From NCBI RefSeq assembly GCF_022174665.1, contig NZ_CP076562.1, forward strand, positions 1,364,001 through 1,428,000: 64,000 bases of DNA. The letters are read 5' to 3'. The notes under the pieces were generated by a model, which saw only the letters and a program-made list of their open reading frames with translations, was not told the origin of the DNA and made no database searches. The DNA is from Eubacterium sp. MSJ-33 (GTDB taxonomy: Bacteria; Bacillota; Clostridia; Lachnospirales; Lachnospiraceae). The position numbers were made by a program, and so were the translations under genes. Positions 1 through 64,000 of the stretch are shown piece after piece; the first letter of the stretch is position 1; each line of letters begins with the position of its first letter.

Positions 1-305
1 TCACTACCGACATATACCTTCTTAATTCCGTGTTCCACAATTGCCTGGGTACAAGGCGGTTGTTTGCCATAGTGGCAGCATGGTTCCAATGTTACATACA
101 TTTCAGCCCCGACCGCATCCTCGGTAAGACTTGCAAACGCCGCACGTTCTGCATGCAGATCACCATATCTCGCATGATATCCCTGTCCGATAATCCGGTC
201 ATCCTTCACAATCACCGCACCGACAAGCGGATTCGGATTAACTGCACCGGTTCCTTTTTTTGCAAGCTCGATTGCAAGCTCCATATATTCCTGTTTGTAT
301 GCCAC
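1..305 (-). CDS. ribD: Riboflavin biosynthesis deaminase/reductase RibD, N-terminal part
   Basis: These bases encode the first 101 residues of the bifunctional RibD enzyme, which deaminates and then reduces the pyrimidine intermediate of riboflavin synthesis in the cytoplasm. The zinc site of the deaminase half is visible as HAE at residues 51-53 and PCCH at 75-78, with a second Cys at 85. The reductase half lies beyond the left edge. The start is taken as GTG at 305-303, because GAAGGTGAT sits just upstream and the domain begins right after it. The gene lies behind an FMN riboswitch and a terminator, so it should be shut off when FMN is abundant. The HAE-PCCH pattern makes the family call firm. 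Confidence 0.93.
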   Translation of the reverse strand, partial: MAYKQEYMELAIELAKKGTGAVNPNPLVGAVIVKDDRIIGQGYHARYGDLHAERAAFASLTEDAVGAEMYVTLEPCCHYGKQPPCTQAIVEHGIKKVYVGS

Positions 306-399
306 TTTATCACCTTCTTCGTTCTATTCACGGATTAATGCAGATCGCAACAATTGCAGGCAGGCCTTGCATCAACATATGTTTGGCCGGTTATCCCCT

Positions 400-441
400 A
401 AAAAATTAAAACCCCGGTCACATATCACTATGTACCGGGGC
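400..441 (-). terminator. Intrinsic terminator of the FMN riboswitch
   Basis: On the minus strand a GC-rich stem (CCCCGGT paired with ACCGGGG, bases 412-440) is followed by a T-rich run. It lies between the riboswitch aptamer and ribD, where the expression-platform terminator of an FMN riboswitch is expected. Confidence 0.85.
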
Positions 442-523
442 TTCAAAATTCTATCCGCATTCAAATCAAATGGCTTTCATAGTGTTATAAACACTCTGCC
501 ATTTTCTCCTGCATTTCTTATCC

Positions 524-630
524 TTACTCTCTCATCCAGACTATACTGTCGGCTTTGGAATCTCACCAAATCATGCATCACTGCGCGCGGGCTATACCGC
601 CGGTGGGGAATCGCACCCCGCCCCGAGTAA
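524..630 (-). promoter_or_regulatory. FMN riboswitch (RFN element)
   Basis: The minus strand carries the hallmark RFN blocks: a GGGGCGGGGTG block, ACCGGCGGT, AGCCCGCG, and GCCGACAGT followed by AGTCTGGATG. They are closed by a P1 helix (TTACTC at 630-625 with GAGTAA at 529-524). The aptamer binds FMN and controls the downstream ribD through the terminator at 400-441. Confidence 0.95.
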
Positions 631-694
631 ATATTTATTTACTTTTAACACAATTGTACTTTAGCACCAACAATTTATTATGTCAAGGCCTGCA

Positions 695-1420
695 TCAAAC
701 ATCAATCTGCGATAATACCTCGCCGATTTTACCATTGATAACAATATCTGCATAGGAGTCACGCGGCGTCGATGCCATATTGATGACAACAAGATATTTT
801 CCATGGAAATAATCAATCAGCCCTGCTGCCGGATACACCGCCAGCGATGTACCTCCGATAATCAGCATATCTGCCTGCGCAATATGGTTGACGGAACGCG
901 TCAATACGCTCTGATCGAGCCCTTCCTCATACAGGACAACATCCGGTTTGATGATTGCACCACATTCGTCACACGTCGGGATTCCATCAGCTTCCACAAT
1001 ATACGAAAGCGGGAAAAATTTCTTACATTTTGTACAGTAATTCCTGTGTACCGAACCATGCAGTTCCAACACTTCCTTACTGCCCGCCTCTTGATGCAAT
1101 CCATCGATATTCTGTGTAATTACAGCCTTTAACTTTCCTGCCTGTTCTAATTCAGCTAATTTTTTATGCGCGGCATTTGGCTGCGCCTGTGGAAACAACA
1201 TTTTATCCTTGTAAAACTCATAGAATTCCTCTGTGTGCTGCATATAAAAACTATGACTGACGATTGTCTCTGGCGGATATTTGTATTTCTGGTTATACAA
1301 ACCATCCGTGCTTCTAAAGTCCGGAATTCCACTTTCTGTTGACACTCCGGCACCACCAAAGAATACGATTGAATTGCTATTTTCGACCGCCTGTTTCAAT
1401 ACCGCTATTTTATCGTCCAT
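695..1420 (-). CDS. cobB: Sir2-family NAD-dependent protein deacylase
   Basis: This is a 241-residue sirtuin, which removes acyl groups from protein lysines using NAD. The NAD-binding signature GAGVSTESGIPDFRS begins near residue 23. QNIDGLH and a following LHGS mark the catalytic site. Two CxxC pairs (CTKC and CDEC) form the structural zinc site, and a second nucleotide loop, GGTSLAVYPA, follows. The length is normal for the small bacterial class. The ATG at 1420 is preceded by a GTGAGAGAAG ribosome site. The gene stands alone, and its stop codon is TGA, showing that the host chromosome uses UGA for termination. Confidence 0.93.
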   Translation of the reverse strand: MDDKIAVLKQAVENSNSIVFFGGAGVSTESGIPDFRSTDGLYNQKYKYPPETIVSHSFYMQHTEEFYEFYKDKMLFPQAQPNAAHKKLAELEQAGKLKAVITQNIDGLHQEAGSKEVLELHGSVHRNYCTKCKKFFPLSYIVEADGIPTCDECGAIIKPDVVLYEEGLDQSVLTRSVNHIAQADMLIIGGTSLAVYPAAGLIDYFHGKYLVVINMASTPRDSYADIVINGKIGEVLSQIDV

Positions 1421-1483
1421 CTTCTCTCACTTCTTTCTATAATACCATGTACAGCCAAGTGATTCACGCTCTTATACTCTGTG

Positions 1484-2722
1484 TTATTCATCGGCATTTG
1501 ATACATCGACATTCACAGTACCACTAATCTCATAATTTATACCATCAATCTCCTTGAGAGTTACCTTTACGTTGGAGTGATTTCCTACCGGAAGATTGGA
1601 GCAGTCGATTGTCGGCACAATATCCTCCAACTTCAATTTATCAATCACATCTGAAAATCCAGCGGCCGTAATCGAAAAATTGTTCAGCGTGATTTTATAT
1701 GTGTAATCAGGTGACTGTTTATCTAACTTAAAATTCTCTTCCTTCACGTTCAGCTTTTTCTCTTCCAGCTTTGTAATTGAGATATTGACTGTAATCTCCG
1801 GCGGAATTCCAACCACGGAAACTCCATCCGGCAGATAATCACGAACGTCTACATCCGTTTGATAATCTGCTGTCATTCCACTTACAGAAATATCATCAAT
1901 CTCAAGTGTCTCTACCTTCTCCAGATCATCCTTTGGTCCAACCACCTCAACCATCTGCGGCTGATATAACACATTCTCTACGCCATATGCATCATCCGGA
2001 GTGCCGCGCAGCGTAACAGTAACCGGTATCTCTTTTGTTGCATAAATCTCTACTGCCACCTTCGCTTCTGAAACATCAATATGTAGTTTATCATTCTTGA
2101 TTTCCTCACCGTATGCATCGTAGATTTTAAGTTCTGCCTGCGCTTCAAAGCTTTCATTTCTGGAAGTCACATCCACATTGGCTCTAATCTCCGTTATCTT
2201 CTCTACGGCACTCTTTGGTCCTTCTACCTTGACGATATTCGGTGTTGAAGCAGTTGAGCTTACCGCATATCCCGCCTTCGTCGTTCCACTTGTAACAACC
2301 TTAACCGGGAATTGCTGGGTAACTTTATCTTCCAAATTAAGTTTCATCGTATTATCAACGCAAGTAATACTGATTTCATCCTTCACAGAATTGCTCTTTG
2401 CTTCCACAGAAATCGTCACGGAATTTGTAATTGACATGGTCGACAAATCTGCAATCGCAGTGAAATCTTCTCTTCCAAGCGCACCGACAATCGAACGTCT
2501 TCCTTTGACAATAATATCAACCGTATCTCCGCTTGCCACATCATACACCTGATCCAGTTCGTCCAATACATCACCATTGATCTGGGTCACAGGAATTCCC
2601 GATATCTCTCTTGTGGTTTGATAATCGGAGATATTCGCAACTGCAAGCCATGCAACAACCGCAAGCAAAACAGCCAGAATCTTGTATCCGATATGTCCGA
2701 GTTCCTCTTTATTTTTTTTCAT
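1484..2722 (-). CDS. cdaR: YbbR-domain protein CdaR, regulator of c-di-AMP synthase
   Basis: The protein has 412 residues, one N-terminal membrane anchor (about residues 13-30) and a long extracytoplasmic part made of repeated YbbR domains, recognisable by recurring I-V-GP segments such as VEGPKSAVEKI and VVGPKDDLEKV. In Firmicutes CdaR binds the membrane diadenylate cyclase CdaA and tunes it. The start at 2722 is chosen because GGAAGGGGGG lies about 9 bases before this ATG. It gives a 14-base overlap with cdaA upstream, indicating translational coupling. The usual third gene, glmM, does not follow here. Confidence 0.88.
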   Translation of the reverse strand: MKKNKEELGHIGYKILAVLLAVVAWLAVANISDYQTTREISGIPVTQINGDVLDELDQVYDVASGDTVDIIVKGRRSIVGALGREDFTAIADLSTMSITNSVTISVEAKSNSVKDEISITCVDNTMKLNLEDKVTQQFPVKVVTSGTTKAGYAVSSTASTPNIVKVEGPKSAVEKITEIRANVDVTSRNESFEAQAELKIYDAYGEEIKNDKLHIDVSEAKVAVEIYATKEIPVTVTLRGTPDDAYGVENVLYQPQMVEVVGPKDDLEKVETLEIDDISVSGMTADYQTDVDVRDYLPDGVSVVGIPPEITVNISITKLEEKKLNVKEENFKLDKQSPDYTYKITLNNFSITAAGFSDVIDKLKLEDIVPTIDCSNLPVGNHSNVKVTLKEIDGINYEISGTVNVDVSNADE

Positions 2723-3581
2723 TCTTTTTGCCCCCCTTCCGCAGTCTTGCACGTCTGTGCTCCGGAACTACCGGCTGTAAGGAGGTCAACTTCTTCCGAA
2801 GTTCTATCGCATCCAGATTCCGGTATAGGGTTCCACCATATGCAACGGATATCTCTCCTGTCTCCTCAGATACGACAATTGTCATACTGTCTGACACTTC
2901 ACTGATACCCACCGCAGCACGATGTCTGGTTCCAAGTGCCTTATTTAAATCAATACGGTCTGTCAACGGCAGGTAACATGTCGCTGCCAGAACACGATTA
3001 TCCCGTATAATCACCGCTCCATCATGCAACGGTGTATTATGCTCAAAAATATTGATCAGAAGCTGTCGTGTCAGCGCTGCGTCCACCAGAATACCGGTAT
3101 TCTCATACTCGCCAAGTGCGACATCCTGCTCAATGACAATCAATGCCCCCGTCTTTACCTTTCCCATATCAATAGCTGCAGCAACCAGTTCATCAATCGT
3201 GTGGTTATTAACACGTTCTAAATGCAGATTCTTATCATCTCTTGTAAGCACATCCGAGAAAATCTTCTTTCGACCCAATTCTTCGAGTGCGCGTCGCAGC
3301 TCCGGCTGAAACAAAATTATCACTGCGATAATACCAACGCTGATTGTATTACGGAATATCCATAAAATCGTATTCAAACGAAAAAGAGATGCCAGTCCTA
3401 CAAAGATAAACAACACAACAATTCCTTTGAATAAGGTCCATGCACGCGTCTTTTTAAACCAGAGCATAACATGGTAAATTACATACGACAAAATAATAAT
3501 CTCGATAATATCCGTCACATGGATTCTCGGTATGTAAAACCAGTCAAAATATACACTTAATGCTGTGAGTAACTTCTTCAA
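2709..3581 (-). CDS. cdaA: Diadenylate cyclase CdaA
   Basis: This 290-residue membrane enzyme makes cyclic di-AMP from two ATP. Three hydrophobic helices fill about residues 20-95, followed by the DisA_N catalytic domain. The hallmark motifs DGA (near residue 187, in LHDGAVI) and RHR (near residue 219, in GTRHRAA) are both present, so it should be active. Its end overlaps the start of cdaR. c-di-AMP controls potassium and osmolyte balance and wall integrity, and the gene is usually essential in Firmicutes. Confidence 0.95.
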   Translation of the reverse strand: MKKLLTALSVYFDWFYIPRIHVTDIIEIIILSYVIYHVMLWFKKTRAWTLFKGIVVLFIFVGLASLFRLNTILWIFRNTISVGIIAVIILFQPELRRALEELGRKKIFSDVLTRDDKNLHLERVNNHTIDELVAAAIDMGKVKTGALIVIEQDVALGEYENTGILVDAALTRQLLINIFEHNTPLHDGAVIIRDNRVLAATCYLPLTDRIDLNKALGTRHRAAVGISEVSDSMTIVVSEETGEISVAYGGTLYRNLDAIELRKKLTSLQPVVPEHRRARLRKGGKKNEKK

Positions 3582-3615
3582 ACTAACACCCCTTAACCAT
3601 CACTAGTCTATTCTA

Positions 3616-4773
3616 TTATTGTCCATTATTTCGACTCTGCTGCGGGCGCTGCTGTCTTACCTGTCCATTTCCCTGCTGTGGACGTGGTCGTCTCGCCTGA
3701 CCATCCCCCTGCTGCGGACGCGGCTGTCTCGCTTGACCGTTCCCCTGCTGCGGACGTGGCTGTCTCGCCTGGCCGTTCCCCTGCTGTGGACGCGGCTGTC
3801 TCGCCTGACCATCCCCCTGCTGCGGACGCGGTTTTCTTACCTGCTCAACAACTTCATCTTCTGTTATCGTCTTAACATTCTTTTTATTTGCTGTCTCAAA
3901 TTTCGGAATTGCTTTTACATAGTAATAGTAATCGTCATCCTCAAATTGTACGGATTCTTTTTTGGAGTAATCCACAACACTCTTGCATACCTGCACGACA
4001 AAACTTATCACACAGCCAAGAATTGCTCCCAAAATCAAACTTCCTGCCGGCACATTCACATTTACCATCATGCCACATATCATGAACACAAGAATCGTGA
4101 AAATACTTCCGACACCGATTGCAACATACCATGCATAGTCATAATGCAGATTATGAAGCAGAGATGTCACCATAACCACAATTGCAAATGCAATAATTGC
4201 AAGCAGCATCTCCTTATCTTTCATAAGATTATTGACTACATACGAATACGCTTGAAAATCTGCGTCTTCACCAAGCTTTAATGTCGCATTTGCCTCCTTT
4301 ACATACTGCGCAAAATAATATACCACAACACCAAAGGACGCCGGAACGGCACCGGAAAAGCCCGCCAAAATAGCTACCAGTACCGGTGCTGCAAACGGAA
4401 TCTTCATCATATACAGAATCGGCACAAGTGCTAACACATATCCCGTATTCTGGAACATCCTCATGTAAGAACAGTACATAACAACAAACAACAGCAGGCA
4501 TAACACACCCACATCAACCGACACCGAAAAGCAATGTACTGTAATAACCACACCTGCCAGAAAAACAGTGACCGGGCCGGTTACGAGCGCGCTGATCACA
4601 GACAGCAGAAATGTAATAACACCTCTATGTAAAAATTCACTATATCCAAACAAAGAGTTGATGCAGGAAAACATAATGAAGGAGAAAATGAACCGCACAA
4701 TCGGAGTCGTTACCTCATCATATTTTCTCAAAAAATCACGTATGGCATTTTTTATTGTTATTATTCCAGTCAT
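3616..4773 (-). CDS. Polytopic membrane protein with a Pro/Gln/Arg repeat tail, function unknown
   Basis: The family is not recognised. The first 270 residues or so contain about seven to nine hydrophobic helices and resemble a small transporter or integral membrane scaffold. A charged linker (residues 280-320, with an acidic DDDYYYY stretch) follows. The last 70 residues are five perfect 12-residue repeats of the form PRPQQG(N/D)GQARQ plus a degenerate copy. The tail is very basic and probably faces the cytoplasm. The gene overlaps the upstream gene by four bases (ATGA), so the two are co-translated, and it lies directly downstream of it and upstream of cdaA. Confidence 0.6.
   Translation of the reverse strand: MTGIITIKNAIRDFLRKYDEVTTPIVRFIFSFIMFSCINSLFGYSEFLHRGVITFLLSVISALVTGPVTVFLAGVVITVHCFSVSVDVGVLCLLLFVVMYCSYMRMFQNTGYVLALVPILYMMKIPFAAPVLVAILAGFSGAVPASFGVVVYYFAQYVKEANATLKLGEDADFQAYSYVVNNLMKDKEMLLAIIAFAIVVMVTSLLHNLHYDYAWYVAIGVGSIFTILVFMICGMMVNVNVPAGSLILGAILGCVISFVVQVCKSVVDYSKKESVQFEDDDYYYYVKAIPKFETANKKNVKTITEDEVVEQVRKPRPQQGDGQARQPRPQQGNGQARQPRPQQGNGQARQPRPQQGDGQARRPRPQQGNGQVRQQRPQQSRNNGQ
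3652..3831 (-). repeat. Five in-frame 36-bp tandem repeats
   Basis: Five consecutive 36-base units encode PRPQQG(N/D)GQ(A/V)R(Q/R). The unit length is a multiple of three, so copy number can change without breaking the reading frame. The units are nearly identical at the DNA level, which suggests recent expansion. Confidence 0.9.
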
Positions 4774-5543
4774 TCGTTCTCTCCCCTTCCTGCACCGTTT
4801 TTCGTATTATAGACATGATCTTCCCGATGCATACGTTGCTGCTGTTCCTGACGGATTTTCTGAAGCTGTTCCTGTTCTAACCGCTCCCTGTGCGCACGAA
4901 TTCGGCGTCGCTCCTCTTCCATCTCCTGCTGTTTGCGCTGTTCTTCCTGTTGTCTGGCAGAGATGCGCTCATTCCTACGTTTTACGTTCTCAATAATCTC
5001 CTGATTCTTGCGCTCCTGCTGTTCCTGAAGCTGTCTTTTAACCATATCCGAACGACTGACACTGGCACGTCTTGCCTGTTCTGTATGACTGTTTCTGGCT
5101 GCAGAAACATTGTCCGTCGTACGCTTTCTTTCATCCACCATATGTTCCTTCATCTCCGGTGGATCATCCGCATGGATCAGTTCTTTCAGGTTCACATTAT
5201 ACTGTACCAATCCATCTTTCGCTTTCCGATACCGGTAATTATACAAAATAAATGCAAATACAAAATAGATTGCACAAACAGCCACATAACCGCCCAGCAT
5301 CTTATATACGATTCCGAAATAATCTAAATCATTCAGCTTCTCCAATATGCTGTCAAATGCCATAAATATATAGCCGGCAATCAGACTCCAGTATAAAACG
5401 GTCACAGCGACCCATGTTTTTAACACGTTATAACGCACATAGTCACTTCTATAATATTTACTTACAACCAGGCTTTTGTTCTTTTCATGTTTCTCAAATA
5501 TCGCAAGCTTCGTCATAAGGATGGTTTTCTTCTCGTCAACCAT
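4770..5543 (-). CDS. Two-helix membrane protein with a Gln/Glu/Arg-rich coiled-coil tail
   Basis: This 257-residue protein is not matched to a known family. Two hydrophobic segments lie at about residues 45-70 and 85-108. The C-terminal half (about 145-245) is a highly charged Q/E/R-rich region with heptad character, probably a cytoplasmic coiled coil. The ATG at 5543 is preferred because AGAGGT lies six bases before it. Two earlier in-frame starts (GTG 5558, ATG 5549) sit on or before that site. The stop codon overlaps the start of the repeat-tailed membrane protein, so the pair probably works together. Confidence 0.55.
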   Translation of the reverse strand: MVDEKKTILMTKLAIFEKHEKNKSLVVSKYYRSDYVRYNVLKTWVAVTVLYWSLIAGYIFMAFDSILEKLNDLDYFGIVYKMLGGYVAVCAIYFVFAFILYNYRYRKAKDGLVQYNVNLKELIHADDPPEMKEHMVDERKRTTDNVSAARNSHTEQARRASVSRSDMVKRQLQEQQERKNQEIIENVKRRNERISARQQEEQRKQQEMEEERRRIRAHRERLEQEQLQKIRQEQQQRMHREDHVYNTKNGAGRGENE

Positions 5544-5654
5544 GTCCATACCTCTCACACTTTATTCGGCAAAGCCGTTCTTTCTTATCATATCGCATCT
5601 TGCTTTCAAAATCAATCTTTGATTCTGCGAACAATTTGAAAATACCGTGAATTT

Positions 5655-6413
5655 TTAACGTTTCGCATATTTTTTTAAACCCATAACCGTATAATGCGCA
5701 AACATTCTGCAGGATTTCCAGACAGAGTATCCGGCCAGCCGATATGTCCTATATGTCATCCGTGCGGATTTCAGTTTATTTCTCGATTTTCCATTTTCCG
5801 ATAACCGATACTCAAGCAATGGTTCATCTATACCTACTGCATATGCATAATCCCGCAGCATCCGCAGCCATGTCAGATAATCCTCATGCACCTCACTGTG
5901 TTTCATCGGATACTTCTGCATGATATCTCTGCGCACAACTACAGAAGAACAGTTGATGTAATTCGTCTGCTCCAGATCGGCAAGTGTAATTTTTTCCGGT
6001 GTGTGCATAATATTCTGTGTCAACGTTCCATCCGCCTGCATCAGCACGCGTGCAGTGTTACACAGACATGCACCGGTCCGTTCCAGCAGTTCTACCTGTT
6101 TTTTCAGTTTTCCGGGTGCAAACCGATCATCGGCATCCAAAAATGCAACATATATTCCTTCCGCTTCCTTTACACCACGATTTCTCGACTCCGCGACTCC
6201 CATATTATGCGCATTATACAGCAGGCAAAATCTGATTTTCTCTGTCTGTGCCTCATGTGCATCCAGCCACGCCTGCACTACTTCCATGGAGCCATCGGTC
6301 GAACCGTCATCAATCACAATCACTTCCTGCACATATGACTGTTTCACCACAGACGCAAGGGCTTCACAAACATATTTTTTTGCATTGTATACCGGAATAA
6401 TAACTGATACCAT
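5655..6413 (-). CDS. Family 2 glycosyltransferase
   Basis: The 252-residue protein begins with the GT-A nucleotide-sugar fold signature VSVIIPVYNA and carries the DDGSTDGS motif near residue 35 and the metal-binding DADD near residue 94. It should transfer a sugar to the surface polymer made by this operon, on the cytoplasmic face of the membrane. It is the last gene of the eight-gene glycopolymer operon and starts two bases after the stop of the preceding transferase gene. The sugar and acceptor cannot be told from sequence. Confidence 0.88.
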   Translation of the reverse strand: MVSVIIPVYNAKKYVCEALASVVKQSYVQEVIVIDDGSTDGSMEVVQAWLDAHEAQTEKIRFCLLYNAHNMGVAESRNRGVKEAEGIYVAFLDADDRFAPGKLKKQVELLERTGACLCNTARVLMQADGTLTQNIMHTPEKITLADLEQTNYINCSSVVVRRDIMQKYPMKHSEVHEDYLTWLRMLRDYAYAVGIDEPLLEYRLSENGKSRNKLKSARMTYRTYRLAGYSVWKSCRMFAHYTVMGLKKYAKR

Positions 6414-6415
6414 GC

Positions 6416-7681
6416 TTACTCTCCAAACATCATCTTCATAATCCGTTCCGTTGCATGTCCGTCACAGGCACTCATAAATTTTTGACGGAATTCCTGCACC
6501 TGTTTCTTATCAAACCGCTCATCCACATGCCGGATATAATCAATCATTTCCTCTGTCGTCGTATAAATCGGTCCCGGAACAAAATCCTTATAATCATAAT
6601 AGAATCCACGCCAATCATAATAGTTATCCAAATCAAAGGCAAAGAAGATCATCGGCTTTTCAAAGAGCGAATATTCAAATACAAGCGATGAATAATCCGA
6701 GATACAAATATCTGCCACAAACAATAATTCCTCTATACTCATATCATCCGTCAGATCAAACGCAAAATTCTCGTAACCTTCCGGAATCGCAGTCCGCTTC
6801 TTTACAAACGGATGCAGCTTAAATAAAAGTATATAATCCTTACCAAGTGCATCTCCAAATGCAGCTATATCCAGCGCATTCGGTGTCTTTGCACGTGCCA
6901 CTCTTCCACGGAATGTCGGTGCATATAAAATCACTTTCTTCCCCTTTGCCTGCGGTACTACGGAAAGCAGCTTTTCCTGTGCTGCCTTTTTTGCATCTTC
7001 ATCATAGAAGATATCCGAACGTGAAATCCCTGTTGGCACAACCACGCCCTTTTTATTCTGTAGCGACATTGCCTCTTCATACGCCCAGACAACCTCCGGA
7101 GAACTGACGGTTACATAGGTATAATTTCCATGATACGGATACTTCTCCAATGTTTTTTTGTCATCACCAAAGATCAGTTCTGCGGTGCTCATTCCGAACT
7201 TCTTAAAAGCGCCGCAGCCATGCCACAGCTGTGTGACAATCGTCTCCTTACGCATCGGAAGTGCCGCAATTACGTCAGAAGATTCATTTAAAAAGATATA
7301 TTTTGCATCCGCGATATCTGTGATCATTGCCTCACAGGCATGCCGGTAATCTTTACGCTTTGAAAATCCACTGCGCAGGAAATGTGTATGGATCTCATAT
7401 TTATGTTCCTCCTGTACTTTTTTATACATCAATGAAAAGCTGTCACTGATTTTGCTCTCCCGCACCTCTATAAATACAACCTTTTTTTCATTGACCGGTC
7501 TTGCCGCATATTTATTATAAAGTTTCGGGTAATGCTTCCGTAACATCTCGTAACGGTACATCCTGCGAATCTGTTTTCTGCACACACGGTACACCTTCCT
7601 CAATGCCCGGTACGGAATCGTCTTCTGAATCGTCTTAAATACAATCGTCTTTTTGAATTTTTTAAATAGGCTTTTCAACAT
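6416..7681 (-). CDS. CDP-glycerol glycerophosphotransferase-family protein (TagB/TagF-like)
   Basis: This 421-residue cytoplasmic-face enzyme belongs to the family that adds glycerol-phosphate or ribitol-phosphate units from a CDP-activated donor to wall polymers. Diagnostic stretches are LWHGCGAFKKFG, YAPTFRGR, KLHPF and the C-terminal SDYSSLVFEYSLFEKPMIFF. A very basic N-terminus may hold it at the membrane. The ATG at 7681 is preferred to the one at 7702, which has no ribosome site. Both lie inside the upstream gene, so the two are coupled. It is a paralogue of the neighbouring transferase. Confidence 0.87.
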   Translation of the reverse strand: MLKSLFKKFKKTIVFKTIQKTIPYRALRKVYRVCRKQIRRMYRYEMLRKHYPKLYNKYAARPVNEKKVVFIEVRESKISDSFSLMYKKVQEEHKYEIHTHFLRSGFSKRKDYRHACEAMITDIADAKYIFLNESSDVIAALPMRKETIVTQLWHGCGAFKKFGMSTAELIFGDDKKTLEKYPYHGNYTYVTVSSPEVVWAYEEAMSLQNKKGVVVPTGISRSDIFYDEDAKKAAQEKLLSVVPQAKGKKVILYAPTFRGRVARAKTPNALDIAAFGDALGKDYILLFKLHPFVKKRTAIPEGYENFAFDLTDDMSIEELLFVADICISDYSSLVFEYSLFEKPMIFFAFDLDNYYDWRGFYYDYKDFVPGPIYTTTEEMIDYIRHVDERFDKKQVQEFRQKFMSACDGHATERIMKMMFGE

Positions 7682-8813
7682 TAGCTCTCTTTGTCTCCTC
7701 ATGTAAAATATATCGAATCAATCGTTTCGTTACATTTCCGTCACAACGGCTCATATACTGCTCCCGGAACGCGTATCGTTTCTCAGCATACGCATCCGCC
7801 TGCAAGGCTTGCGCAACCGCAGTTGTGAGTCTCTCTCCCTCTGTCACAATCACACCCGGCATATCCTCATAGGACAGATACCAGCCCCGGTCCGCCCCAT
7901 ATGTTTTTAAATCCGGTGCGAAAAACAACATCGGTCTGTCAAGCAATAAATATTCAAATAAAACAGATGAGTAATCCGTGATAAGTAAATCCGCCGAAAA
8001 AAGCAGTTCGCCTGTCGTAAGCGGCTGTTTCTCTCCCCGTTTCATCATATGCGGATGCAGGCTTTTTATCACCAGATAATCCGGTTTTTTCGCAAGTTCA
8101 TCAATCCATGCCTCCCCGATTGCCCGCTCTTTTTGATTTTGTTGTCCTGCATTTCCGCGGAAAGTCGGTGCCCACACAATCACAGTTCGTCCGTTCTTTG
8201 CGCCATAGATCGTTTCGAACTTCTCCTGCATTGTTTTTCGATAAGCCTCATCAAAATAGCAATCGGTATAACTGCTTCCATATGCCCTCACCGTCTTCGG
8301 ATACTTAATACGCATCGCTGATGTAAAAAAAGGACGGCAGTACGGGCTGCTCACCGTGACCAGATCATAGTTTTTATAGACATTGCCTTTATAAAACCGC
8401 GGGATATCATCTTTTGCATCATAGCCAAACCGTTTAAACGCACCACATCCATGCCAAAGCTGGATCACCTTTGTTTCTTTTCGTTTGCGGCACGAAGAAA
8501 CCGGAAGAAAATTATCTTGCAGAATAACAAACTCCGCTTGTGCATAAAGCTTCATAAACGCAAGCATCCGCCGCATACCTTCCTGCGCAGACATTGCTTG
8601 CAGATCGAAGAAATCATCCTCTACCGTCAATCCTTCCTGAAAAAGCAGTGCATCATGCAACCGCTGCATCGACGGCGGGCATGCGGTCTTGTGTTCATCC
8701 GCAAACACAACAAGCCCCTTTCTCACAGGTTTTCTGCAGCAAATAAAATAATAGATTGGAAACAGCACATGCTGTGCCATCATTTTTATAATCTGTTTAA
8801 TATAAAAACCCAT
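7662..8813 (-). CDS. Second CDP-glycerol glycerophosphotransferase-family protein
   Basis: This 383-residue TagB/TagF-like transferase shares LWHGCGAFKRFGYD, WAPTFRGN, KSLHPHM and ITDYSSVLFEYLLLDRPMLFF with its downstream neighbour. Two different transferases side by side usually mean that one primes and one extends a polyol-phosphate chain. The ATG at 8813 overlaps the end of the ABC ATPase gene, and a TTG at 8822 is an alternative start. The donor (CDP-glycerol or CDP-ribitol) cannot be read directly. Confidence 0.86.
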   Translation of the reverse strand: MGFYIKQIIKMMAQHVLFPIYYFICCRKPVRKGLVVFADEHKTACPPSMQRLHDALLFQEGLTVEDDFFDLQAMSAQEGMRRMLAFMKLYAQAEFVILQDNFLPVSSCRKRKETKVIQLWHGCGAFKRFGYDAKDDIPRFYKGNVYKNYDLVTVSSPYCRPFFTSAMRIKYPKTVRAYGSSYTDCYFDEAYRKTMQEKFETIYGAKNGRTVIVWAPTFRGNAGQQNQKERAIGEAWIDELAKKPDYLVIKSLHPHMMKRGEKQPLTTGELLFSADLLITDYSSVLFEYLLLDRPMLFFAPDLKTYGADRGWYLSYEDMPGVIVTEGERLTTAVAQALQADAYAEKRYAFREQYMSRCDGNVTKRLIRYILHEETKRANVEKPI

Positions 8814-8814
8814 A

Positions 8815-9564
8815 TTACTCAATCATCTCTTCATAGATAGGAGCTATCTCGTCGATATCTCCAAATGCTTTCATCTCACCATGCTCTAAGATCATAGCCT
8901 TGTTGCAGATACGCTTCACCTGGTCCAAATTATGCGATACGAAAAGCACCGTCACACCGGTATCCATCATATCGACCAGTTTCTTCTCGCTCTTCTTACG
9001 AAATTTCGCATCTCCTACCGACAACACTTCATCAAGGATCAGAATGTCCGGACGAACCACGGTCGCAATCGAAAATCCGAGCCTTGCCTTCATTCCGGAA
9101 GAATAATTCTTTAATGGCACATCAATAAATTTCCCAAGTTCAGAAAACTCCACGATTTCATCGAATTTTTCCTCCATGAATTTACGGGAATGACCAAGCA
9201 CCGCTCCATAGAGGAAAATATTCTCCGCACCGGTATACTGCATATCAAAACCGGCACCAAGCTCAATCATCGGTGCAAGCACACCCGTTTTCTCAATTGT
9301 TCCCTCTGTCGGTTTGAACACACCTGCAATCACCTTCATCAAAGTCGATTTGCCCGCACCATTTAAGCCTAAGATTCCAACCCGGTCGCCCTGTTTGACT
9401 GTAAATGTCACATCCTTTAACGCCCAGAACTCCGTGTACGCAATATCATGCTTGACAAGCTTGATAAAATATTCCTTCAGGCTGTCAACTTTTTCCTTGT
9501 TTAAATGAAATTCCATGCCAACATGGGATAATGTAATTACGTCTTTTCTTGTCTCTTCGCTCAC
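8815..9564 (-). CDS. Polysaccharide/teichoic-acid ABC exporter, ATP-binding subunit
   Basis: The 249-residue ATPase has Walker A GLNGAGKST, the signature YSSGMKARLGFS and Walker B ILILDEVLSVGD, in the arrangement of TagH/Wzt-type exporters that flip lipid-linked polymers outward. It has no C-terminal carbohydrate-binding extension, so it should not need a modified chain end. A GTG start at 9564 is preferred because a perfect GGAGGA precedes it. The permease is immediately upstream. Confidence 0.9.
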   Translation of the reverse strand: MSEETRKDVITLSHVGMEFHLNKEKVDSLKEYFIKLVKHDIAYTEFWALKDVTFTVKQGDRVGILGLNGAGKSTLMKVIAGVFKPTEGTIEKTGVLAPMIELGAGFDMQYTGAENIFLYGAVLGHSRKFMEEKFDEIVEFSELGKFIDVPLKNYSSGMKARLGFSIATVVRPDILILDEVLSVGDAKFRKKSEKKLVDMMDTGVTVLFVSHNLDQVKRICNKAMILEHGEMKAFGDIDEIAPIYEEMIE

Positions 9565-9582
9565 GATATCTCCTCCCATGCC

Positions 9583-10359
9583 TTACAGATGCAGGATAAA
9601 CTGGTCCTGTTTCTTATTGAATACTGCCATTCCGATCACGATACAGACGAATGCAAAAGTGAAGGAATAAATCAGCATATGTGTGCTCATCGCCCTGCCG
9701 AATACACAGTTACGGAAATTGTTGATAATGCAAAACAGCGGATTGAATTTCAAAATCCAGCTTACATTACTGTTCAAAATCTTCTTTGGATAATAGAAAA
9801 TCGCGCAGGTATACATAATAAGCATCAACGCAACATTCCACAGATATTCCATATCCCGGAAATACACACCGATCGTTGCAAGTATCATGCCCGCGCCGAT
9901 AGATAATAAAAACAGATTGATCAGCGGTACGATGGCAAGCAGTGTACGCCACGTTGGGAACACGCCCAACACCAATGCAACAACCGCAAGCACGACAAGC
10001 GAAATCAGGAACAAGATGTAATTGAAACAGATATTTGCAAGCGGATACAGATATTTTGGAACATACACCTTCTTGATCATCGCCTCATTTTGCCGGATTG
10101 ACTTTAAGGCAGAAGTCGTTGACTGTGAAAACAATGTGTACATCAGCCGTCCGGTCAAAATATAGACCGGAAATGATTTTTCCTTGTGTCCCAGCAGCGT
10201 ACCGAATACCAGTGTCAATACAATCATCGTAAGCAATGGTTCGATCATCGACCAGACAATTCCGAGATAAGATCGTCTGTATTTTAATTTGATTCCTTTT
10301 CTGACAAGCTCCGTAAACAAATTGTTATATTGACGAAACTCCTTTATTTTTGTTCCCAT
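9583..10359 (-). CDS. Polysaccharide/teichoic-acid ABC exporter, permease subunit
   Basis: This 258-residue ABC-2 type permease (TagG/Wzm-like) has six hydrophobic helices and the typical N-terminal amphipathic segment ending in RRSYLGIVWSMIEPL. It forms the membrane channel for export of the polymer together with the adjacent ATPase. The ATG at 10359 follows AGGAAA. Confidence 0.9.
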   Translation of the reverse strand: MGTKIKEFRQYNNLFTELVRKGIKLKYRRSYLGIVWSMIEPLLTMIVLTLVFGTLLGHKEKSFPVYILTGRLMYTLFSQSTTSALKSIRQNEAMIKKVYVPKYLYPLANICFNYILFLISLVVLAVVALVLGVFPTWRTLLAIVPLINLFLLSIGAGMILATIGVYFRDMEYLWNVALMLIMYTCAIFYYPKKILNSNVSWILKFNPLFCIINNFRNCVFGRAMSTHMLIYSFTFAFVCIVIGMAVFNKKQDQFILHL

Positions 10360-10376
10360 ATTTTCCTATTTCCTAT

Positions 10377-11444
10377 CTACATGATTTCCCGAAGCACCTG
10401 TACGGTGTGGGAAAGTCCGGTCTTCATATCGTACTGTGATTCAAATCCGAGTTCTTTCCGAAGCTTCGTTGTGTCAAGTGTTGCCTTCGTTGCCTTGGAA
10501 TAGCCCGCCTGCTCCGTTGCATCCGGCAGATCAAACACGACCTGCTTATCTGCGAGATTCGCAAGCTGCTTTGCCACATCGCGCAGCTGCACATCTGAAT
10601 CCTTCGAACAGATATTGTATGCCTCACCATCTCTGCCATCCATCATAACAGCAAGGATTCCAGCGACACAATCTGCCACATAAGCATATGAAAACTCCTG
10701 TGTTCCCTCGCTCTTTAATACGATATCTTCGCGCTTCACACTCTTTAAGATGAACTGGGATAGCGCCTTTGTGTCACTCAGCAGCATCGTTGGACCATAC
10801 ACACGGGACAGACGTGGAATCACAATATCCATCTCCTTCTGCTTGCGGTACGCCTGGCACAATGCCTCACCGGTACGCTTGCTCTCCGGATATCCTGCAC
10901 GCATCGTGTTGCAGTCAATATAGCCAAGATAATCCTCCGCAAATTTATCGGTATCCCCGCGGTTTTCTCCGTAGATCTCAACCGAAGATAAAAACACGAA
11001 GCGCTTACAGCCTGCTGCCTTCGCATAGTCAAGCAGATACTGGGTTCCCAATACATTTGCTGTGATTGTTCCGATTGGATCACTTGCATAGGCAACCGGG
11101 TGGGTATTACTCGCAGCATGAATCACATAGTCTATCTTTGCCGGCATTGCCGGATTCCCAACAACTTTCTCATTGATATCCTGCTTGATAAAATGGAACT
11201 GTGGACAATCCGCATAATCTGCGAACCTGGCACGTGCTTTGTCCTCATTTCTGCCTAATATATAAATCTCTGTCTGCGCCCCATAATTCTCATTCGCATA
11301 TAAAAGCGCATCAATCAGGAAGCTGCCGATCATTCCGGTCCCTCCGGAGATCAGCACCGATGCATCTGCAAGCTCCTGTACCTGAATCATACTCGCAACC
11401 GCACACACATCCTGCATATAAATTTCACTGTCATATAAATGCAT
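10377..11444 (-). CDS. NAD(P)-dependent epimerase/dehydratase (extended SDR)
   Basis: The 355-residue enzyme has the Rossmann motif SGGTGMIG near its N-terminus and the SDR catalytic pair in YPESK, with the upstream Ser in FLSSVE. It presumably supplies the sugar or polyol-phosphate that the neighbouring cytidylyltransferase activates, since the two genes are adjacent. The ATG at 11444 is chosen because TAGGAGAG precedes it and because it clears the stop of the upstream gene. The exact substrate is unknown. Confidence 0.82.
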   Translation of the reverse strand: MHLYDSEIYMQDVCAVASMIQVQELADASVLISGGTGMIGSFLIDALLYANENYGAQTEIYILGRNEDKARARFADYADCPQFHFIKQDINEKVVGNPAMPAKIDYVIHAASNTHPVAYASDPIGTITANVLGTQYLLDYAKAAGCKRFVFLSSVEIYGENRGDTDKFAEDYLGYIDCNTMRAGYPESKRTGEALCQAYRKQKEMDIVIPRLSRVYGPTMLLSDTKALSQFILKSVKREDIVLKSEGTQEFSYAYVADCVAGILAVMMDGRDGEAYNICSKDSDVQLRDVAKQLANLADKQVVFDLPDATEQAGYSKATKATLDTTKLRKELGFESQYDMKTGLSHTVQVLREIM

Positions 11445-11455
11445 CGTCGTCTCTC

Positions 11456-12172
11456 CTACTTCAACCATTTATCTTTCTCTGCGGTCAGATATCCCTTGAA
11501 AATCTCTAAATCATCCTTTGTTGTAAGCTTGATATTCTTGTCCGAGCCCTTTGCGAAATACAGACGCTCGCCAAGCTCTACCATCATTGTATTTGTATAA
11601 GAAGAACCATAGATGCCGATTTCCTCTGCAAATGCCTTCTCATACGCCCACACGAGTTTGTCAAACTTGTATGCCTGTGGCGTTGATACGCGGCGCAATG
11701 TCTCACGTGGAATGTATTTTGTTGTGGATACCTCATCATCAATCACAAAAATCTGCTCGTTATAAGGGAGAGAAGTCACACCATTTCCATGCTCATTGCA
11801 CTTGGCAATGACATCTTCAAGCACCTCATCATCCACCAATGGACGGATACCGTCATGGATGATAATATTATCATCTGCCATGCAGACATCCTTCAGGTTA
11901 TAAACACCGTTCCGGATAGACTCCTGTGCGCTGTTGCCACCGGAGATTACCCATTTCACCTTTGTGATATTAAACTGCTTGGCATATGCCCATAATACGT
12001 TGTGCCATCCATCGATGCAGACAACTTCAATGGCATCGATCAGATCATTTCTCTGAAAACTCTCCAACGTATAGATCAAAACCGGTTTATCGTATACATT
12101 GATAAACTGCTTTGGGATATCCTGTCCCATTCTCTGTCCGGATCCTCCGGCAATAATCACTGCTACATTCAT
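11456..12172 (-). CDS. IspD/TarI-family cytidylyltransferase
   Basis: This 238-residue nucleotidyltransferase has AGGSGQRMG followed by PKQF, the signature of enzymes that couple CTP to a polyol phosphate. Both IspD (isoprenoid precursor) and TarI (CDP-ribitol) fit the fold. Its place between a sugar transferase and an SDR enzyme inside a surface-polymer operon favours making a CDP-polyol donor for the two downstream transferases. A housekeeping isoprenoid role cannot be excluded. Confidence 0.83.
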   Translation of the reverse strand: MNVAVIIAGGSGQRMGQDIPKQFINVYDKPVLIYTLESFQRNDLIDAIEVVCIDGWHNVLWAYAKQFNITKVKWVISGGNSAQESIRNGVYNLKDVCMADDNIIIHDGIRPLVDDEVLEDVIAKCNEHGNGVTSLPYNEQIFVIDDEVSTTKYIPRETLRRVSTPQAYKFDKLVWAYEKAFAEEIGIYGSSYTNTMMVELGERLYFAKGSDKNIKLTTKDDLEIFKGYLTAEKDKWLK

Positions 12173-12183
12173 GTGCGATACCT

Positions 12184-13542
12184 TTATCCTTTCTCGTTTT
12201 TATCCTTTAACGCGGTCTGCTGGTTTTTATCCACACCTTCCGAGCTTTCCTTGCGGAACACAATACGGAAGGTCAAAAGCAATAATTTCAGATCCAACCG
12301 ATAAGAATATTCCTGAATATATGTCAGATCCAATTTCAATTTATCAATCGGTGTGGTGTTGTATTTTCCGTACACCTGTGCATACCCGGTCAGTCCCGCC
12401 TTTACCTTCAGACGAAAATCAAAATCCGGCACCGATTCCTCGTATTTTTCAAAAATCTCCGGCCGTTCCGGTCTCGGTCCAACCATCGACATATCTCCGA
12501 CAAACACATTAAAAAGCTGAGGCAGCTCATCCAGATGCAGATTCCGCAGCACTTTTCCAACCGGAGTGATTCGATCATCGTTCTTCTTTGCAAGCTGTGC
12601 CCCATTTGCTTCCGCATCAATCCGCATACTTCGGAATTTGTAGATCATGAACGGCTTTCCGCCACGCGTCAGACGTACCTGCCGGTAAAATACCGGCCCG
12701 TGGTCATACGCTTTGATGGCAATTGCAATAATCAGCATGATTGGAGATGCAACCAAAATCCCAATACCGGATATAATCAGATCGGTTGCACGCTTAAAAA
12801 ATCTCTGATCCGCCTGCAAACCGATGTTTCTGGACAAAAATACCGGCGTATCGACCAGGTGCATATCATCGGAGCCTTTCATAATAATATCTGTAATTTT
12901 CGGAATTACATACGTTCGAATCGAATGTTTGAAACAATATTTCAGAATTGTGTTTCGATCCTCGGATGGCAGATCATATAATACAACGCCTTCAAAATCC
13001 AACACGTCCTGCTGGATTTTCTCCATACCCTGCTGATAGTTTAACACCTCGCAGATCTGGTAACGATCCCGTCTGGCATTGATTTTAAGCAGGAAATTCT
13101 CGGGCGGATAGATACCATAGATAACGATTAGTTTCCGTGGCGGGAAAAACAACATATAGATATGCTGAACCAAGATTACCCACAATGTCTCAAACACAAT
13201 CTGGATAATGACCATGATGATAACCGGAATCACATTCATATAATCACGGGATACCATGCAGATAAAAATATAAGCAACGGCACCGCCAATCACGATAGCA
13301 AGTCCATGTGACAGACACAAATCGAGTACACGCATATAACTCAGCTTGTAGCCGTTAAAACTTTTTGTAATCAAAAAGATAAACACCGCATACAAACCAA
13401 TCACGACATAATTCCCCCGAAAAAATAACGGTTTGTGGTACTCTCCAAACCAGATTACACCAAAAGATACTGCCTCGAACACCCATATGATCAAATTAGC
13501 GAGCAGGCTCAATGCTCTTCTACGTTGTTCTTCTATATACAT
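12184..13542 (-). CDS. Undecaprenyl-phosphate sugar phosphotransferase (initiating transferase)
   Basis: The 452-residue protein has four N-terminal helices, a CoA-binding-like middle region and a C-terminal bacterial sugar transferase domain (FKRATDLIISGIGILVASP, then FYRQVRLTRGGKPF, DELPQLFNVFVGDMS, VGPRPERP). It puts the first sugar-1-phosphate onto undecaprenyl phosphate and so starts the polymer. It is the first gene of the operon and follows the promoter at 13669-13697. Confidence 0.92.
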   Translation of the reverse strand: MYIEEQRRRALSLLANLIIWVFEAVSFGVIWFGEYHKPLFFRGNYVVIGLYAVFIFLITKSFNGYKLSYMRVLDLCLSHGLAIVIGGAVAYIFICMVSRDYMNVIPVIIMVIIQIVFETLWVILVQHIYMLFFPPRKLIVIYGIYPPENFLLKINARRDRYQICEVLNYQQGMEKIQQDVLDFEGVVLYDLPSEDRNTILKYCFKHSIRTYVIPKITDIIMKGSDDMHLVDTPVFLSRNIGLQADQRFFKRATDLIISGIGILVASPIMLIIAIAIKAYDHGPVFYRQVRLTRGGKPFMIYKFRSMRIDAEANGAQLAKKNDDRITPVGKVLRNLHLDELPQLFNVFVGDMSMVGPRPERPEIFEKYEESVPDFDFRLKVKAGLTGYAQVYGKYNTTPIDKLKLDLTYIQEYSYRLDLKLLLLTFRIVFRKESSEGVDKNQQTALKDKNEKG

Positions 13543-13668
13543 AATTCCTCTTTACGCAAATGAAACCGATTCATCTGCCGCTTTCCAAAAACACGACAGA
13601 CGCACCGGAAGCATATTTATGTTCCGATGCGACATCGTATTTCATGTTTTTTTAATTAATTGACAATT

Positions 13669-13697
13669 ATTATATATAATTTCTCTGTTCTTGTCAC
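13669..13697 (-). promoter_or_regulatory. Sigma-A promoter of the glycopolymer operon
   Basis: On the minus strand GTGACA (13697-13692) and a perfect TATAAT (13674-13669) are separated by 17 bases, upstream of the initiating sugar transferase gene. The spacing and match are close to consensus. Confidence 0.75.
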
Positions 13698-13709
13698 GAA
13701 CTTTCTAAA

Positions 13710-16700
13710 TTATGCGATTGTCACACGGATTTCCGCAATCTTTCCTTCACGGATTGCAGTCGCAGTATCTCCCGTTACACAGGCAGTTTCGCAGGTTTCT
13801 ACGTTACCATCTGTACCAACCAGATCATACTTTGTGACTGTATACTGTCCCGGAATCAAATCTTTTCTGCTTCCGCAATCATATACAACCTTAATATTTC
13901 CAAATAATGTTGTCTCTACCTTGCCATCTTCCTTTACAAGATATGCAGGGATTGCCGGTGTGAGTTTGAATGTAAGTCTGCCATCTTCTAATGTAAACAA
14001 TTCGGCACCATTCATCATAAGCTCCCACATCTGAAGGAACTCTGCTGTCGAACCACTCAATCTTGCTACGAAGCCTTTTCCATGAATCTTCTCATTAAAG
14101 TTCGCAGAGCTTGCAAGGAAAGATGAGTTTTCCAACGGACTTCTTCCATACATCTCATAAGAAAGGAATGGAATGCCCATCTTCTTTAAATCTGCATAAT
14201 ACTGCTCATAAAGTCCGGACTTCAAAAGCTCCAGGAGATACTTGTATTCCATATGCAGCCAGATAGATTCATTCTCCAGCCATCCTGGTGAGAATGCACG
14301 TGCACGTCCAATCTCATACGAGCATTTCGTAAGCGGTGCATTGACCTTGTACATATCGAGTTTCTTATCGTACATGTCAGATGCCTTTACCTTATCGTAA
14401 AGTGTAACCTTATCTGCATGTGCCTGTGGCAGCTTCAGATAACGAACCGGTCCCTCTAAGAACAACGGAACATCAACTACCTGAAGATCTTCCGGTGTGA
14501 TCACGCCATCTTTTTCTGTGTAATCCTTCATGCTGTATGCCATATAAGCAGGAGCAATACCATCCTTCATCTCACAGCCAAGCTTGATTCCTTCATCTAC
14601 ATATGCGATCATACGATCCAGCAGAGAAACCAGCTTTGCTGCTTCCAATGTCTCAAGCGTTCCTTCAATACCAAACACAGTCTTCGCACGATAGCTTTCC
14701 TTTGCAATATTTACAGCATTCCATACTGCCAGACGGTCTTTGTTTTCTTCGTAAGATACAAGTGCCTCTTCTGTCTTCTCGATCAGCGCTGCAAGTTCTG
14801 TCCATACTTCCACCGGACGATTGAACTTCTTTAACTCACCGCGGAGGAACAAAAGCATTCTCTGCAATTCATATGTCTCACAGACAGAAGAACCAAAGAT
14901 TCCCGGCAGACCATTCAACGCATCATACCAGCCCGGTTTTCCACCTTCCATCTCAACACCGATACCCTTCATATCCAAAGTGTCGAATTTCAGGACACTC
15001 ATCATGACAAGCTTCGTTACAAGGTTCGATGTATAAACATCTCCCTTACCATACTGCGTGCGCGCCTGGTTAAATGTAACGCCTTCCTTCTGTTCTTTTT
15101 CAATGGAATTGTACTGTCTTACACCCTTTGCAGTCTTTACATAACGCTTTGTACGTGGAAGAATGGTTGCCTTTGATTCATAATATGTATAATCCTTTTC
15201 ATCGTAAAGCATTGTCTCTTCCTTCTCCGGATATACAGAAAGATATGCATCCACAAGATCCAGATTATAGGTCCAGTGATCACTCCAATATCCCTCACCG
15301 AAATCAGCATTCTGATTTTCTACGCTGCGTTCCATCACAATTGCAAAGAATTGGTCTTCATCAACGCTGAGTCCAACCTTCTTGTTGTAAATCTGTGCGT
15401 ACAGATTACCCGGTGTAAATGGCTTTGCAAAAAGCTTCTCCAATACATCACGGTTATCTGTGACGTAAGCAAATACTTCGTCCTTCTTATCTTCCTGCAA
15501 TGTATAAGTTATCTGCTTAACCAGCAACGGATTATATCCATCTAACTGAAGAAGATCATAGAACAATTTGACATTATAATCACCAACAAAGTTTGCAAAA
15601 TAAATATCGCTTCTACGGTTCTGATTTACATCACGGAAATTTCCATTTCCCTGTGAATAATACTCCGGAAGCATAGAGAAGAAATTGTAATCACGCTCTA
15701 CATCGCCATGCTTTCTGGAATATACATAGAAGATATGTCCACCCGGAAGCTTTACCGGATAACCGCCACGGAGCACATTGTCAATGTATGTCTGCTTGCA
15801 GTACTCATCAAATACAGGATCTGCTGTCACTGTTTTGATATTATCTGCAAGTTCATTGATAATCGTATCATTTTCCTCATGTTTCTTTGCAAAATAATCT
15901 GCATTCATACCGCAATCTGCGAATGTATGGAACAGCTCCTTCGTTCCAGCCTGTCCAATTACAGAATATAACGTATAGCTGTCAGCAATCTCCTCATGCG
16001 CACATGCAAAACCTGCCGGAACCATATTCGCTAAGAGCTGATGTCTGCCGGGAAGTGCAAGCACTTCTGTATTGAAGAAATTAACAGGCTTTGCACAGCT
16101 TGTATCATAAGCAAAGATCAGTTCCGGATCCGCAATGATCGGAAGTCTCTCGCCCTTTGCATTCACAGATACCATAAAGTTTCCGGCTTCTACTTCGGAA
16201 ACCTCTGCCGCATCCACAAGCGCGATACGAACACGATAATAAGGAAGCTTCTGCTCCACATCTTCCACCTGCATCCACGCTTTTGTCGTCTGTGCAGTAT
16301 CTTTCATATCCTTTAAATGGATACCATATGGCAAAAGTGCCGGCATACCATCCAGGATCTCGACATCTTTCTTGTCAGAAGTCAGATTTGTAATTGTAAC
16401 TGTACGAACCAGGCCTCCAAGACGCTCATTCGGCATTGTATAATACAGCACATTGACTCTGATTCCAAGTGCTTCGTTTGTCTCTTCAATTTCAAGCTCG
16501 TTCATGCCGATATACATCTTATGTGGCATGTCATCATCTACAAATGGCTCATAGAATGTTCCATCTACTTTTAGGAATGTACGGAACCCCATCGTCTTTG
16601 TAAACTGGTAAGACTGATGTGCCGGATAAAATTCCATGATGGAATGATCTTTGTTTTCTGAACCGAAGCTGCAGATTGCCTGTCCGCGGTTTACATAGAA

Positions 16701-16808
16701 GTTCCAGAGGGGCGTTCCGTGGATACCGCTGATGCCCGGCAGAAAGCTTGCAAAGCAGGATTGCTTGTTGTAGTTTTCAATGATAAATCTTTTCTTATTG
16801 TCAAACAT
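13710..16808 (-). CDS. Large GH94/GH149/GH161-type beta-glucoside phosphorylase
   Basis: The protein of 1032 residues has the layout of inverting glycoside phosphorylases: an N-terminal beta-sandwich (PLWNFYVNRG near residue 35) and a C-terminal (alpha/alpha)6 barrel. The barrel contains GNGNFRDVNQNRR and GYWSDHWTYNLD, where the acidic residue near 508 is the likely catalytic acid. Such enzymes split beta-glucosidic links with phosphate to give alpha-glucose 1-phosphate. It is about 100 residues longer than disaccharide-specific GH94 enzymes, which points to an oligosaccharide substrate. The exact family (GH94, GH149 or GH161) and linkage are uncertain. A cupin and a second phosphorylase lie upstream in the same direction. 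Confidence 0.72.
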   Translation of the reverse strand: MFDNKKRFIIENYNKQSCFASFLPGISGIHGTPLWNFYVNRGQAICSFGSENKDHSIMEFYPAHQSYQFTKTMGFRTFLKVDGTFYEPFVDDDMPHKMYIGMNELEIEETNEALGIRVNVLYYTMPNERLGGLVRTVTITNLTSDKKDVEILDGMPALLPYGIHLKDMKDTAQTTKAWMQVEDVEQKLPYYRVRIALVDAAEVSEVEAGNFMVSVNAKGERLPIIADPELIFAYDTSCAKPVNFFNTEVLALPGRHQLLANMVPAGFACAHEEIADSYTLYSVIGQAGTKELFHTFADCGMNADYFAKKHEENDTIINELADNIKTVTADPVFDEYCKQTYIDNVLRGGYPVKLPGGHIFYVYSRKHGDVERDYNFFSMLPEYYSQGNGNFRDVNQNRRSDIYFANFVGDYNVKLFYDLLQLDGYNPLLVKQITYTLQEDKKDEVFAYVTDNRDVLEKLFAKPFTPGNLYAQIYNKKVGLSVDEDQFFAIVMERSVENQNADFGEGYWSDHWTYNLDLVDAYLSVYPEKEETMLYDEKDYTYYESKATILPRTKRYVKTAKGVRQYNSIEKEQKEGVTFNQARTQYGKGDVYTSNLVTKLVMMSVLKFDTLDMKGIGVEMEGGKPGWYDALNGLPGIFGSSVCETYELQRMLLFLRGELKKFNRPVEVWTELAALIEKTEEALVSYEENKDRLAVWNAVNIAKESYRAKTVFGIEGTLETLEAAKLVSLLDRMIAYVDEGIKLGCEMKDGIAPAYMAYSMKDYTEKDGVITPEDLQVVDVPLFLEGPVRYLKLPQAHADKVTLYDKVKASDMYDKKLDMYKVNAPLTKCSYEIGRARAFSPGWLENESIWLHMEYKYLLELLKSGLYEQYYADLKKMGIPFLSYEMYGRSPLENSSFLASSANFNEKIHGKGFVARLSGSTAEFLQMWELMMNGAELFTLEDGRLTFKLTPAIPAYLVKEDGKVETTLFGNIKVVYDCGSRKDLIPGQYTVTKYDLVGTDGNVETCETACVTGDTATAIREGKIAEIRVTIA

Positions 16809-16846
16809 ATCTTTTTCCCTTTCTTATTCGTATAGATTACATTGAT

Positions 16847-17248
16847 TTATTTTGCAACGTTTGCCAATTCCACTAATTGTTCTGAGTCAAGTGGCAGAAT
16901 CGGGGAGTTATCATCACAGGTGTCACGGTTTTCCACGATCACAACTTCACCATCCGTATCCATGATATGGTTATGCCAGGTGCCTTTCTTGATGTTGTAG
17001 ATTTTGTGTGGCTCCATGTGTACGGCTGTGATCTTGCCCGGCTTGTCCCCCTCACCTGCCAGGAACAATGTACAATGTCCCTGTACCAGCACGAATACCT
17101 CATCTGTATACAAATGCTTCTGCATCGTCTTAACATTCTCGATCAGCAGATCATCACAGAACTTTAAGACTGCAACTCTCCAGCTTTCGTAATCGACAAG
17201 TGGTTTGTAGCCTTCTGGCTGAAAATCTATAATTTCAATTCCTTCCAT
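16847..17248 (-). CDS. Small cupin-fold protein
   Basis: This 133-residue single-domain cupin carries a metal-site-like pattern of H and E residues (HLYTDEVFVLVQGH, then GTWHNHI). It lies between the two phosphorylase genes on the same strand, so a role in carbohydrate handling, such as a sugar isomerase-like or sugar-binding protein, is likely but not shown. The ATG at 17248 follows AAAGGAAAAG. Confidence 0.6.
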   Translation of the reverse strand: MEGIEIIDFQPEGYKPLVDYESWRVAVLKFCDDLLIENVKTMQKHLYTDEVFVLVQGHCTLFLAGEGDKPGKITAVHMEPHKIYNIKKGTWHNHIMDTDGEVVIVENRDTCDDNSPILPLDSEQLVELANVAK

Positions 17249-17271
17249 GTTCTTTTCCTTTCTATCTGTTC

Positions 17272-17484
17272 CGGTGATGAAACCTCTACACTATCTGATA
17301 GTTCCATAGAATACGCAATTCAACGCAGACTCGCTCTCGCTCACTTCCACACGCAACAGACACTAAACTCCCTGTGTCTTCATTCTTCAGACACAGCTCG
17401 TTAAGTGCTGGCGTGTTCCAATGGTCTGCGTATAAATTGGTATTCTATGAAACTATAATCCACTTATATGTGGTTTCATCACCG
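17272..17484. repeat. 213-nt long inverted repeat between phosphorylase and cupin genes
   Basis: Arms of about 60 bases (17272-17330 and 17424-17484) are roughly three-quarters complementary, with perfect outer ends (CGGTGATGAAACC against GGTTTCATCACCG) and a perfect CGCAGAC/GTCTGCG near the centre. The middle holds a second perfect 8-bp hairpin (17372-17379 with 17389-17396). It fills the gap between the phosphorylase and cupin genes. It could be a MITE-like element or an RNA structure that separates expression of the two genes. Confidence 0.8.
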
Positions 17485-17532
17485 CATCTACAAAGTATCA
17501 ATAACAAATAACACGTGCGTCATTTTTACCTT

Positions 17533-20226
17533 CTATGCAAGTGTCACCTCGATCGTATGCTGTGCATCCTTGGAGAGTGCCTCGATATCGACGCGCTTAA
17601 TGACTGGTGTGGCATCGAATGCATATGCAGTGCCATCGATTGTGATTGCACTTACCTTGTAATCGGCAGGTGCCTTCTTCTTAGCATTCTTCATAACGAT
17701 CTTGACATTTCTGTCTGCAAAGATCATCGAAAGTCCGGCTTCACCATTTGCATCAAACTGCTCCGGAAGAAGCTGTGGTACGAATGCCAGATCTCCCATC
17801 TGTCCACGCACACCAAACATCTGTGTGATAACAGTCACTAGCAGCCAGCTTGCAGCACCGGTCAGATAGTGGTACACGCCACGTCCCTTGGCATCCACAT
17901 ACTCCGGCACACCCGGATAGATGCGGCTCTTCTCAACATCGTTGCAGTGCTCAAATAATGTATGAAATACTTTATACGCTTCCTTCGCGAAGCCTCTCGT
18001 ATAAAGTGCATTTCCAAACATCGTTGCCATGTGACAGAACACGGCACCATTTTCCTTGTGGCCATACGCGAATCCAAACATACGTCCAAGATCCATCTTT
18101 ACCTCATGGAAATCGGTGTTCAGACGGTAACCTCCAACAGAAGCATCGTACAGATACTTATCTGCGGACTTCACGATCTGGGCCACCTGATCTTCCGTTG
18201 CTGTCTTCGACATGATTGTGAATACCTGAGATGTAAGCATCATACGGACACCACCACATACATCGCCCTCAACTGCCTTACCGGAATTATCATAATAGCC
18301 ATTGAAGAAGCCGTCGCCTTCGGCTGTCTGTACCCACTCCGTCTTGCGGATATGCTCACGCATCCAGTCCGCCTTCTCTTTTAGGTTTGCAGCAAGCTCT
18401 GCTACAGGAATCTCTACCTTCTCACCGGAAAGTGTATGTCTGCATGTCTCGCAGTAATTCATCAGAACTTCTCGTTTCTTCGCCACATTCTCATACAAAT
18501 CTGCACCGGATACGAGAAGCTGCCGCATCTCCTTTGCGATCTTGACAGTCTTTTTACCGGATGCCTCAAACGCTACAAGCAGTCCTGCAATGTGGTCCAT
18601 ATTGTCTGCATACATCGTTGTAAAAGCCACACTCTCGCCACGCTGTGCAGCCATATCAAGAGCGTCGTTCCAGTCCGCACCACGCAGGCGGATCTCGTTA
18701 TGCTCTCCGACATCATAGAACGAAGACAGATTCTGGATGAGCAGATGCTCTAACAATGTTCCGGAGTATACATTTCCTGCTACATCCTTCTGCTTTTCGC
18801 CCTGTGAGATATCCCAGTCTGTATCGCGATCCTCACCACGACAGATCAGAAGATCCTTGAAGTATGTATTTTCTTCTAACAGGATATCCAAATCTCCTGT
18901 CTGATTGATATAAAGCTCCGTTGTAAGATATGGCCATACGCCGTGATCCATCCATACACGCGCGATACCATTACGGTCAGCGATAAATTCGCCCTGCTTG
19001 CTTCCGATGATGGTTGCATTTGTACCATCGAGACGCACACCACCAAAGTTGTCGATCAACATCTGACGCACGCCATCCGGATTCATAATAAGAAGTGCCA
19101 GACAATCCTGCCACAGGTCACGCCATCCACGGCCGCCCTTACCATAATCATGATGTGGAAGGAACGAACATCCATAGATACGACGCAGCATTGGCTGGAA
19201 GCTTACCCACTTCATCCACTGGTCGAAATCCTTGTTGCCTGTATGGTAAGAGACATTGACCTTCTCCTGCCAGTATGCGATTGTCTCGTCCCATGCCTTG
19301 TCAAATGCCTTGACGCTCAGGAACTTGTTCGCAGCCGTTGTAAGCTCCTCTGCGCTGTCGCCATAGCCCATTGCGATCACATAGGAGATCGTCTCACCGG
19401 CAGCAACCTTCTTCTCTGCGAATACAACACCGCCCAATGCTTCGTAGCCGTCGATGCCTTCGCCCTTTGCATATGGGACAAGTGGATTCTTGTAAAGTGC
19501 ACGTGGGTTCTCCAGATTTCCGCCCTCACCGATGAAATCTTCCACGATTGGGTAGTAACCGATCGGTGTCTCATTCTCATTTCCGCCAAACACACCATAG
19601 TTGATCTCGTTGCGCTTATGTCCACGCTCATCAAATGTCATCGTCGGCTTTACAAGGATACCTGTCTCATTCGTTGTGATACGATGAAGCAGAGCCGTTA
19701 CATGACGATGGTCACGGATATTGTCTGCGGATCTTGCGTAAAGCGGAATCGCAGTTACGACCTGCATTGTCATTTCCTTGTCTGAAATATTCGTAAGTTC
19801 TACCTTCAGAAGTTCGAGCTTCTCACCGCTGATCGGGGATACGCTGGAAAGAGATGCCTTCACACCGTTTCTCTCGGACGTGCGTGTGATCTTGTGATGC
19901 ATAAAGCCTGCCTCCAAATAGGTCGGCTCCTTGTCCTCTGTAAAAAGCTCTGCCTGCTGGGTTGCGGAACGTCCGGTCAATGACCAGAGTGTCTTTCCGT
20001 TAATCTTGCACCATACATTTCTGGATGACTTGTCATTGTGCAGATTCTCACAGCTCACCGGTGGCATCAGAAAAGAATTCTGGCTCATCTTTGAGTCACC
20101 TGCAAGATCAGGTGCAACCGAACTCATAACCCCTGATTCATTTGCGATTGGAAAATAAAGATAACTAAGCATCTCTGGATTCTCCATAGTAAAGTCGCCC
20201 TGATTTCCTACATAATTAATCTTCAT
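17533..20226 (-). CDS. GH94-family disaccharide phosphorylase (cellobiose/laminaribiose type)
   Basis: The protein of 897 residues begins with a beta-sandwich domain (SYLYFPIANESGVMSS) and continues into an (alpha/alpha)6 barrel with GGRGWRDLWQD and GADWNDALD. The Asp of DWND near residue 518 is the family's catalytic acid. It should phosphorolyse a beta-glucosyl disaccharide to glucose 1-phosphate and glucose in the cytoplasm. The N-terminal wording recalls laminaribiose phosphorylases, but a cellobiose enzyme cannot be excluded. The ATG at 20226 is used because AAAGGAGTG lies just before it. It is first in an apparent three-gene sugar operon. Confidence 0.85.
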   Translation of the reverse strand: MKINYVGNQGDFTMENPEMLSYLYFPIANESGVMSSVAPDLAGDSKMSQNSFLMPPVSCENLHNDKSSRNVWCKINGKTLWSLTGRSATQQAELFTEDKEPTYLEAGFMHHKITRTSERNGVKASLSSVSPISGEKLELLKVELTNISDKEMTMQVVTAIPLYARSADNIRDHRHVTALLHRITTNETGILVKPTMTFDERGHKRNEINYGVFGGNENETPIGYYPIVEDFIGEGGNLENPRALYKNPLVPYAKGEGIDGYEALGGVVFAEKKVAAGETISYVIAMGYGDSAEELTTAANKFLSVKAFDKAWDETIAYWQEKVNVSYHTGNKDFDQWMKWVSFQPMLRRIYGCSFLPHHDYGKGGRGWRDLWQDCLALLIMNPDGVRQMLIDNFGGVRLDGTNATIIGSKQGEFIADRNGIARVWMDHGVWPYLTTELYINQTGDLDILLEENTYFKDLLICRGEDRDTDWDISQGEKQKDVAGNVYSGTLLEHLLIQNLSSFYDVGEHNEIRLRGADWNDALDMAAQRGESVAFTTMYADNMDHIAGLLVAFEASGKKTVKIAKEMRQLLVSGADLYENVAKKREVLMNYCETCRHTLSGEKVEIPVAELAANLKEKADWMREHIRKTEWVQTAEGDGFFNGYYDNSGKAVEGDVCGGVRMMLTSQVFTIMSKTATEDQVAQIVKSADKYLYDASVGGYRLNTDFHEVKMDLGRMFGFAYGHKENGAVFCHMATMFGNALYTRGFAKEAYKVFHTLFEHCNDVEKSRIYPGVPEYVDAKGRGVYHYLTGAASWLLVTVITQMFGVRGQMGDLAFVPQLLPEQFDANGEAGLSMIFADRNVKIVMKNAKKKAPADYKVSAITIDGTAYAFDATPVIKRVDIEALSKDAQHTIEVTLA

Positions 20227-20274
20227 TTCAACACTCCTTTTTATAAAAATTCTTATATATTTCTGTTTTTTATA

Positions 20275-20287
20275 GTTGTCCGACAAC
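20275..20287. promoter_or_regulatory. Perfect 13-bp palindrome upstream of the phosphorylase gene
   Basis: GTTGTC-C-GACAAC is a perfect dyad 49 bases before the phosphorylase start. A TATAAT-like box lies farther upstream at about 20330, so the dyad falls in the leader where a LacI- or GntR-type repressor could bind. No regulator gene is adjacent, so the protein is unknown. Confidence 0.45.
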
Positions 20288-20352
20288 CTTTGTCTACAAC
20301 TGTCTGCGCGCAATCACGCACACTATAATTATATCGTATTTTCCCACATAAG

Positions 20353-20383
20353 AAAAGAGACATCTATCATTTACGTCTCTTTT
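20353..20383 (-). terminator. Intrinsic terminator after the ABC importer genes
   Basis: The stem AAAAGAGAC pairs with GTCTCTTTT across a short loop, with T-runs on both sides, just past the end of the ABC ATPase gene. It could also act in the other direction. Confidence 0.8.
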
Positions 20384-20406
20384 TTAGTAAAATTTTACTC
20401 ACGATT

Positions 20407-21021
20407 TTATTTTTCATTTGCCTGTGTCAGTTTCCAGATATTCCTACCAAAGAAATCCGCTTCTGCAGCATCATGTGTCACCAGAAATGTCGTCCTACCT
20501 GTGGTCTTTTCCTTCACATACTGCATCACGTTCTGCTTTGTCGCGGCGTCTAATCCTTTGAATGGTTCATCTAAGATCACACAGTCCGCATCGTACAATA
20601 ACGCGCGAAGCAAAGCGATTCGCCGCCGCATGCCACCACTTAATTCCATGACATTCTGTTTTAAGTCTTCCACCGTAATACCAACCTGCGCAGCTTCCTG
20701 TTGTATGATATGTTTCTGTGCCTCCTTTTGCGCACGTGTCGTCTTACGTTCCAGCACAAGTGCAATGTTCTCATAAGCAGAAACATCCACGCACAGCCGG
20801 TCCTCCTGAAATAATACGGCAGCCTTTTCCGGCATTCCGATGACTTCACCATTATCCGGCATTTCTAATCCGAGCAGAATCCGAAGCAAAGTCGTCTTGC
20901 CACAGCCGGACGCTCCCATAATCACGGTTGTTTCTCCCATGGGAAACTCTTTTGAGACACAATTAAGCACATGCTTATCACCATAGTTTTTCGATATGTT
21001 TTTTATACTAACGTTCTGCAT
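20407..21021 (-). CDS. SsuB/TauB-type ABC importer ATPase
   Basis: The 204-residue ATPase has Walker A GASGCGKTT, signature LSGGMRRR and Walker B CVILDEPFKGLD. It is short, as in the nitrate/sulfonate/taurine and pyrimidine-precursor importers. It overlaps the permease gene by 14 bases, and GGAGG lies before its ATG. The substrate cannot be read from the ATPase. Confidence 0.87.
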   Translation of the reverse strand: MQNVSIKNISKNYGDKHVLNCVSKEFPMGETTVIMGASGCGKTTLLRILLGLEMPDNGEVIGMPEKAAVLFQEDRLCVDVSAYENIALVLERKTTRAQKEAQKHIIQQEAAQVGITVEDLKQNVMELSGGMRRRIALLRALLYDADCVILDEPFKGLDAATKQNVMQYVKEKTTGRTTFLVTHDAAEADFFGRNIWKLTQANEK

Positions 21022-21784
21022 CCGTATCCTCCATAAAACGCGAGCTCAGCTCAAGCACCCTTGACAGCCCTGCCAAAAACACCTTCTCTGCCACCACACT
21101 GATCACGACAATGATCACCGTCCACGCAAGCAGATCGTCGGTATCAAGGTATATTTTTGCTGTATAGAGCATCTTTCCGATTGAGCCATTCGGCACGCCG
21201 ATGATTTCCGCCGCGATGCCTGCCTTCCATGCCATACCGGTTGTCACACGGCAGGCGGAGAGAAGAAACGGGCGAAGTTTCGGAAGCTCGATATAACGGA
21301 AACGTTTGAGCCAAGGTAGATGAAAGACCGTTGCTACCTCCTGCATCTTGCGGTTTTCTGCGCGCAGTCCTTCTAAGACATTCTGGTATATGATCGGAAT
21401 TACGATCAAAAATGATATAAACACCGACAGATTCCGCGCGGACAGCCAGATCAGGCAGATCACGACGAACGATGCCACCGGTACACTTTTGATTGTCGCC
21501 ATCCACGGCCACAGCAAGGTCTCTGCAACCGGGTACTTTGCCGCCAGATAAGCAAGCAGACAACCAAGAATCAAGCCAAGCAAAAAACCGCCTGCAATAT
21601 GGTAGAACGAAAACCATATCGCACGCGCAAAGCCCTCCACCTGCCAGATCGTGCAAAGCCTTTTTGCAACTGCAACCGGGGTTACAAGCAGGATTCGCTG
21701 GTGGATGAGAAGTGCTGCAATTTCCCAAAAAGTGAGTGCAAGCAACGCTGCACCCACTTTCTTTAATCCTTCTTTATAGTTCAT
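21008..21784 (-). CDS. SsuC/ThiX-type ABC importer permease
   Basis: This 258-residue permease has six hydrophobic helices and the coupling-loop region AGIAAEIIGVPNGSIGKML of the BPD-type family. It starts directly after the binding protein gene and overlaps the ATPase gene, making a compact binding protein-permease-ATPase operon. Confidence 0.87.
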   Translation of the reverse strand: MNYKEGLKKVGAALLALTFWEIAALLIHQRILLVTPVAVAKRLCTIWQVEGFARAIWFSFYHIAGGFLLGLILGCLLAYLAAKYPVAETLLWPWMATIKSVPVASFVVICLIWLSARNLSVFISFLIVIPIIYQNVLEGLRAENRKMQEVATVFHLPWLKRFRYIELPKLRPFLLSACRVTTGMAWKAGIAAEIIGVPNGSIGKMLYTAKIYLDTDDLLAWTVIIVVISVVAEKVFLAGLSRVLELSSRFMEDTDAER

Positions 21785-21786
21785 AT

Positions 21787-22803
21787 TTACAGTCCATAAT
21801 AAAAATCATCGGTCGGAAGTGTACCGCCAACAGCCTGCGGGTTCTCATCAAACAGAATCTGCAGATATCCGCTGACACTGTCCTTCATTTCCTGCCCTTT
21901 CAAAAAGGTGATATGGCATTTCGGAATCGCCTTTTCTGCGAGCGGTGCCTTCGCCACGATGCCATATCCGGCGATCAGCTCTGCCGCATCAGCTACATTG
22001 TCATTCGTGTAAGCAACAGAAGCCTCATATTCAGAAAGGAATGTCTCAACCGCCTGTGGATGCTCCTTCACGAAATCCGTCCGGGCAACAACCACACCCG
22101 TTACGATATCACAATCCTCAATCTCATCCCATGCATCATTTAAGTCGATTGCGACACGCAATCCGTCAACCTGTCCCATTGCGGCTGTCGCAAATGGCTG
22201 TGGCAGCATAGCGATTGCTTCGGAATCCTTTGCAATATAAGACAGTGCTTCGGTTGTATCCGCACACCACTGGATTGTAAGTCCGCTGTCCGGATCAATG
22301 CCATTTTCCTTCAGGATATGGCGCAGTGTGTACTCCGGTGTTGCACCCTGTCCGGTTGCATACAGCTTCTTTCCTGCCAGATCCTTGATGCTCTGTACGC
22401 TGTCTCCACGCTCCACGATGTTTAAAACACCCAGTGTGTTGACTGCAAGGATCTGTACGCCACCGTTCGTATTGTTATAGATCACAGAAGCCAGATTCGA
22501 TGGAACCGCAGCAATGTCGATATCTCCCTTTGTGAGCGGTGCCACAAACGTAGATGGATCCGTCGACAAATCTGCAAATTCATATGTGCCCTTCGCAGTT
22601 TTCTCTTCAGAGTCCTTCATCAGCTTAACCATACCCATCGCGGTCGGACCGGACATCGCACCGACACGAACTGTCACATTGTCCGTCTCCTCTTTCCTGC
22701 CGCACCCTGCCAAAAGCGTGCAGAACATAGAAAGAGCCAGCAACAAAGCAAATACTTTCTTCACTGCCGGTCTCTTCTTTGCATTTCGTCTCATCTCGTT
22801 CAT
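21787..22803 (-). CDS. Substrate-binding lipoprotein of the SsuA/NMT1 type
   Basis: The 338-residue protein starts with a basic, hydrophobic signal peptide ending in the lipobox LLAGC (Cys near residue 34), so it is anchored outside the membrane. The mature part (VRVGAMSGPTAMGM) is of the SsuA/THI5-like class of binding proteins. It is the first gene of the ABC importer operon and follows the TM1266-family gene. This genomic pairing has been taken to suggest transport linked to hydrogenase or cofactor needs, but the ligand is unknown. Confidence 0.82.
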   Translation of the reverse strand: MNEMRRNAKKRPAVKKVFALLLALSMFCTLLAGCGRKEETDNVTVRVGAMSGPTAMGMVKLMKDSEEKTAKGTYEFADLSTDPSTFVAPLTKGDIDIAAVPSNLASVIYNNTNGGVQILAVNTLGVLNIVERGDSVQSIKDLAGKKLYATGQGATPEYTLRHILKENGIDPDSGLTIQWCADTTEALSYIAKDSEAIAMLPQPFATAAMGQVDGLRVAIDLNDAWDEIEDCDIVTGVVVARTDFVKEHPQAVETFLSEYEASVAYTNDNVADAAELIAGYGIVAKAPLAEKAIPKCHITFLKGQEMKDSVSGYLQILFDENPQAVGGTLPTDDFYYGL

Positions 22804-22855
22804 AGATTTGCTCTCCTTTAATTAAATATTAGGTAGCACACTGATGCATGCATAG

Positions 22856-22878
22856 GTCATCACGCTCCGCGTGGTGAC
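22856..22878 (-). other. GC-rich hairpin between the TM1266 gene and the ABC importer genes
   Basis: GTCA(C)CACGC pairs with GCGTG(A)TGAC around a three-base loop. No T-run follows on the minus strand, so it is more likely an RNA-stability or processing hairpin than a terminator. Confidence 0.4.
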
Positions 22879-22886
22879 ATAATATA

Positions 22887-23132
22887 TTAGATCTTAGCTG
22901 TATTGCATTTCGCAGTCACACCATCGATCATCCCTAATTTGCCGGAAAGCGCACTGGTACAAGACATCGGCGCATCCATAACGACGGATATGATAGAGAC
23001 ACCCTTCTTCTCATACGGAAGTCCCATACGGCCGATGATATAGTCTGCATATTCGTGCAGAACCGCATTCACCTTCGCCGCCTGTTCTCTCTCATATACG
23101 ATAATGCTGATTACGGAAATTCGCTTCTCCAT
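22887..23132 (-). CDS. TM1266-family putative iron-only hydrogenase system regulator
   Basis: The 81-residue protein (MEKRISVISIIVYEREQAAKVN at the start) has an ACT/NikR-C-like ferredoxin fold and ends with SGKLGMIDGVTAKC. The family commonly travels with the FeFe-hydrogenase maturation genes and is thought to be regulatory. The ATG at 23132 is used because GAGGGTACT precedes it. A longer in-frame extension to 23228 lacks a ribosome site and overlaps the ArsR gene. Confidence 0.8.
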   Translation of the reverse strand: MEKRISVISIIVYEREQAAKVNAVLHEYADYIIGRMGLPYEKKGVSIISVVMDAPMSCTSALSGKLGMIDGVTAKCNTAKI

Positions 23133-23203
23133 AGTACCCTCTTTGATTACTCGCCTTTCCACGCGGGACGAACCCTTGTGCGTCAGAACGAAATGAAACA
23201 ACT

Positions 23204-23572
23204 TTAATCTTCTTCGATATGCTCGCACCCCTGTGCGATAATTGTGCGGACATGTTCATCCGCCAGAGAATAGAAAATGGATTTTCCTTCTCTTCGGTTC
23301 TTCACCAGTTTATTCTGTTTCAAGATACGAAGCTGATGTGAGATCGCGGACTGTGTCATGCCGAGTGCTTCAGCCAGATCACACACGCACACCTCCGCCT
23401 CAAATAATACGAACAAAATCCGTATTCTCGTTGAATCGCCAAACACCTTGAACAGCTCCGCCAAGTCATACAATTCTGTCTCGCTTGGCAGCTTCTCATT
23501 CACAATCTTCAGCAGATCCTTGTGTACCTCGTGACTCTCACAACATTCTATCATTTTCTGTGTATGTGCCAT
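23204..23572 (-). CDS. ArsR/SmtB-family metal-sensing repressor
   Basis: The 122-residue winged-helix protein has the ELCVC-type metal motif (EVCVCDLAEALG) just before the recognition helix MTQSAISHQLRIL. The C-terminus is rich in H, C and E (CEHIEED). It should repress the adjacent metal ATPase and release DNA when Cd, Zn or Pb binds. Its ATG follows the ATPase stop by 17 bases, so in the minus-strand order it comes after the ATPase gene in one operon. Confidence 0.88.
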   Translation of the reverse strand: MAHTQKMIECCESHEVHKDLLKIVNEKLPSETELYDLAELFKVFGDSTRIRILFVLFEAEVCVCDLAEALGMTQSAISHQLRILKQNKLVKNRREGKSIFYSLADEHVRTIIAQGCEHIEED

Positions 23573-23589
23573 AGTATCCTCATTTCACA

Positions 23590-25458
23590 CTAAAGTTTCT
23601 TTACAAACAATGTACGAATCGCATTTAACACTGCCAGTATCATAACTCCGACATCTGCAAAAATAGCAAACCACATATTTGCAATACCAAGTGCGCCGAG
23701 TACCAGACAGATTACTTTAATACCAATCGCAAAATAAATATTCTCATATACGATACGAAGACATTTTCTCGAGATCCGGATTGCCTTCGAGATCTTCAGC
23801 GGATCGTCATCCATCAATACGATGTCTGCAGCTTCAATCGCCGCGTCCGAACCAAGCGCGCCCATCGCAATACCGATATCGGCACGCGAAAGAACCGGTG
23901 CATCGTTGATGCCGTCACCCACAAATGCAAGTTTATCCTTTTCCGGCTTTTTCGTCAAGAGTTCTTCAACCTTTTCCACCTTATCGCCCGGAAGCAGTTC
24001 ACTGCATACTTCGTCGATGCCTAGCTGTGCGGCTACATGCTCTGCCACATTCTTCGCATCGCCGGTCAGCATAACGGTTTTCTCTATACCGGACTTCTTC
24101 AGTGCCGCAATTGCTTCTGCCGCATGCTCCTTAATGACATCCGAGATCAGGATATGTCCGGCGTATTGTCCATCAATCGCCACATGTACGATTGTTCCGA
24201 CATGGCTGCACTCATGATACTCGATACCAAGCTTCTGCATGAGCTTTGCATTTCCGGCTGCAACAACCTTTCCATCCACCTTTGCTGTCAGTCCATGACC
24301 ACCGATTTCCTCCACATCACTGACACGGTTCTTATCGATCGGCTTGCCATACGCACGCTGTAAGCTTTTGCTGATCGGATGGGTGGAATAACTCTCTGCA
24401 AGGGCTGCATATTCAAGCAGCTCTTCATCCTTATATGGACTGTGGTGGATACCATTTACTTCAAATACGCCCTTCGTCATCGTACCGGTCTTATCGAATA
24501 CGACGATCTTCGTCTGCGACAATGTCTCTAAGAAGCTTGAGCCTTTGACAAGGACACCTTCCCGGCTCGCGCCACCGATACCTGCAAAGAAGCTGAGCGG
24601 GATACTGATTACCAGCGCACACGGACAGCTGATTACAAGGAATGTCAGGGCACGGTATACCCAGTCGCCCCATTCCGGCGCAAGCCCCATAAATGCCATC
24701 CGCACGATCGGCGGCAGGATAGCAAGCGCCAAAGCACCATAGCAGACTGCAGGTGTATAAACCTTCGCAAATTTCGAGATAAAGTTCTCGGAACGGGATT
24801 TTCTTGAACTTGCATTCTCTACTAGTTCCAAAATCTTCGATACCGTCGACTCGCCGAATTCTTTCGTCGTACGGATCTTTAAAAGGCCGGTCATGTTGAT
24901 GCATCCACTGGTGATCTCATCATCCACGCTGACTTCGCGCGGTACACTCTCACCGGTCAGTGCACTTGTATTTAAGGATGATGTTCCTTCGACAACGACA
25001 CCATCGATTGGCACCTTCTCACCCGGCTGTACGATGATAACCGTACCGATCTCGATCTCATCCGGATCGACCTGCTCGAGCTCTCCGTCCTTCTCTACAT
25101 TCGCATAATCCGGGCGGATATCCATCAGTTCACTGATATTCCGGCGGCTCTTGCCAACGGCATAGCTCTGAAACAGCTCTCCGATCTGATAGAAGAGCAT
25201 AACCGCAGTGCCTTCCTTGTAATCACCAAGCGCAATCGCGCCGATGGTGGCAACTGCCATCAGGAAATTCTCATCAAAAATCTGCCGGTTTAAAATTCCC
25301 TTCCCCGCCTTCTTCAGGATATCATATCCGATCACCAGATATGGAATCATATACAGTCCGAACCGCACATATCCTTCTACCGGGACAAACTGCAATGCGA
25401 TTACCAATACCGCTGCAATAATGATTCGAACCAATACCTTCTTCTGCTTCTTCGTCAT
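23590..25458 (-). CDS. P1B-type heavy-metal-exporting ATPase (CadA/ZntA-like)
   Basis: The 622-residue pump carries the metal-channel motif SCPCALVIS, phosphorylation site DKTGTMTKG, an HP locus in STHPIS and hinge GDGINDAP. The CPC motif and C-terminal helices fit Zn/Cd/Pb export. No N-terminal HMA domain is present. A separate HMA protein is encoded just upstream. ATG 25458 is preferred over GTG 25467 because AGGAAGTG precedes it. Confidence 0.92.
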   Translation of the reverse strand: MTKKQKKVLVRIIIAAVLVIALQFVPVEGYVRFGLYMIPYLVIGYDILKKAGKGILNRQIFDENFLMAVATIGAIALGDYKEGTAVMLFYQIGELFQSYAVGKSRRNISELMDIRPDYANVEKDGELEQVDPDEIEIGTVIIVQPGEKVPIDGVVVEGTSSLNTSALTGESVPREVSVDDEITSGCINMTGLLKIRTTKEFGESTVSKILELVENASSRKSRSENFISKFAKVYTPAVCYGALALAILPPIVRMAFMGLAPEWGDWVYRALTFLVISCPCALVISIPLSFFAGIGGASREGVLVKGSSFLETLSQTKIVVFDKTGTMTKGVFEVNGIHHSPYKDEELLEYAALAESYSTHPISKSLQRAYGKPIDKNRVSDVEEIGGHGLTAKVDGKVVAAGNAKLMQKLGIEYHECSHVGTIVHVAIDGQYAGHILISDVIKEHAAEAIAALKKSGIEKTVMLTGDAKNVAEHVAAQLGIDEVCSELLPGDKVEKVEELLTKKPEKDKLAFVGDGINDAPVLSRADIGIAMGALGSDAAIEAADIVLMDDDPLKISKAIRISRKCLRIVYENIYFAIGIKVICLVLGALGIANMWFAIFADVGVMILAVLNAIRTLFVKKL

Positions 25459-25529
25459 AGCCGTCACTTCCTATCTCTGCCTGCCTCTTCTACTTACTTA
25501 TGCACACATACCGCATCTGTCCGGATCTC

Positions 25530-25748
25530 TTATAAGAAGATCTCGCAGTCATCCTCAACCTTCTTGCAGTTCTTCAGAACGTCCTTCATAACTGCCTTTG
25601 CATCTGCGCCTTCTTCAAACTCTACAATCATCTTGAGTGCCATAAAGTTTACAGTTGCGTCCTTGACACCGGCTGTATTCTTCGCAGCGTCCTCCATCTT
25701 ATTTGCACAGTTTGCACAATCAACATCAATCTTGTAAGTCTTCTTCAT
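25530..25748 (-). CDS. Free-standing HMA metal-binding domain (metallochaperone)
   Basis: The 72-residue ferredoxin-like HMA domain has the metal site DCANCANKM near residues 10-18. It lies directly upstream of the P1B ATPase that lacks this domain, so it probably delivers metal to the pump or replaces its missing N-terminal domain. The ATG at 25748 follows GGAGATACG. Confidence 0.85.
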   Translation of the reverse strand: MKKTYKIDVDCANCANKMEDAAKNTAGVKDATVNFMALKMIVEFEEGADAKAVMKDVLKNCKKVEDDCEIFL

Positions 25749-25846
25749 CTTCGTATCTCCTTTTTAATAACTCTTGCTTCATATGAACAATTATTCATAT
25801 GTTTGCATTTATTATAGCATTCCCTTTTCAGATGTCAACTGTCAAT

Positions 25847-27670
25847 TTACATTTTTTCCTGTTTTTTTATTTCACAAATCATTACAACAAGCAGAATTAA
25901 AAATGCCGCCAGACTCCCGGCTGATCCCAGGCTGACTCCATACACGGATAAATCAAACTTCGTACTTATGCCAAGCACGGTCGTTACCGCAAGCAAGATT
26001 CCAATTAATCCCTCTCCTGCAATTAATCCGGAAGAAAACAAGATTCCATCCTGCACATATGTCTCATTTTTCTTCCGCTCATAGAACAGACGCAGCAGAC
26101 CACCAACCATGATGGCTGTCGACAAGTGGATTGGCAGATACAATCCAATAGAAAATGGCAATACCGGGATCCCGACGATTTCCACCGCAACTGCGATAAA
26201 CACACCAATCAAAATCAGGCTCCATGGAAGATAATCACCCATTACACCTTCTACAACAAGCTTCATCAACGTCGCTTGCGGTGCCGGAAGCTCCGAATCA
26301 CCGAAACTCCATGCTGCCTGCAAGAGATACAATACACCGCCGATTGCAAGCCCGGATACAGCCGCTCCAATCAGTTCCCCAACCTGCTGTTTCCACGGTG
26401 TCGCTCCAACGATAAATCCGGTTTTTAAATCCTGTGACGTATCACCTGCCATCGCCGCAACAATACAGATGACCGTTCCCATCGAAATCGCAACGGTCAT
26501 CCCCTTTAACCCGTTCTGACCGGTTAGTTTCAGCACGAAGGATGAAAGCAGCAATGTTGCGATTGCCATGCCGGATACCGGATTGTTCGAAGAGCCGACA
26601 AGACCGACCATCCGCGCACTGACGGTTGCAAAGAAGAATCCAAACACTGCAATAAAAAGTGCCATCGGTACAGACAGCCGGATCTGCGGCATCACGCACA
26701 GGATCAATAAGATTGCCACGATTCCAATAATCACATACCGCATTGGAATATCTCGCTCCGTCCGTTCCTTTCCCGCACTTCCGTAACCACGCACCGCCTT
26801 GCGGAAAGTCGTCACGATCAGCGGCAGCGTCTTTACAAGACTGATGATTCCTCCTGCCGCAACTGCTCCGGCTCCAATATAGCGGATATAGTTTCCCCAC
26901 AACTCCCATGTGGATAATGTCTCTATCGCCTTTGTTGCCGGAAACAGGATATTAGCACCTCCAACCAGTACAAATGCAGGCATCAGCACAAGCCAGCCAA
27001 GCACAGCCCCGCTCAAGAGATACGAAGAAACTCGTGCACCGCAGATATATCCTACACCGACCAATGCCGGGAGTACATCAATACCAAAGCCTGCTCCGCG
27101 CAGCTTCCGGCTTTTAAAATCCACTTCACTCGGAAACAGCTTCAATCCATCTGCTAAGAATTTATAGATGGTTGCTGCGAGCAATCCTTTTAATACCTTC
27201 TTCGCTTTTTCGCCGCCCTCTTCTCCCGCAAGCAATACCTTCGAACAGGCAGTTCCTTCAGGGTATGGCAGACGTCCGTGTTCTTCCACGATTAATGCAT
27301 GGCGAAGAGGTACCATGAAAAGCACGCCAAGCAAACCGCCACTTATGGCAAGCATCGCAATCGTAAAAAAAGACGGCATTGCCGTGCCATGCTCCTTCGC
27401 CCACATAAACAGTGCCGGAAGTGTAAAGATCGCGCCTGCCGCCAGTGATTCTCCTGCGGAACCAATCGTCTGTACCATGTTATTTTCCAGAATCGAATCC
27501 CGTTTTAACAGCAAACGCACGATTCCCATCGAGATCACGGCTGCCGGGATGGATGCCGATACTGTCATACCGACACGTAATCCCAGATAAGCATTCGCCC
27601 CTCCAAATATAACAGCAAGCAGCACCCCTAAAATAAAGGATGTCGGTGTAAATTCCATTGTTTTCTTCAT
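25847..27670 (-). CDS. OPT-family transporter (oligopeptide or metal-chelate uptake)
   Basis: The 607-residue membrane protein has about 14 hydrophobic helices. It carries the OPT signature segments SFILGVLLAVIFGGANAYLG near the N-terminus and YPEGTACSKVL. Bacterial members take up small peptides or metal-chelate complexes. It stands alone, with promoter regions on both sides, and the substrate is not predictable. Confidence 0.88.
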   Translation of the reverse strand: MKKTMEFTPTSFILGVLLAVIFGGANAYLGLRVGMTVSASIPAAVISMGIVRLLLKRDSILENNMVQTIGSAGESLAAGAIFTLPALFMWAKEHGTAMPSFFTIAMLAISGGLLGVLFMVPLRHALIVEEHGRLPYPEGTACSKVLLAGEEGGEKAKKVLKGLLAATIYKFLADGLKLFPSEVDFKSRKLRGAGFGIDVLPALVGVGYICGARVSSYLLSGAVLGWLVLMPAFVLVGGANILFPATKAIETLSTWELWGNYIRYIGAGAVAAGGIISLVKTLPLIVTTFRKAVRGYGSAGKERTERDIPMRYVIIGIVAILLILCVMPQIRLSVPMALFIAVFGFFFATVSARMVGLVGSSNNPVSGMAIATLLLSSFVLKLTGQNGLKGMTVAISMGTVICIVAAMAGDTSQDLKTGFIVGATPWKQQVGELIGAAVSGLAIGGVLYLLQAAWSFGDSELPAPQATLMKLVVEGVMGDYLPWSLILIGVFIAVAVEIVGIPVLPFSIGLYLPIHLSTAIMVGGLLRLFYERKKNETYVQDGILFSSGLIAGEGLIGILLAVTTVLGISTKFDLSVYGVSLGSAGSLAAFLILLVVMICEIKKQEKM

Positions 27671-27737
27671 TGTCTGTTTCTCCCTATTTTTTCTTCTTCA
27701 CAAATACAGTTTTTCCTATTTTTTCTGCATACATACA

Positions 27738-27767
27738 TTGACTTTTTCCATCCTTCTTATGTATAAT
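27738..27767 (+). promoter_or_regulatory. Sigma-A promoter of the cytidylate-kinase-like gene
   Basis: TTGACT (27738-27743) and TATAAT (27762-27767) are separated by 18 bases, 57 bases before the ATG of the plus-strand kinase gene. Confidence 0.75.
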
Positions 27768-27824
27768 TATGGATAGAAAACGCAAAAGACAGACTCATTT
27801 CGCGACAGAAGGGAGCGTATATTT

Positions 27825-28424
27825 ATGAACAAACAGGTCATTATTTCAATCGGACGAGAATATGGAAGTGGCGGACATGTGATTGCTGAAATGATTGCCA
27901 AGCATTACAACATCCCACTTTATGACAGAAACATTTTAGACGAGCTTTCTAAGGAAACCGGAAATTCTTACGATGTCTATAAAAAGTACGATGAAAAGCC
28001 AGCCAATCCATTTATAACAAGAACGGTTCTGGGACAATCGAATTCCGTAGAAAAAATCATAGCAGAAATGCAGTTTAATTTTCTAAAGGAAAAGGCAAAA
28101 AGTGGTGAGTCCTATGTTGTGCTCGGTCGTTGTGCAGAAGATATCCTGCAAGACAACAAGGGACTGATTTCCATCTTCCTGGTTGGTGATACCGATGTGA
28201 AGCAACAACGAATCATGGAAGTCAATCATGTATCTGCAGAAGAGGCACTCACAAAGATGAAACGCCACGATAAAAGCCGGAAACAGTACCACAATTCCTT
28301 CTCTTCCGGCAAATGGGGAGATTCCCGCTACTATGATGTCTGCATCAACACAAGCCGTCTGGGACTGAAAGCTTCTGCGGAAGAACTGATTCGCTATATT
28401 GATGCCAGAGTGGCAGCCATGTAA
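27825..28424 (+). CDS. Cytidylate kinase-like family protein
   Basis: The 199-residue P-loop protein begins QVIISIGREYGSGGHVIAE, where the GREYGSGG loop is the family's variant nucleotide site, and contains VVLGRCAED and the lid-like segment RHDKSRKQY. Members of this widespread clostridial family resemble Cmk but stand apart from it, and their substrate is not settled. GAAGGGAG precedes the ATG. Confidence 0.8.
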   Translation: MNKQVIISIGREYGSGGHVIAEMIAKHYNIPLYDRNILDELSKETGNSYDVYKKYDEKPANPFITRTVLGQSNSVEKIIAEMQFNFLKEKAKSGESYVVLGRCAEDILQDNKGLISIFLVGDTDVKQQRIMEVNHVSAEEALTKMKRHDKSRKQYHNSFSSGKWGDSRYYDVCINTSRLGLKASAEELIRYIDARVAAM

Positions 28425-28476
28425 TATATCTTACGGCATTCAATCATTTCTATCAACAGAATATAAAAATAAAGAG

Positions 28477-28513
28477 AAATCCGGACCATGGGCACTCCCC
28501 ATTGTCCGGATTT
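28477..28513. terminator. Bidirectional intrinsic terminator
   Basis: AAATCCGGAC pairs with GTCCGGATTT, with T-runs on both strands. It separates the convergent kinase and P-type ATPase genes. Confidence 0.88.
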
Positions 28514-28533
28514 TTCTTTTTATCATTCGTTAA

Positions 28534-30915
28534 TTATCTGCGAAGTCTGCGTTTTTGTTTGTATCCTGTGTACCGGCGTTTTCTCTCATAATATGCCCGT
28601 AACTTTTCTGCAACCAGAGTAAGATACCGGAATAAGGATTCCGCTGCAAATCCGAACACAACCATCAACAATATACACCGGTTTGACATATCACTTAGTG
28701 CAAACAGCTTCTTCAGGAATATCCCGGAGAATACAAGTCCGAATATATTCAGGAAGATCACGCCGTACTTCATCTTATTGAGCGGTTCGCTGATCTTAAA
28801 TAAAATCATAAATCCAACAACCGACAAAACCAGTGTTGAGGCTGTCGCCACACTCGCATCCGGAAGTCCGAATACCGATCCAAGCATGACAAGGGCTCCG
28901 ACTGCAATCACATCGGTCAGACCGCCCGGCAGTGCCTTAAGCAGCACATTCGTGATAAACCTGCCTTCAATCCGGTTCTTGTTCGGCTCTAATGCAAGCA
29001 GGAATCCCGGTGCGCCGATTGTGAACATACTGATCAAGGATACCTGCGCCGGTTCAAGCGGATATGTGATCATCAAAACCATCGAGAATACTGCCATCAA
29101 CAGAGAAAATATATTCTTTACAAGGAACAAACTCGCTGACCGCTGTACGTTATTAACGACACGCCTTCCTTCATACACAACATCCGGCATATGTGCAAAA
29201 TCCGAATCCAGCAATACAACCTGTGCTGCCTGCGCTGCTGCCTCACTTCCCGATGCCATCGCCACGCTACAGTCTGCATCCTTCATCGCTAAAATATCAT
29301 TGACACCATCCCCGGTCATCGCAACTGTATGTCCTTTGATCTGCAATGCCTTCACAAGCTTCTGTTTCTGCTTCGGTGTCACACGTCCAAAGACCGTGTA
29401 CTGCTCGACCGCATCCCTAAGCTTCGCCGCTGTATCAAGTGTAGTCGCATCCACGTAATTCTCTGCGCCCAGGATTCCTGCCTGCAGCGCAACCTCAGAA
29501 ACTGTTCCCGGATTATCACCGGAGATAACCTTGATTGCCACGCCCTGATCGTTAAAATATTCGAATGTCTGCTTCGCATTTGCCCGGATCGGGTTCGCAA
29601 GCACGACAAATCCAAGTGGAATCACTTCTTCGGTAAGTCCATGCTTTAAATCGGTTCCTGCATATTTCGCAAAAATCAGGACACGGTCACCGGTTTTTGT
29701 GAAGGTTGAAATTTCTTTTTCCACGGTTGCATACGCATCACCCATGACAAATTCCGGCGCCCCTAATATATACGTTCCCTCGGTAAATACGATTGCACCG
29801 TATTTCGTCGTCGAAGAAAACGGATACCGTTCCACAACGGTCCGGCTTGGTGCCACACTCTCATTTCCGGCAAATGTCCGAAGCGCCTGCATCGTTGCAT
29901 TGTTGTCGTTCGATGCAAGGGTATAATCCACAAGTAATTCCTGCAATTCCTCCGGTGTGTGCAGTAAATTTTTTCCATTCTTGCTACATATGATCTGCTT
30001 GACATTCATCGTCGGCTCGGTGATCGTACCGGTCTTATCCACGCACAGCACATCGACACGCGCAAGTGCTTCGATGCTCTTCATATCATGCAGCAGCACC
30101 TTCCGGCTGGCAAGCTTCATGGTGCTGAGAGCCAGTGCGATTGTCGTAAGTAAATATAATCCCTCCGGGATCATACCGATGATCGCCGCAACCGTTGCTG
30201 TCACACTCCGCCGGATCGTCTCGTGGTTGATAAAATGGCTCTGATAAAACAGTAGAAGTCCAATTGGGATGATAACGATACCAACCCATTTGACGATCTG
30301 GTTGATTGAGCGGATCATCTCGGACTGCTCGCCGCTTCCCATCGTCTTTGCTTCCTGTGAGAGCTTCGCGATGTAGGATTCATTTCCGACGTGCGTGAGT
30401 TCGGCATGGCATTGTCCCGATACGACAAAGCTTCCTGAGAACAGTTCGTCGCCGGGATTTTTCTCTACCTCGTCCGCTTCTCCGGTAAGCAGCGATTCAT
30501 TGACCTGCACGTTTCCTTCCACAACGACTGCATCTGCGCAGATCTGGTTGCCCGCCTCCAAGATGATCTCATCATCCTGTACGAGCTGTTCGGTTTCAAT
30601 CTTCTGCTTCACGCCGTCCCGCACGACGATGGCGTGCGGTGCATTCAGCAGGTTCATCTTGTCCAGTGTCCGCTTCGCGCGGATCTCCTGTATAATTCCA
30701 ATCAATGTATTGCCGATGACGATCGGCAGGAAGGTCAGGTTCCGGAAGGAACCGACCAGACAGAGTAAGACCGTAATGATCAAAAAGATCAGGTTAAAAT
30801 ATGTGAATGTATTGGAGACGATAATCTCCTTCGTTGTTTTATCGGTAGACAGGTCGCTCTCGTTCGTTAGTCCCTGATCGATCCGCTCCTGTACTTGTTG
30901 CTGCGTAAGTCCCAT
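28534..30915 (-). CDS. P-type cation-translocating ATPase (CtpE-like)
   Basis: The 793-residue pump has phosphorylation site VDKTGTITEP, the helix motif MIPEGLYLLT and hinge MTGDGVNDILAMKDADCSVAM. The PEGL motif and lack of a CPC site place it with P2-like Ca2+/Mg2+-type pumps, close to the CtpE group, not with heavy-metal pumps. The ATG at 30915 is used because AAGGAGAAG lies before it. A long inverted repeat lies directly upstream. Confidence 0.87.
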   Translation of the reverse strand: MGLTQQQVQERIDQGLTNESDLSTDKTTKEIIVSNTFTYFNLIFLIITVLLCLVGSFRNLTFLPIVIGNTLIGIIQEIRAKRTLDKMNLLNAPHAIVVRDGVKQKIETEQLVQDDEIILEAGNQICADAVVVEGNVQVNESLLTGEADEVEKNPGDELFSGSFVVSGQCHAELTHVGNESYIAKLSQEAKTMGSGEQSEMIRSINQIVKWVGIVIIPIGLLLFYQSHFINHETIRRSVTATVAAIIGMIPEGLYLLTTIALALSTMKLASRKVLLHDMKSIEALARVDVLCVDKTGTITEPTMNVKQIICSKNGKNLLHTPEELQELLVDYTLASNDNNATMQALRTFAGNESVAPSRTVVERYPFSSTTKYGAIVFTEGTYILGAPEFVMGDAYATVEKEISTFTKTGDRVLIFAKYAGTDLKHGLTEEVIPLGFVVLANPIRANAKQTFEYFNDQGVAIKVISGDNPGTVSEVALQAGILGAENYVDATTLDTAAKLRDAVEQYTVFGRVTPKQKQKLVKALQIKGHTVAMTGDGVNDILAMKDADCSVAMASGSEAAAQAAQVVLLDSDFAHMPDVVYEGRRVVNNVQRSASLFLVKNIFSLLMAVFSMVLMITYPLEPAQVSLISMFTIGAPGFLLALEPNKNRIEGRFITNVLLKALPGGLTDVIAVGALVMLGSVFGLPDASVATASTLVLSVVGFMILFKISEPLNKMKYGVIFLNIFGLVFSGIFLKKLFALSDMSNRCILLMVVFGFAAESLFRYLTLVAEKLRAYYERKRRYTGYKQKRRLRR

Positions 30916-30930
30916 AATCTTCTCCTTTTT

Positions 30931-31067
30931 GAAAATACCCTTGCTGCATCCTGCAATCTGATTCTGTATAGTATATTCCTGCAACTATGTTTGCATATGC
31001 ATATCCCAAACATAGTTGCAGGAATTACACATACAGAACCAGATTGCAATATACTTTTCGTATTTTC
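30931..31067. repeat. 137-nt long inverted repeat upstream of the P-type ATPase
   Basis: Left arm 30931-31001 and right arm up to 31067 are inverted copies. The inner 40 bases of each arm are about 85 percent complementary (TGCAATCTG at the edges and TTCCTGCAACTATGTTT at the core), and the outer ends match as GAAAATAC/GTATTTTC. The loop is only about 15 bases. It ends 15 bases before the ATPase start. It could be a MITE or a structured leader. Confidence 0.8.
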
Positions 31068-31150
31068 AACTCTTCTTATGCCTTAATTCTATATACTTTC
31101 CAAATTATTACATATGATAGCACAGGAGATTTGCTGAAACAACGCAAATT

Positions 31151-32473
31151 CTATGAACTTTTGGTGAATCTTAGGAAACGGCGGTACAACAAAAATCCGG
31201 CAATCGATGTAATAATATCCGTAACCGGAAATGTCAGCCAGAAGAAGTTTAGCCCGATTCTTGAAAATGCATACCCAAGCGGCACAAATAAAAATACCGT
31301 TCTTACCACCGTAAGCATACTGCTTGTAAACGCCTTTCCAACCGCCTGAAAGAACACCGGAAATGTCAGCGATGTCACAAGCGGAATAAAGCTCACCGCA
31401 ATGATACGGAATGCCACCTTCCCGATACGGATCACTTCTGCGTCATGCGAGAATACATGCAGCATCTGTCCCGGTATCAGTTCAAAGCAAAGCACGCCAA
31501 GCATCATCAGTGACATTCCATACACAAGTGCCAGCGATAATGTTTTCTTGCAACGGTCGATCTTCATCGTCGCATAGTTGTAACTTAAAATTGGAACGAT
31601 GCAGGTCTGCATCGCCCCAAGCGGGATGAAGAAAAACGCCTGCCATTTGTAATAAAGTCCAAGTACTGTCACCGCCTGATCAGAGAAGGTTGCAAGTACC
31701 ATATTGAGACCAAATATATAGAACGTGTACGCAGACTGCATCAGGATATTCGGGATTCCCATCTTATAAATCTTGCGGATATCCGGCAGATATACAGATA
31801 ACGCCGGCGACCTCCGGAATCCTCTGCGCATGACGATCAGCGCCGCTACGATCTGACCAACGACGGTTGCTGCCGCAGCACCTGCGATTCCCATCTTCGG
31901 CAATCCAAACATACCAAAGATCAGAAGCGGATCTAGTACGATGTTTGTAACCGCACCAGCAATCTGCGCGATCATGGGCGTCTTCATATCGCCGTTTGCC
32001 TGCAGAATCTTCGTCCAGATACTCTCCAGAAAAAGTCCAAAAGAAAAGACGCATACAATCCGTCCATACATCACAACTTCTTTGATTACTTCTGCGGACT
32101 CCGTCGACATCTTCGCGTACGCTGGCATAAAGAAGTAACAGAACACAGCGAATACTGTCCACATAAGCAGAGAAAGCGGCGTTCCGATCCCACCGATCTC
32201 GTCCGCCTTTTCATCCTCAGACAAGCCTAAGTAATGCGCCATACACGTATTGATACCAACGCCGGTTCCCACCGCAAATGCGATCATCAGAAGCTGGATT
32301 GGATAGATGATGGATAGCGCAGTCAGTCCGCTCTCGGAATACCGCCCGACAAAGAAGCTGTCCACAATGTTATAAAGTGCCTGTATCAGCTGCGCCAGCA
32401 TCACAGGCGGTGCCATCTTCCATAGTATTTTACTGATTTTCTCTGTACCAAACATCTGGCTGTCTTGTTTCAT
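31151..32473 (-). CDS. MATE-family multidrug/cation efflux transporter
   Basis: The 440-residue protein has 12 hydrophobic helices in two repeats of the MATE fold, with PPVMLAQLIQALYNIVDSFFVG at the first helix. Such carriers use a sodium or proton gradient to export cationic drugs or metabolites. It begins three bases after the dtd stop codon, so the two are co-transcribed. Confidence 0.88.
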   Translation of the reverse strand: MKQDSQMFGTEKISKILWKMAPPVMLAQLIQALYNIVDSFFVGRYSESGLTALSIIYPIQLLMIAFAVGTGVGINTCMAHYLGLSEDEKADEIGGIGTPLSLLMWTVFAVFCYFFMPAYAKMSTESAEVIKEVVMYGRIVCVFSFGLFLESIWTKILQANGDMKTPMIAQIAGAVTNIVLDPLLIFGMFGLPKMGIAGAAAATVVGQIVAALIVMRRGFRRSPALSVYLPDIRKIYKMGIPNILMQSAYTFYIFGLNMVLATFSDQAVTVLGLYYKWQAFFFIPLGAMQTCIVPILSYNYATMKIDRCKKTLSLALVYGMSLMMLGVLCFELIPGQMLHVFSHDAEVIRIGKVAFRIIAVSFIPLVTSLTFPVFFQAVGKAFTSSMLTVVRTVFLFVPLGYAFSRIGLNFFWLTFPVTDIITSIAGFLLYRRFLRFTKSS

Positions 32474-32476
32474 GTT

Positions 32477-32923
32477 TTACCATTCCTCGCTGTCCCACAA
32501 GATTGTGAATGGTCCATCGTTCTCCAGCTCTACCTTCATGTCGGCGCCAAAGCTTCCACATTCTACTTTTCCAAATGTCTCCACGCACTTCGCCTTGAAA
32601 TACTCATACATCTCCTCAGCAAAGTCCGGTGCCCCCGCCTTGACAAAGCTTGGTCGGTTTCCTTTCTTGCAGTCCGCATATAATGTGAACTGGGATACGA
32701 CCAGCACTTCTCCACCTACATCGATAATTGACAGGTTCGTCTTGCCCTCTTCGTCTGCAAAGATCCGGAGGGTTGAAAGCTTCTTCACATAGCGGTCCGC
32801 CATCTCCTTTGTATCTCCCTCTGCCACACCGAGCAGAAGCAGATAGCCCTTGCCGATGCTTCCGATTGTCTCTCCATCTACTTTTACGGATGCGTGATTG
32901 ACACGCTGTATTACAATTCGCAT
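32477..32923 (-). CDS. dtd: D-aminoacyl-tRNA deacylase
   Basis: This 148-residue cytoplasmic proofreading enzyme hydrolyses D-amino acids from t[20 protein letters not shown] at the start, the SQFTLYAD active-site segment and the C-terminal [11 protein letters not shown] are diagnostic. The ATG at 32923 follows CAGGAGAAA. A longer in-frame reading to 33007 has no ribosome site. Confidence 0.95.
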
Positions 32924-33070
32924 GATTTTTCTCCTGTTGTTCTTGTTTAATTTTTCGACAGAAATCAGATATTCTATTTTGTTGTTATCTGTCTCTGTTT
33001 CCGTCAAGTAACCCTATTATACATATGCTTTTTCCTTGTTTCAACCATGTTTTTCTTTCTCTTTTTTTCC

Positions 33071-33430
33071 CTTGGAGCAATCTTCCGGTTTTGCACACTT
33101 CTGCTCCTACCCGCTTGCTTTCCTTTTCCTTCCACTTGGAGTAATCTTCCGGTTTAACCCACTTCTGCTCCTACCCGCTTGCTTTCCTTTTCCTTCCACT
33201 TGGAGTAATCTTCCGGTTTAACCCACTTCTGCTCCAACCCGCTTGCTTTCCTATTCTTCCCTCTTGGAGCAATCTTCCGGTTTTGCACACTTTTGCTCCA
33301 ACCCGCTTGCTTTCCTATTCTTCCCTCTTGGAGCAATCTTCCGATTTTGTACACTTTTGCCCCAATTTACCAGCTCCCGCAACTTCACCCATTGGAGCAA
33401 ATTTTCTATTTTAGGAAAATTCCCCCAATC
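33071..33430. repeat. 64-bp non-coding tandem repeat, five full copies
   Basis: Copies begin at 33071, 33135, 33199, 33263 and 33327, exactly 64 bases apart, with a decayed sixth at 33391. Most units hold a 6-bp inverted pair, GGAGCA ... TGCTCC, around about 24 bases. The period is not a multiple of three and no start or ribosome site fits, so it is not coding. It fills the gap between dtd and the DUF6512 gene. Confidence 0.92.
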
Positions 33431-33531
33431 CACGCATATACTTTCTCAGGACATAGTATAAATTTCCAAAAAATCCATAAACTATATACATATCTGCATA
33501 ATCTGATTAAATCAAGAAAGGACAAACCAAC

Positions 33532-34032
33532 ATGAAATTCAAAACCAACGCCATCCGCTTTCTCTTTATCTCCATCCTCGGAGTGCTGCTGCATTTCACC
33601 TATGAATGGTCGGATCAAAACCGCATCGTCGGGCTGTTCTCTGCCGTCAACGAATCCACATGGGAGCACTTAAAGCTGCTCTTCTTCCCGATGCTTCTGC
33701 TCACGCTGGTCGAGCTGTTCTCCTTCCACGAAAAAATGCCGGCAAATTACCTCTGGGCACGCACCATCGGCATCTTGTCCGGCATGATTTTCATCGTCGC
33801 AGTCTTCTATACACTGAACGGCATCCTTGGAAAAAACTACGACTGGATCAATATTGCACTATATTTTGCAGGCGTTATCTTCGCCCTCTTTGTCGAAAAT
33901 GATGTCTACCGAAATGGGAAGGCAGAAAAGCTCATCCTTTCTTCCGCGATTTTGCTCCTCTTAACCGCGGCATTTTTCACCTTTACGGAATATCCGCCAC
34001 AGCTCGGCATCTTTCAGGAAATGAGCAACTAA
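33532..34032 (+). CDS. DUF6512-type small integral membrane protein
   Basis: The 166-residue protein has five or so hydrophobic helices and the conserved block LFSAVNESTWEHLKLLFFPMLL. The family is common in Lachnospiraceae and its function is unknown. AGAAAGGAC precedes the ATG, and a terminator follows directly. Confidence 0.75.
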   Translation: MKFKTNAIRFLFISILGVLLHFTYEWSDQNRIVGLFSAVNESTWEHLKLLFFPMLLLTLVELFSFHEKMPANYLWARTIGILSGMIFIVAVFYTLNGILGKNYDWINIALYFAGVIFALFVENDVYRNGKAEKLILSSAILLLLTAAFFTFTEYPPQLGIFQEMSN

Positions 34033-34035
34033 AAA

Positions 34036-34066
34036 GTACCCGGATCACCGAATGGATCACGGGTAC
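34036..34066 (+). terminator. Hairpin after the DUF6512 gene
   Basis: GTACCCGGATC pairs with GATCACGGGTAC with one bulge. The following T-run is weak, so this is a probable but not textbook terminator. Confidence 0.6.
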
Positions 34067-34103
34067 GGTCTTGCGAATAAATTCTTAACAGAAAACGATA
34101 TTT

Positions 34104-34778
34104 TTAACGTTCCTCCTTAATCATAAGCAGGCATCCGGCAAGCAACAGAACACAGGATATCCAGATTGCATGCACGCCGATCTGCATCGAGCAAATTCCC
34201 CCGGCACCGGCACCGACTGCAAAGATCAATATGATTCCATAGTAATGCAGTGCCTTGCGAAGTGCCCCCTTCTGATGCTCCCGGATATAGACGGACAGGC
34301 TCTCGGTTCCACTTCTTAGGTTACCGATGCACATGGTGCTCGCATACCCATAGCCATTGACCTTGCGGAACGTCTGTACCTGCATCGCACAGGCAAATGA
34401 TACGAGCATCGTCGCCGCCATATTGAACTTCTGCGGCATAAACCCAACCGCTAATAAAATCAATATCTCAATCAAAACAACGATCTGCCGCCAGTGGATT
34501 TTTCTAGCATTCTTATAGGTATGTCCAATCCGTTCTGCCACAAGTACGCCAAATGCAAACGCAAGCACCGGGAACAAGTAGTGCAGTGCGCGCATCCATT
34601 CTCCCTGCATCAGATGCTGGCTCATCAGCACAACATTTCCGGTCTGTGCATTCGAGAATACACCGTTTCGCACATTGTATGTGTACGCATCCTGAAATCC
34701 ACCCGACAACGCCAAAATCGCACTTAATAAAAATGTCTCTGATGTCTGAATCTTTGCATGTCTTGATAATGTTTCCAT
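34104..34778 (-). CDS. YoaK-family (DUF1275) membrane protein
   Basis: The 224-residue protein has six hydrophobic helices and the family signature AILALSGGFQDAYTY, followed by GVFSNAQTGNVVLMS. The function of the family is not established, though transport has been proposed. AGAGGTGACT precedes tandem ATG codons. The second (34778) has the better spacing. Confidence 0.85.
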   Translation of the reverse strand: METLSRHAKIQTSETFLLSAILALSGGFQDAYTYNVRNGVFSNAQTGNVVLMSQHLMQGEWMRALHYLFPVLAFAFGVLVAERIGHTYKNARKIHWRQIVVLIEILILLAVGFMPQKFNMAATMLVSFACAMQVQTFRKVNGYGYASTMCIGNLRSGTESLSVYIREHQKGALRKALHYYGIILIFAVGAGAGGICSMQIGVHAIWISCVLLLAGCLLMIKEER

Positions 34779-34947
34779 CATAGTCACCTCTATATATTTC
34801 TCTATTAAAATATGCATGTTGTAAACAAATCTTTTGCAACTTTGTTACATTTACGATACAACTTCGATGCAATTCTACTCTATACTGCAATCAGATTCAA
34901 GAGCAGATATCATTTAACATGTATCTTTTACCAAAGGAGCAATTACT

Positions 34948-36048
34948 ATGACAACCTTAAATGTGCGGATTCACGCACTAGAACATAATATCGAAATCAT
35001 CAAAAAACTGGCTTCAGACTCCCTGATTATCGCTGTATTAAAAGGGAATGCTTACGGACTCGGTCTAAGCAAATTTGCTACCTTTCTGCAAGCTCGGGGA
35101 ATCAAAAACTTTGCAGTCACAGAATTATCTGATGCTGTAGAACTCCGCAAAAAAGGAATTTGGGGTGAAATTCTGCTTTTGACACCGCTCTATAATTCAG
35201 AAGATATCACAAATGCGATCAAATATGATATTACACTCAGTATCACGAGTGTGGAATGTGGAATGATGCTGGAAGAAACTGCTTCTTATATAAATCATTT
35301 CTGCGCACATGCACATCTGTGCATCGATACCGGTTTTGGCCGCTACGGCTTCTTATGTGAAAAAACCTCGCAGATTAGCACTATCATTAACACGGTACAT
35401 GCCATGACACATGTGCAGGTCACAGGAATTTATTCGCATTTTTACGCAGCATGTTGTAAGAATGAACGCTTTGTCAAAAAACAATTTGAAGATTTTAACA
35501 ACCTTTGTACAACCCTCACGGACGCAGGGATTCCACTTGGGATACGTCATATCTCTTCCTCTTCCTCCCTCGTCCGTTTTCCGTATATGAATCTGGATGC
35601 TGTCCGCGTTGGCTCTGCATTTCTCGGTCGCCTCGCTGTTTCAAATCCATATGGCTTTGAAAATGTATGCGACCTGACTGCGCGTGTAGACGACGTGTAC
35701 CAGTTGCCTGCCGGTCACAACATCGGCTACGGCAAATCCTGCCGTCTGTCGAAAGCGTCTACAACCGCCGTTGTGTCAGCCGGATATTTCCATGGGCTTG
35801 GCATGACACGCGAAGTAACCGCAAAACGGCCCTCCCCGCTCCAGTTACTTCACCTCTGCAAACGTGCCTGCTTACAGAAAAAGCAAACGGCAGAGTTTGA
35901 AGGCCAAACTCTGCCAGTCCTTGGTCAGATCAGTATGAATTCGTGCATCCTTGATGTATCCAAAACGCCCATTTCCATCGGCGATTTCGTGACCTTTCGA
36001 ATCAATCCGCTCTTCGTAAATTCCGCGGTTCCACGGGTATACTGTTAG
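34948..36048 (+). CDS. alr: Alanine racemase
   Basis: The 366-residue PLP enzyme interconverts L- and D-alanine for the cell wall. The PLP lysine lies in AVLKGNAYGLG near residue 35, and the second catalytic residue, Tyr, in NIGYGKSCRLSK. AGYFHGLG and GQISMNSCILDV match the C-terminal barrel domain. The ATG at 34948 follows AAAGGAGC. A broad-specificity or Ser-type racemase (VanT-like) is possible, but no membrane domain is attached. Confidence 0.88.
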   Translation: MTTLNVRIHALEHNIEIIKKLASDSLIIAVLKGNAYGLGLSKFATFLQARGIKNFAVTELSDAVELRKKGIWGEILLLTPLYNSEDITNAIKYDITLSITSVECGMMLEETASYINHFCAHAHLCIDTGFGRYGFLCEKTSQISTIINTVHAMTHVQVTGIYSHFYAACCKNERFVKKQFEDFNNLCTTLTDAGIPLGIRHISSSSSLVRFPYMNLDAVRVGSAFLGRLAVSNPYGFENVCDLTARVDDVYQLPAGHNIGYGKSCRLSKASTTAVVSAGYFHGLGMTREVTAKRPSPLQLLHLCKRACLQKKQTAEFEGQTLPVLGQISMNSCILDVSKTPISIGDFVTFRINPLFVNSAVPRVYC

Positions 36049-36049
36049 A

Positions 36050-37195
36050 TTATAAAGAGAGATCGATCGGGCCATCAAATTTATTGATCTTCACGCCATT
36101 CACAAGTAAATCGTCACTGATTTCAATCACAATACAGTTTTTACCATCGATTTTCCGTACCTCGATAGCATCTGTCTGTTCAACCGGAAGTGAAACCTCC
36201 GTCTTACCGGACTTGATCTTCAGCTTATTGCTTCCTTCGAACACATTACTCAAAAGCACCTTTCCATTCTCTTCGGTTGCCTCATCGAACGTCTTCGTAA
36301 ACGCCTGAATCTCCTCTTCTTCAAACCCGCTTTCCTCTAGGATACGCGCCGTCTCTTTCTTGTCAACGACCACTTCCTCCGGGCTGTCCTTTAACTCCAT
36401 CTCATGCTCCCGCATGTTGGAGTAGATTGCCTTCGCCTTGTCAAATGTCATCTCTTCTACCGCTTCAATTGCATTGATAAACATCTCATTCTGCTTGCCT
36501 GCAGTTGCAGGAATCTCACAGCCAAACACATCCATGAGCAGACTGTCATTTAACTCGGACGGTTTCTTCGTATAGTAAAGTGCTGCGTGCACATCACTCA
36601 TCCGCTCATTGAATGCCGGGAATAAGAATCCATTCATCGGCATCTCGACCATCATATTCCGCATCGCATTCTCCAGACTATTATCGACCGGATTGTATAT
36701 CAACCCTGCTTTCGATGGCTTGAGCGGACAAAGCAGAGTCAAATTGAACTTGTACACGACGTCGGATGCATCCTCCATCTCGATTCCGTCCGCGGTCTTT
36801 CCCGGTACATCGTAGACTCCATACACCAGCATAATATAATAATTATCCACATATGCATAAGAATCGCGGATCTTCTCAAAATACGCCTGCAACACCTGCG
36901 GATCTTTCAGCTCGCTGTTTAACACCTGCATCAGCGTATCCCGGTTTTGCACAGTGATTCCATTCTCTGTGCGAAATGCCAGATTCAACAGATTCTTGCC
37001 TATCCGCCCGGACAAGCCCTTCTTAATCAGGTCAAAATACTTGTGCTGTTCTTCCTCCGGCAGGACAAGGAACTTCCCCTGCTCTAAGACATGCATTTCC
37101 TTATTCGCATCGACATAACATCCGGCAAGTCCATGAATGCAACAGTCGTTGTTCGTCATTATCTTTTTTATCTCAGTTACTTCGCTCTGTATCAT
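36050..37195 (-). CDS. DUF4317 family protein
   Basis: The 381-residue soluble protein matches the clostridial DUF4317 pattern: MIQSEVTEIKKIM, a GCYVDANKEM segment, LPEEEQHKYFDLIKKGLSGRIGKNLLNL and YVDNYYIMLVYGVYDVPGK. No catalytic motif is evident and the role is unknown. It converges on the racemase gene, with only one base between the stop codons. Confidence 0.82.
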   Translation of the reverse strand: MIQSEVTEIKKIMTNNDCCIHGLAGCYVDANKEMHVLEQGKFLVLPEEEQHKYFDLIKKGLSGRIGKNLLNLAFRTENGITVQNRDTLMQVLNSELKDPQVLQAYFEKIRDSYAYVDNYYIMLVYGVYDVPGKTADGIEMEDASDVVYKFNLTLLCPLKPSKAGLIYNPVDNSLENAMRNMMVEMPMNGFLFPAFNERMSDVHAALYYTKKPSELNDSLLMDVFGCEIPATAGKQNEMFINAIEAVEEMTFDKAKAIYSNMREHEMELKDSPEEVVVDKKETARILEESGFEEEEIQAFTKTFDEATEENGKVLLSNVFEGSNKLKIKSGKTEVSLPVEQTDAIEVRKIDGKNCIVIEISDDLLVNGVKINKFDGPIDLSL

Positions 37196-37211
37196 AATTT
37201 CTATTTTCTCC

Positions 37212-38618
37212 TTATAGTTTTCTTACCGATTCTTTCACAATATCTGCATAGCTTACCAATGTAACATTTCCCATTTTCTCCGCCTTTTCCATACATCCTT
37301 TTGTAAAACCGGTTTTAGAAAAAAGGAAATAATGTACTTTAGTGTAATGGAACAATTCACTTCGATCAACCAAAGTCTCTAACACTTCCAGGTCAACATT
37401 TTCATTTCGCCATTTACATTCTGCAAAAATAGCTGAATTTCTGTCCTGTTCTCCCACTATGTCGATTTCTGTTTGAGTTTTCTTTCTGGGATCATTACCC
37501 CACCAACGTCCTAACGACGTAAATTCAATCGGTACTTTCCCTGCAAGAAGCAATTTCCACAAATATTGTTTACTAATTTCTTCAAACACGTTACCCATAT
37601 AGTCATCAAGCTGTGCTTCAATTTTTCTATAAACCAAATCTGCTGCACCTCTTGCAATAACAGAAACGTTATCTAAGACAAACCGATACCAGAAATAGAA
37701 CATATTATCCTCAATCGAATAAATTGATTTTCTGGAGACCTTTTCTCCATATGGAGTTTCTTTCTTAATAATCCCAAGTTCAATCAAATTCTTGAGATAT
37801 CCAGAACATACTGTAGTACTTTCCCCCACCTTTGTTGATATTTCTGACATTCTGGAATGCCCCGTTGCAACAGCCGTAATAATTGCATTATAAATTGCCG
37901 GTTCTCTTACCTCTTGTTTCAGAAGGTTCATTGGCTCCTCATAAAGAAATGAGATTGGATTCAAATACGTATTTTTAATATTTTCCTCTACACTTAGCTT
38001 ATCACTCATCTGAAGAAGATATTGCGGTGTTCCTCCAACAACTCCATAAATATATGCCTTGTCCTGATCTGTTAAGCCACTTAAATACGCACAACACTCA
38101 TCAAAATCAAACGGCACAATTTTCATCTGCGCTGTCCTTCTTCCATAAAGAGGTGCTTTATATGCAAGAACATGGTCCTCCATATAGGACATAGAAGATC
38201 CACACAATATAAGCATTAATTTTGTACTATCTTTATATTTGTCAATCAACATCTGCAATGTTGACGCAAGGCTTTGTGATGTTCTTGCCACATAAGGATA
38301 TTCATCTATAGCAAGAATAATACGTTCATTTTCCGCCAACTTAAAACCATACTCCAAAGCGGCCTGAAAAGATAAAAAGGACGTCTCGGTTTGAATACCA
38401 CTACTAGATTCAATAATGCTCTTACTGAAATTCTCCAGATTCTGTTTCTCATTGCTCTCTACGCCCATAAAATAGATTGATTTTTTTCCATCCATAAAAT
38501 GATTGATTAAGGCAGTCTTTCCTACACGCCGTCGCCCATATATTACTACGAATTCAAACTTATCCGATTTATATAGTTGATCTAAAGCTTCTAACTCTTT
38601 TTCTCTTCCAATAAACAT
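37212..38618 (-). CDS. AAA ATPase with DUF234 nuclease-like C-terminal domain
   Basis: This 468-residue protein has Walker A YGRRRVGKTALINHF near residue 28, a Walker B region in ILAIDEYPYV and a middle winged helix. Its C-terminal DUF234 region reads DIVGEQDRNSAIFAECKWRN, an archaeal-ATPase-linked, Holliday-resolvase-like fold with the E-x-K motif. Such proteins are common singletons in gut clostridia and are suspected of mobile-element or defence roles. It lies just outside the left end of the integrated element. Confidence 0.82.
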   Translation of the reverse strand: MFIGREKELEALDQLYKSDKFEFVVIYGRRRVGKTALINHFMDGKKSIYFMGVESNEKQNLENFSKSIIESSSGIQTETSFLSFQAALEYGFKLAENERIILAIDEYPYVARTSQSLASTLQMLIDKYKDSTKLMLILCGSSMSYMEDHVLAYKAPLYGRRTAQMKIVPFDFDECCAYLSGLTDQDKAYIYGVVGGTPQYLLQMSDKLSVEENIKNTYLNPISFLYEEPMNLLKQEVREPAIYNAIITAVATGHSRMSEISTKVGESTTVCSGYLKNLIELGIIKKETPYGEKVSRKSIYSIEDNMFYFWYRFVLDNVSVIARGAADLVYRKIEAQLDDYMGNVFEEISKQYLWKLLLAGKVPIEFTSLGRWWGNDPRKKTQTEIDIVGEQDRNSAIFAECKWRNENVDLEVLETLVDRSELFHYTKVHYFLFSKTGFTKGCMEKAEKMGNVTLVSYADIVKESVRKL

Positions 38619-38829
38619 CCTTACACCCCCTTTTCATATTTTTATCATAACTCTTATTTTTATTTTAGTCAATCATACTTTACTAAATTATAAATTACTA
38701 AAAGTACATTATACAAATTTCTGCATTTTTTTCTGCAAATAAAGTTAAAAAGCAGTTATAGGGAATTAATCTGCTAATATAGATATGCCAAGTAGGTATA
38801 ATAGGTATGCTAAGGTTTTCAAAACCACA

Positions 38830-38929
38830 TAAAAGAAAAAAGCCCCAAAACCCAGTAAATACAAGGTTTTCAAGGCTTTTTCACAAGCAGGGGATGAGAG
38901 AATCGAACTCCCGCCAAAGGTTTTGGAGA
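38830..38929 (-). other. attL: left copy of the 100-bp attachment repeat
   Basis: The sequence is identical to 56266-56365 except at one base (38846). It contains the 3' half of tRNA-Trp from the anticodon loop and the tRNA terminator. The bases to its right (38930 onward) do not form a tRNA 5' half, so this copy is not a functional tRNA gene. Confidence 0.93.
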
Positions 38930-38987
38930 CAACCTAGACATCCCTCAGAAGCCTTGATTTTACTGGGTCTTTTCACTTTCAAGTTTC

Positions 38988-39009
38988 AAATTATTCAAAA
39001 AATTATTCA
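38988..39009 (+). repeat. 22-bp direct repeat, left end copy
   Basis: A 22-base AT-rich sequence (two ATTATTCA cores separated by six A) recurs exactly at 56162-56183 in the same direction. Lying inside both ends of the element, it is a candidate arm-type site for the integrase. Confidence 0.6.
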
Positions 39010-39233
39010 GATACAGTGATATCTATAATTATTGAATTTATTTATACCAATTTAATGTAACGTGCATATCTACATTTGTCAAATACTTTGAATAATCTTC
39101 TAATGATGAAAGCTCATAAAAAGGGAAATCCACTTTCTGATTTTATAAATATTTATTCACCTATTGCAGAACTATTGTTCTTGCTTTATTATACATATGT
39201 ACCTATTCTATTTTACACGAGGGGAGAAAACCA

Positions 39234-39989
39234 ATGAGAAAGTTTAAGACAGCAATTTTATGTACATTTATTTCTATCGCTATGTTATCTACATGTGGAT
39301 GTAGCAATCAGGATTCATCAAATTCTAATGTTGCTTCTTCTACCAATGCAACTGTAACTGATGCCGGAAAAGAATCTGATATCGAAAATGTATCTACAAC
39401 AGAGTTAGCAGATCTTTCAGATAATCAGGAAGTTTCTGAAGAAACTACGGAAGCTATCACAGAAGAAAACACTACTACCGAATCTGCATCTGACAAAAAA
39501 CAGGAAACAACTACTTCAAATAAAAAAGATGAAGCTAAGACCGACAACAAGAAAGCAGAGACAACTCAGCAGACAACAACTCAGACTGCAACTACACAAG
39601 CACAGTCAACAACTCAGCAAAATACAGAGCATCAGCATGTATGGGTTGATCATAAGAAAACTGTACACCATGACGCTGAGTATGAAGATAGGGTTGTGAC
39701 TAAGTATAAGGATGAAGTATATAGTGTACTGATTTGCAACCAATGCGGAGCAGATATTACATCTATAGGTTCAACAGCACATTATGCAGCTTCAGGGACC
39801 ATGATGATAAATTGTGGTACTGATGAAAATCCATGGTGGGTGGAAGTGGAAAAATGTAGTAGTTGTCATTCTGAGTGGAGACATAAAGATGTTCCATATA
39901 ATGACACTGAAAGAGTCAAAGTTAAGGATGCTTATGATGAAGAAGTGACTGATTATCAGTATTGTAGTGGCTGTGGGCAAAAAAGATAA
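39234..39989 (+). CDS. Secreted lipoprotein with a Cys-rich zinc-ribbon-like domain
   Basis: The 251-residue protein begins with a signal peptide ending in STCGC, a lipobox-like site, then a Ser/Thr/Glu-rich linker (about residues 28-125) as found in wall-spanning stalks. The C-terminal 120 residues start with EHQHVWVDHKK and hold three CxxC pairs (CNQC, CSSC, CSGC), probably binding zinc. The family is not recognised beyond similar surface proteins of gut Firmicutes. It is the cargo gene nearest the left end, is transcribed toward the interior, and has its own terminator. Confidence 0.65.
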   Translation: MRKFKTAILCTFISIAMLSTCGCSNQDSSNSNVASSTNATVTDAGKESDIENVSTTELADLSDNQEVSEETTEAITEENTTTESASDKKQETTTSNKKDEAKTDNKKAETTQQTTTQTATTQAQSTTQQNTEHQHVWVDHKKTVHHDAEYEDRVVTKYKDEVYSVLICNQCGADITSIGSTAHYAASGTMMINCGTDENPWWVEVEKCSSCHSEWRHKDVPYNDTERVKVKDAYDEEVTDYQYCSGCGQKR

Positions 39990-40043
39990 TGCTGTGGAAA
40001 TTGGAAGTTATAAAAGGCAGAATAGGAGTATTTTTACTCTGAC

Positions 40044-40073
40044 AAGGACTCAGTTGAGAAACTGAGTCCTTTC
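40044..40073 (+). terminator. Terminator of the lipoprotein gene
   Basis: AAGGACTCAGTT pairs with AACTGAGTCCTT around a short loop, followed by a T-rich stretch, 55 bases after the stop codon. Confidence 0.85.
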
Positions 40074-40087
40074 TGCTTTCAAATGGA

Positions 40088-40175
40088 ACAGAGTTCAATA
40101 AAGATCTCTGGGGCTTTGTACCACAGAGCTACATAGAAAATGAGACAGTTAGATGAATCCAACTGTCTCATTTTT
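40088..40175 (+). ncRNA. Left copy of a 52-nt repeated RNA-like element with terminator
   Basis: Bases 40088-40139 are the exact reverse complement of 54643-54694. The block contains a possible hairpin (CTCTGGGG ... CCACAGAG). It is followed by its own terminator, TGAGACAGTT paired with AACTGTCTCA and TTTTT (40141-40175), which differs from the terminator of the other copy. No clear promoter precedes this copy, so it may be a silent or control copy. Confidence 0.4.
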
Positions 40176-40283
40176 ACTTGTTGTTAAACCTTCCACTTAA
40201 ACGGCAGGAACTCTCCGGTTGTTACTTATATAATATACAAATTCTGAAAAAATACAACTGATTTTTGTTTCTATCAGCAACGA

Positions 40284-40790
40284 CTAAGCAACCAATGTGT
40301 AATCTCCGCTCAAAATCAAATCATACATCTTTTCAGTGAACTGCACAGAAAGAAGCTCCTGAATATCTCTGCCAAAGGTATAAAAGGAAGCATCCAATGT
40401 CTTAATTGGTAAATCTGTTCTTTTCTTTGCATCCTCAAATGAGATTGGAGAATGGAAGCTATGATTTTCAAGCTCGTAAAAAAGCATATACCGCTTCTCT
40501 CCATTTTCCAGTTCATGAACATGGATTGCACATGGTTCAAGCAGTCTAAGGAAGCAAGATTTCATATTATAATAATGTTCCTTTTTCTCCCTATACTTAC
40601 CTTCATTATCATACTTATCATTGTAATATGTTCTCTCATATCGACAGCTTAAACGCCATCTGCGATATTCTTCCTGCTTATCTCTACAGTTTTTTGCCCT
40701 CTTATTACAGCTATAAAGAGCATCTTCCAACATTTTTGATGTAATGATTTTTTGTTTTAGATTCTTAATGTACTGTGTCGATGTTGTCAT
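40284..40790 (-). CDS. Hypothetical protein of the mobile element
   Basis: The 168-residue soluble protein is basic in its first half (many K, R, Y and Q) with a compact C-terminal half (EDAKKRTDLPIKTLDASFYTFGRDIQELL). No family is recognised. It lies downstream of the relaxase gene on the same strand, with its own ribosome site (CAGGAGGAA) before the ATG. Confidence 0.6.
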   Translation of the reverse strand: MTTSTQYIKNLKQKIITSKMLEDALYSCNKRAKNCRDKQEEYRRWRLSCRYERTYYNDKYDNEGKYREKKEHYYNMKSCFLRLLEPCAIHVHELENGEKRYMLFYELENHSFHSPISFEDAKKRTDLPIKTLDASFYTFGRDIQELLSVQFTEKMYDLILSGDYTLVA

Positions 40791-40922
40791 AAATTTTTCC
40801 TCCTGTTCTTATCTGTGAATACTATACCTATTATGTATCTGTCCTAACTATCTCATAGACCACTCCCTTTCTGCTTCTATTTTATAGATTGTCGTCGCTG
40901 CAACGTTTTTGCAAAAATTTCT

Positions 40923-42497
40923 CTATTTTCTTCCAATTTTTCGCCTTTTGACTGTCTTTTCTTCCAATGGCAGATAACTTTTTATAATCCACGTCATGCA
41001 TTGTGCATATTCTTCCATGATTTTTTTGATTGCCTCTGCACAACGGAATGCCTGATCGGTCATTTGCTGATATTCTGCATCTGCCTCCGAACATTGGTTT
41101 ATAAGCTGTTGCAGATCTTTGATATCTGTCAACCCATGTTGCCGGATTATCCCCTGCATATAGAGGTTTCTGTCTTGGATATTTTTTTCTTCCATTTGAA
41201 TCTGTTTCTTTGCTGAGATTTTTTCTTGCACATTAAATATGGTATATTTTTTGATTTTCGACTCCAATTTTTCAATTTTTTCTGAAGATTTTTTATTTGC
41301 CTCTAAAGTCCGTTCTTTTTGTCTCTCAATCTTCTGTATTGTTTCTTGAAGCATCTGCAGTTTCCCCTGTAATGGTCTCAGCTTTTGATTGATAAGCTCT
41401 TGTTCTGCATATTTATGATTTAACTCTCTCTGAAGCTCTTCCAATTTTGCCTCTGCCTGTGCAGATAACTCACGCATACGCTCTGAGATACGGTCAATCT
41501 CTTTCTGGAGCATCAAAGCCATATGGTTATATTTTTTAATGTCCTCGTTGATCTGTTTTCTGTCTGACAACATTTTTATATATCTGCTGGATGCTCCCAT
41601 ATGGATGGAAGGTATCTCATTTTGTCTGCCTTGATTTTTATAAGAACGGCTGTCTACTCTTGCCTGATAACCTAGTTGTTCCAAGTGCTGGTTCACTGTT
41701 ATCTCCCAGTTTTTTCTTCATGTAAGCTCTGCTTCCTGACTGTTCCAGATTTCCACAATGGGGTTTCTCCGTCCATATTTGCTTGTCTTGGGGGTACGTC
41801 CCTGTCGTTCCAGTTTTTTCAGAGTTCCTTCTGTGGCTGTCATTCATACAAATTTTCCATTCAGTTTATACTTGTACTGTTTTTCCCAGCCTTCTGTCTT
41901 TTTTATCTTGTATTCTTCTGCTGTGAATGCTTTCTGTGTTCCATCTTTGACACACAGATATTCAATTTTTGACTTTGCCTGCCATTTTCCCTTTTCATCC
42001 AGAGGGCGCATTGTAAGCATGATATGCGCATGTGGATTTTGAAACTGCATTTGATTTATGTCATGTACTACATTTCCTGCTTCATCCACAGGTTGTCCAT
42101 ATTGATTTCTGACTGGTGGTACATGGATGGAGAAATCTGCACACATTCCCTGATTTACAAAATTCTCCTGTACATAGTCCTGTACAAGTTTAATCTGTTC
42201 TGCTTCTGTCATTTCTATGGGAAGTGCAACTTCTATCTCTCTCGAAAGCTGTGCATCTGAGGATTTCTCTGCAAGTTCCACTGCATTTCATAATTTCTCT
42301 CTGTCCTTAAAACTTTCTGGAGCCTGTACCGGCAACATTATTTCTGAATAAGCAATCCATTTTTTATTTGTATAATCATGCTCTATCCCATCATATTCAT
42401 TGACAAGTTTTGTACCGCTTCGATAGGCTGCGGAAGCTACTGCTGATCTGCCAGCTTTTCTTCCTATGATTTTCACACTTAAATGATATATAGCCAT
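40923..42497 (-). CDS. mobA: MobA/MobL-family (MOBQ) relaxase read through three in-frame TGA codons
   Basis: The product would be 524 residues: the relaxase that nicks oriT and leads DNA transfer. The N-terminus MAIYHLSVKIIGRKAGRSAV, the aromatic YRSG motif, the histidine motif NPHAHIMLTMRP and a long C-terminal coiled coil are typical. The frame is intact but contains TGA at codons 70 (42290-42288), 218 (41846-41844) and 260 (41720-41718). Codons 70 (L-x-NAVELAEK) and 260 (ELT-x-RKNW) are where relatives have Trp; 218 fits an aromatic. No frameshift, TAA or TAG interrupts it, and it ends with TAG. Six other Trp are TGG. It may need UGA decoding as Trp, or be a recent pseudogene. GGGAGGAAT precedes the ATG at 42497. 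Confidence 0.85.
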
Positions 42498-42526
42498 AAC
42501 GTTGATTCCTCCCTTCACTTCCTTGG

Positions 42527-42564
42527 AAGTGCGCACTTATACATCACGCCATACTGGCATGATG
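42527..42564 (-). other. oriT of MOBQ type
   Basis: Thirty bases upstream of the relaxase start is a hairpin (CATCATGCCA against TGGCGTGATG, 42542-42564), followed on the minus strand by TATAAGTGCGCACTT. The hairpin plus TAAGTGCGC arrangement is the nick-site layout of RSF1010/pIP501-type origins of transfer, so nicking is expected within or next to GTGCGC. Confidence 0.8.
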
Positions 42565-42594
42565 GTGCGCTCTGCCGAGGGCTTTGTGGCATAT

Positions 42595-43512
42595 TTACCT
42601 ATGCCCTCTCACATGGTGTTTCTCCATGATCTTCTGTTTCTTCTGCTCTTTTTCCGGGTATAATATTGCGTCCATTCTCCTGATGATCTCGGAAGCTGTC
42701 TGTTGGATTGTTTTGAGGCTGTCCTTGAACTCTCCCATTTTCTGGCTACTGCTCCACCCTGCAATATATCCAAAAGAGTAATCCGATGTATCTATGCCAT
42801 AATGCTGGCAGACTGTATATGCAACACTTTCTGCCTGCACCTCTTTTGTCTTTGTATCCAGTTTTCCCTCTGTTCCTGTTTCTTCATCATGTAAAATGGC
42901 ATGGCTTAGTTCATGAATTGCAGTTTTTATTGTCTGCATTTCTTCCATTCCTTCCTGTACAACAATCTTCTTTAATGTCTGACTGTAATATCCGTTGACA
43001 CTTTCCTTTGCTATGTTTCTTATCTCGATTGGCACCGGGGAACTGGCTTTGATTGCCTCCATGAAATTTTGATATGCTTCTATATCTCCCTCCAATGGAG
43101 TTACTATCTGTGGCAGTTCTTTTCCTGTTGTCTGGGAAATATCAAAGACCGTTGCCACTTTATATGCAGGCACAATTACCTCTTGTCTCTCTATGATCTC
43201 TTTCCCTGTTTTTTCATCTATCTTCTTAACATCCTTTTCCACCTTATAAGGAGCAGGAGCAAGGATTCTGATTCCCTGCTCCCCTTTGTTTACCTGTCTT
43301 TGAAATTTTGTTTTTCATGCCGCGTATCCTGCCACCATTGTTGCATCTGGATTCTGCATGGCAATCAAAAGTATATTATTGAAACTGTATGGATGAAATC
43401 TGGACATGATCTTTAGATAATGCTTATACTTATCACTGTCAAACAGTTCCTTGATTCCTTCTTCCAGTTTTGTTGTGATTTCTTCAATGTTATTATTCTG
43501 TACCTGCTTCAT
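42595..43512 (-). CDS. ArdC-like antirestriction/zincin protein with one in-frame TGA
   Basis: The 305-residue product joins an ArdC-type N-terminal ssDNA-binding region (LEEGIKELFDSDKYKHYLK, MSRFHPYSFNN) to a metallopeptidase-like domain with HELSH (in TAIHELSHAI). ArdC-type proteins protect incoming single-stranded DNA from restriction. Codon 66 (43317-43315) is TGA within VAGYAA-x-KTKF, where relatives have Trp. The frame continues to a TAA. The ATG at 43512 is chosen because AAAGGAGA lies nine bases upstream. It lies directly behind the relaxase-oriT region, fitting early expression after transfer. Confidence 0.8.
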
Positions 43513-43621
43513 GCTCTGCATTCTCCTTTTTTTCAGTTTCTGAAATCTCCAGATATTCCGTTTTCTCAGGAATATCACGGATTCTCATATAGATTCTGTA
43601 TAACTCAAAATTATCTTCCAT
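43493..43621 (-). CDS. Small 42-residue protein of the mobile element
   Basis: An ATG at 43621 with GGGGGAAGAG before it opens a 42-codon frame beginning MEDNFELYRIYMRIRDIPEK and ending in TAA, overlapping the start of the ArdC-like gene by 20 bases. The good ribosome site and operon position support it. The protein is acidic, and no family is recognised. Confidence 0.55.
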   Translation of the reverse strand: MEDNFELYRIYMRIRDIPEKTEYLEISETEKKENAEHEAGTE

Positions 43622-43633
43622 ATTCTCTTCCCC

Positions 43634-44590
43634 CTATCTGCCTTTTCCTTTTGTTTTTTTCTCTGTTTTTCCAAGTGTGTTTACCATTTTATCTGCTATA
43701 CTGATTTTTCGGGTAAGCGAATCATATCTATACACTTCGTTTGACAGCACATCCAGTTTTGAGGACACTTCTTTATTCACACCGTCTACCACTGATTTCA
43801 GATATCCTATGTCTGGTGCCTCACTGATTGGGAGTGCAAGTACCTCATGTCTGCTGCTTGGAATAATATAAAAATCTTCCCCTATCCGCTCTCTTACCTG
43901 GTCCATTGCTTCTGGGGATGTGAGGATTGCCGCCCCATCATATGCTGCTTCATTTGTAAGCATATATATCGGAGATGATGTCTGCCCCATATACCGTGTT
44001 TCATCTATATAGCTCTGTGGCATGTGACGACTTTTCATAATTCCACATACAACCTCTGTCAAATCTCTGCATACGAATTTTTCTTTTGCTGTATTGGCTT
44101 TAGCTGTCTGTAAGATTTCCTTCTCTGTCATTCCAACCATTCCACATATTTCTGTTGTTACCAGATAACTTCCGATATTCCCCACCTTCATTCTTGGTAT
44201 GATGGCAAGATCTTCTATTCTTTCATGTGGAACCGTCTTTAATAATTCCTTATTCATCTCTCCATTTATAACTGCACAATATAAATTTTTCTGTGCATCT
44301 TGATAGGTTGGCTCTGGCACAAATGTATCATCTATCTTTTCTTCACGCATACACTCTGTATAGTTGTCTGCAACCTGTCGAGCCAGATCTTCCACGGAAT
44401 CCCCCTGCATATACTTTTCATATTGATTATCCATATATATGATTGGAACTGTGTTGCAATCTCCTTCCCTGATTGCAAGCGCATCTCTTTTCCCATTTAT
44501 TTTCTGCAACTGCAGTTTCTCAATGTCTGCATGTTCCAATTCCTGACTTAAATGCTTCTGAAATTCATCCATAAATTCTTCATATGTCAT
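43634..44590 (-). CDS. DUF5688 family protein
   Basis: The 318-residue protein starts MTYEEFMDEFQKHLSQEL and contains VPIIYMDNQYEKYMQG and the later VNTAKEK/FVCRDLTEVVCG-like region typical of DUF5688. This family is widespread on conjugative and mobilizable elements of Firmicutes and has no known activity. It starts six bases after the DUF3847 stop in the transfer operon. Confidence 0.78.
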   Translation of the reverse strand: MTYEEFMDEFQKHLSQELEHADIEKLQLQKINGKRDALAIREGDCNTVPIIYMDNQYEKYMQGDSVEDLARQVADNYTECMREEKIDDTFVPEPTYQDAQKNLYCAVINGEMNKELLKTVPHERIEDLAIIPRMKVGNIGSYLVTTEICGMVGMTEKEILQTAKANTAKEKFVCRDLTEVVCGIMKSRHMPQSYIDETRYMGQTSSPIYMLTNEAAYDGAAILTSPEAMDQVRERIGEDFYIIPSSRHEVLALPISEAPDIGYLKSVVDGVNKEVSSKLDVLSNEVYRYDSLTRKISIADKMVNTLGKTEKKTKGKGR

Positions 44591-44596
44591 AATCTG

Positions 44597-44809
44597 TTAC
44601 CTCCTTTTTTCTATAAGCCGGTTAAATGCATCTTGAAACTCTTCATCGGTCATACTGCCTGCATTTTCTCCAATTGCATTTTCTGCCATGATTCCGCGGA
44701 TGATCAGACGGTGCGCCCGATTTTTTCTTTCCTGCACCTTGGCTCTGTTCTTCTGCATCTGTTCCCTATGCTTCTTCTGTAACGCTTCTAATTCTTCCTT
44801 CGTTTCCAT
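44597..44809 (-). CDS. DUF3847 family small protein
   Basis: The 70-residue basic helical protein (KKHREQMQKNRAKVQERKN, then RAHRLIIRG) matches the DUF3847 pattern of short proteins found beside relaxase genes on Firmicutes elements. It may be a relaxosome accessory factor, but this is inference from position. Confidence 0.72.
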   Translation of the reverse strand: METKEELEALQKKHREQMQKNRAKVQERKNRAHRLIIRGIMAENAIGENAGSMTDEEFQDAFNRLIEKRR

Positions 44810-44825
44810 TGTTTCTCCTTGTCGA

Positions 44826-46436
44826 TTACATATTTTCTATGTTCTGATTGAATGTTTCTATGTCTGCTGATCGGTCTCTCAATTGTGGAATTTTATAATA
44901 GGGTGCTTTCTTGATTCTGTTATACCCTTTTGGTGTAATCAGTATCAGTTCTCCTGTATCTGGCAGTGTAACCAGATCTTCCGATTCCACAATATTTCTC
45001 TTCTCATAGGATATACTTCTATGATTGGATGCTCCCTTTCCCTGATTGTAACTGTTTTTTCTCTCTGTATATTTTCCACTCCAGCTTATGATCTTGTCCT
45101 GTGTTTTCTTGGATGTTGCAGAAAGCACAGCTACATATGCACAATTGCTGATTAAATCATCTACCTCACTTTCCCTGTATGCAGAAAGCAGTGCATCTAC
45201 ACTCTGCGTAACCAGTATCAGGCTTACCTTTCTTGACCGTAATGTTCTTGCTCCATCCAGCAGCCTATCCAGTTTTCCCTGTGACAGGATTCTTGGAAGC
45301 TCATCTATGATAAACAGAATTGGTTCTTCCTCTTCTTTTCTTCCTTCCAATTCTGATAATGTTTGGTTCAGTATCAACTGCAATACATCATAGTAAGCAG
45401 TCAGTTTATTCTCCTGTATGGATAGATAAATGTGCTTGCCATGATTCAGCATATCCGGGTTCATTTTTAATGGATTTTCCTTGAATGCATAATGAATGTT
45501 CTGATCTGTTGCAAAGATTGTCAGATGCATGGTTACTTCCGATGCAATACCTGATAATGTTTCTTCCGCAATTTCCAGATAAGAACCAAGAAATAATATT
45601 TCTATCTCTTCCTTTCCAAGGTTCTTTTGAATTTCCTCCAATGTTTTCTGCATTGGTTGTTTCAGGATTTCAACACATATGTCTGGAAGATTGTGATATT
45701 CTTTCTTATAGTAATAGATAAGGAGACCTGTCAAAAGCTGTCTGGCTGACTGCTTCCAGAAAGTATCACGCAATTCTGCCGGCATTGGTATCAAAGAAAC
45801 TGCCGTGATCTGCATACATTCCATAATCTCCTGCTCTGTTGAATTTTCATTTAATTTGTAAAATGGATTATACCCATATGTTCTTCTGTCATTGGGATTG
45901 AAGATTATGTTCTCTTCTGTTCCAAGCTTTGCTGTCTTTCTGGATAACTCCCCCTTGATATCAATGGCTAGTAAACCAATATTGGGATTGGATAACAAAG
46001 TCGGAATGATGAGACAGGAACTTTTTCCAGAACCGGAACCACCGATAATCATGATATGTCCATCTGTCTGTAAATCTTTTCTTACATATTTCCCTTGGTA
46101 TTTTCCCAATATGATTCCTGTGGGTTCTCCAGACAGGTATCCCTTATCCACAGGTGGATATTTCGCTCTGTCTCTAAGGCTTGTCTGATATGCTGGATCT
46201 AATTGATGATTCATGGAATCAAGCATTCCAAACTGCCGTTTTCCGTTTTTCTTTGCCGTTTTATTTTGATTCCATATATAGATTGTAGGCAGAAATGAAA
46301 AGAATAAAAACAGCAGTCCTGTCTTTGTATCTTTCTGCAGTTCTGAAAGTGTTTTATTCATGATCTGCATCAATCCATACATGCTAAAAGGCTGCGTCCA
46401 CAAGCCTGTGTAAAACAGCCAGTTCAGAATCTTCAT
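44826..46436 (-). CDS. VirD4/TraG-type coupling protein
   Basis: The 536-residue membrane ATPase has two N-terminal hydrophobic helices, Walker A GGSGSGKSSC near residue 132 and Walker B LFIIDELPRI, with LVTQSVDALLSAY following. It brings the relaxase-DNA complex to a mating channel. No channel genes are on the element, so it should work with a helper ICE or plasmid. It starts two bases after the stop of the upstream gene. Confidence 0.9.
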   Translation of the reverse strand: MKILNWLFYTGLWTQPFSMYGLMQIMNKTLSELQKDTKTGLLFLFFSFLPTIYIWNQNKTAKKNGKRQFGMLDSMNHQLDPAYQTSLRDRAKYPPVDKGYLSGEPTGIILGKYQGKYVRKDLQTDGHIMIIGGSGSGKSSCLIIPTLLSNPNIGLLAIDIKGELSRKTAKLGTEENIIFNPNDRRTYGYNPFYKLNENSTEQEIMECMQITAVSLIPMPAELRDTFWKQSARQLLTGLLIYYYKKEYHNLPDICVEILKQPMQKTLEEIQKNLGKEEIEILFLGSYLEIAEETLSGIASEVTMHLTIFATDQNIHYAFKENPLKMNPDMLNHGKHIYLSIQENKLTAYYDVLQLILNQTLSELEGRKEEEEPILFIIDELPRILSQGKLDRLLDGARTLRSRKVSLILVTQSVDALLSAYRESEVDDLISNCAYVAVLSATSKKTQDKIISWSGKYTERKNSYNQGKGASNHRSISYEKRNIVESEDLVTLPDTGELILITPKGYNRIKKAPYYKIPQLRDRSADIETFNQNIENM

Positions 46437-46438
46437 AT

Positions 46439-46936
46439 CTAAGCCTCCTGCATCTCGTAAAGCTCTTCCATATGCTCTATATACTGACTAAGCTCCAGTG
46501 ATATTTCTCCTTCTTCCAGAATCTCAGGCGGAAGCATCTGCATATAATCTGTATCTTGTTCTCTTTCCGCAAGTCTCTTGCAAAAAGCAACTGCATATCC
46601 GATTGCCATCATTTCAATGCCTCGTTCTGACATAATTCTTATTTCTCTGGTTCTGTGCAGCTGTATATATCCAAGTGCTTCCGCCAGATTGAAGATATAA
46701 TATTTGTTATTCATCACCTGTACTTCACGCAATGATTTCACATTACATCGGAATCCTTCTATATGTCCATTTGATCTGCCTGTATAGACAACACGAGGAA
46801 GCTTATCCATGTCAAAATCTCTTGCAATCTGATTCATCATTTCCTGTGTCTTTTGATATTGCTTGATATCAAAGTTTGATCTTGGAATAAAACCAACCTT
46901 TACTCGAATATCTTTCTTGTCTCTTACCTTCATCAT
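46439..46936 (-). CDS. Hypothetical protein next to the reverse transcriptase
   Basis: The 165-residue soluble, mixed-charge protein (MMKVRDKKDIRVKVGFIPRS at the start, an EEGEISLELSQYIEHME tail) is not recognised. Its ATG lies directly after the reverse transcriptase stop codon and the coupling-protein gene follows closely, so the three are translated as one operon. Confidence 0.65.
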   Translation of the reverse strand: MMKVRDKKDIRVKVGFIPRSNFDIKQYQKTQEMMNQIARDFDMDKLPRVVYTGRSNGHIEGFRCNVKSLREVQVMNNKYYIFNLAEALGYIQLHRTREIRIMSERGIEMMAIGYAVAFCKRLAEREQDTDYMQMLPPEILEEGEISLELSQYIEHMEELYEMQEA

Positions 46937-48223
46937 TTATATCTCCTTCCTTTTCTTCCTTATTCTTCTTAACAGTTCCGTGCAGGGTTTATACCCGGCA
47001 TCAAGAAGCCATCCATAATATTTCTCTATCGGAATGTTCAACTGAATCACTGTTTTTCCTGCCATTTTTCGGTCTGCATTTGCGGTTCTGTATGCCTGTG
47101 CTTTTGTCATTCCACCATGCCTCAGCTCCCTGCATTCTGCCAGATAAACTTCTTTGTCATACTTATGGATTTCTGTGATTGTCTCTCGAAACCACTTGTC
47201 TACATCTGCCAGCTTTGCTTCTATTCCTGCCATGTAGTAATAATTTATCCACCCCCTTGTAAGCTCCATCAGCTTCTGCACAAAGTCCTTATTTGAAACC
47301 ATCTCATAATATTCCTCAATGATTTTCAACATTCTGTCCTGCAGATCTGTGATTCTTTCATCTGTTACATCAAACACATACCCAAATTCTATTTTTTTGA
47401 ATGTATATCCTAGAAATTCTATCTTGGATGCATCACATACATTGGACTTCTTATAGTTGATTTCAAGATTCAGATCTTGTTCAATGAATGTGAGTACCTT
47501 CTCATACCGACAGCAAGCCTCCCATTCACTTCCACACAGGATGATACAATCATCTGCATATCTGCTGAATGTGATATTCTGGTCCTGCAGAAACTGGTCT
47601 AATTCATTCAGAAAGATATTGGATAGCAACGGTGACAAAGGACCACCTTGTGGCACGCCCTTTGTCACTGCTACTGTTCCTTTTTTAGGTATGAGAGCTT
47701 TTGTAATCAGATATTTGTATATCAGTTTCAAAAGCTCCTCATCCTGTATTTTCTTCCTCAAAATCTGCATCAATGTATCATGTGGTACATTGTCAAAGAA
47801 TTTTTTCAGGTCAATTTTGATGATATGAGTTTTCCCTTTGTTTATCTCATTCAAGGCATGCAGAAGTGCTGGATAACAGCCTCTGTCCTTGATAAATCCA
47901 TAACTGAATTCTGAGAAATCCATCTGGTAGATTGGAGAAAGGACTTGTACAATGGATGCCTGTATCAGCCTGTCTACGGCAGCAGGGATACTGAGCATCC
48001 TATACTGTGCATTTCCCTTGGGAATGTAAGTGCGTAGCAATTTGATTGGCTTGTACTTCCCATCCAATATCTGACATTTTAATGTCTCATACATGTCTGG
48101 GAACTGTCCTTTCAACCGTTTTACCTTCACCCCATCGATTCCTGCACAGGCATTTTGATTCAATGTCCTTAATGCATGTTCCATATTCTCTTTTTCCACT
48201 ACCTGATCTAAGAGATTACCCAT
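46937..48223 (-). CDS. Group II-like reverse transcriptase not contained in an intron
   Basis: The 428-residue protein has the reverse transcriptase palm motifs KIDLKKFFDNV, GVPQGGPLSPLLSNI and the catalytic YADD, followed by a maturase-type X/GIIM domain (RGWINYYYMAG). It resembles proteins of group II introns, but there is no room for intron RNA. DUF2815 ends three bases before it and the next gene starts immediately after it. It is therefore a free-standing operon gene. The C-terminal 80 residues differ from usual maturases. Possible roles are making cDNA from an element RNA, repair during single-strand transfer, or phage defence. Confidence 0.88.
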   Translation of the reverse strand: MGNLLDQVVEKENMEHALRTLNQNACAGIDGVKVKRLKGQFPDMYETLKCQILDGKYKPIKLLRTYIPKGNAQYRMLSIPAAVDRLIQASIVQVLSPIYQMDFSEFSYGFIKDRGCYPALLHALNEINKGKTHIIKIDLKKFFDNVPHDTLMQILRKKIQDEELLKLIYKYLITKALIPKKGTVAVTKGVPQGGPLSPLLSNIFLNELDQFLQDQNITFSRYADDCIILCGSEWEACCRYEKVLTFIEQDLNLEINYKKSNVCDASKIEFLGYTFKKIEFGYVFDVTDERITDLQDRMLKIIEEYYEMVSNKDFVQKLMELTRGWINYYYMAGIEAKLADVDKWFRETITEIHKYDKEVYLAECRELRHGGMTKAQAYRTANADRKMAGKTVIQLNIPIEKYYGWLLDAGYKPCTELLRRIRKKRKEI

Positions 48224-48226
48224 CTG

Positions 48227-48811
48227 CTATCCTTCCTCTTCCAAAGGTCTAAATACATTATCTTCTGTTGACTCTTCTGTTTCTTCTGACTCATCCACAA
48301 TTACATCGAAATCATCTTCTGCACGTGTACGGCCGCCCATTGCTGGTGTCTGTTTTACAAGCTGAATATTTCCAAGCATACATGTAATACCATTGTTTGG
48401 TCCTGCCTTATATGGAAGAAATGTCAATGCAATGTTGCATACACAGCCTGAGTAAATCTTCTTTTTGTCAAAGATTGGATGCACCTTCTGGTCTACGACA
48501 TCTGGAGCAATCTTTGATTTTGAAACAATATACAGGCTGTCCTTAAATGCACTGTCTTTCCCATCTCTTTCATCTCCATCTTTAACTGGGATATAAAGAT
48601 TTGGTGGCACTTTTCCTTTCCAAAGTTCCCTTTTTCCTTTTTCAATGGCTGCCTGTACTGCCTTCTCCACCTTTGCCTTGGTTTTCTTATCATATTTAGA
48701 GTAAATGCAGGTACACATGTACCTTCCATTGCTCCCATCCTTGGCAAAAGAATATGGTTCAAAGCAGTGCAGATACGCAGCAATGGCTTGGATGATAACC
48801 TTATTCTCCAT
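48227..48811 (-). CDS. DUF2815 (phage-type ssDNA-binding) protein
   Basis: The 194-residue protein has the layout of DUF2815 proteins, predicted OB-fold single-strand binders of phages: WKGKVPPNLYIPVKDGDE, then KIYSGCVCNIALTF and PAMGGRTRAEDDFD, ending in an acidic tail as in SSB proteins. The ATG at 48811 is preferred because AAGGAGGCAG precedes it. A longer frame to 48979 overlaps the regulator gene. It lies directly before the reverse transcriptase gene. Confidence 0.78.
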   Translation of the reverse strand: MENKVIIQAIAAYLHCFEPYSFAKDGSNGRYMCTCIYSKYDKKTKAKVEKAVQAAIEKGKRELWKGKVPPNLYIPVKDGDERDGKDSAFKDSLYIVSKSKIAPDVVDQKVHPIFDKKKIYSGCVCNIALTFLPYKAGPNNGITCMLGNIQLVKQTPAMGGRTRAEDDFDVIVDESEETEESTEDNVFRPLEEEG

Positions 48812-48847
48812 AGCTCTGCCTCCTTTCTTACGATATAGTTCTATTAA

Positions 48848-48895
48848 ACTATACCGCCCACATGCATATCTGCCCAACCATGGATCTCGCAATTT
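48848..48895 (-). promoter_or_regulatory. Internal promoter with an operator-like box before DUF2815 and the RT gene
   Basis: Minus-strand TTGGGC (48877-48872) and TATAGT (48853-48848) are 18 bases apart. Upstream and touching the -35 is a 22-base box (48874-48895) that matches 54726-54747 at 20 of 22 positions. It would start a transcript about 30 bases before the DUF2815 start. Confidence 0.5.
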
Positions 48896-48905
48896 TTTTA
48901 CATAT

Positions 48906-49421
48906 TTACAAATGCAATAATTTGTCAAAGAATCTATCTGGACTGAGTTGATACATAGTACAAAGAACCAATAGATCATCCATGTTGATGTTTCTCTTCA
49001 CTCCTTTTAATGCTTTTGCATCTAACCCATCCACTGGCTTGGCTGCCTTTTCTCACCTTCTGATTGCAGCATCCATCTCCTTATGCTCCAGATTATTTCT
49101 TGACAGTGCTTTTTGTTCTTCTGCTGTGAATTCTTTCATTCTCTCATGCCGAATCTCTGTGATGGCTTGTGCAACCTTCTGATTCGTCATTGGCTGTGCT
49201 TCATACTGCCATGTTTTTTCCATACTTCCTTTAATTAAATCCTGTGGCAGGATTTCCAGAGCATGGCATACATTGACAAACCTACAGATTTCCAACTTTC
49301 TGCCTCCATTAAACAGCCTATTCAGACTGGTTGGACTTAAATCGAAATGGGATGCCATTGCCCTCTGTGTTCCCCATTCCTTTTCCGCAGCCTTGTACAA
49401 CATTAAATTGATATCTTGCAT
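48906..49421 (-). CDS. Helix-turn-helix regulator with one in-frame TGA
   Basis: The first 122 codons encode an XRE-like DNA-binding protein (WGTQRAMASHFDLSPTSLNRLF). The frame then meets TGA at codon 123 (49055-49053) and continues for 48 more protein-like codons (EKAAKPVDGLDAKALKG, LSPDRFFDKLL) to TAA. If TGA is read as Trp, the product is 171 residues. If it is a stop, the protein is 122 residues. The second half echoes the first half's ALEILPQDLIKG segment, which supports real coding. It is the second gene of the minus-strand operon. Confidence 0.6.
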
Positions 49422-49423
49422 AT

Positions 49424-49699
49424 CTACCTCTCCCTTCTCATCAACTCATACACATCTCTAAATGGAAGATGATTCACTCGTTCCATTACAGAAATCTCGT
49501 CTTCATCCATATCTGCCACCTTCTCAAGCAGAAAGTTTTTTTGTTCTTTTGTCAGGTTTTTTACCATATAAACTCTCTCCTCCAACCAGTGGTGATATGC
49601 TGTCACTGTCTGCTTGTTCTTCTTTGCAAGTGCTTCGATAAATGCTGGATTCAACGCATCAAAGAAACGAAGCAGTACATAGCATTCTGCATATGTCAT
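49424..49699 (-). CDS. Small helical protein, first gene of the transfer operon
   Basis: The 91-residue acidic, helix-rich protein (MTYAECYVLLRFFDALNPAF at the start) is not recognised. The ATG at 49699 is preferred to 49738 because AGGAGGAAAA lies before it. Its stop is followed after two bases by the regulator gene. It faces the replication-type gene across a short control region. Confidence 0.6.
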   Translation of the reverse strand: MTYAECYVLLRFFDALNPAFIEALAKKNKQTVTAYHHWLEERVYMVKNLTKEQKNFLLEKVADMDEDEISVMERVNHLPFRDVYELMRRER

Positions 49700-49757
49700 G
49701 TTTTTCCTCCTCCTTATTTTTTTTATTTCTATAAACATGAGAAAAAAAAGAAAGTTC

Positions 49758-49790
49758 AGATGTGAAAAGATGTGAAATCTTCGTGAAAAT
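49758..49790. promoter_or_regulatory. Tandem 10-mers in the divergent control region
   Basis: AGATGTGAAA occurs twice in tandem (49758-49777), followed by a related CTTCGTGAAA (49779-49788). They lie between two divergent genes, so they are candidate operator or iteron sites for the adjacent helix-turn-helix or replication protein. Confidence 0.45.
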
Positions 49791-49863
49791 TTTCGATTTT
49801 CGCAATTTTTTTTGGTTTTTTATCATATTGATTATAAAAATATTACCAAAGGAGGGATGCCAT

Positions 49864-50484
49864 ATGGCATATATCACCAAGGACAAGATTGAGGTTGAAG
49901 CAGTAAAGATTCCCATTGATTTTCTAAAAGAGGGAAAGTTGAATCTGAAAGAAAAGGGGTTATATATTCATATCTGCTCTCTGCCAGAAAACTGGAATTA
50001 CTCCATGCTCGGCATGAGCAGAATCTGTGCAGATGGTGTAGATGCTATCAGATCTGCACAGAAGAAACTGATTAAAGAGGGATTCATCAAGATTACACCG
50101 CAGGAAATCATAAATGGATATAAACAGTATAAGCATGTAGATGTACTGGCTAATACATATGAGACAGAGAAGAACTATGTGCTGATTCCGTTGTATCTCT
50201 GCAAAGGTTTGCCATCTGAAGATATTGGAAAGATAAAGAAGGATAAAAGCAGTCTCACCCTGTCTGAGCTGGCATTATGGGCGATTCTCTGCTGTCTTGC
50301 TCCAGGCTGGAAGTACACAGATACAGATGTGGCTAAGATTTTTGGTGGCAATTCAGGACAAATCAGAAATGCAAGAGCTGGTCTCATCAGAAAAGGTTAT
50401 ATCACTGTCACTAAACATTCTCATCTGTCAAATGGTCAATATGTAGCAGATGATTATCATTTGAATGTCACTTCAAGTGTATAA
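49864..50484 (+). CDS. Winged-helix replication-initiator-like protein
   Basis: The 206-residue protein appears to hold two winged-helix repeats (LKEKGLYIHICSLPENWNYSM..AIRSAQKKLIKEGFI and LSELALWAILCCLAPGWKY..QIRNARAGLIRKGYI). This is the layout of RepA/DnaD-like initiators of small elements. It starts at 49864 with AAAGGAGGG upstream and is followed by a terminator and 14-bp iterons, which supports a role in replicating the excised circle. A purely regulatory role is the alternative. Confidence 0.6.
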   Translation: MAYITKDKIEVEAVKIPIDFLKEGKLNLKEKGLYIHICSLPENWNYSMLGMSRICADGVDAIRSAQKKLIKEGFIKITPQEIINGYKQYKHVDVLANTYETEKNYVLIPLYLCKGLPSEDIGKIKKDKSSLTLSELALWAILCCLAPGWKYTDTDVAKIFGGNSGQIRNARAGLIRKGYITVTKHSHLSNGQYVADDYHLNVTSSV

Positions 50485-50496
50485 ATGAGAGATTTC

Positions 50497-50550
50497 TTTT
50501 TTTAGGGGAATTTGTCACCTATAATATTGTGATATTTTCCCCTAAAAAAA
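50497..50550 (+). terminator. Terminator after the replication-type gene
   Basis: TTTTTTTAGGGGAA pairs exactly with TTCCCCTAAAAAAA over a 26-base loop. The A/T ends allow termination in either direction. Confidence 0.7.
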
Positions 50551-50559
50551 ACTACCCCA

Positions 50560-50626
50560 GGCAGTTTTCCCACGGCAGTTTTCCTATGGCGGTTTTCCCT
50601 TTACGGTTTCCCGCAGACAGTTTTCC
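50560..50626. repeat. Five 14-bp iterons, candidate replication origin
   Basis: Units related to GGCAGTTTTCC start at 50560, 50574, 50588, 50602 and 50616, exactly 14 bases apart. The first three are nearly identical and the last two are decayed. A very AT-rich tract follows (about 50780-50990). Iterons plus an AT-rich unwinding region after an initiator-like gene resemble a small theta origin. The gene-free stretch 50627-50780 holds further short AGTCT/TTTCT repeats. Confidence 0.6.
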
Positions 50627-50990
50627 TTTTCAATCTGTCTATAATCATTCAAATAATCATCCCTTATAAAGTCTATCATTTATGTCTTTCCTACAATCAA
50701 CTTCTTTCTTCAGTCTACTTCTTTCTGTCAATGTCTGTCCTTCAGTCAAAGTCTGTCTGTAGTCTATACCTTTCTTCAGTTACTGTTTATATTTGTAATA
50801 TAGTTTATTATTGTATTTTATTTATATAAAATAGAAAATACATTTTATTACATTTTCATCCTTGAGATATGATGATTGGTTTTAATCCTTGTCATATATT
50901 TTAACTAAAAATTAAATATGAGATATTTTTAGGAAAAAATAAATGCTATAAATTTGTACAACTTGAGATTCAAAAATAATATTTTTTACT

Positions 50991-51030
50991 AAAAAAGTGC
51001 TACACACTATATACATTTAATGTGTAACAC
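50991..51030 (-). terminator. Terminator of the 91-residue hypothetical gene
   Basis: GTGTTACACA pairs with TGTGTAGCAC with one mismatch and is followed by TTTTTT on the minus strand, 40 bases past the stop of the gene at 51070. Confidence 0.75.
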
Positions 51031-51069
51031 CTCTTTTTCTCCATAATTCATCATTTACAAAACATACCT

Positions 51070-51345
51070 CTAATAATATATAGACCATTTTGTGTATCTT
51101 TTATCGTAATGTAAAATAACATTTTTCTCACATCCAAATACATTGATGGTGCATGCAAATCGCAATATACTCTCCGTAACAACAACTTCATTCGGAAGCA
51201 TTATTGTGCCTTTACTGATTATCCGAGATGATAATATCGTATATATTTGATACTCTCCATTCTCATCCTGAATTCTGATTTTAATTGGAATAATTGTTCC
51301 ATCCTTATTATATTGACAAATTGCATCTATATCATTATTGTACAC
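51070..51345 (-). CDS. Hypothetical 91-residue protein
   Basis: The small beta-rich protein (GTIIPIKIRIQDENGEYQIY, INVFGCEKNVILHYDKR, ending WSIYY) is not recognised. The start is GTG at 51345, seven bases after AGAGGG. It has its own terminator, so it is probably a single-gene unit inside the element. Confidence 0.55.
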   Translation of the reverse strand: MYNNDIDAICQYNKDGTIIPIKIRIQDENGEYQIYTILSSRIISKGTIMLPNEVVVTESILRFACTINVFGCEKNVILHYDKRYTKWSIYY

Positions 51346-51498
51346 AGCATTACCCTCTTACTTTTTCTCAAGGAAATTATAGAACATACGTTCTTTCTTG
51401 TAAAGAGTTATAAGGCAAATCCCTATTAACATATTTTTGTTTTGTATTTTTTGTTATCATATTAAGTTGATGCTTATGTCAATAATTATAGCAAACAA

Positions 51499-51514
51499 AG
51501 GAATTAAATTCCTC
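51499..51514. repeat. 16-bp near-palindrome, upstream copy
   Basis: AGGAATTAAATTCCTC is present here and again at 53547-53562, in the same direction, flanking the methyltransferase gene. Its core is a dyad (GGAATT/AATTCC). It may be an operator for self-regulation or a trace of how the gene was inserted. Confidence 0.45.
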
Positions 51515-51614
51515 TATACAGAGATGATTTTATTATATTTTTATCTACTGCAAATAAAATAGTATATAATAATTCTGATATATGCATATTGCAAAGACAG
51601 ATAAGGGGGTACAA

Positions 51615-53522
51615 ATGAATACACAAACATATCAAAATCAACTAAATACCATTGCTTCCACACTGAATATAAATATGAGAAATCTCAGCAATCTCAGAGA
51701 TATTGATAAAGCCATGATTGTATCTGCATGTTTACTTTCTATAAAATTCAAAGAAGATGGTTTATTTGATTTTAGCTGCCTTTCTTCTGATGAAGAAATA
51801 ACAGATGGTGCAAAGCTTTATTCTTTGCTTGCTGATGAGTTGGCAAACATCATTTCTGACGAAGCCACTCTTACTGTTATTATGAATTGTTTTCTCTGTG
51901 TAAAGCAGATTGAAAGTATCAATCATATTCATTCAAAATTAGGAACCACACCTATCAAATATTTTTTGCAATATTTAGATGAGAATCTTGTCAGTTTCTG
52001 CAAGGAACATAATTTGAATGATGATTATCTCGGTTTGTTTTACACCCTATTTATGAAATATTCTTCAGATTCAAAGCATTTGGGTGTTGTTGTGACTCCT
52101 ACATATATCATGGATTTATGTGCTGATCTGATTAACCTTAATGCTTTTGACATTATCATTGATCCGTGCTGTGGTACAGGCAGTTTTCTCATTTCATCTT
52201 TTATAAATAAAGAAGTTGGAAAGAGTAACCTGTATGGATATGATATTGAACCACATATGTTTACTATCACCATTACAAATTTGATTTTAAGAGGTTGCAG
52301 ACCAGATCATATAACATGTAGAGATTTTCTTGAAACTCCAAGTTCTCTGATAAAAGACACAGTGAAGGCAACTGTTGGATTTATGAATCCTCCATATGCC
52401 CAAGGGAAAACAGATGCTTCACTCAGTGAGATATTTTTTGTGAAGCATTTTCTTGATTCGCTGTCAGATGGAGCAAGATGTGCAGTCATTGTTCCTGCAG
52501 CCACCTTTGTAGATTCCAAACAGACAAACTGCTATAAATTTGACATCCACAAGCACCATACATTAGAAGGAATTATCACATTAAATCCAAATACTTTCTA
52601 TGGTGTTGCTACCAATTCTGTCATTGCCATCTTTACAGCACACCAACCACACCCTACAGACAAGCTCTGTAAATTTATAGATTTTAAGGATGATGGCTAT
52701 ATCAATCATCCACATACCCAAAGGATTTACACACCAGAGGCAGATATAAAAAAAGAATATCTATTAAAAGTTTGGAACAATGAGATAAAATCAGATGCCA
52801 ACTTCTGCATACAAACTACTGTACAAAAAGATGATGAATGGCTATTTAATTTTTATCATGCCAACTTAAATATACCAAGTGAAAAAGTGTTTGAGGAAAA
52901 AGTGAATAACTATCTCACATTCCACTTCAACATGATATTAAATGGCAGATCTGAGTTATTCCAAAATGGACCTGAAAAAGGTACTTATATTCCACTTGAA
53001 GAACTTCAAAATAAAAAGTGGGGTGTATTTCAGCTTGGAGAGGATTTCATTATCTCCGGTGCTAAAATTACAAATGAAAAAAAATTGATGGAAGGAAATG
53101 ATATTCCAAGAATAACCACTTCCAAATTTGACAATGGTTATGAAGATTTTTATTCCAAGATTTTATCCAATGGAAAAATGGCAAAGCTTAATGCAAGGCA
53201 AGTAGTTACCATAGAAACAGCATCCAAAGGAACAACCTTTTATCAACCGAGTGATTTTATCTCCAATCCTCATTTAATTACTATCAAATTCAAGGAAAGA
53301 GAAATGAACCAATATACAGGACTTTTCCTATGTGCCTGCATCTCAAATGCCATTGATGGAAAATATTTTTACGGCTATAAATTCAGTTTGTTTCGAATTC
53401 TAAAAGAAAAAATCATTCTTCCTGTCACCAAGAATGGTGAGATTGACTATGATTATATGGAGCAGTATTGCAAAAATCTTTTCATTAAAAAAAATAATAT
53501 AGTTCATGAATATGGATTTTAA
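51615..53522 (+). CDS. Orphan N6-adenine DNA methyltransferase with a fused target-recognition domain
   Basis: The 635-residue protein has the SAM motif DPCCGTGSFLIS near residue 185 and the catalytic NPPY (FMNPPYAQGK), as in type I HsdM and type IIG enzymes. The last 200 residues resemble a half HsdS target-recognition domain (WGVFQLGEDFIISGAK, ending NGEIDYDYMEQYCKNLF). No nuclease motif or separate HsdR is on the element, so it should methylate without cutting, perhaps to protect the element. The ATG at 51615 follows AAGGGGG. Confidence 0.85.
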   Translation: MNTQTYQNQLNTIASTLNINMRNLSNLRDIDKAMIVSACLLSIKFKEDGLFDFSCLSSDEEITDGAKLYSLLADELANIISDEATLTVIMNCFLCVKQIESINHIHSKLGTTPIKYFLQYLDENLVSFCKEHNLNDDYLGLFYTLFMKYSSDSKHLGVVVTPTYIMDLCADLINLNAFDIIIDPCCGTGSFLISSFINKEVGKSNLYGYDIEPHMFTITITNLILRGCRPDHITCRDFLETPSSLIKDTVKATVGFMNPPYAQGKTDASLSEIFFVKHFLDSLSDGARCAVIVPAATFVDSKQTNCYKFDIHKHHTLEGIITLNPNTFYGVATNSVIAIFTAHQPHPTDKLCKFIDFKDDGYINHPHTQRIYTPEADIKKEYLLKVWNNEIKSDANFCIQTTVQKDDEWLFNFYHANLNIPSEKVFEEKVNNYLTFHFNMILNGRSELFQNGPEKGTYIPLEELQNKKWGVFQLGEDFIISGAKITNEKKLMEGNDIPRITTSKFDNGYEDFYSKILSNGKMAKLNARQVVTIETASKGTTFYQPSDFISNPHLITIKFKEREMNQYTGLFLCACISNAIDGKYFYGYKFSLFRILKEKIILPVTKNGEIDYDYMEQYCKNLFIKKNNIVHEYGF

Positions 53523-53531
53523 TTTATTCTC

Positions 53532-53580
53532 TCCCTCTCAATTCTTAGGAATTAAATTCCTCAGTTTCGAGAGGGATTTT
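53532..53580 (+). terminator. Terminator of the methyltransferase gene
   Basis: TCCCTCTC pairs with GAGAGGGA followed by TTTTT. The inner loop contains the 16-bp near-palindrome 53547-53562. Confidence 0.75.
53547..53562. repeat. 16-bp near-palindrome, downstream copy
   Basis: This is an exact second copy of the sequence at 51499-51514, here inside the terminator loop after the methyltransferase gene. Confidence 0.45.
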
Positions 53581-53680
53581 TATAGAAAATAATTTTTCTA
53601 AATTTTCTTTTTGATTATTTTTTTTCAGAAAATATCTCATATTTAATTCAAATAAATAAAAAAGGAAGGATTGAGTAAAT

Positions 53681-53779
53681 ATGAGACACATCGATGCAAT
53701 GTATCTTGATTCAATATGTATTCGTGGACCGTGAAATCCAAATCGGCATTACTATGTAACCAATGTCTGACATATATAA
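53681..53779 (+). CDS. Possible 32-residue peptide gene with two in-frame TGA codons
   Basis: An ATG at 53681, after AGGAAGG, opens a frame that reads MRHIDAMYLDSICIRGP, then TGA, NPNRHYYVTNV, TGA, HI and TAA. The TAA is directly followed by the GGAGGA site of the next gene. Read with TGA as Trp it makes a 32-residue peptide that fits the gap exactly. With TGA as stop it is only 17 residues. It is weak on its own but agrees with the TGA pattern of the element. Confidence 0.3.
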
Positions 53780-53791
53780 GGAGGACTTTAT

Positions 53792-54214
53792 ATGGCAAAA
53801 AGGATGAAAGAAGTTCATTTAGATGAGCACAAAAAAGAAGCCTATCTAAAGAAACTTGATAACAATATAAATCAGGACGAGATTCGAATCACAAGGCTTG
53901 ATGATTTGGAGATGACTCAGGAAGCAATCGAGATTGCCCAGGATGTGGTGATACATCCGAGGGGGAAATATAGAATCAATGGTGCAACATATACCATTGA
54001 TGAGGTGATGGAAAGATTAAGTAAGCTCACAACAGATCACATTAAATGTGTGGCATTTAAGCTGAACCATTATAAAGGTATCATCCAAAATCGATATGGA
54101 TATGTCTTGTCTACTTTGTTCAACATCACTAGACAGACACAAAAGCAGGCAAAAGAGCTGCTTGAATATCTGATTGAAGAAGACAAAGAAAAAGATGAAT
54201 ACGAAGACGATTGA
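53792..54214 (+). CDS. DUF6017-like protein
   Basis: The 140-residue charged, helical protein contains KYRINGATYTIDEVMERLSK, then LTTDHIKCVAF and NRYGYVLSTLFN. This matches the DUF6017 C-terminal domain usually found in replication-initiator (RepA_N-type) proteins of Firmicutes elements, here as a separate small protein. It ends with TGA. Reading through would add 16 residues to a TAA. GGAGGACTT precedes the ATG. Confidence 0.6.
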   Translation: MAKRMKEVHLDEHKKEAYLKKLDNNINQDEIRITRLDDLEMTQEAIEIAQDVVIHPRGKYRINGATYTIDEVMERLSKLTTDHIKCVAFKLNHYKGIIQNRYGYVLSTLFNITRQTQKQAKELLEYLIEEDKEKDEYEDD

Positions 54215-54284
54215 TTTTATCATCCCATGCTGGGCAGAAGATTATGCTCAGCATGGATATAATCAGAACAGGAGATGATTATCT

Positions 54285-54470
54285 ATGCAGGAAGAATATT
54301 ACACAGTTGCAGAAATCCAAAAGATTCTCCGAATTGGAAGAACAAATGTGTATGATCTGATTCGACAGCCAGATTTTCCCAAAACACAACTTGGGAATAA
54401 ATACCTTATTCCCAAGTCTCAATTTGAAAATTTCATGAAGCACATTATGTATAAGCAGTATAAATATTGA
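54285..54470 (+). CDS. xis: Excisionase-type DNA-binding protein
   Basis: The 61-residue helix-turn-helix protein (YYTVAEIQKILRIGRTNVYDL, then GNKYLIPKSQFENFM) has the MerR-like excisionase fold. It should direct the integrase toward excision. It ends with TGA, and a terminator begins 13 bases later, so UGA very likely acts as a stop here. It converges on the integrase gene. Confidence 0.85.
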   Translation: MQEEYYTVAEIQKILRIGRTNVYDLIRQPDFPKTQLGNKYLIPKSQFENFMKHIMYKQYKY

Positions 54471-54483
54471 TGTGTTCATTGTA

Positions 54484-54516
54484 GAAAAGCAGGATTCAAA
54501 ATCCTGCTTTTTTTTT
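54484..54516 (+). terminator. Terminator of the excisionase gene
   Basis: AAAAGCAGGAT pairs with ATCCTGCTTTT followed by more T, 13 bases after the stop codon. Confidence 0.88.
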
Positions 54517-54615
54517 ATTCCATTATCCAAAACCTTATAAGCAATATTTTTTATCTATCTCATCTAATGCAATATCAAAATCAATAACATCTCCATGCTC
54601 ATAGTTGCTTCAATA

Positions 54616-54694
54616 GAAAAAGCAGTCTGAAATCAGACTGCCTTTCTATGTAGCTCTGTGGTACAAAGCCCCAGAGATCTTTATTGAACTCTGT
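54616..54694 (-). ncRNA. Candidate ~80-nt small RNA with promoter and terminator
   Basis: The first 52 bases of this transcript (54694-54643) are an exact inverted copy of 40088-40139. A promoter (TTGGAG, 17 bases, TATAAT) places the start at the first base of the repeat. The end is a hairpin (GCAGTCTG/CAGACTGC) with a T-run at about 54616. No open frame fits. The two copies share only the 52 bases and have unrelated terminators, which argues that the transcribed core is what is conserved. Confidence 0.5.
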
Positions 54695-54700
54695 AACTGT

Positions 54701-54747
54701 ATTATATAAAAATATATCTATTTCTCCAACCATGGATCCTGCAATTT
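54701..54747 (-). promoter_or_regulatory. Promoter and operator-like box of the candidate small RNA
   Basis: Minus-strand TTGGAG (54729-54724) and perfect TATAAT (54706-54701) are 17 bases apart. The 22-base box 54726-54747 overlaps the -35 and matches the box at 48874-48895, suggesting one regulator controls both promoters. Confidence 0.55.
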
Positions 54748-54770
54748 GAATATAAATTTCAGGGAGAATT

Positions 54771-56015
54771 TCACTCAATATTCAAATGAAGATCAAGACC
54801 GGGAAGATTGATTTTTGCTGCCGCCTCTCTTTTATTTTTTTCAATAATATGTACATATGTTTTTTCACATACCTCACGGCTGTTCCCAAGAATTGCACAT
54901 ATAACCTCAATTGGAATATCATTGGCAAAATAAAAGGATGCACATGTATGTCTTAATTCATGCGTTCCTGTAATTTTGTTTTCAATGCCTGCCCTTTTCT
55001 GTATATAGGCTAATGTCTTGGCTATCCCTGAGACATTTGTTGTATTTCCATTTCTGGTTTGCAATACATAATTCTCCGGACTGTATTCTTCCAAACTCTT
55101 TCTATAATATAAGATAAGTTCTCTGGCACTGCTATTGATTGCCACATATCTTGTCTTTTTATTTTTTGTAAAATGCTGTATTACTTCTATATTTTTATAG
55201 ATTTTATTTCTTTTCATTTTTTCAGGTTGTGTAGAATCATATGCCGGATTATCCATGGTGATAAGTGTTTTATTGATTGTAATATAATTCTCCTCAAGAT
55301 TAATGTCTTTCCATTGCAAAGCAAGTAACTCTGATATTCTAAGTCCAAGGAAAAGATTTGCAGCAATCATAGGTCCATATTTATAAATTAAATCACCATC
55401 ACTATAGGTACTCAGAGCTGCCATTATAAATTTCTTTGTATCTTCTTCTGACAGATAATGAATCTCTTTTGTTGGTTTGATAATATTGGTTTCAGATGGT
55501 TTAACAACTAATTCCATTGGATTGTCAAATTTGTGTACCGTTGATGTATAACGGTAGAAAGCATTCAAAGCATCATATGTTTTCTTGATGGTGGATTTAG
55601 AATAATGATCTACCAGATTCAGTTTGTTTATCAAACTCTGTAATTCTTCTGTGGTGACAGACTGATAGCGCATATGTCCAATGTCAGATGGCTCAATCTG
55701 ATTTTTAATGGTTTTATTCAGACTCTTAATAGATTGCGGTACAAGGGTAGGAGCTTTTACATTTTGTACCCACATATACATAGCATCTGCTAATGGAGTA
55801 TTTACTTTATAATCCTTTTTCTGATCTATCTTTTTCTCTTTAATTGACATCTTCTTTATACATTCAGGAATAGATGAACAGGTAACACATATACAGGTTC
55901 TTTTTCCTCTATCTGTAATAATCATTTTTGAATATCGATACTTTCCATTTTCAAGCTGAGTAATGGCACCTTTATTCTTACCTAAATTCAATGTTTTGTT
56001 TTCTGTTTTCTCCAT
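54771..56015 (-). CDS. int: Tyrosine integrase of the mobile element
   Basis: The 414-residue site-specific recombinase has an N-terminal arm-binding region, a SAM-like core-binding domain and a catalytic domain with Arg in GLRISELLALQW, HxxR in HELRHTCASFYF and the nucleophile in KTYVHI. It inserts and excises the element at tRNA-Trp, and lies beside attR. The ATG at 56015 is chosen because AGAGGAGG precedes it. The stop is TGA. Reading through would add a short tail to a TAG. Confidence 0.93.
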   Translation of the reverse strand: MEKTENKTLNLGKNKGAITQLENGKYRYSKMIITDRGKRTCICVTCSSIPECIKKMSIKEKKIDQKKDYKVNTPLADAMYMWVQNVKAPTLVPQSIKSLNKTIKNQIEPSDIGHMRYQSVTTEELQSLINKLNLVDHYSKSTIKKTYDALNAFYRYTSTVHKFDNPMELVVKPSETNIIKPTKEIHYLSEEDTKKFIMAALSTYSDGDLIYKYGPMIAANLFLGLRISELLALQWKDINLEENYITINKTLITMDNPAYDSTQPEKMKRNKIYKNIEVIQHFTKNKKTRYVAINSSARELILYYRKSLEEYSPENYVLQTRNGNTTNVSGIAKTLAYIQKRAGIENKITGTHELRHTCASFYFANDIPIEVICAILGNSREVCEKTYVHIIEKNKREAAAKINLPGLDLHLNIE

Positions 56016-56161
56016 AGTGATTCCTCCTCTAAAATTTTTAGTTAAGATATCACTGTAAATATGATAAAAATGAACAACATTTTGATTGCAGAACAGATTT
56101 TTATGCAAATTCATTACTCAGGATTCAAGGAACTCAGCATTTATCAGGTTTTCCGAGAAAA

Positions 56162-56183
56162 AAATTATTCAAAAAATTATTCA
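56162..56183 (+). repeat. 22-bp direct repeat, right end copy
   Basis: This is an exact copy of 38988-39009. In addition, GATATCACTGTA at 56046-56057 is the reverse complement of 39012-39023, so both ends carry matching short sites inside the attachment repeats, as expected for integrase or excisionase arm sites. Confidence 0.6.
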
Positions 56184-56265
56184 AACGACCTTGAAAAAGC
56201 ATAATTTAGGGGTTTTTTATGAAAAAAAATGATATAGAATAACACAAAATAACACGAAATAAAGA

Positions 56266-56365
56266 AAAAGAAAAAAGCCCCTAAACCCAGTAAATACAAG
56301 GTTTTCAAGGCTTTTTCACAAGCAGGGGATGAGAGAATCGAACTCCCGCCAAAGGTTTTGGAGAC
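56266..56365 (-). other. attR: right copy of the 100-bp attachment repeat
   Basis: This copy overlaps the 3' half of the complete tRNA-Trp gene from the anticodon loop onward, plus its terminator (AAAGCC ... GGGCTTTTTT, 56270-56316). The intact tRNA is therefore a chimera of host 5' half and a 3' half on the element side of the crossover. Confidence 0.93.
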
Positions 56366-56393
56366 CCCTATCATACCATTTGACCAATCCCCT
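56323..56393 (-). tRNA. trnW: tRNA-Trp (anticodon CCA)
   Basis: The 71-base cloverleaf has a perfect 7-bp acceptor stem (AGGGGAT/ATCCCCT), the D-arm GTCA/TGAT, anticodon loop CTCCAAA and T-arm GGGAG-TTCGATT-CTCTC. The discriminator is G, as in bacterial tRNA-Trp. CCA is not encoded. The anticodon stem (GGGGT/ACCTT) has two G-U pairs, and the D-stem has a U11-A24 pair, the pair found in the UGA-suppressing form of the E. coli molecule. It is the insertion site of the mobile element. Confidence 0.95.
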
Positions 56394-56425
56394 ATAATTG
56401 GTTGTGTCCGCAAGACACATGTTCC

Positions 56426-56453
56426 ATTATACAGATTAATCGATATTTGTCAA
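56426..56453 (-). promoter_or_regulatory. Consensus promoter of tRNA-Trp
   Basis: Minus-strand TTGACA (56453-56448) and TATAAT (56431-56426) are both perfect, 16 bases apart, about 30 bases before the tRNA. Transcription starts outside the element, so the host promoter still drives the tRNA. Confidence 0.88.
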
Positions 56454-56528
56454 GATAAATTTTAACCTTTCAGATTCTTCTTCCCTCATCCATCTGACGC
56501 ACATGGATTTTCCCATATATCCTGCATG

Positions 56529-56897
56529 CTACTGCATATCATAAAACTTCATCGTCTCCCGGTCACGGTATTCATGCTTCTCATAATACCCAATGAGTTT
56601 TTGATTACTGTCCCGCAAAGCTACCATATATATATCCTTGTTCTGCTTTGCATTGTAACCGGTATATACAAGATTGTGGCTTACATCCGCTGCAAACCAG
56701 TCAATCACCTGCCGGATCTTCTTGTTTGATTCCGGATTGTGACAGTTAAGCAGACTTTTTCCGATCAGTGCTTCGCCACCACGCTTCGCATAGTTTTTTA
56801 TTGCTGCCGGGTTCATGTAAATAATTTCATGTTGCAGATTACAAATCACAACCGATGCCCGCTCCTGATCTACAATACTTCTGAAATATTCATTCAT
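56529..56897 (-). CDS. PAS-domain protein
   Basis: The 122-residue single-domain protein (RASVVICNLQHEIIYMNPAA, then LIGKSLLNCHNPES and DIYMVALRDSNQKLIGYYE) is a stand-alone PAS sensor domain. It overlaps the end of the HD-domain gene by four bases, so they are co-translated. No output domain is attached and the ligand is unknown. Confidence 0.8.
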   Translation of the reverse strand: MNEYFRSIVDQERASVVICNLQHEIIYMNPAAIKNYAKRGGEALIGKSLLNCHNPESNKKIRQVIDWFAADVSHNLVYTGYNAKQNKDIYMVALRDSNQKLIGYYEKHEYRDRETMKFYDMQ

Positions 56898-57499
56898 ACG
56901 TTGTATGCCTCCATCTCTGCCTGAATCTCATCCTCGGTTGCCGCCATCGCCTGTAACGTCATCGTCAGAAGCTTTTCTAACTCCCAGCCAAGCTGCTCTG
57001 CCCCGCGCTCGATTACCTCACGCGAACATCCTGCTGCAAATCCCTTACTCTTATATTTCTTCTTCAGAGATTTCAATTCCATATCCTTTGTGCTCTTCGA
57101 CGGACGCATCAGCGCGGCCGCCCAAATCAGTCCGGTCAACTCATCGGCTGCAAAAAGCACTTTTTCCATCTCATGTTCCGGCTTCACATCAATCGTCTCA
57201 CCACATTCAACCGTAATTCCATAACCATGCGAACATACACCATGAATGATATCCTCGGACACACCACCTTCGCGCAGCAACTCCGGTGCCTTCAGGCAAT
57301 GTTCTGCCGGATACAATTCAAAATCAATATCATGTAACAATCCAACGATGCTCCAATACTCGGCATCATCGCCATAGCCAAGCTCATTTGCATACCATTT
57401 CATAACCGCTTCCACTGTCAATGCATGCTGGATGTGAAATGGATCCTTGTTGTACTTCTTCAATAATTCAAATGCATCATCTCTTGCAATGTAATTCAT
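56894..57499 (-). CDS. HDIG-type HD-domain hydrolase
   Basis: The 201-residue protein has the metal motif HIQHALTVE and LLHDIDFE (HD pair) followed by CSHGYG, as in small HDIG phosphohydrolases. The substrate is unknown. GAGGAACAG precedes the ATG at 57499. Confidence 0.85.
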   Translation of the reverse strand: MNYIARDDAFELLKKYNKDPFHIQHALTVEAVMKWYANELGYGDDAEYWSIVGLLHDIDFELYPAEHCLKAPELLREGGVSEDIIHGVCSHGYGITVECGETIDVKPEHEMEKVLFAADELTGLIWAAALMRPSKSTKDMELKSLKKKYKSKGFAAGCSREVIERGAEQLGWELEKLLTMTLQAMAATEDEIQAEMEAYNV

Positions 57500-57566
57500 G
57501 TCTGTTCCTCTTTTCTGTCGTTTATAATCTAATGAACCATGCCGAAATTACTTGTATAAGATCCGT

Positions 57567-58019
57567 TTAATCCAAAGATTCTCCTTTCAACACCAGCTTC
57601 TCGAATGATTCTGCAAATCTTATATCATCTTCCTCGGTTCTTTTTCTAGGACCTTTCAAATGATTCTTCCCCGAACTACGCCGTGCTTTCTTGTTCAAAT
57701 GCCGTTCCATCAGCATCTGGTCAATGTTCGCATCTGTATACCATTTCCCGGACTGATGGATTGCATATGCGCCTTTCCCAAGTGCCATCGCCGCGACTCC
57801 ATAATCCTGCGACACAACGATATCTCCCTTATGGCAGAGACTAATCAGCTTGTAATCCACTGCATCCGCTCCGGCACCAACCACGATCACTTCGCTGTAA
57901 TCAGAGTTCAAGACATGATTCGTGTCGCAAAGCAGTGTCGTTTGGATATGATATTTTTCTGCGATTTCCTCCACGATACGCACGACCGGGCAGGCATCGG
58001 CATCTACAAATATTTGCAT
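57567..58019 (-). CDS. YaiI/YqxD family (DUF188) protein
   Basis: The 150-residue protein begins MQIFVDADACPV and contains VSQDYGVAAMALGKGA and KKARRSSGKNHLKGPRKRT, matching the UPF0178 family with a PIN-like fold. Function is not established. Confidence 0.9.
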   Translation of the reverse strand: MQIFVDADACPVVRIVEEIAEKYHIQTTLLCDTNHVLNSDYSEVIVVGAGADAVDYKLISLCHKGDIVVSQDYGVAAMALGKGAYAIHQSGKWYTDANIDQMLMERHLNKKARRSSGKNHLKGPRKRTEEDDIRFAESFEKLVLKGESLD

Positions 58020-58035
58020 GATCTACTTCCTCTTA

Positions 58036-58395
58036 CTATGCAACCGTTGCCCCAAATGGCATCAGCGATAATTTCGCGAGCTTGAAAAATTGCTTTCCGA
58101 ACGGAATACCTATAATCGTAATGCACAGGATACATCCCCAGACTGCATCTGCAATCGCCATCGGAATCCCCGTCAAAAGCAGCCAGAATATATTCGCGAT
58201 AAGACTCATCGCCCCGCCACCATATGTAACTTCCTTGCCAAACGGGAAGAATGCAAGCCCGGCGAACTTAAAGCACTGCAAGCCAATTGGAATTCCTATG
58301 ATTGTAATGCACCATCCGATTCCCGCGATCACCCACGAAAGCCCGGCTGCAAAACCGCCAAATATAAACCATAAAATATTTCCAAGTATACCCAT
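58036..58395 (-). CDS. YccF-domain membrane protein
   Basis: The 119-residue protein has two copies of a helical hairpin with IGWCITIIGIPIGLQCFKFA and LCITIIGIPFGKQFFKLA, the YccF pattern. It is an inner membrane protein of unknown function. AGGGGAGAAA precedes the ATG. Confidence 0.9.
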   Translation of the reverse strand: MGILGNILWFIFGGFAAGLSWVIAGIGWCITIIGIPIGLQCFKFAGLAFFPFGKEVTYGGGAMSLIANIFWLLLTGIPMAIADAVWGCILCITIIGIPFGKQFFKLAKLSLMPFGATVA

Positions 58396-58438
58396 CTCTT
58401 TATTTTCTCCCCTAGTATTTTTATTCTTTGTTCTTGTT

Positions 58439-58538
58439 CTATTCGAATCGTTCGCGCACTATGTGAATTGTACTCACACTATTCGAATTGTTCGCACACC
58501 ATGCAGATTATTCTCACACTATTCGAATTGTTCGCGCG
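58439..58538. repeat. Five tandem 20-bp repeats
   Basis: Units start at 58439, 58459, 58479, 58499 and 58519. Units 1, 3 and 5 are close to CTATTCGAATTGTTCGCACA and units 2 and 4 are diverged, giving a higher-order 40-base period. It lies between the DUF1294 stop and the YccF start on the minus strand and holds no gene. Confidence 0.85.
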
Positions 58539-58561
58539 GTTCGTTTCCAGACTATAGTGGC

Positions 58562-58981
58562 TTACCACGGCGCGTTCATACAATAAAACAGCACCACTAT
58601 CTGTGTCACGACCATCATCGGAAGTCCAACCGCAAAATAATTCTTCTGTGTCTTGTGATGAAATAAGTACATCGCAATTATACCACCAATCGCACCGCCC
58701 GCAAATGAAAATCCTAACAATGTTGCCACCGGGATTCTCCATTTCCCCTTAATTGCCGCATATTTGTCAATGCCAAATAAAACGAACGTTACAAGATTAA
58801 TGATGCCAAGATATAATAACAGGATTTTTCTCTGGCTCATGTATCTTACAATATTACATGTCAGCTTGTCTGCCACATAGCCTTTTACGAATAAGAATAT
58901 CACAATGGCAATCACCAAGGCACAGGCGAGCGTGACATGCAGCATCGCATTTGATTTGGTTGTTTTTTCATGTAGTTTCAT
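58562..58981 (-). CDS. DUF1294 membrane protein
   Basis: The 139-residue protein has four hydrophobic helices and the family block FVLFGIDKYAAIKGKWRIP, then GFSFAGGAIGG and FHHKTQKNYF. Function is unknown. ATG 58981 overlaps the stop of the ArsC-family gene. An earlier start at 59047 has no ribosome site. Confidence 0.85.
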   Translation of the reverse strand: MKLHEKTTKSNAMLHVTLACALVIAIVIFLFVKGYVADKLTCNIVRYMSQRKILLLYLGIINLVTFVLFGIDKYAAIKGKWRIPVATLLGFSFAGGAIGGIIAMYLFHHKTQKNYFAVGLPMMVVTQIVVLFYCMNAPW

Positions 58982-58982
58982 A

Positions 58983-59324
58983 TTATGACCACGTCTTCCA
59001 TATTTCCGGATGATATCCAAGTGTCGACTGCTTTCCATTCCGCACAACCGGTGTCTTGATCACCTGTGGATTCTCCAGTATCTTGTCCAGCTTATCCTCC
59101 GGGGCAATATACTGAATCAACGCCAGCAGTTCTTTATCCTTAAAATCCGGATTGATCATATTCTCCATGCCACCATTGACGGATGCCACAGCATGGAACT
59201 CGCCTTTGCTCATGCCCTTTTCTTTCATGTCGATAAACTGATATTTAATTCCGCGTTCCTTGAAGAACCGCTCTGCTTTCTTTGTATCGTTGCACTTTTT
59301 TGTGCCGAAGATTTGGATGTTCAT
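58983..59324 (-). CDS. ArsC/Spx-family thioredoxin-fold protein
   Basis: The 113-residue protein begins MNIQIFGTKKCNDTKKAERF, with one active-site Cys and no CxxC, and ends with a typical ArsC tail (TPVVRNGKQSTLGY). It resembles YffB/Spx-like reductases rather than a proven arsenate reductase. No ars genes are nearby. Confidence 0.85.
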   Translation of the reverse strand: MNIQIFGTKKCNDTKKAERFFKERGIKYQFIDMKEKGMSKGEFHAVASVNGGMENMINPDFKDKELLALIQYIAPEDKLDKILENPQVIKTPVVRNGKQSTLGYHPEIWKTWS

Positions 59325-59326
59325 TT

Positions 59327-59854
59327 TTATTTTTCCTCATTTTCTTTACTTTGGATTATCTCTTGTATGATACTTATGTAATCTTCATACATATCTTTAT
59401 CCTCACTTTTGCAAATCATATTATTAAATATATTCATGGAAATACTGCAAAGTGGGAAAACAATAACCATTATAGTTACGATTGCAATTGTAACTACACT
59501 AATTATAGAAAAACCCATTTTTTCAAATTCCCCTCTTAATGCAACAATTACATTAATAAGACTGGATATCAATACACCAAAAACCGCTGCACATACCATA
59601 TCACTAAACTTTTGTGTTGGGTTGATTGTGCGCAACTGCATTTTTAAATAATGCAGAAAATTATTTAACTGCTGACAATTATACGTTTCATATTTTGACC
59701 ATACATAATTTTTCCATTCAGAATAAGAATTAAACTTAAAGCACTCAGGCAAATCCCCCTTTTTCCTCTTACTTTTACCACAAATTATTTTATATATTTT
59801 CTTTTCTTCAGCATATTGAAATCCATAAATATCACCCAATTTCAATTTTTTCAT
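59327..59854 (-). CDS. Small two-helix membrane protein paired with a KAP NTPase
   Basis: The 175-residue protein has a soluble N-terminal half (YNCQQLNNFLHYLKMQL), then two hydrophobic helices at about residues 86-108 and 116-140. No family is recognised. It starts 27 bases after the stop of the KAP NTPase gene, so the two form a likely operon, with this protein as the membrane effector or anchor. Confidence 0.6.
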   Translation of the reverse strand: MKKLKLGDIYGFQYAEEKKIYKIICGKSKRKKGDLPECFKFNSYSEWKNYVWSKYETYNCQQLNNFLHYLKMQLRTINPTQKFSDMVCAAVFGVLISSLINVIVALRGEFEKMGFSIISVVTIAIVTIMVIVFPLCSISMNIFNNMICKSEDKDMYEDYISIIQEIIQSKENEEK

Positions 59855-59881
59855 GAAGTACTCCTTCGTCCCTTTGATCGC

Positions 59882-61198
59882 TTAAATTAAAACATTACCC
59901 AATTCATTAAACTTCTCGCACATCTGAACTTCTTCTGTGTCTAAATATACAATGTTTTCCTTTTTTATATCAAATAATTGAATTGACTTTTCGTTTGACA
60001 GCACTTGATCTAGCAAAAACCAAAGTTTCCCCTTCAAATTCGCATGCATAAGACACATATCTTTTGTGCTATTTGGCACAGCGGAATATGATTTTTGTTT
60101 CAAAGTGCTAATATATTTCATTAAATCACTTCCAAACGCAATAACCAAATCTGTATATTCTGTATGATCAATTTGAGGTATCCATTCCAACGATTCATAT
60201 CTTTTTAAGTTTGATCCGTTATCCATTTTTTCATTTATTTTATATTTCATCAATCCCCATATAAACTCAAACAACAATACCTCGCCTGGTTGTTTTTTAT
60301 GTTTTCCATTGCACAGGCCATGTATCATATCTATTTTTTCAATCAATTTATCTATATTTCTAATGTCTATTCTCGATAATTCAATTAATTTTAACACAAT
60401 TGGACAACATTCTGCTAAATTCTCAAAATCATAAAAATAGTATCCATAATTATTCAATATTTGATTCTGAACTTTACCACTGTCTAGCTTTATACGAAAG
60501 GCAATAAATTTTCTAAGATATCGTTCAGTATCAACTTTCTCACCATAAATTTCTTTCACTGAATGTTCCAACTGTATACTATCAATTGCCAACAGAACAA
60601 TCACATTATTCAATCCCTCAAACATATGATGTAAACGTTCTAACACCTTAATTGCATATTCTGGCATACATCGATCCAATTCATCAACCACTAATAATAC
60701 AGTCTTGTCTTTAGCTAATTCGCTAATTTTATTTCTCGTATAATCAAGGGTTGTCTTAAATCCAAACATCTCATCAAATTGAAATTGTTCTTTTTTCGAT
60801 ATGTTATCATGTGTTTCTACTAAATCTATACCTATTTTATTTTTAACTATCTGACCTGCAATCTCTTTAATAACTTTTTGAGCTTTCTCTTTCTCAGATT
60901 TTCCTCCACATTTGTCCAACATCGCTGACACAATTGCAACCGCTGGTTCCTCATAATAATCATACTGCCAGCAATTATAATGGAACACATAAAAACGATC
61001 ATCATTTGTTCCTTCTTTTTGAAGTCCCACTAACTTCTTTTCTAACTGTTCCAGTATATATGTTTTACCATACCCCCACTTACCATCAAGCGCAAATACT
61101 CGCCCCTGTTTTTGTTCAGATAAGAGCACTAAAATTTGCTCTATATCGCTCATAATCTTTGCCCTGTCCAAAATATCAATTTTTTCTGTCTGTGACAT
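59882..61198 (-). CDS. KAP-family P-loop NTPase
   Basis: The 438-residue protein has Walker A ALDGKWGYGKTYIL near residue 38 and Walker B VLLVVDELDRCMPE, the KAP signature DELDRC. It lacks the usual membrane insertion, which the downstream two-helix protein may supply. KAP NTPases include PifA-type phage-exclusion proteins, and this one lies next to a restriction locus. The ATG at 61198 follows AAGGAGGAG. A longer frame to 61288 lacks a site. Confidence 0.85.
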   Translation of the reverse strand: MSQTEKIDILDRAKIMSDIEQILVLLSEQKQGRVFALDGKWGYGKTYILEQLEKKLVGLQKEGTNDDRFYVFHYNCWQYDYYEEPAVAIVSAMLDKCGGKSEKEKAQKVIKEIAGQIVKNKIGIDLVETHDNISKKEQFQFDEMFGFKTTLDYTRNKISELAKDKTVLLVVDELDRCMPEYAIKVLERLHHMFEGLNNVIVLLAIDSIQLEHSVKEIYGEKVDTERYLRKFIAFRIKLDSGKVQNQILNNYGYYFYDFENLAECCPIVLKLIELSRIDIRNIDKLIEKIDMIHGLCNGKHKKQPGEVLLFEFIWGLMKYKINEKMDNGSNLKRYESLEWIPQIDHTEYTDLVIAFGSDLMKYISTLKQKSYSAVPNSTKDMCLMHANLKGKLWFLLDQVLSNEKSIQLFDIKKENIVYLDTEEVQMCEKFNELGNVLI

Positions 61199-61445
61199 AT
61201 TCTCCTCCTTATAACTAACTTTTCTATTTCTAATATCATGGATTAAGTAACAGAAACTAAGACATATGCCAGAAAAACTATATAACACAAATCCCCATTT
61301 AGTTATATATCCCCATTAACCAAAATCCATATATTTATATTACAATATTCTACAAAAAATACAAGATTAAACTCCGATACGACACGATTTAATTTAATAC
61401 ATTCATACAGCGACGTGCACCACTATCAAAAAGGAGGTTTTACAA

Positions 61446-62375
61446 ATGAACACACCAACATCCAGAAATCCAATGCTGTTTTGTGATTACTACAAGCAAT
61501 GGATCAACGTATACAAAGAAGGAGCGATCCGTCCGGTCACCATGAGCAAATACAACATGGCGCATCAATGGCTGTTAAAGCTGGCTCCCGATCTGTCGAT
61601 TTCCGAACTGGATCGGATTTCTTATCAGAAAATATTAAATGAATATGCAGAAGAACATGAGCATCAGACAACGATGGATTTTCACCACCATGTGAAATGT
61701 GCCATTTTAGATGCCGTAGATGAGGGGCTGATTCCGCGAGATCCAACCCGGAAAGCGATCATCAAAGGCAAAAAGCCACGTGAGAAAAAGCAGAAATTTC
61801 TCAATCAGTTTGAGCTTCACAAACTAATCGAAGACCTTGATCTAGGGCCGGAAGTATCATGGGATTGGTTCATCCTTCTGGTTGCCAAAACCGGAATGCG
61901 GTTTTCCGAAGCGCTTGCATTGACGCCGAGGGATTTTGATTTTTCACGGCAAATACTGACGATTTCCAAGACATGGGATTACAAAGGAAATGGCGGTTTC
62001 CTGCCAACCAAGAATCAATCGTCTGTCCGAAAGATACAGATTGACTGGTTAACCGTTATGCAATTTGCCGGACTGGTGAAAAAACTCCCGGAAGATGAAC
62101 CGATCTTCGCAAAAGGGAAAATATATAATTCCACCTTGAACGGAATATTGGAACGACATTGCAAAAATGCCAGAATCCCCGTCATCTCTATCCACGGTTT
62201 ACGTCATACCCATGCCTCGCTCATGCTTTTCGCCGGCGTTTCCATCGCCAGTGTGGCAAGGCGCCTCGGACATGCCAGCATGACGACCACTCAGAAAACC
62301 TATTTGCACATTATTCAGGAATTGGAAAGCAAGGACATTGACATCATCATGCGATCCCTTGCGAACCTGAATTAA
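61446..62375 (+). CDS. Tyrosine recombinase next to a type I restriction locus
   Basis: The 309-residue recombinase has a SAM-like N-terminal domain and the catalytic residues in TGMRFSEALAL, HGLRHTHASL, LGHAS and KTYLHI. Recombinases in this position often invert hsdS specificity genes of type I systems, causing phase variation. The hsdS genes would lie beyond the right edge. AAGGAGGTTT precedes the ATG. It could instead belong to an old mobile element. Confidence 0.85.
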   Translation: MNTPTSRNPMLFCDYYKQWINVYKEGAIRPVTMSKYNMAHQWLLKLAPDLSISELDRISYQKILNEYAEEHEHQTTMDFHHHVKCAILDAVDEGLIPRDPTRKAIIKGKKPREKKQKFLNQFELHKLIEDLDLGPEVSWDWFILLVAKTGMRFSEALALTPRDFDFSRQILTISKTWDYKGNGGFLPTKNQSSVRKIQIDWLTVMQFAGLVKKLPEDEPIFAKGKIYNSTLNGILERHCKNARIPVISIHGLRHTHASLMLFAGVSIASVARRLGHASMTTTQKTYLHIIQELESKDIDIIMRSLANLN

Positions 62376-62415
62376 ACTACTTCGCATCCAAATACGCACG
62401 TCGATTTATAATAAA

Positions 62416-62446
62416 ACTGGGAATACCATCCATAGATATTCCCAGT
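62416..62446. terminator. Bidirectional terminator between recombinase and hsdR
   Basis: ACTGGGAATA pairs perfectly with TATTCCCAGT between two convergent genes, with an A/T-run on the left side. Confidence 0.8.
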
Positions 62447-62518
62447 CTATTCCAGCCTATCAATTTCTCATTCGTCGTTTGCAGAAAGCGTCCTATATAT
62501 CCGCATCCCGACATTTCA

Positions 62519-64000
62519 TCAATCGCGCAGTGGCAATACATTCTCCATCAGATCATGCTTGAATTTCTCCACTATGATCTTACGGAACTTGAATTTCGGC
62601 ATAGGTTCCTCGACGCATTCCTTATAGGATGCATACGCACGATCCTTGAAAGTGTTTTCATTTGCCATCTCGCCATCCCGGTAATTATACACTTCATAAC
62701 GCACATCGTCCTCATTCAGATTCCACAGCTTCGCAAATGTCTTGATTTCCGTATCAATCGCATCATAGCGCATCTGGTTGACAACCACTGCGATATCCTG
62801 ACCTTTGTACCGATCTTTGTCCTGTTCGATATTATCAATCACCTGCTCCAACAGTTCACCGAGCTTCTGATTATCCTCGGCAAATTCCTTCGAAATCTCG
62901 CGCAGCGCCAGGATGTTCTTCGCAAATATCGCATCCTGAAAATCGTTGTTCGACTGATCCAGATAATTCACCAATCCCTGCAACAGCTCGACAATATACT
63001 CAAAATCCACCCGCATCTTGCTGTACGCAATCAGATCATAGTCGTCCATAACCGGATCATCTGTTTCCGTTTCATCCTTCGGTTTCTTCAACTCTTCCAT
63101 AACATTTTTATACATTGCCGCATAATTTTCATATTCCTCCTGCGAGAAATCATAGTCTGCAAGCAACTCTTCCCGATATCTGGAAAATGCTTTCAAATGC
63201 GCAAAATTCTTATCCAAACCACGGAATACGTAAATAAACGATTTCTGTTGCTCTGGCGATAACTGGTTAATCTCTTCCTGAGTTCGTCCCAGTGCATGAA
63301 TCGTCTTTACAGCAATCGAAAACGCCTCGCGCACACTCTCCCAATCTTCGGAAATTGCAACACTTTCTCCACCTCTGGAATATAATTCCAACGCCCGATC
63401 GATTTCCTTCTTAAATTCCTTTGGTGATTGAAATGTTACAACCTGTCCATATGTCTTATTCGCATCAAACAAACGATTCGTTCTTGAAAAAGCCTGTATG
63501 ATATCCTGTGGGCTCATCGGCGATCTATCCATATACAAGGTGGACAGACATGGAGCATCAAATCCCGTCAACAAACGATTGACAACGATAACCAGATCCA
63601 ACTGCTGACTCCGCTCCATATAACGTTTTTCCTTTCGAGCCAGACGATCATTCAGATTACTATTATACGCGTTGATATTCTCCACGTCATAATGTGTGCC
63701 AAACATCTCATTGTAATCTTGCAGGGACTCGCGCATTTTATCCTGATTCACCGTTGATGCCTCATCATTTTCCGTCACGGAATATGTAATTGCAAATTTC
63801 GGAAAATCAGGAACTACCTTGCAAATCTCCTCATTTATCTTTAATGCATCTTTGCCCGCTTTGATCCGTTTCAACAACTCATAATAACGCTGTGCTTTCG
63901 CGATGGATCCAACTGTCAGGATACCTTCGTAGGTTCTTCCCTTGCCGTTCTGCATGCCTAATTTCGTATAAGACTGATTGAGCACCACATCCAGAACCTG
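62519..64000 (-). CDS. hsdR: Type I restriction enzyme HsdR, C-terminal part
   Basis: The last 493 residues of the motor/nuclease subunit are present and the gene runs off the right edge. The visible part holds the late helicase motifs LTGFDAPCLSTLYMDRS and QAFSRTNRL, then the helical C-terminal region that contacts the methyltransferase. The missing N-terminal part would carry the nuclease and Walker A site. HsdR cuts DNA lacking the host modification pattern after translocation. Confidence 0.92.
   Translation of the reverse strand, partial: QVLDVVLNQSYTKLGMQNGKGRTYEGILTVGSIAKAQRYYELLKRIKAGKDALKINEEICKVVPDFPKFAITYSVTENDEASTVNQDKMRESLQDYNEMFGTHYDVENINAYNSNLNDRLARKEKRYMERSQQLDLVIVVNRLLTGFDAPCLSTLYMDRSPMSPQDIIQAFSRTNRLFDANKTYGQVVTFQSPKEFKKEIDRALELYSRGGESVAISEDWESVREAFSIAVKTIHALGRTQEEINQLSPEQQKSFIYVFRGLDKNFAHLKAFSRYREELLADYDFSQEEYENYAAMYKNVMEELKKPKDETETDDPVMDDYDLIAYSKMRVDFEYIVELLQGLVNYLDQSNNDFQDAIFAKNILALREISKEFAEDNQKLGELLEQVIDNIEQDKDRYKGQDIAVVVNQMRYDAIDTEIKTFAKLWNLNEDDVRYEVYNYRDGEMANENTFKDRAYASYKECVEEPMPKFKFRKIIVEKFKHDLMENVLPLRD

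Follow-up and report, generated by a model that had tools for sequence, protein, structure and literature searches.

Stop-codon recoding in phages (PMC11210395) and near-cognate reading of UGA by an altered tRNA-Trp (PMC13092985) are both already known. According to PMC11210395, which cites Borges et al. 2022, crAss-like and other gut phages are recoded with translation table 4 or 15. These phages resemble the locus described here in using a stop codon as sense on mobile DNA in a standard-code host, possibly to time the expression of a subset of genes. The present element differs from them in being mobilizable rather than a phage, in lacking any suppressor tRNA that we could find, and in placing UGA at only a minority of its Trp codons, in transfer-side genes alone. 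The near-cognate system, which depends on a tRNA-Trp(CCA) with a 4-bp anticodon stem, is similar in its CCA anticodon, the weak top of its stem, and the absence of a UCA tRNA. In the locus studied here, however, the stem carries G.U wobbles rather than mismatches, A24 is present, the host uses UGA as a stop, and putative sense UGA is found only in the genes of one element. Phages that exhibit tRNA-dependent lysogeny (PMC10865867) likewise integrate in a host tRNA gene whose function must survive, whereas here the tRNA is restored by 100 nt of att identity and there is no separate tRNA gene. Finally, tRNA-borne integrative mobilizable elements with MobA/MobL (MobQ) relaxases share the tyrosine integrase, att repeats, relaxase and coupling protein of the present element, which is set apart by the putative use of UGA for Trp in the genes for relaxase and ArdC. 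No prior report of conserved UGA-Trp codons in the relaxase or ArdC of a mobilizable element from a standard-code host was found in a search confined to open-licence literature.

The window, by which we mean the entire 64,000-nt stretch of Eubacterium sp. MSJ-33 DNA that was analyzed, contains a direct repeat of 100 nt (99% identity between copies) that covers tRNA-Trp from its anticodon loop onward, including the 3' end and sequence downstream, and brackets an element of ~17.4 kb (Table 1). The two att copies do not differ in their tRNA half, so the anticodon remains CCA. The integrase (PF00589) and the bounding repeats together meet the criterion for an integrative element, and a second att copy is also present in the related G025 element discussed below. 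We noticed no VirB4- or VirB6-like ORF between 38.9 and 56.3 kb, albeit without comparing every ORF with known families. We regard the ~17.4-kb unit as an integrative mobilizable element that occupies the single tRNA-Trp gene of the host, a view held at somewhat better than even confidence jointly with the readthrough explanation given below. A weak tmRNA-clan match at 38895-38956 is not a tRNA but the att copy of the tRNA-Trp half.

Table 1. Features of the element and its integration site (window coordinates).
Feature	Position	Strand	Remarks
Left att copy	38831..38930	minus	displaced tRNA-Trp 3' half (from anticodon loop) plus 56 nt downstream
Small secreted/lipoprotein-like gene	39234..39989	plus	left end of element; also in G025 element
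orf168, unknown	40284..40790	minus	conserved in G025 element
MobA/MobL relaxase	40923..42497	minus	three in-frame TGA; PF03389 8.8e-78
TGA at MobA Trp260	41718..41720	minus	common to window and G025
TGA at MobA Trp218	41844..41846	minus	TGG in G025
TGA at MobA Trp70	42288..42290	minus	common to window and G025
ArdC-like antirestriction protein	42595..43512	minus	one in-frame TGA; ArdcN 5.7e-11; directly upstream of relaxase
TGA at ArdC Trp66	43315..43317	minus	common to window and G025
DUF5688 protein	43634..44590	minus	intact in window; G025 has TGA replacing Arg124
T4SS coupling protein (VirD4/TraG)	44826..46436	minus	Trp55 TGG in window, TGA in G025
Unknown protein, 165 aa	46439..46936	minus	
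Free-standing group-II-type reverse transcriptase	46937..48223	minus	no TGA
Enc34-type ssDNA-binding protein	48227..48814	minus	no TGA
N-6 DNA methylase-like gene	51582..53522	plus	named by reading sequence; also in G025 element
Tyrosine integrase	54771..56015	minus	no TGA; PF00589; 74% identical in G025
Right att copy	56266..56365	minus	completes functional tRNA-Trp gene
tRNA-Trp (CCA)	56322..56393	minus	host's only one; integration site; G27.U43, G28.U42, U11-A24

The reverse transcriptase gene lies between those of the ssDNA-binding and coupling proteins in both elements (L014 2970-4313 in G025), and an Rfam scan found no group II intron RNA. The N-6 methylase and ArdC apparently represent two anti-restriction strategies carried by one element.

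A preliminary description of this DNA had proposed that the relaxase gene is complete apart from TGA codons at which Trp is expected, and that this element has, now or in the past, had its UGA codons decoded as Trp. The frame from ATG 42497 to TAG 40923 is indeed open but for TGA at codons 70, 218 and 260, its six remaining Trp codons are TGG, and it contains no frameshift, TAA or TAG. Alignment of homologues over the suspect codons, which had been set beforehand as a check, gives Trp or an aromatic residue at all three sites: every homologue examined has Trp at codons 70 and 260, codon 218, for which only an aromatic residue had been claimed, is Trp or Tyr in homologues with close alignment there, and an alignment with four relatives shows nothing but Trp at any of the three. 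The solved NES nicking enzyme/relaxase 4HT4, which the relaxase profile matches, also has Trp aligned with W70 and W260. When TGA is read as Trp, the gene yields a full MobA/MobL protein that meets the Tyr and HxH motifs of PF03389, Y25 and H156/H158 being invariant in the homologue alignment. Reinitiation at GTG codons just 3' of TGA70 was rejected because the product would lack the catalytic Tyr25, and as no consistent stem-loop was found 3' of the TGAs we do not claim a recoding hairpin. The single TGA in the ArdC-like gene likewise occupies a codon that is Trp in all aligned homologues. Nucleotide searches of the complete 2.9-Mb genome show that the exact relaxase gene is single-copy and that two further, more distant relaxase genes are both stop-free.

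An element 71-84% identical to that in the window is present in genome G025, which represents a different species of the same genus, and it is likewise located in tRNA-Trp, with a second att copy ~20 kb away. Three of the four TGA sites in the window (ArdC 66, MobA 70 and MobA 260) are also TGA in G025, in which codon 218 of MobA is TGG and the coupling protein has a TGA at Trp55, which is TGG in the window. Neither element has TGA in the genes for the integrase, the reverse transcriptase or the ssDNA-binding protein. An additional TGA in the G025 DUF5688 gene (L014 6953-6955) replaces Arg124, which is AGA in the window and Glu, not Trp, in one aligned relative, and this is a small point against reading UGA as Trp. 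The proposal that UGA is, or was, Trp for this element is supported by Trp in the homologues and by retention of the TGAs in the sister copy, but the TGA at Arg124 does not conform to it. Carriers are known from these two genomes only, and their two elements belong to one clade. Compared with the window, the transfer module of G025 (L014) has the opposite orientation with respect to the integrase and tRNA-Trp, and host genes on the two flanks have swapped sides.

Comparison of the window and G025 elements by the Nei-Gojobori method, with TGA counted as Trp, gives dS values of about 1.15-1.7, and the dN/dS ratios are rough because synonymous sites are near saturation; host flanking genes are partly less diverged (dS 0.2-1.3, window versus G025). 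Ratios for the interrupted genes (dS 1.2-1.6) are 0.136 (mobA), 0.105 (ardC) and 0.065 (traG, in which TGA occurs only in G025), those for the uninterrupted neighbors are 0.122 (reverse transcriptase) and 0.118 (ssb), and every mobA or ardC segment between or past the TGAs also has a low value (0.05-0.23). On these ratios, mobA, ardC and traG are under purifying selection like their uninterrupted neighbors. Pseudogene decay could account for the in-frame stops and for the non-Trp TGA in the G025 DUF5688 gene, but it is contradicted by the selection data and by the sites shared between elements, and we consider it very improbable. It had been argued in the preliminary description that random decay would also give TAG and would hit Gln codons. 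The compared genes of the element contain 40 TGG, 209 CAG, 77 CAA and 29 CGA codons that a single transition would turn into a stop, and all five Trp-site stops are TGG to TGA changes with no instance of TAG or TAA; in mobA and ardC, stops occur only as TGA at Trp positions, without frameshifts. Moreover, a sister copy showing further damage would have refuted the proposal, and the G025 copy instead retains these TGAs, is under purifying selection and shows no damage by TAA, TAG or frameshift. Sequencing or assembly error might be suspected given that the changes are single-base G to A substitutions, but the occurrence of identical TGAs in an independent and divergent genome contradicts this explanation, which can be put aside for practical purposes. 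Conservation of the TGA positions themselves is less secure. Among 23 shared Trp columns, TGA is present at 4 in each element with 3 in common (hypergeometric P=0.009) at a dS of about 1.2-1.5, and the two elements have the same third base in 21/23 of the Trp columns compared with 283/441 of those for Lys, Glu and Gln (P=0.006). When only columns with A on either side are considered, however, agreement is 3/5 for Trp versus 159/317 for the others, and positional conservation is therefore suggestive only.

The host itself uses the standard code. Release factor RF2 (prfB) is present with its usual UGA frameshift site, TGA terminates 99 of 679 long ORFs (15%) in 864 kb of host sequence, and a stop-extension scan of the same 864 kb gave no other convincing TGA-interrupted host genes. 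A TGA that was flagged within prfB is accounted for by a chance upstream frame next to the usual CTTTGAC frameshift site. The tRNAs of the complete genome (n=40) were located by the Rfam model and typed with ARAGORN, and only one is a tRNA-Trp, with anticodon CCA. A tRNA-Trp with a UCA anticodon, which had been predicted, was not borne out, being absent both from these 40 tRNAs and from the element, on which ARAGORN and a permissive Rfam scan detected no suppressor tRNA. A genetic code 4 host is ruled out by prfB, the TGA stops and the lack of tRNA-Trp(UCA), and selenoprotein synthesis by the lack of a Sec tRNA among the 40 and the presence of Trp at the TGA sites in homologues. Given the standard host code and the TGA-free related genes, the inferred use of UGA as Trp belongs to the element and not to the host.

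The two wobble pairs of the host tRNA-Trp (Table 1; position numbers are our own assignment) lie atop the anticodon stem and are accompanied by the U11-A24 pair. The 4-bp tRNA-Trp(CCA) of the Blastocrithidia type, in which 27:43 is unpaired and A24 is lacking, is a different type, since a 27:43 wobble and A24 are present here. The base following the in-frame TGA is A in 9/9 cases over both elements versus 19/36 cases after TGG, and in E. coli an A directly 3' of UGA favors leakiness. In that organism, UGA reading by tRNA-Trp(CCA) rises with a weakened 27:43 pair or with A24 (PMC13092985), and readthrough of TGA mainly inserts Trp and increases in some growth conditions (PMC11126739). The weak stem, A24, and the A after TGA make partial near-cognate readthrough the simplest mechanism, and the absence of a UCA tRNA makes decoding by the CCA tRNA-Trp more likely. 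Near-cognate readthrough by the host's sole tRNA-Trp(CCA), with its weak upper anticodon stem and A24, is thus the likeliest decoder, in the absence of protein or ribosome data. We propose that the relaxase and ArdC genes may still be functional with UGA at conserved Trp sites, and that full-length proteins would arise when this tRNA outcompetes RF2 at the UGA codons. As the host retains UGA as a stop, readthrough should be partial, and would hold relaxase and ArdC at low or conditional levels, in effect as a throttle. We favor this explanation for the element in tRNA-Trp with moderate confidence, and Trp insertion, the CCA decoder and the throttle are all inferred. Against it, three UGAs in series, each read through at an ordinary rate, would permit only very small amounts of full-length relaxase. 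Moreover, the same type of tRNA-Trp is found in many genera of the family, so that the tRNA is permissive rather than specific, and a leaky tRNA alone is insufficient to explain TGAs confined to the element because this tRNA type is common and related coupling-protein and relaxase genes in the genus are TGA-free. Retention of UGAs by this element alone is most naturally ascribed to a throttle or gate on transfer, but this too is an inference.

Three UGAs in one gene would be easier to keep with an efficient decoder, and a cognate tRNA-Trp(UCA) might be supplied intermittently by a co-resident phage, a plasmid or another host, the genes being otherwise silent; table 4 recoded phages do exist, some with Sup-TCA tRNAs (PMC11210395). 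No such decoder is present in the complete genome, however, the same TGAs persist in two species, and Trp codons are mostly still TGG (in both elements at 18/23 shared columns), and we find intermittent supply distinctly improbable. The UGAs might alternatively gate transfer if expression of the relaxase, ArdC and the G025 coupling protein depends on how tRNA-Trp or RF2 stands in the cell, with the choice of tRNA-Trp as integration site being functionally linked. Consistent with gating, Trp-site TGAs are confined to transfer-side genes, the first in each being near the N-terminus (codons 66, 70 and 55), and their positions are conserved between elements; both TGA-containing elements lie in tRNA-Trp, and element-like homologous gene sets elsewhere (in G000, G009, G011 and G298) have no TGA, with no tRNA found in the stretches fetched. 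The association nevertheless rests on one clade and two elements, integration leaves the anticodon unaltered, and no sensor is visible, and gating of this kind seems unlikely to us. Its stronger form, in which UGA is a built-in gate on conjugative transfer read by the very tRNA-Trp whose gene is occupied, and in which the supply of that tRNA or excision of the element sets relaxase and coupling-protein synthesis without a suppressor tRNA, tying integration site to codon meaning, is a little more doubtful still. If near-cognate readthrough by the host tRNA-Trp is correct, the element represents sense use of a stop codon under natural selection without the suppressor tRNAs to which phage stop recoding has been attributed, and would serve as a natural reporter of UGA leakiness in these Firmicutes. 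It also follows that relaxases of this type are split or dropped by standard gene callers, which leaves such mobile elements undercounted.

No close copy was found in viral_contigs, either with the MobA, coupling protein, ArdC and integrase sequences or with TGR patterns, and plasmids and phages yielded only relatives below 60% identity. A family-wide relaxase search (397 genomes, 334 genera) returned only distant homologues, all stop-free, and the sole match in the family-wide integrase search was the integrase itself. For all 30 coupling-protein matches from the genus, the matched domain is free of internal TGA; the G025 TGA lies upstream of this domain. The genome from which the window comes contains another, related element (L066 4480-12135; G000:C1:2880479-2888134), which encodes coupling protein, DUF5688 and MobA homologues at 29-50% identity without in-frame stops. 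Other genomes also show traces near tRNA-Trp. Two copies of its 3' segment lie 1 kb apart in G019:C30 (L143, ~358 and 1383), probably as a relic of another integration. In G009:C50 (L137 2017-3126), from another species, a coupling-protein remnant with an internal deletion is located ~1 kb downstream of tRNA-Trp, which suggests that a related element was inserted at this site earlier. In most draft genomes of the genus (L071-L085), the contig with tRNA-Trp breaks off 100-900 bases away on the 5' side of the gene, which suggests that a repeat is present there.
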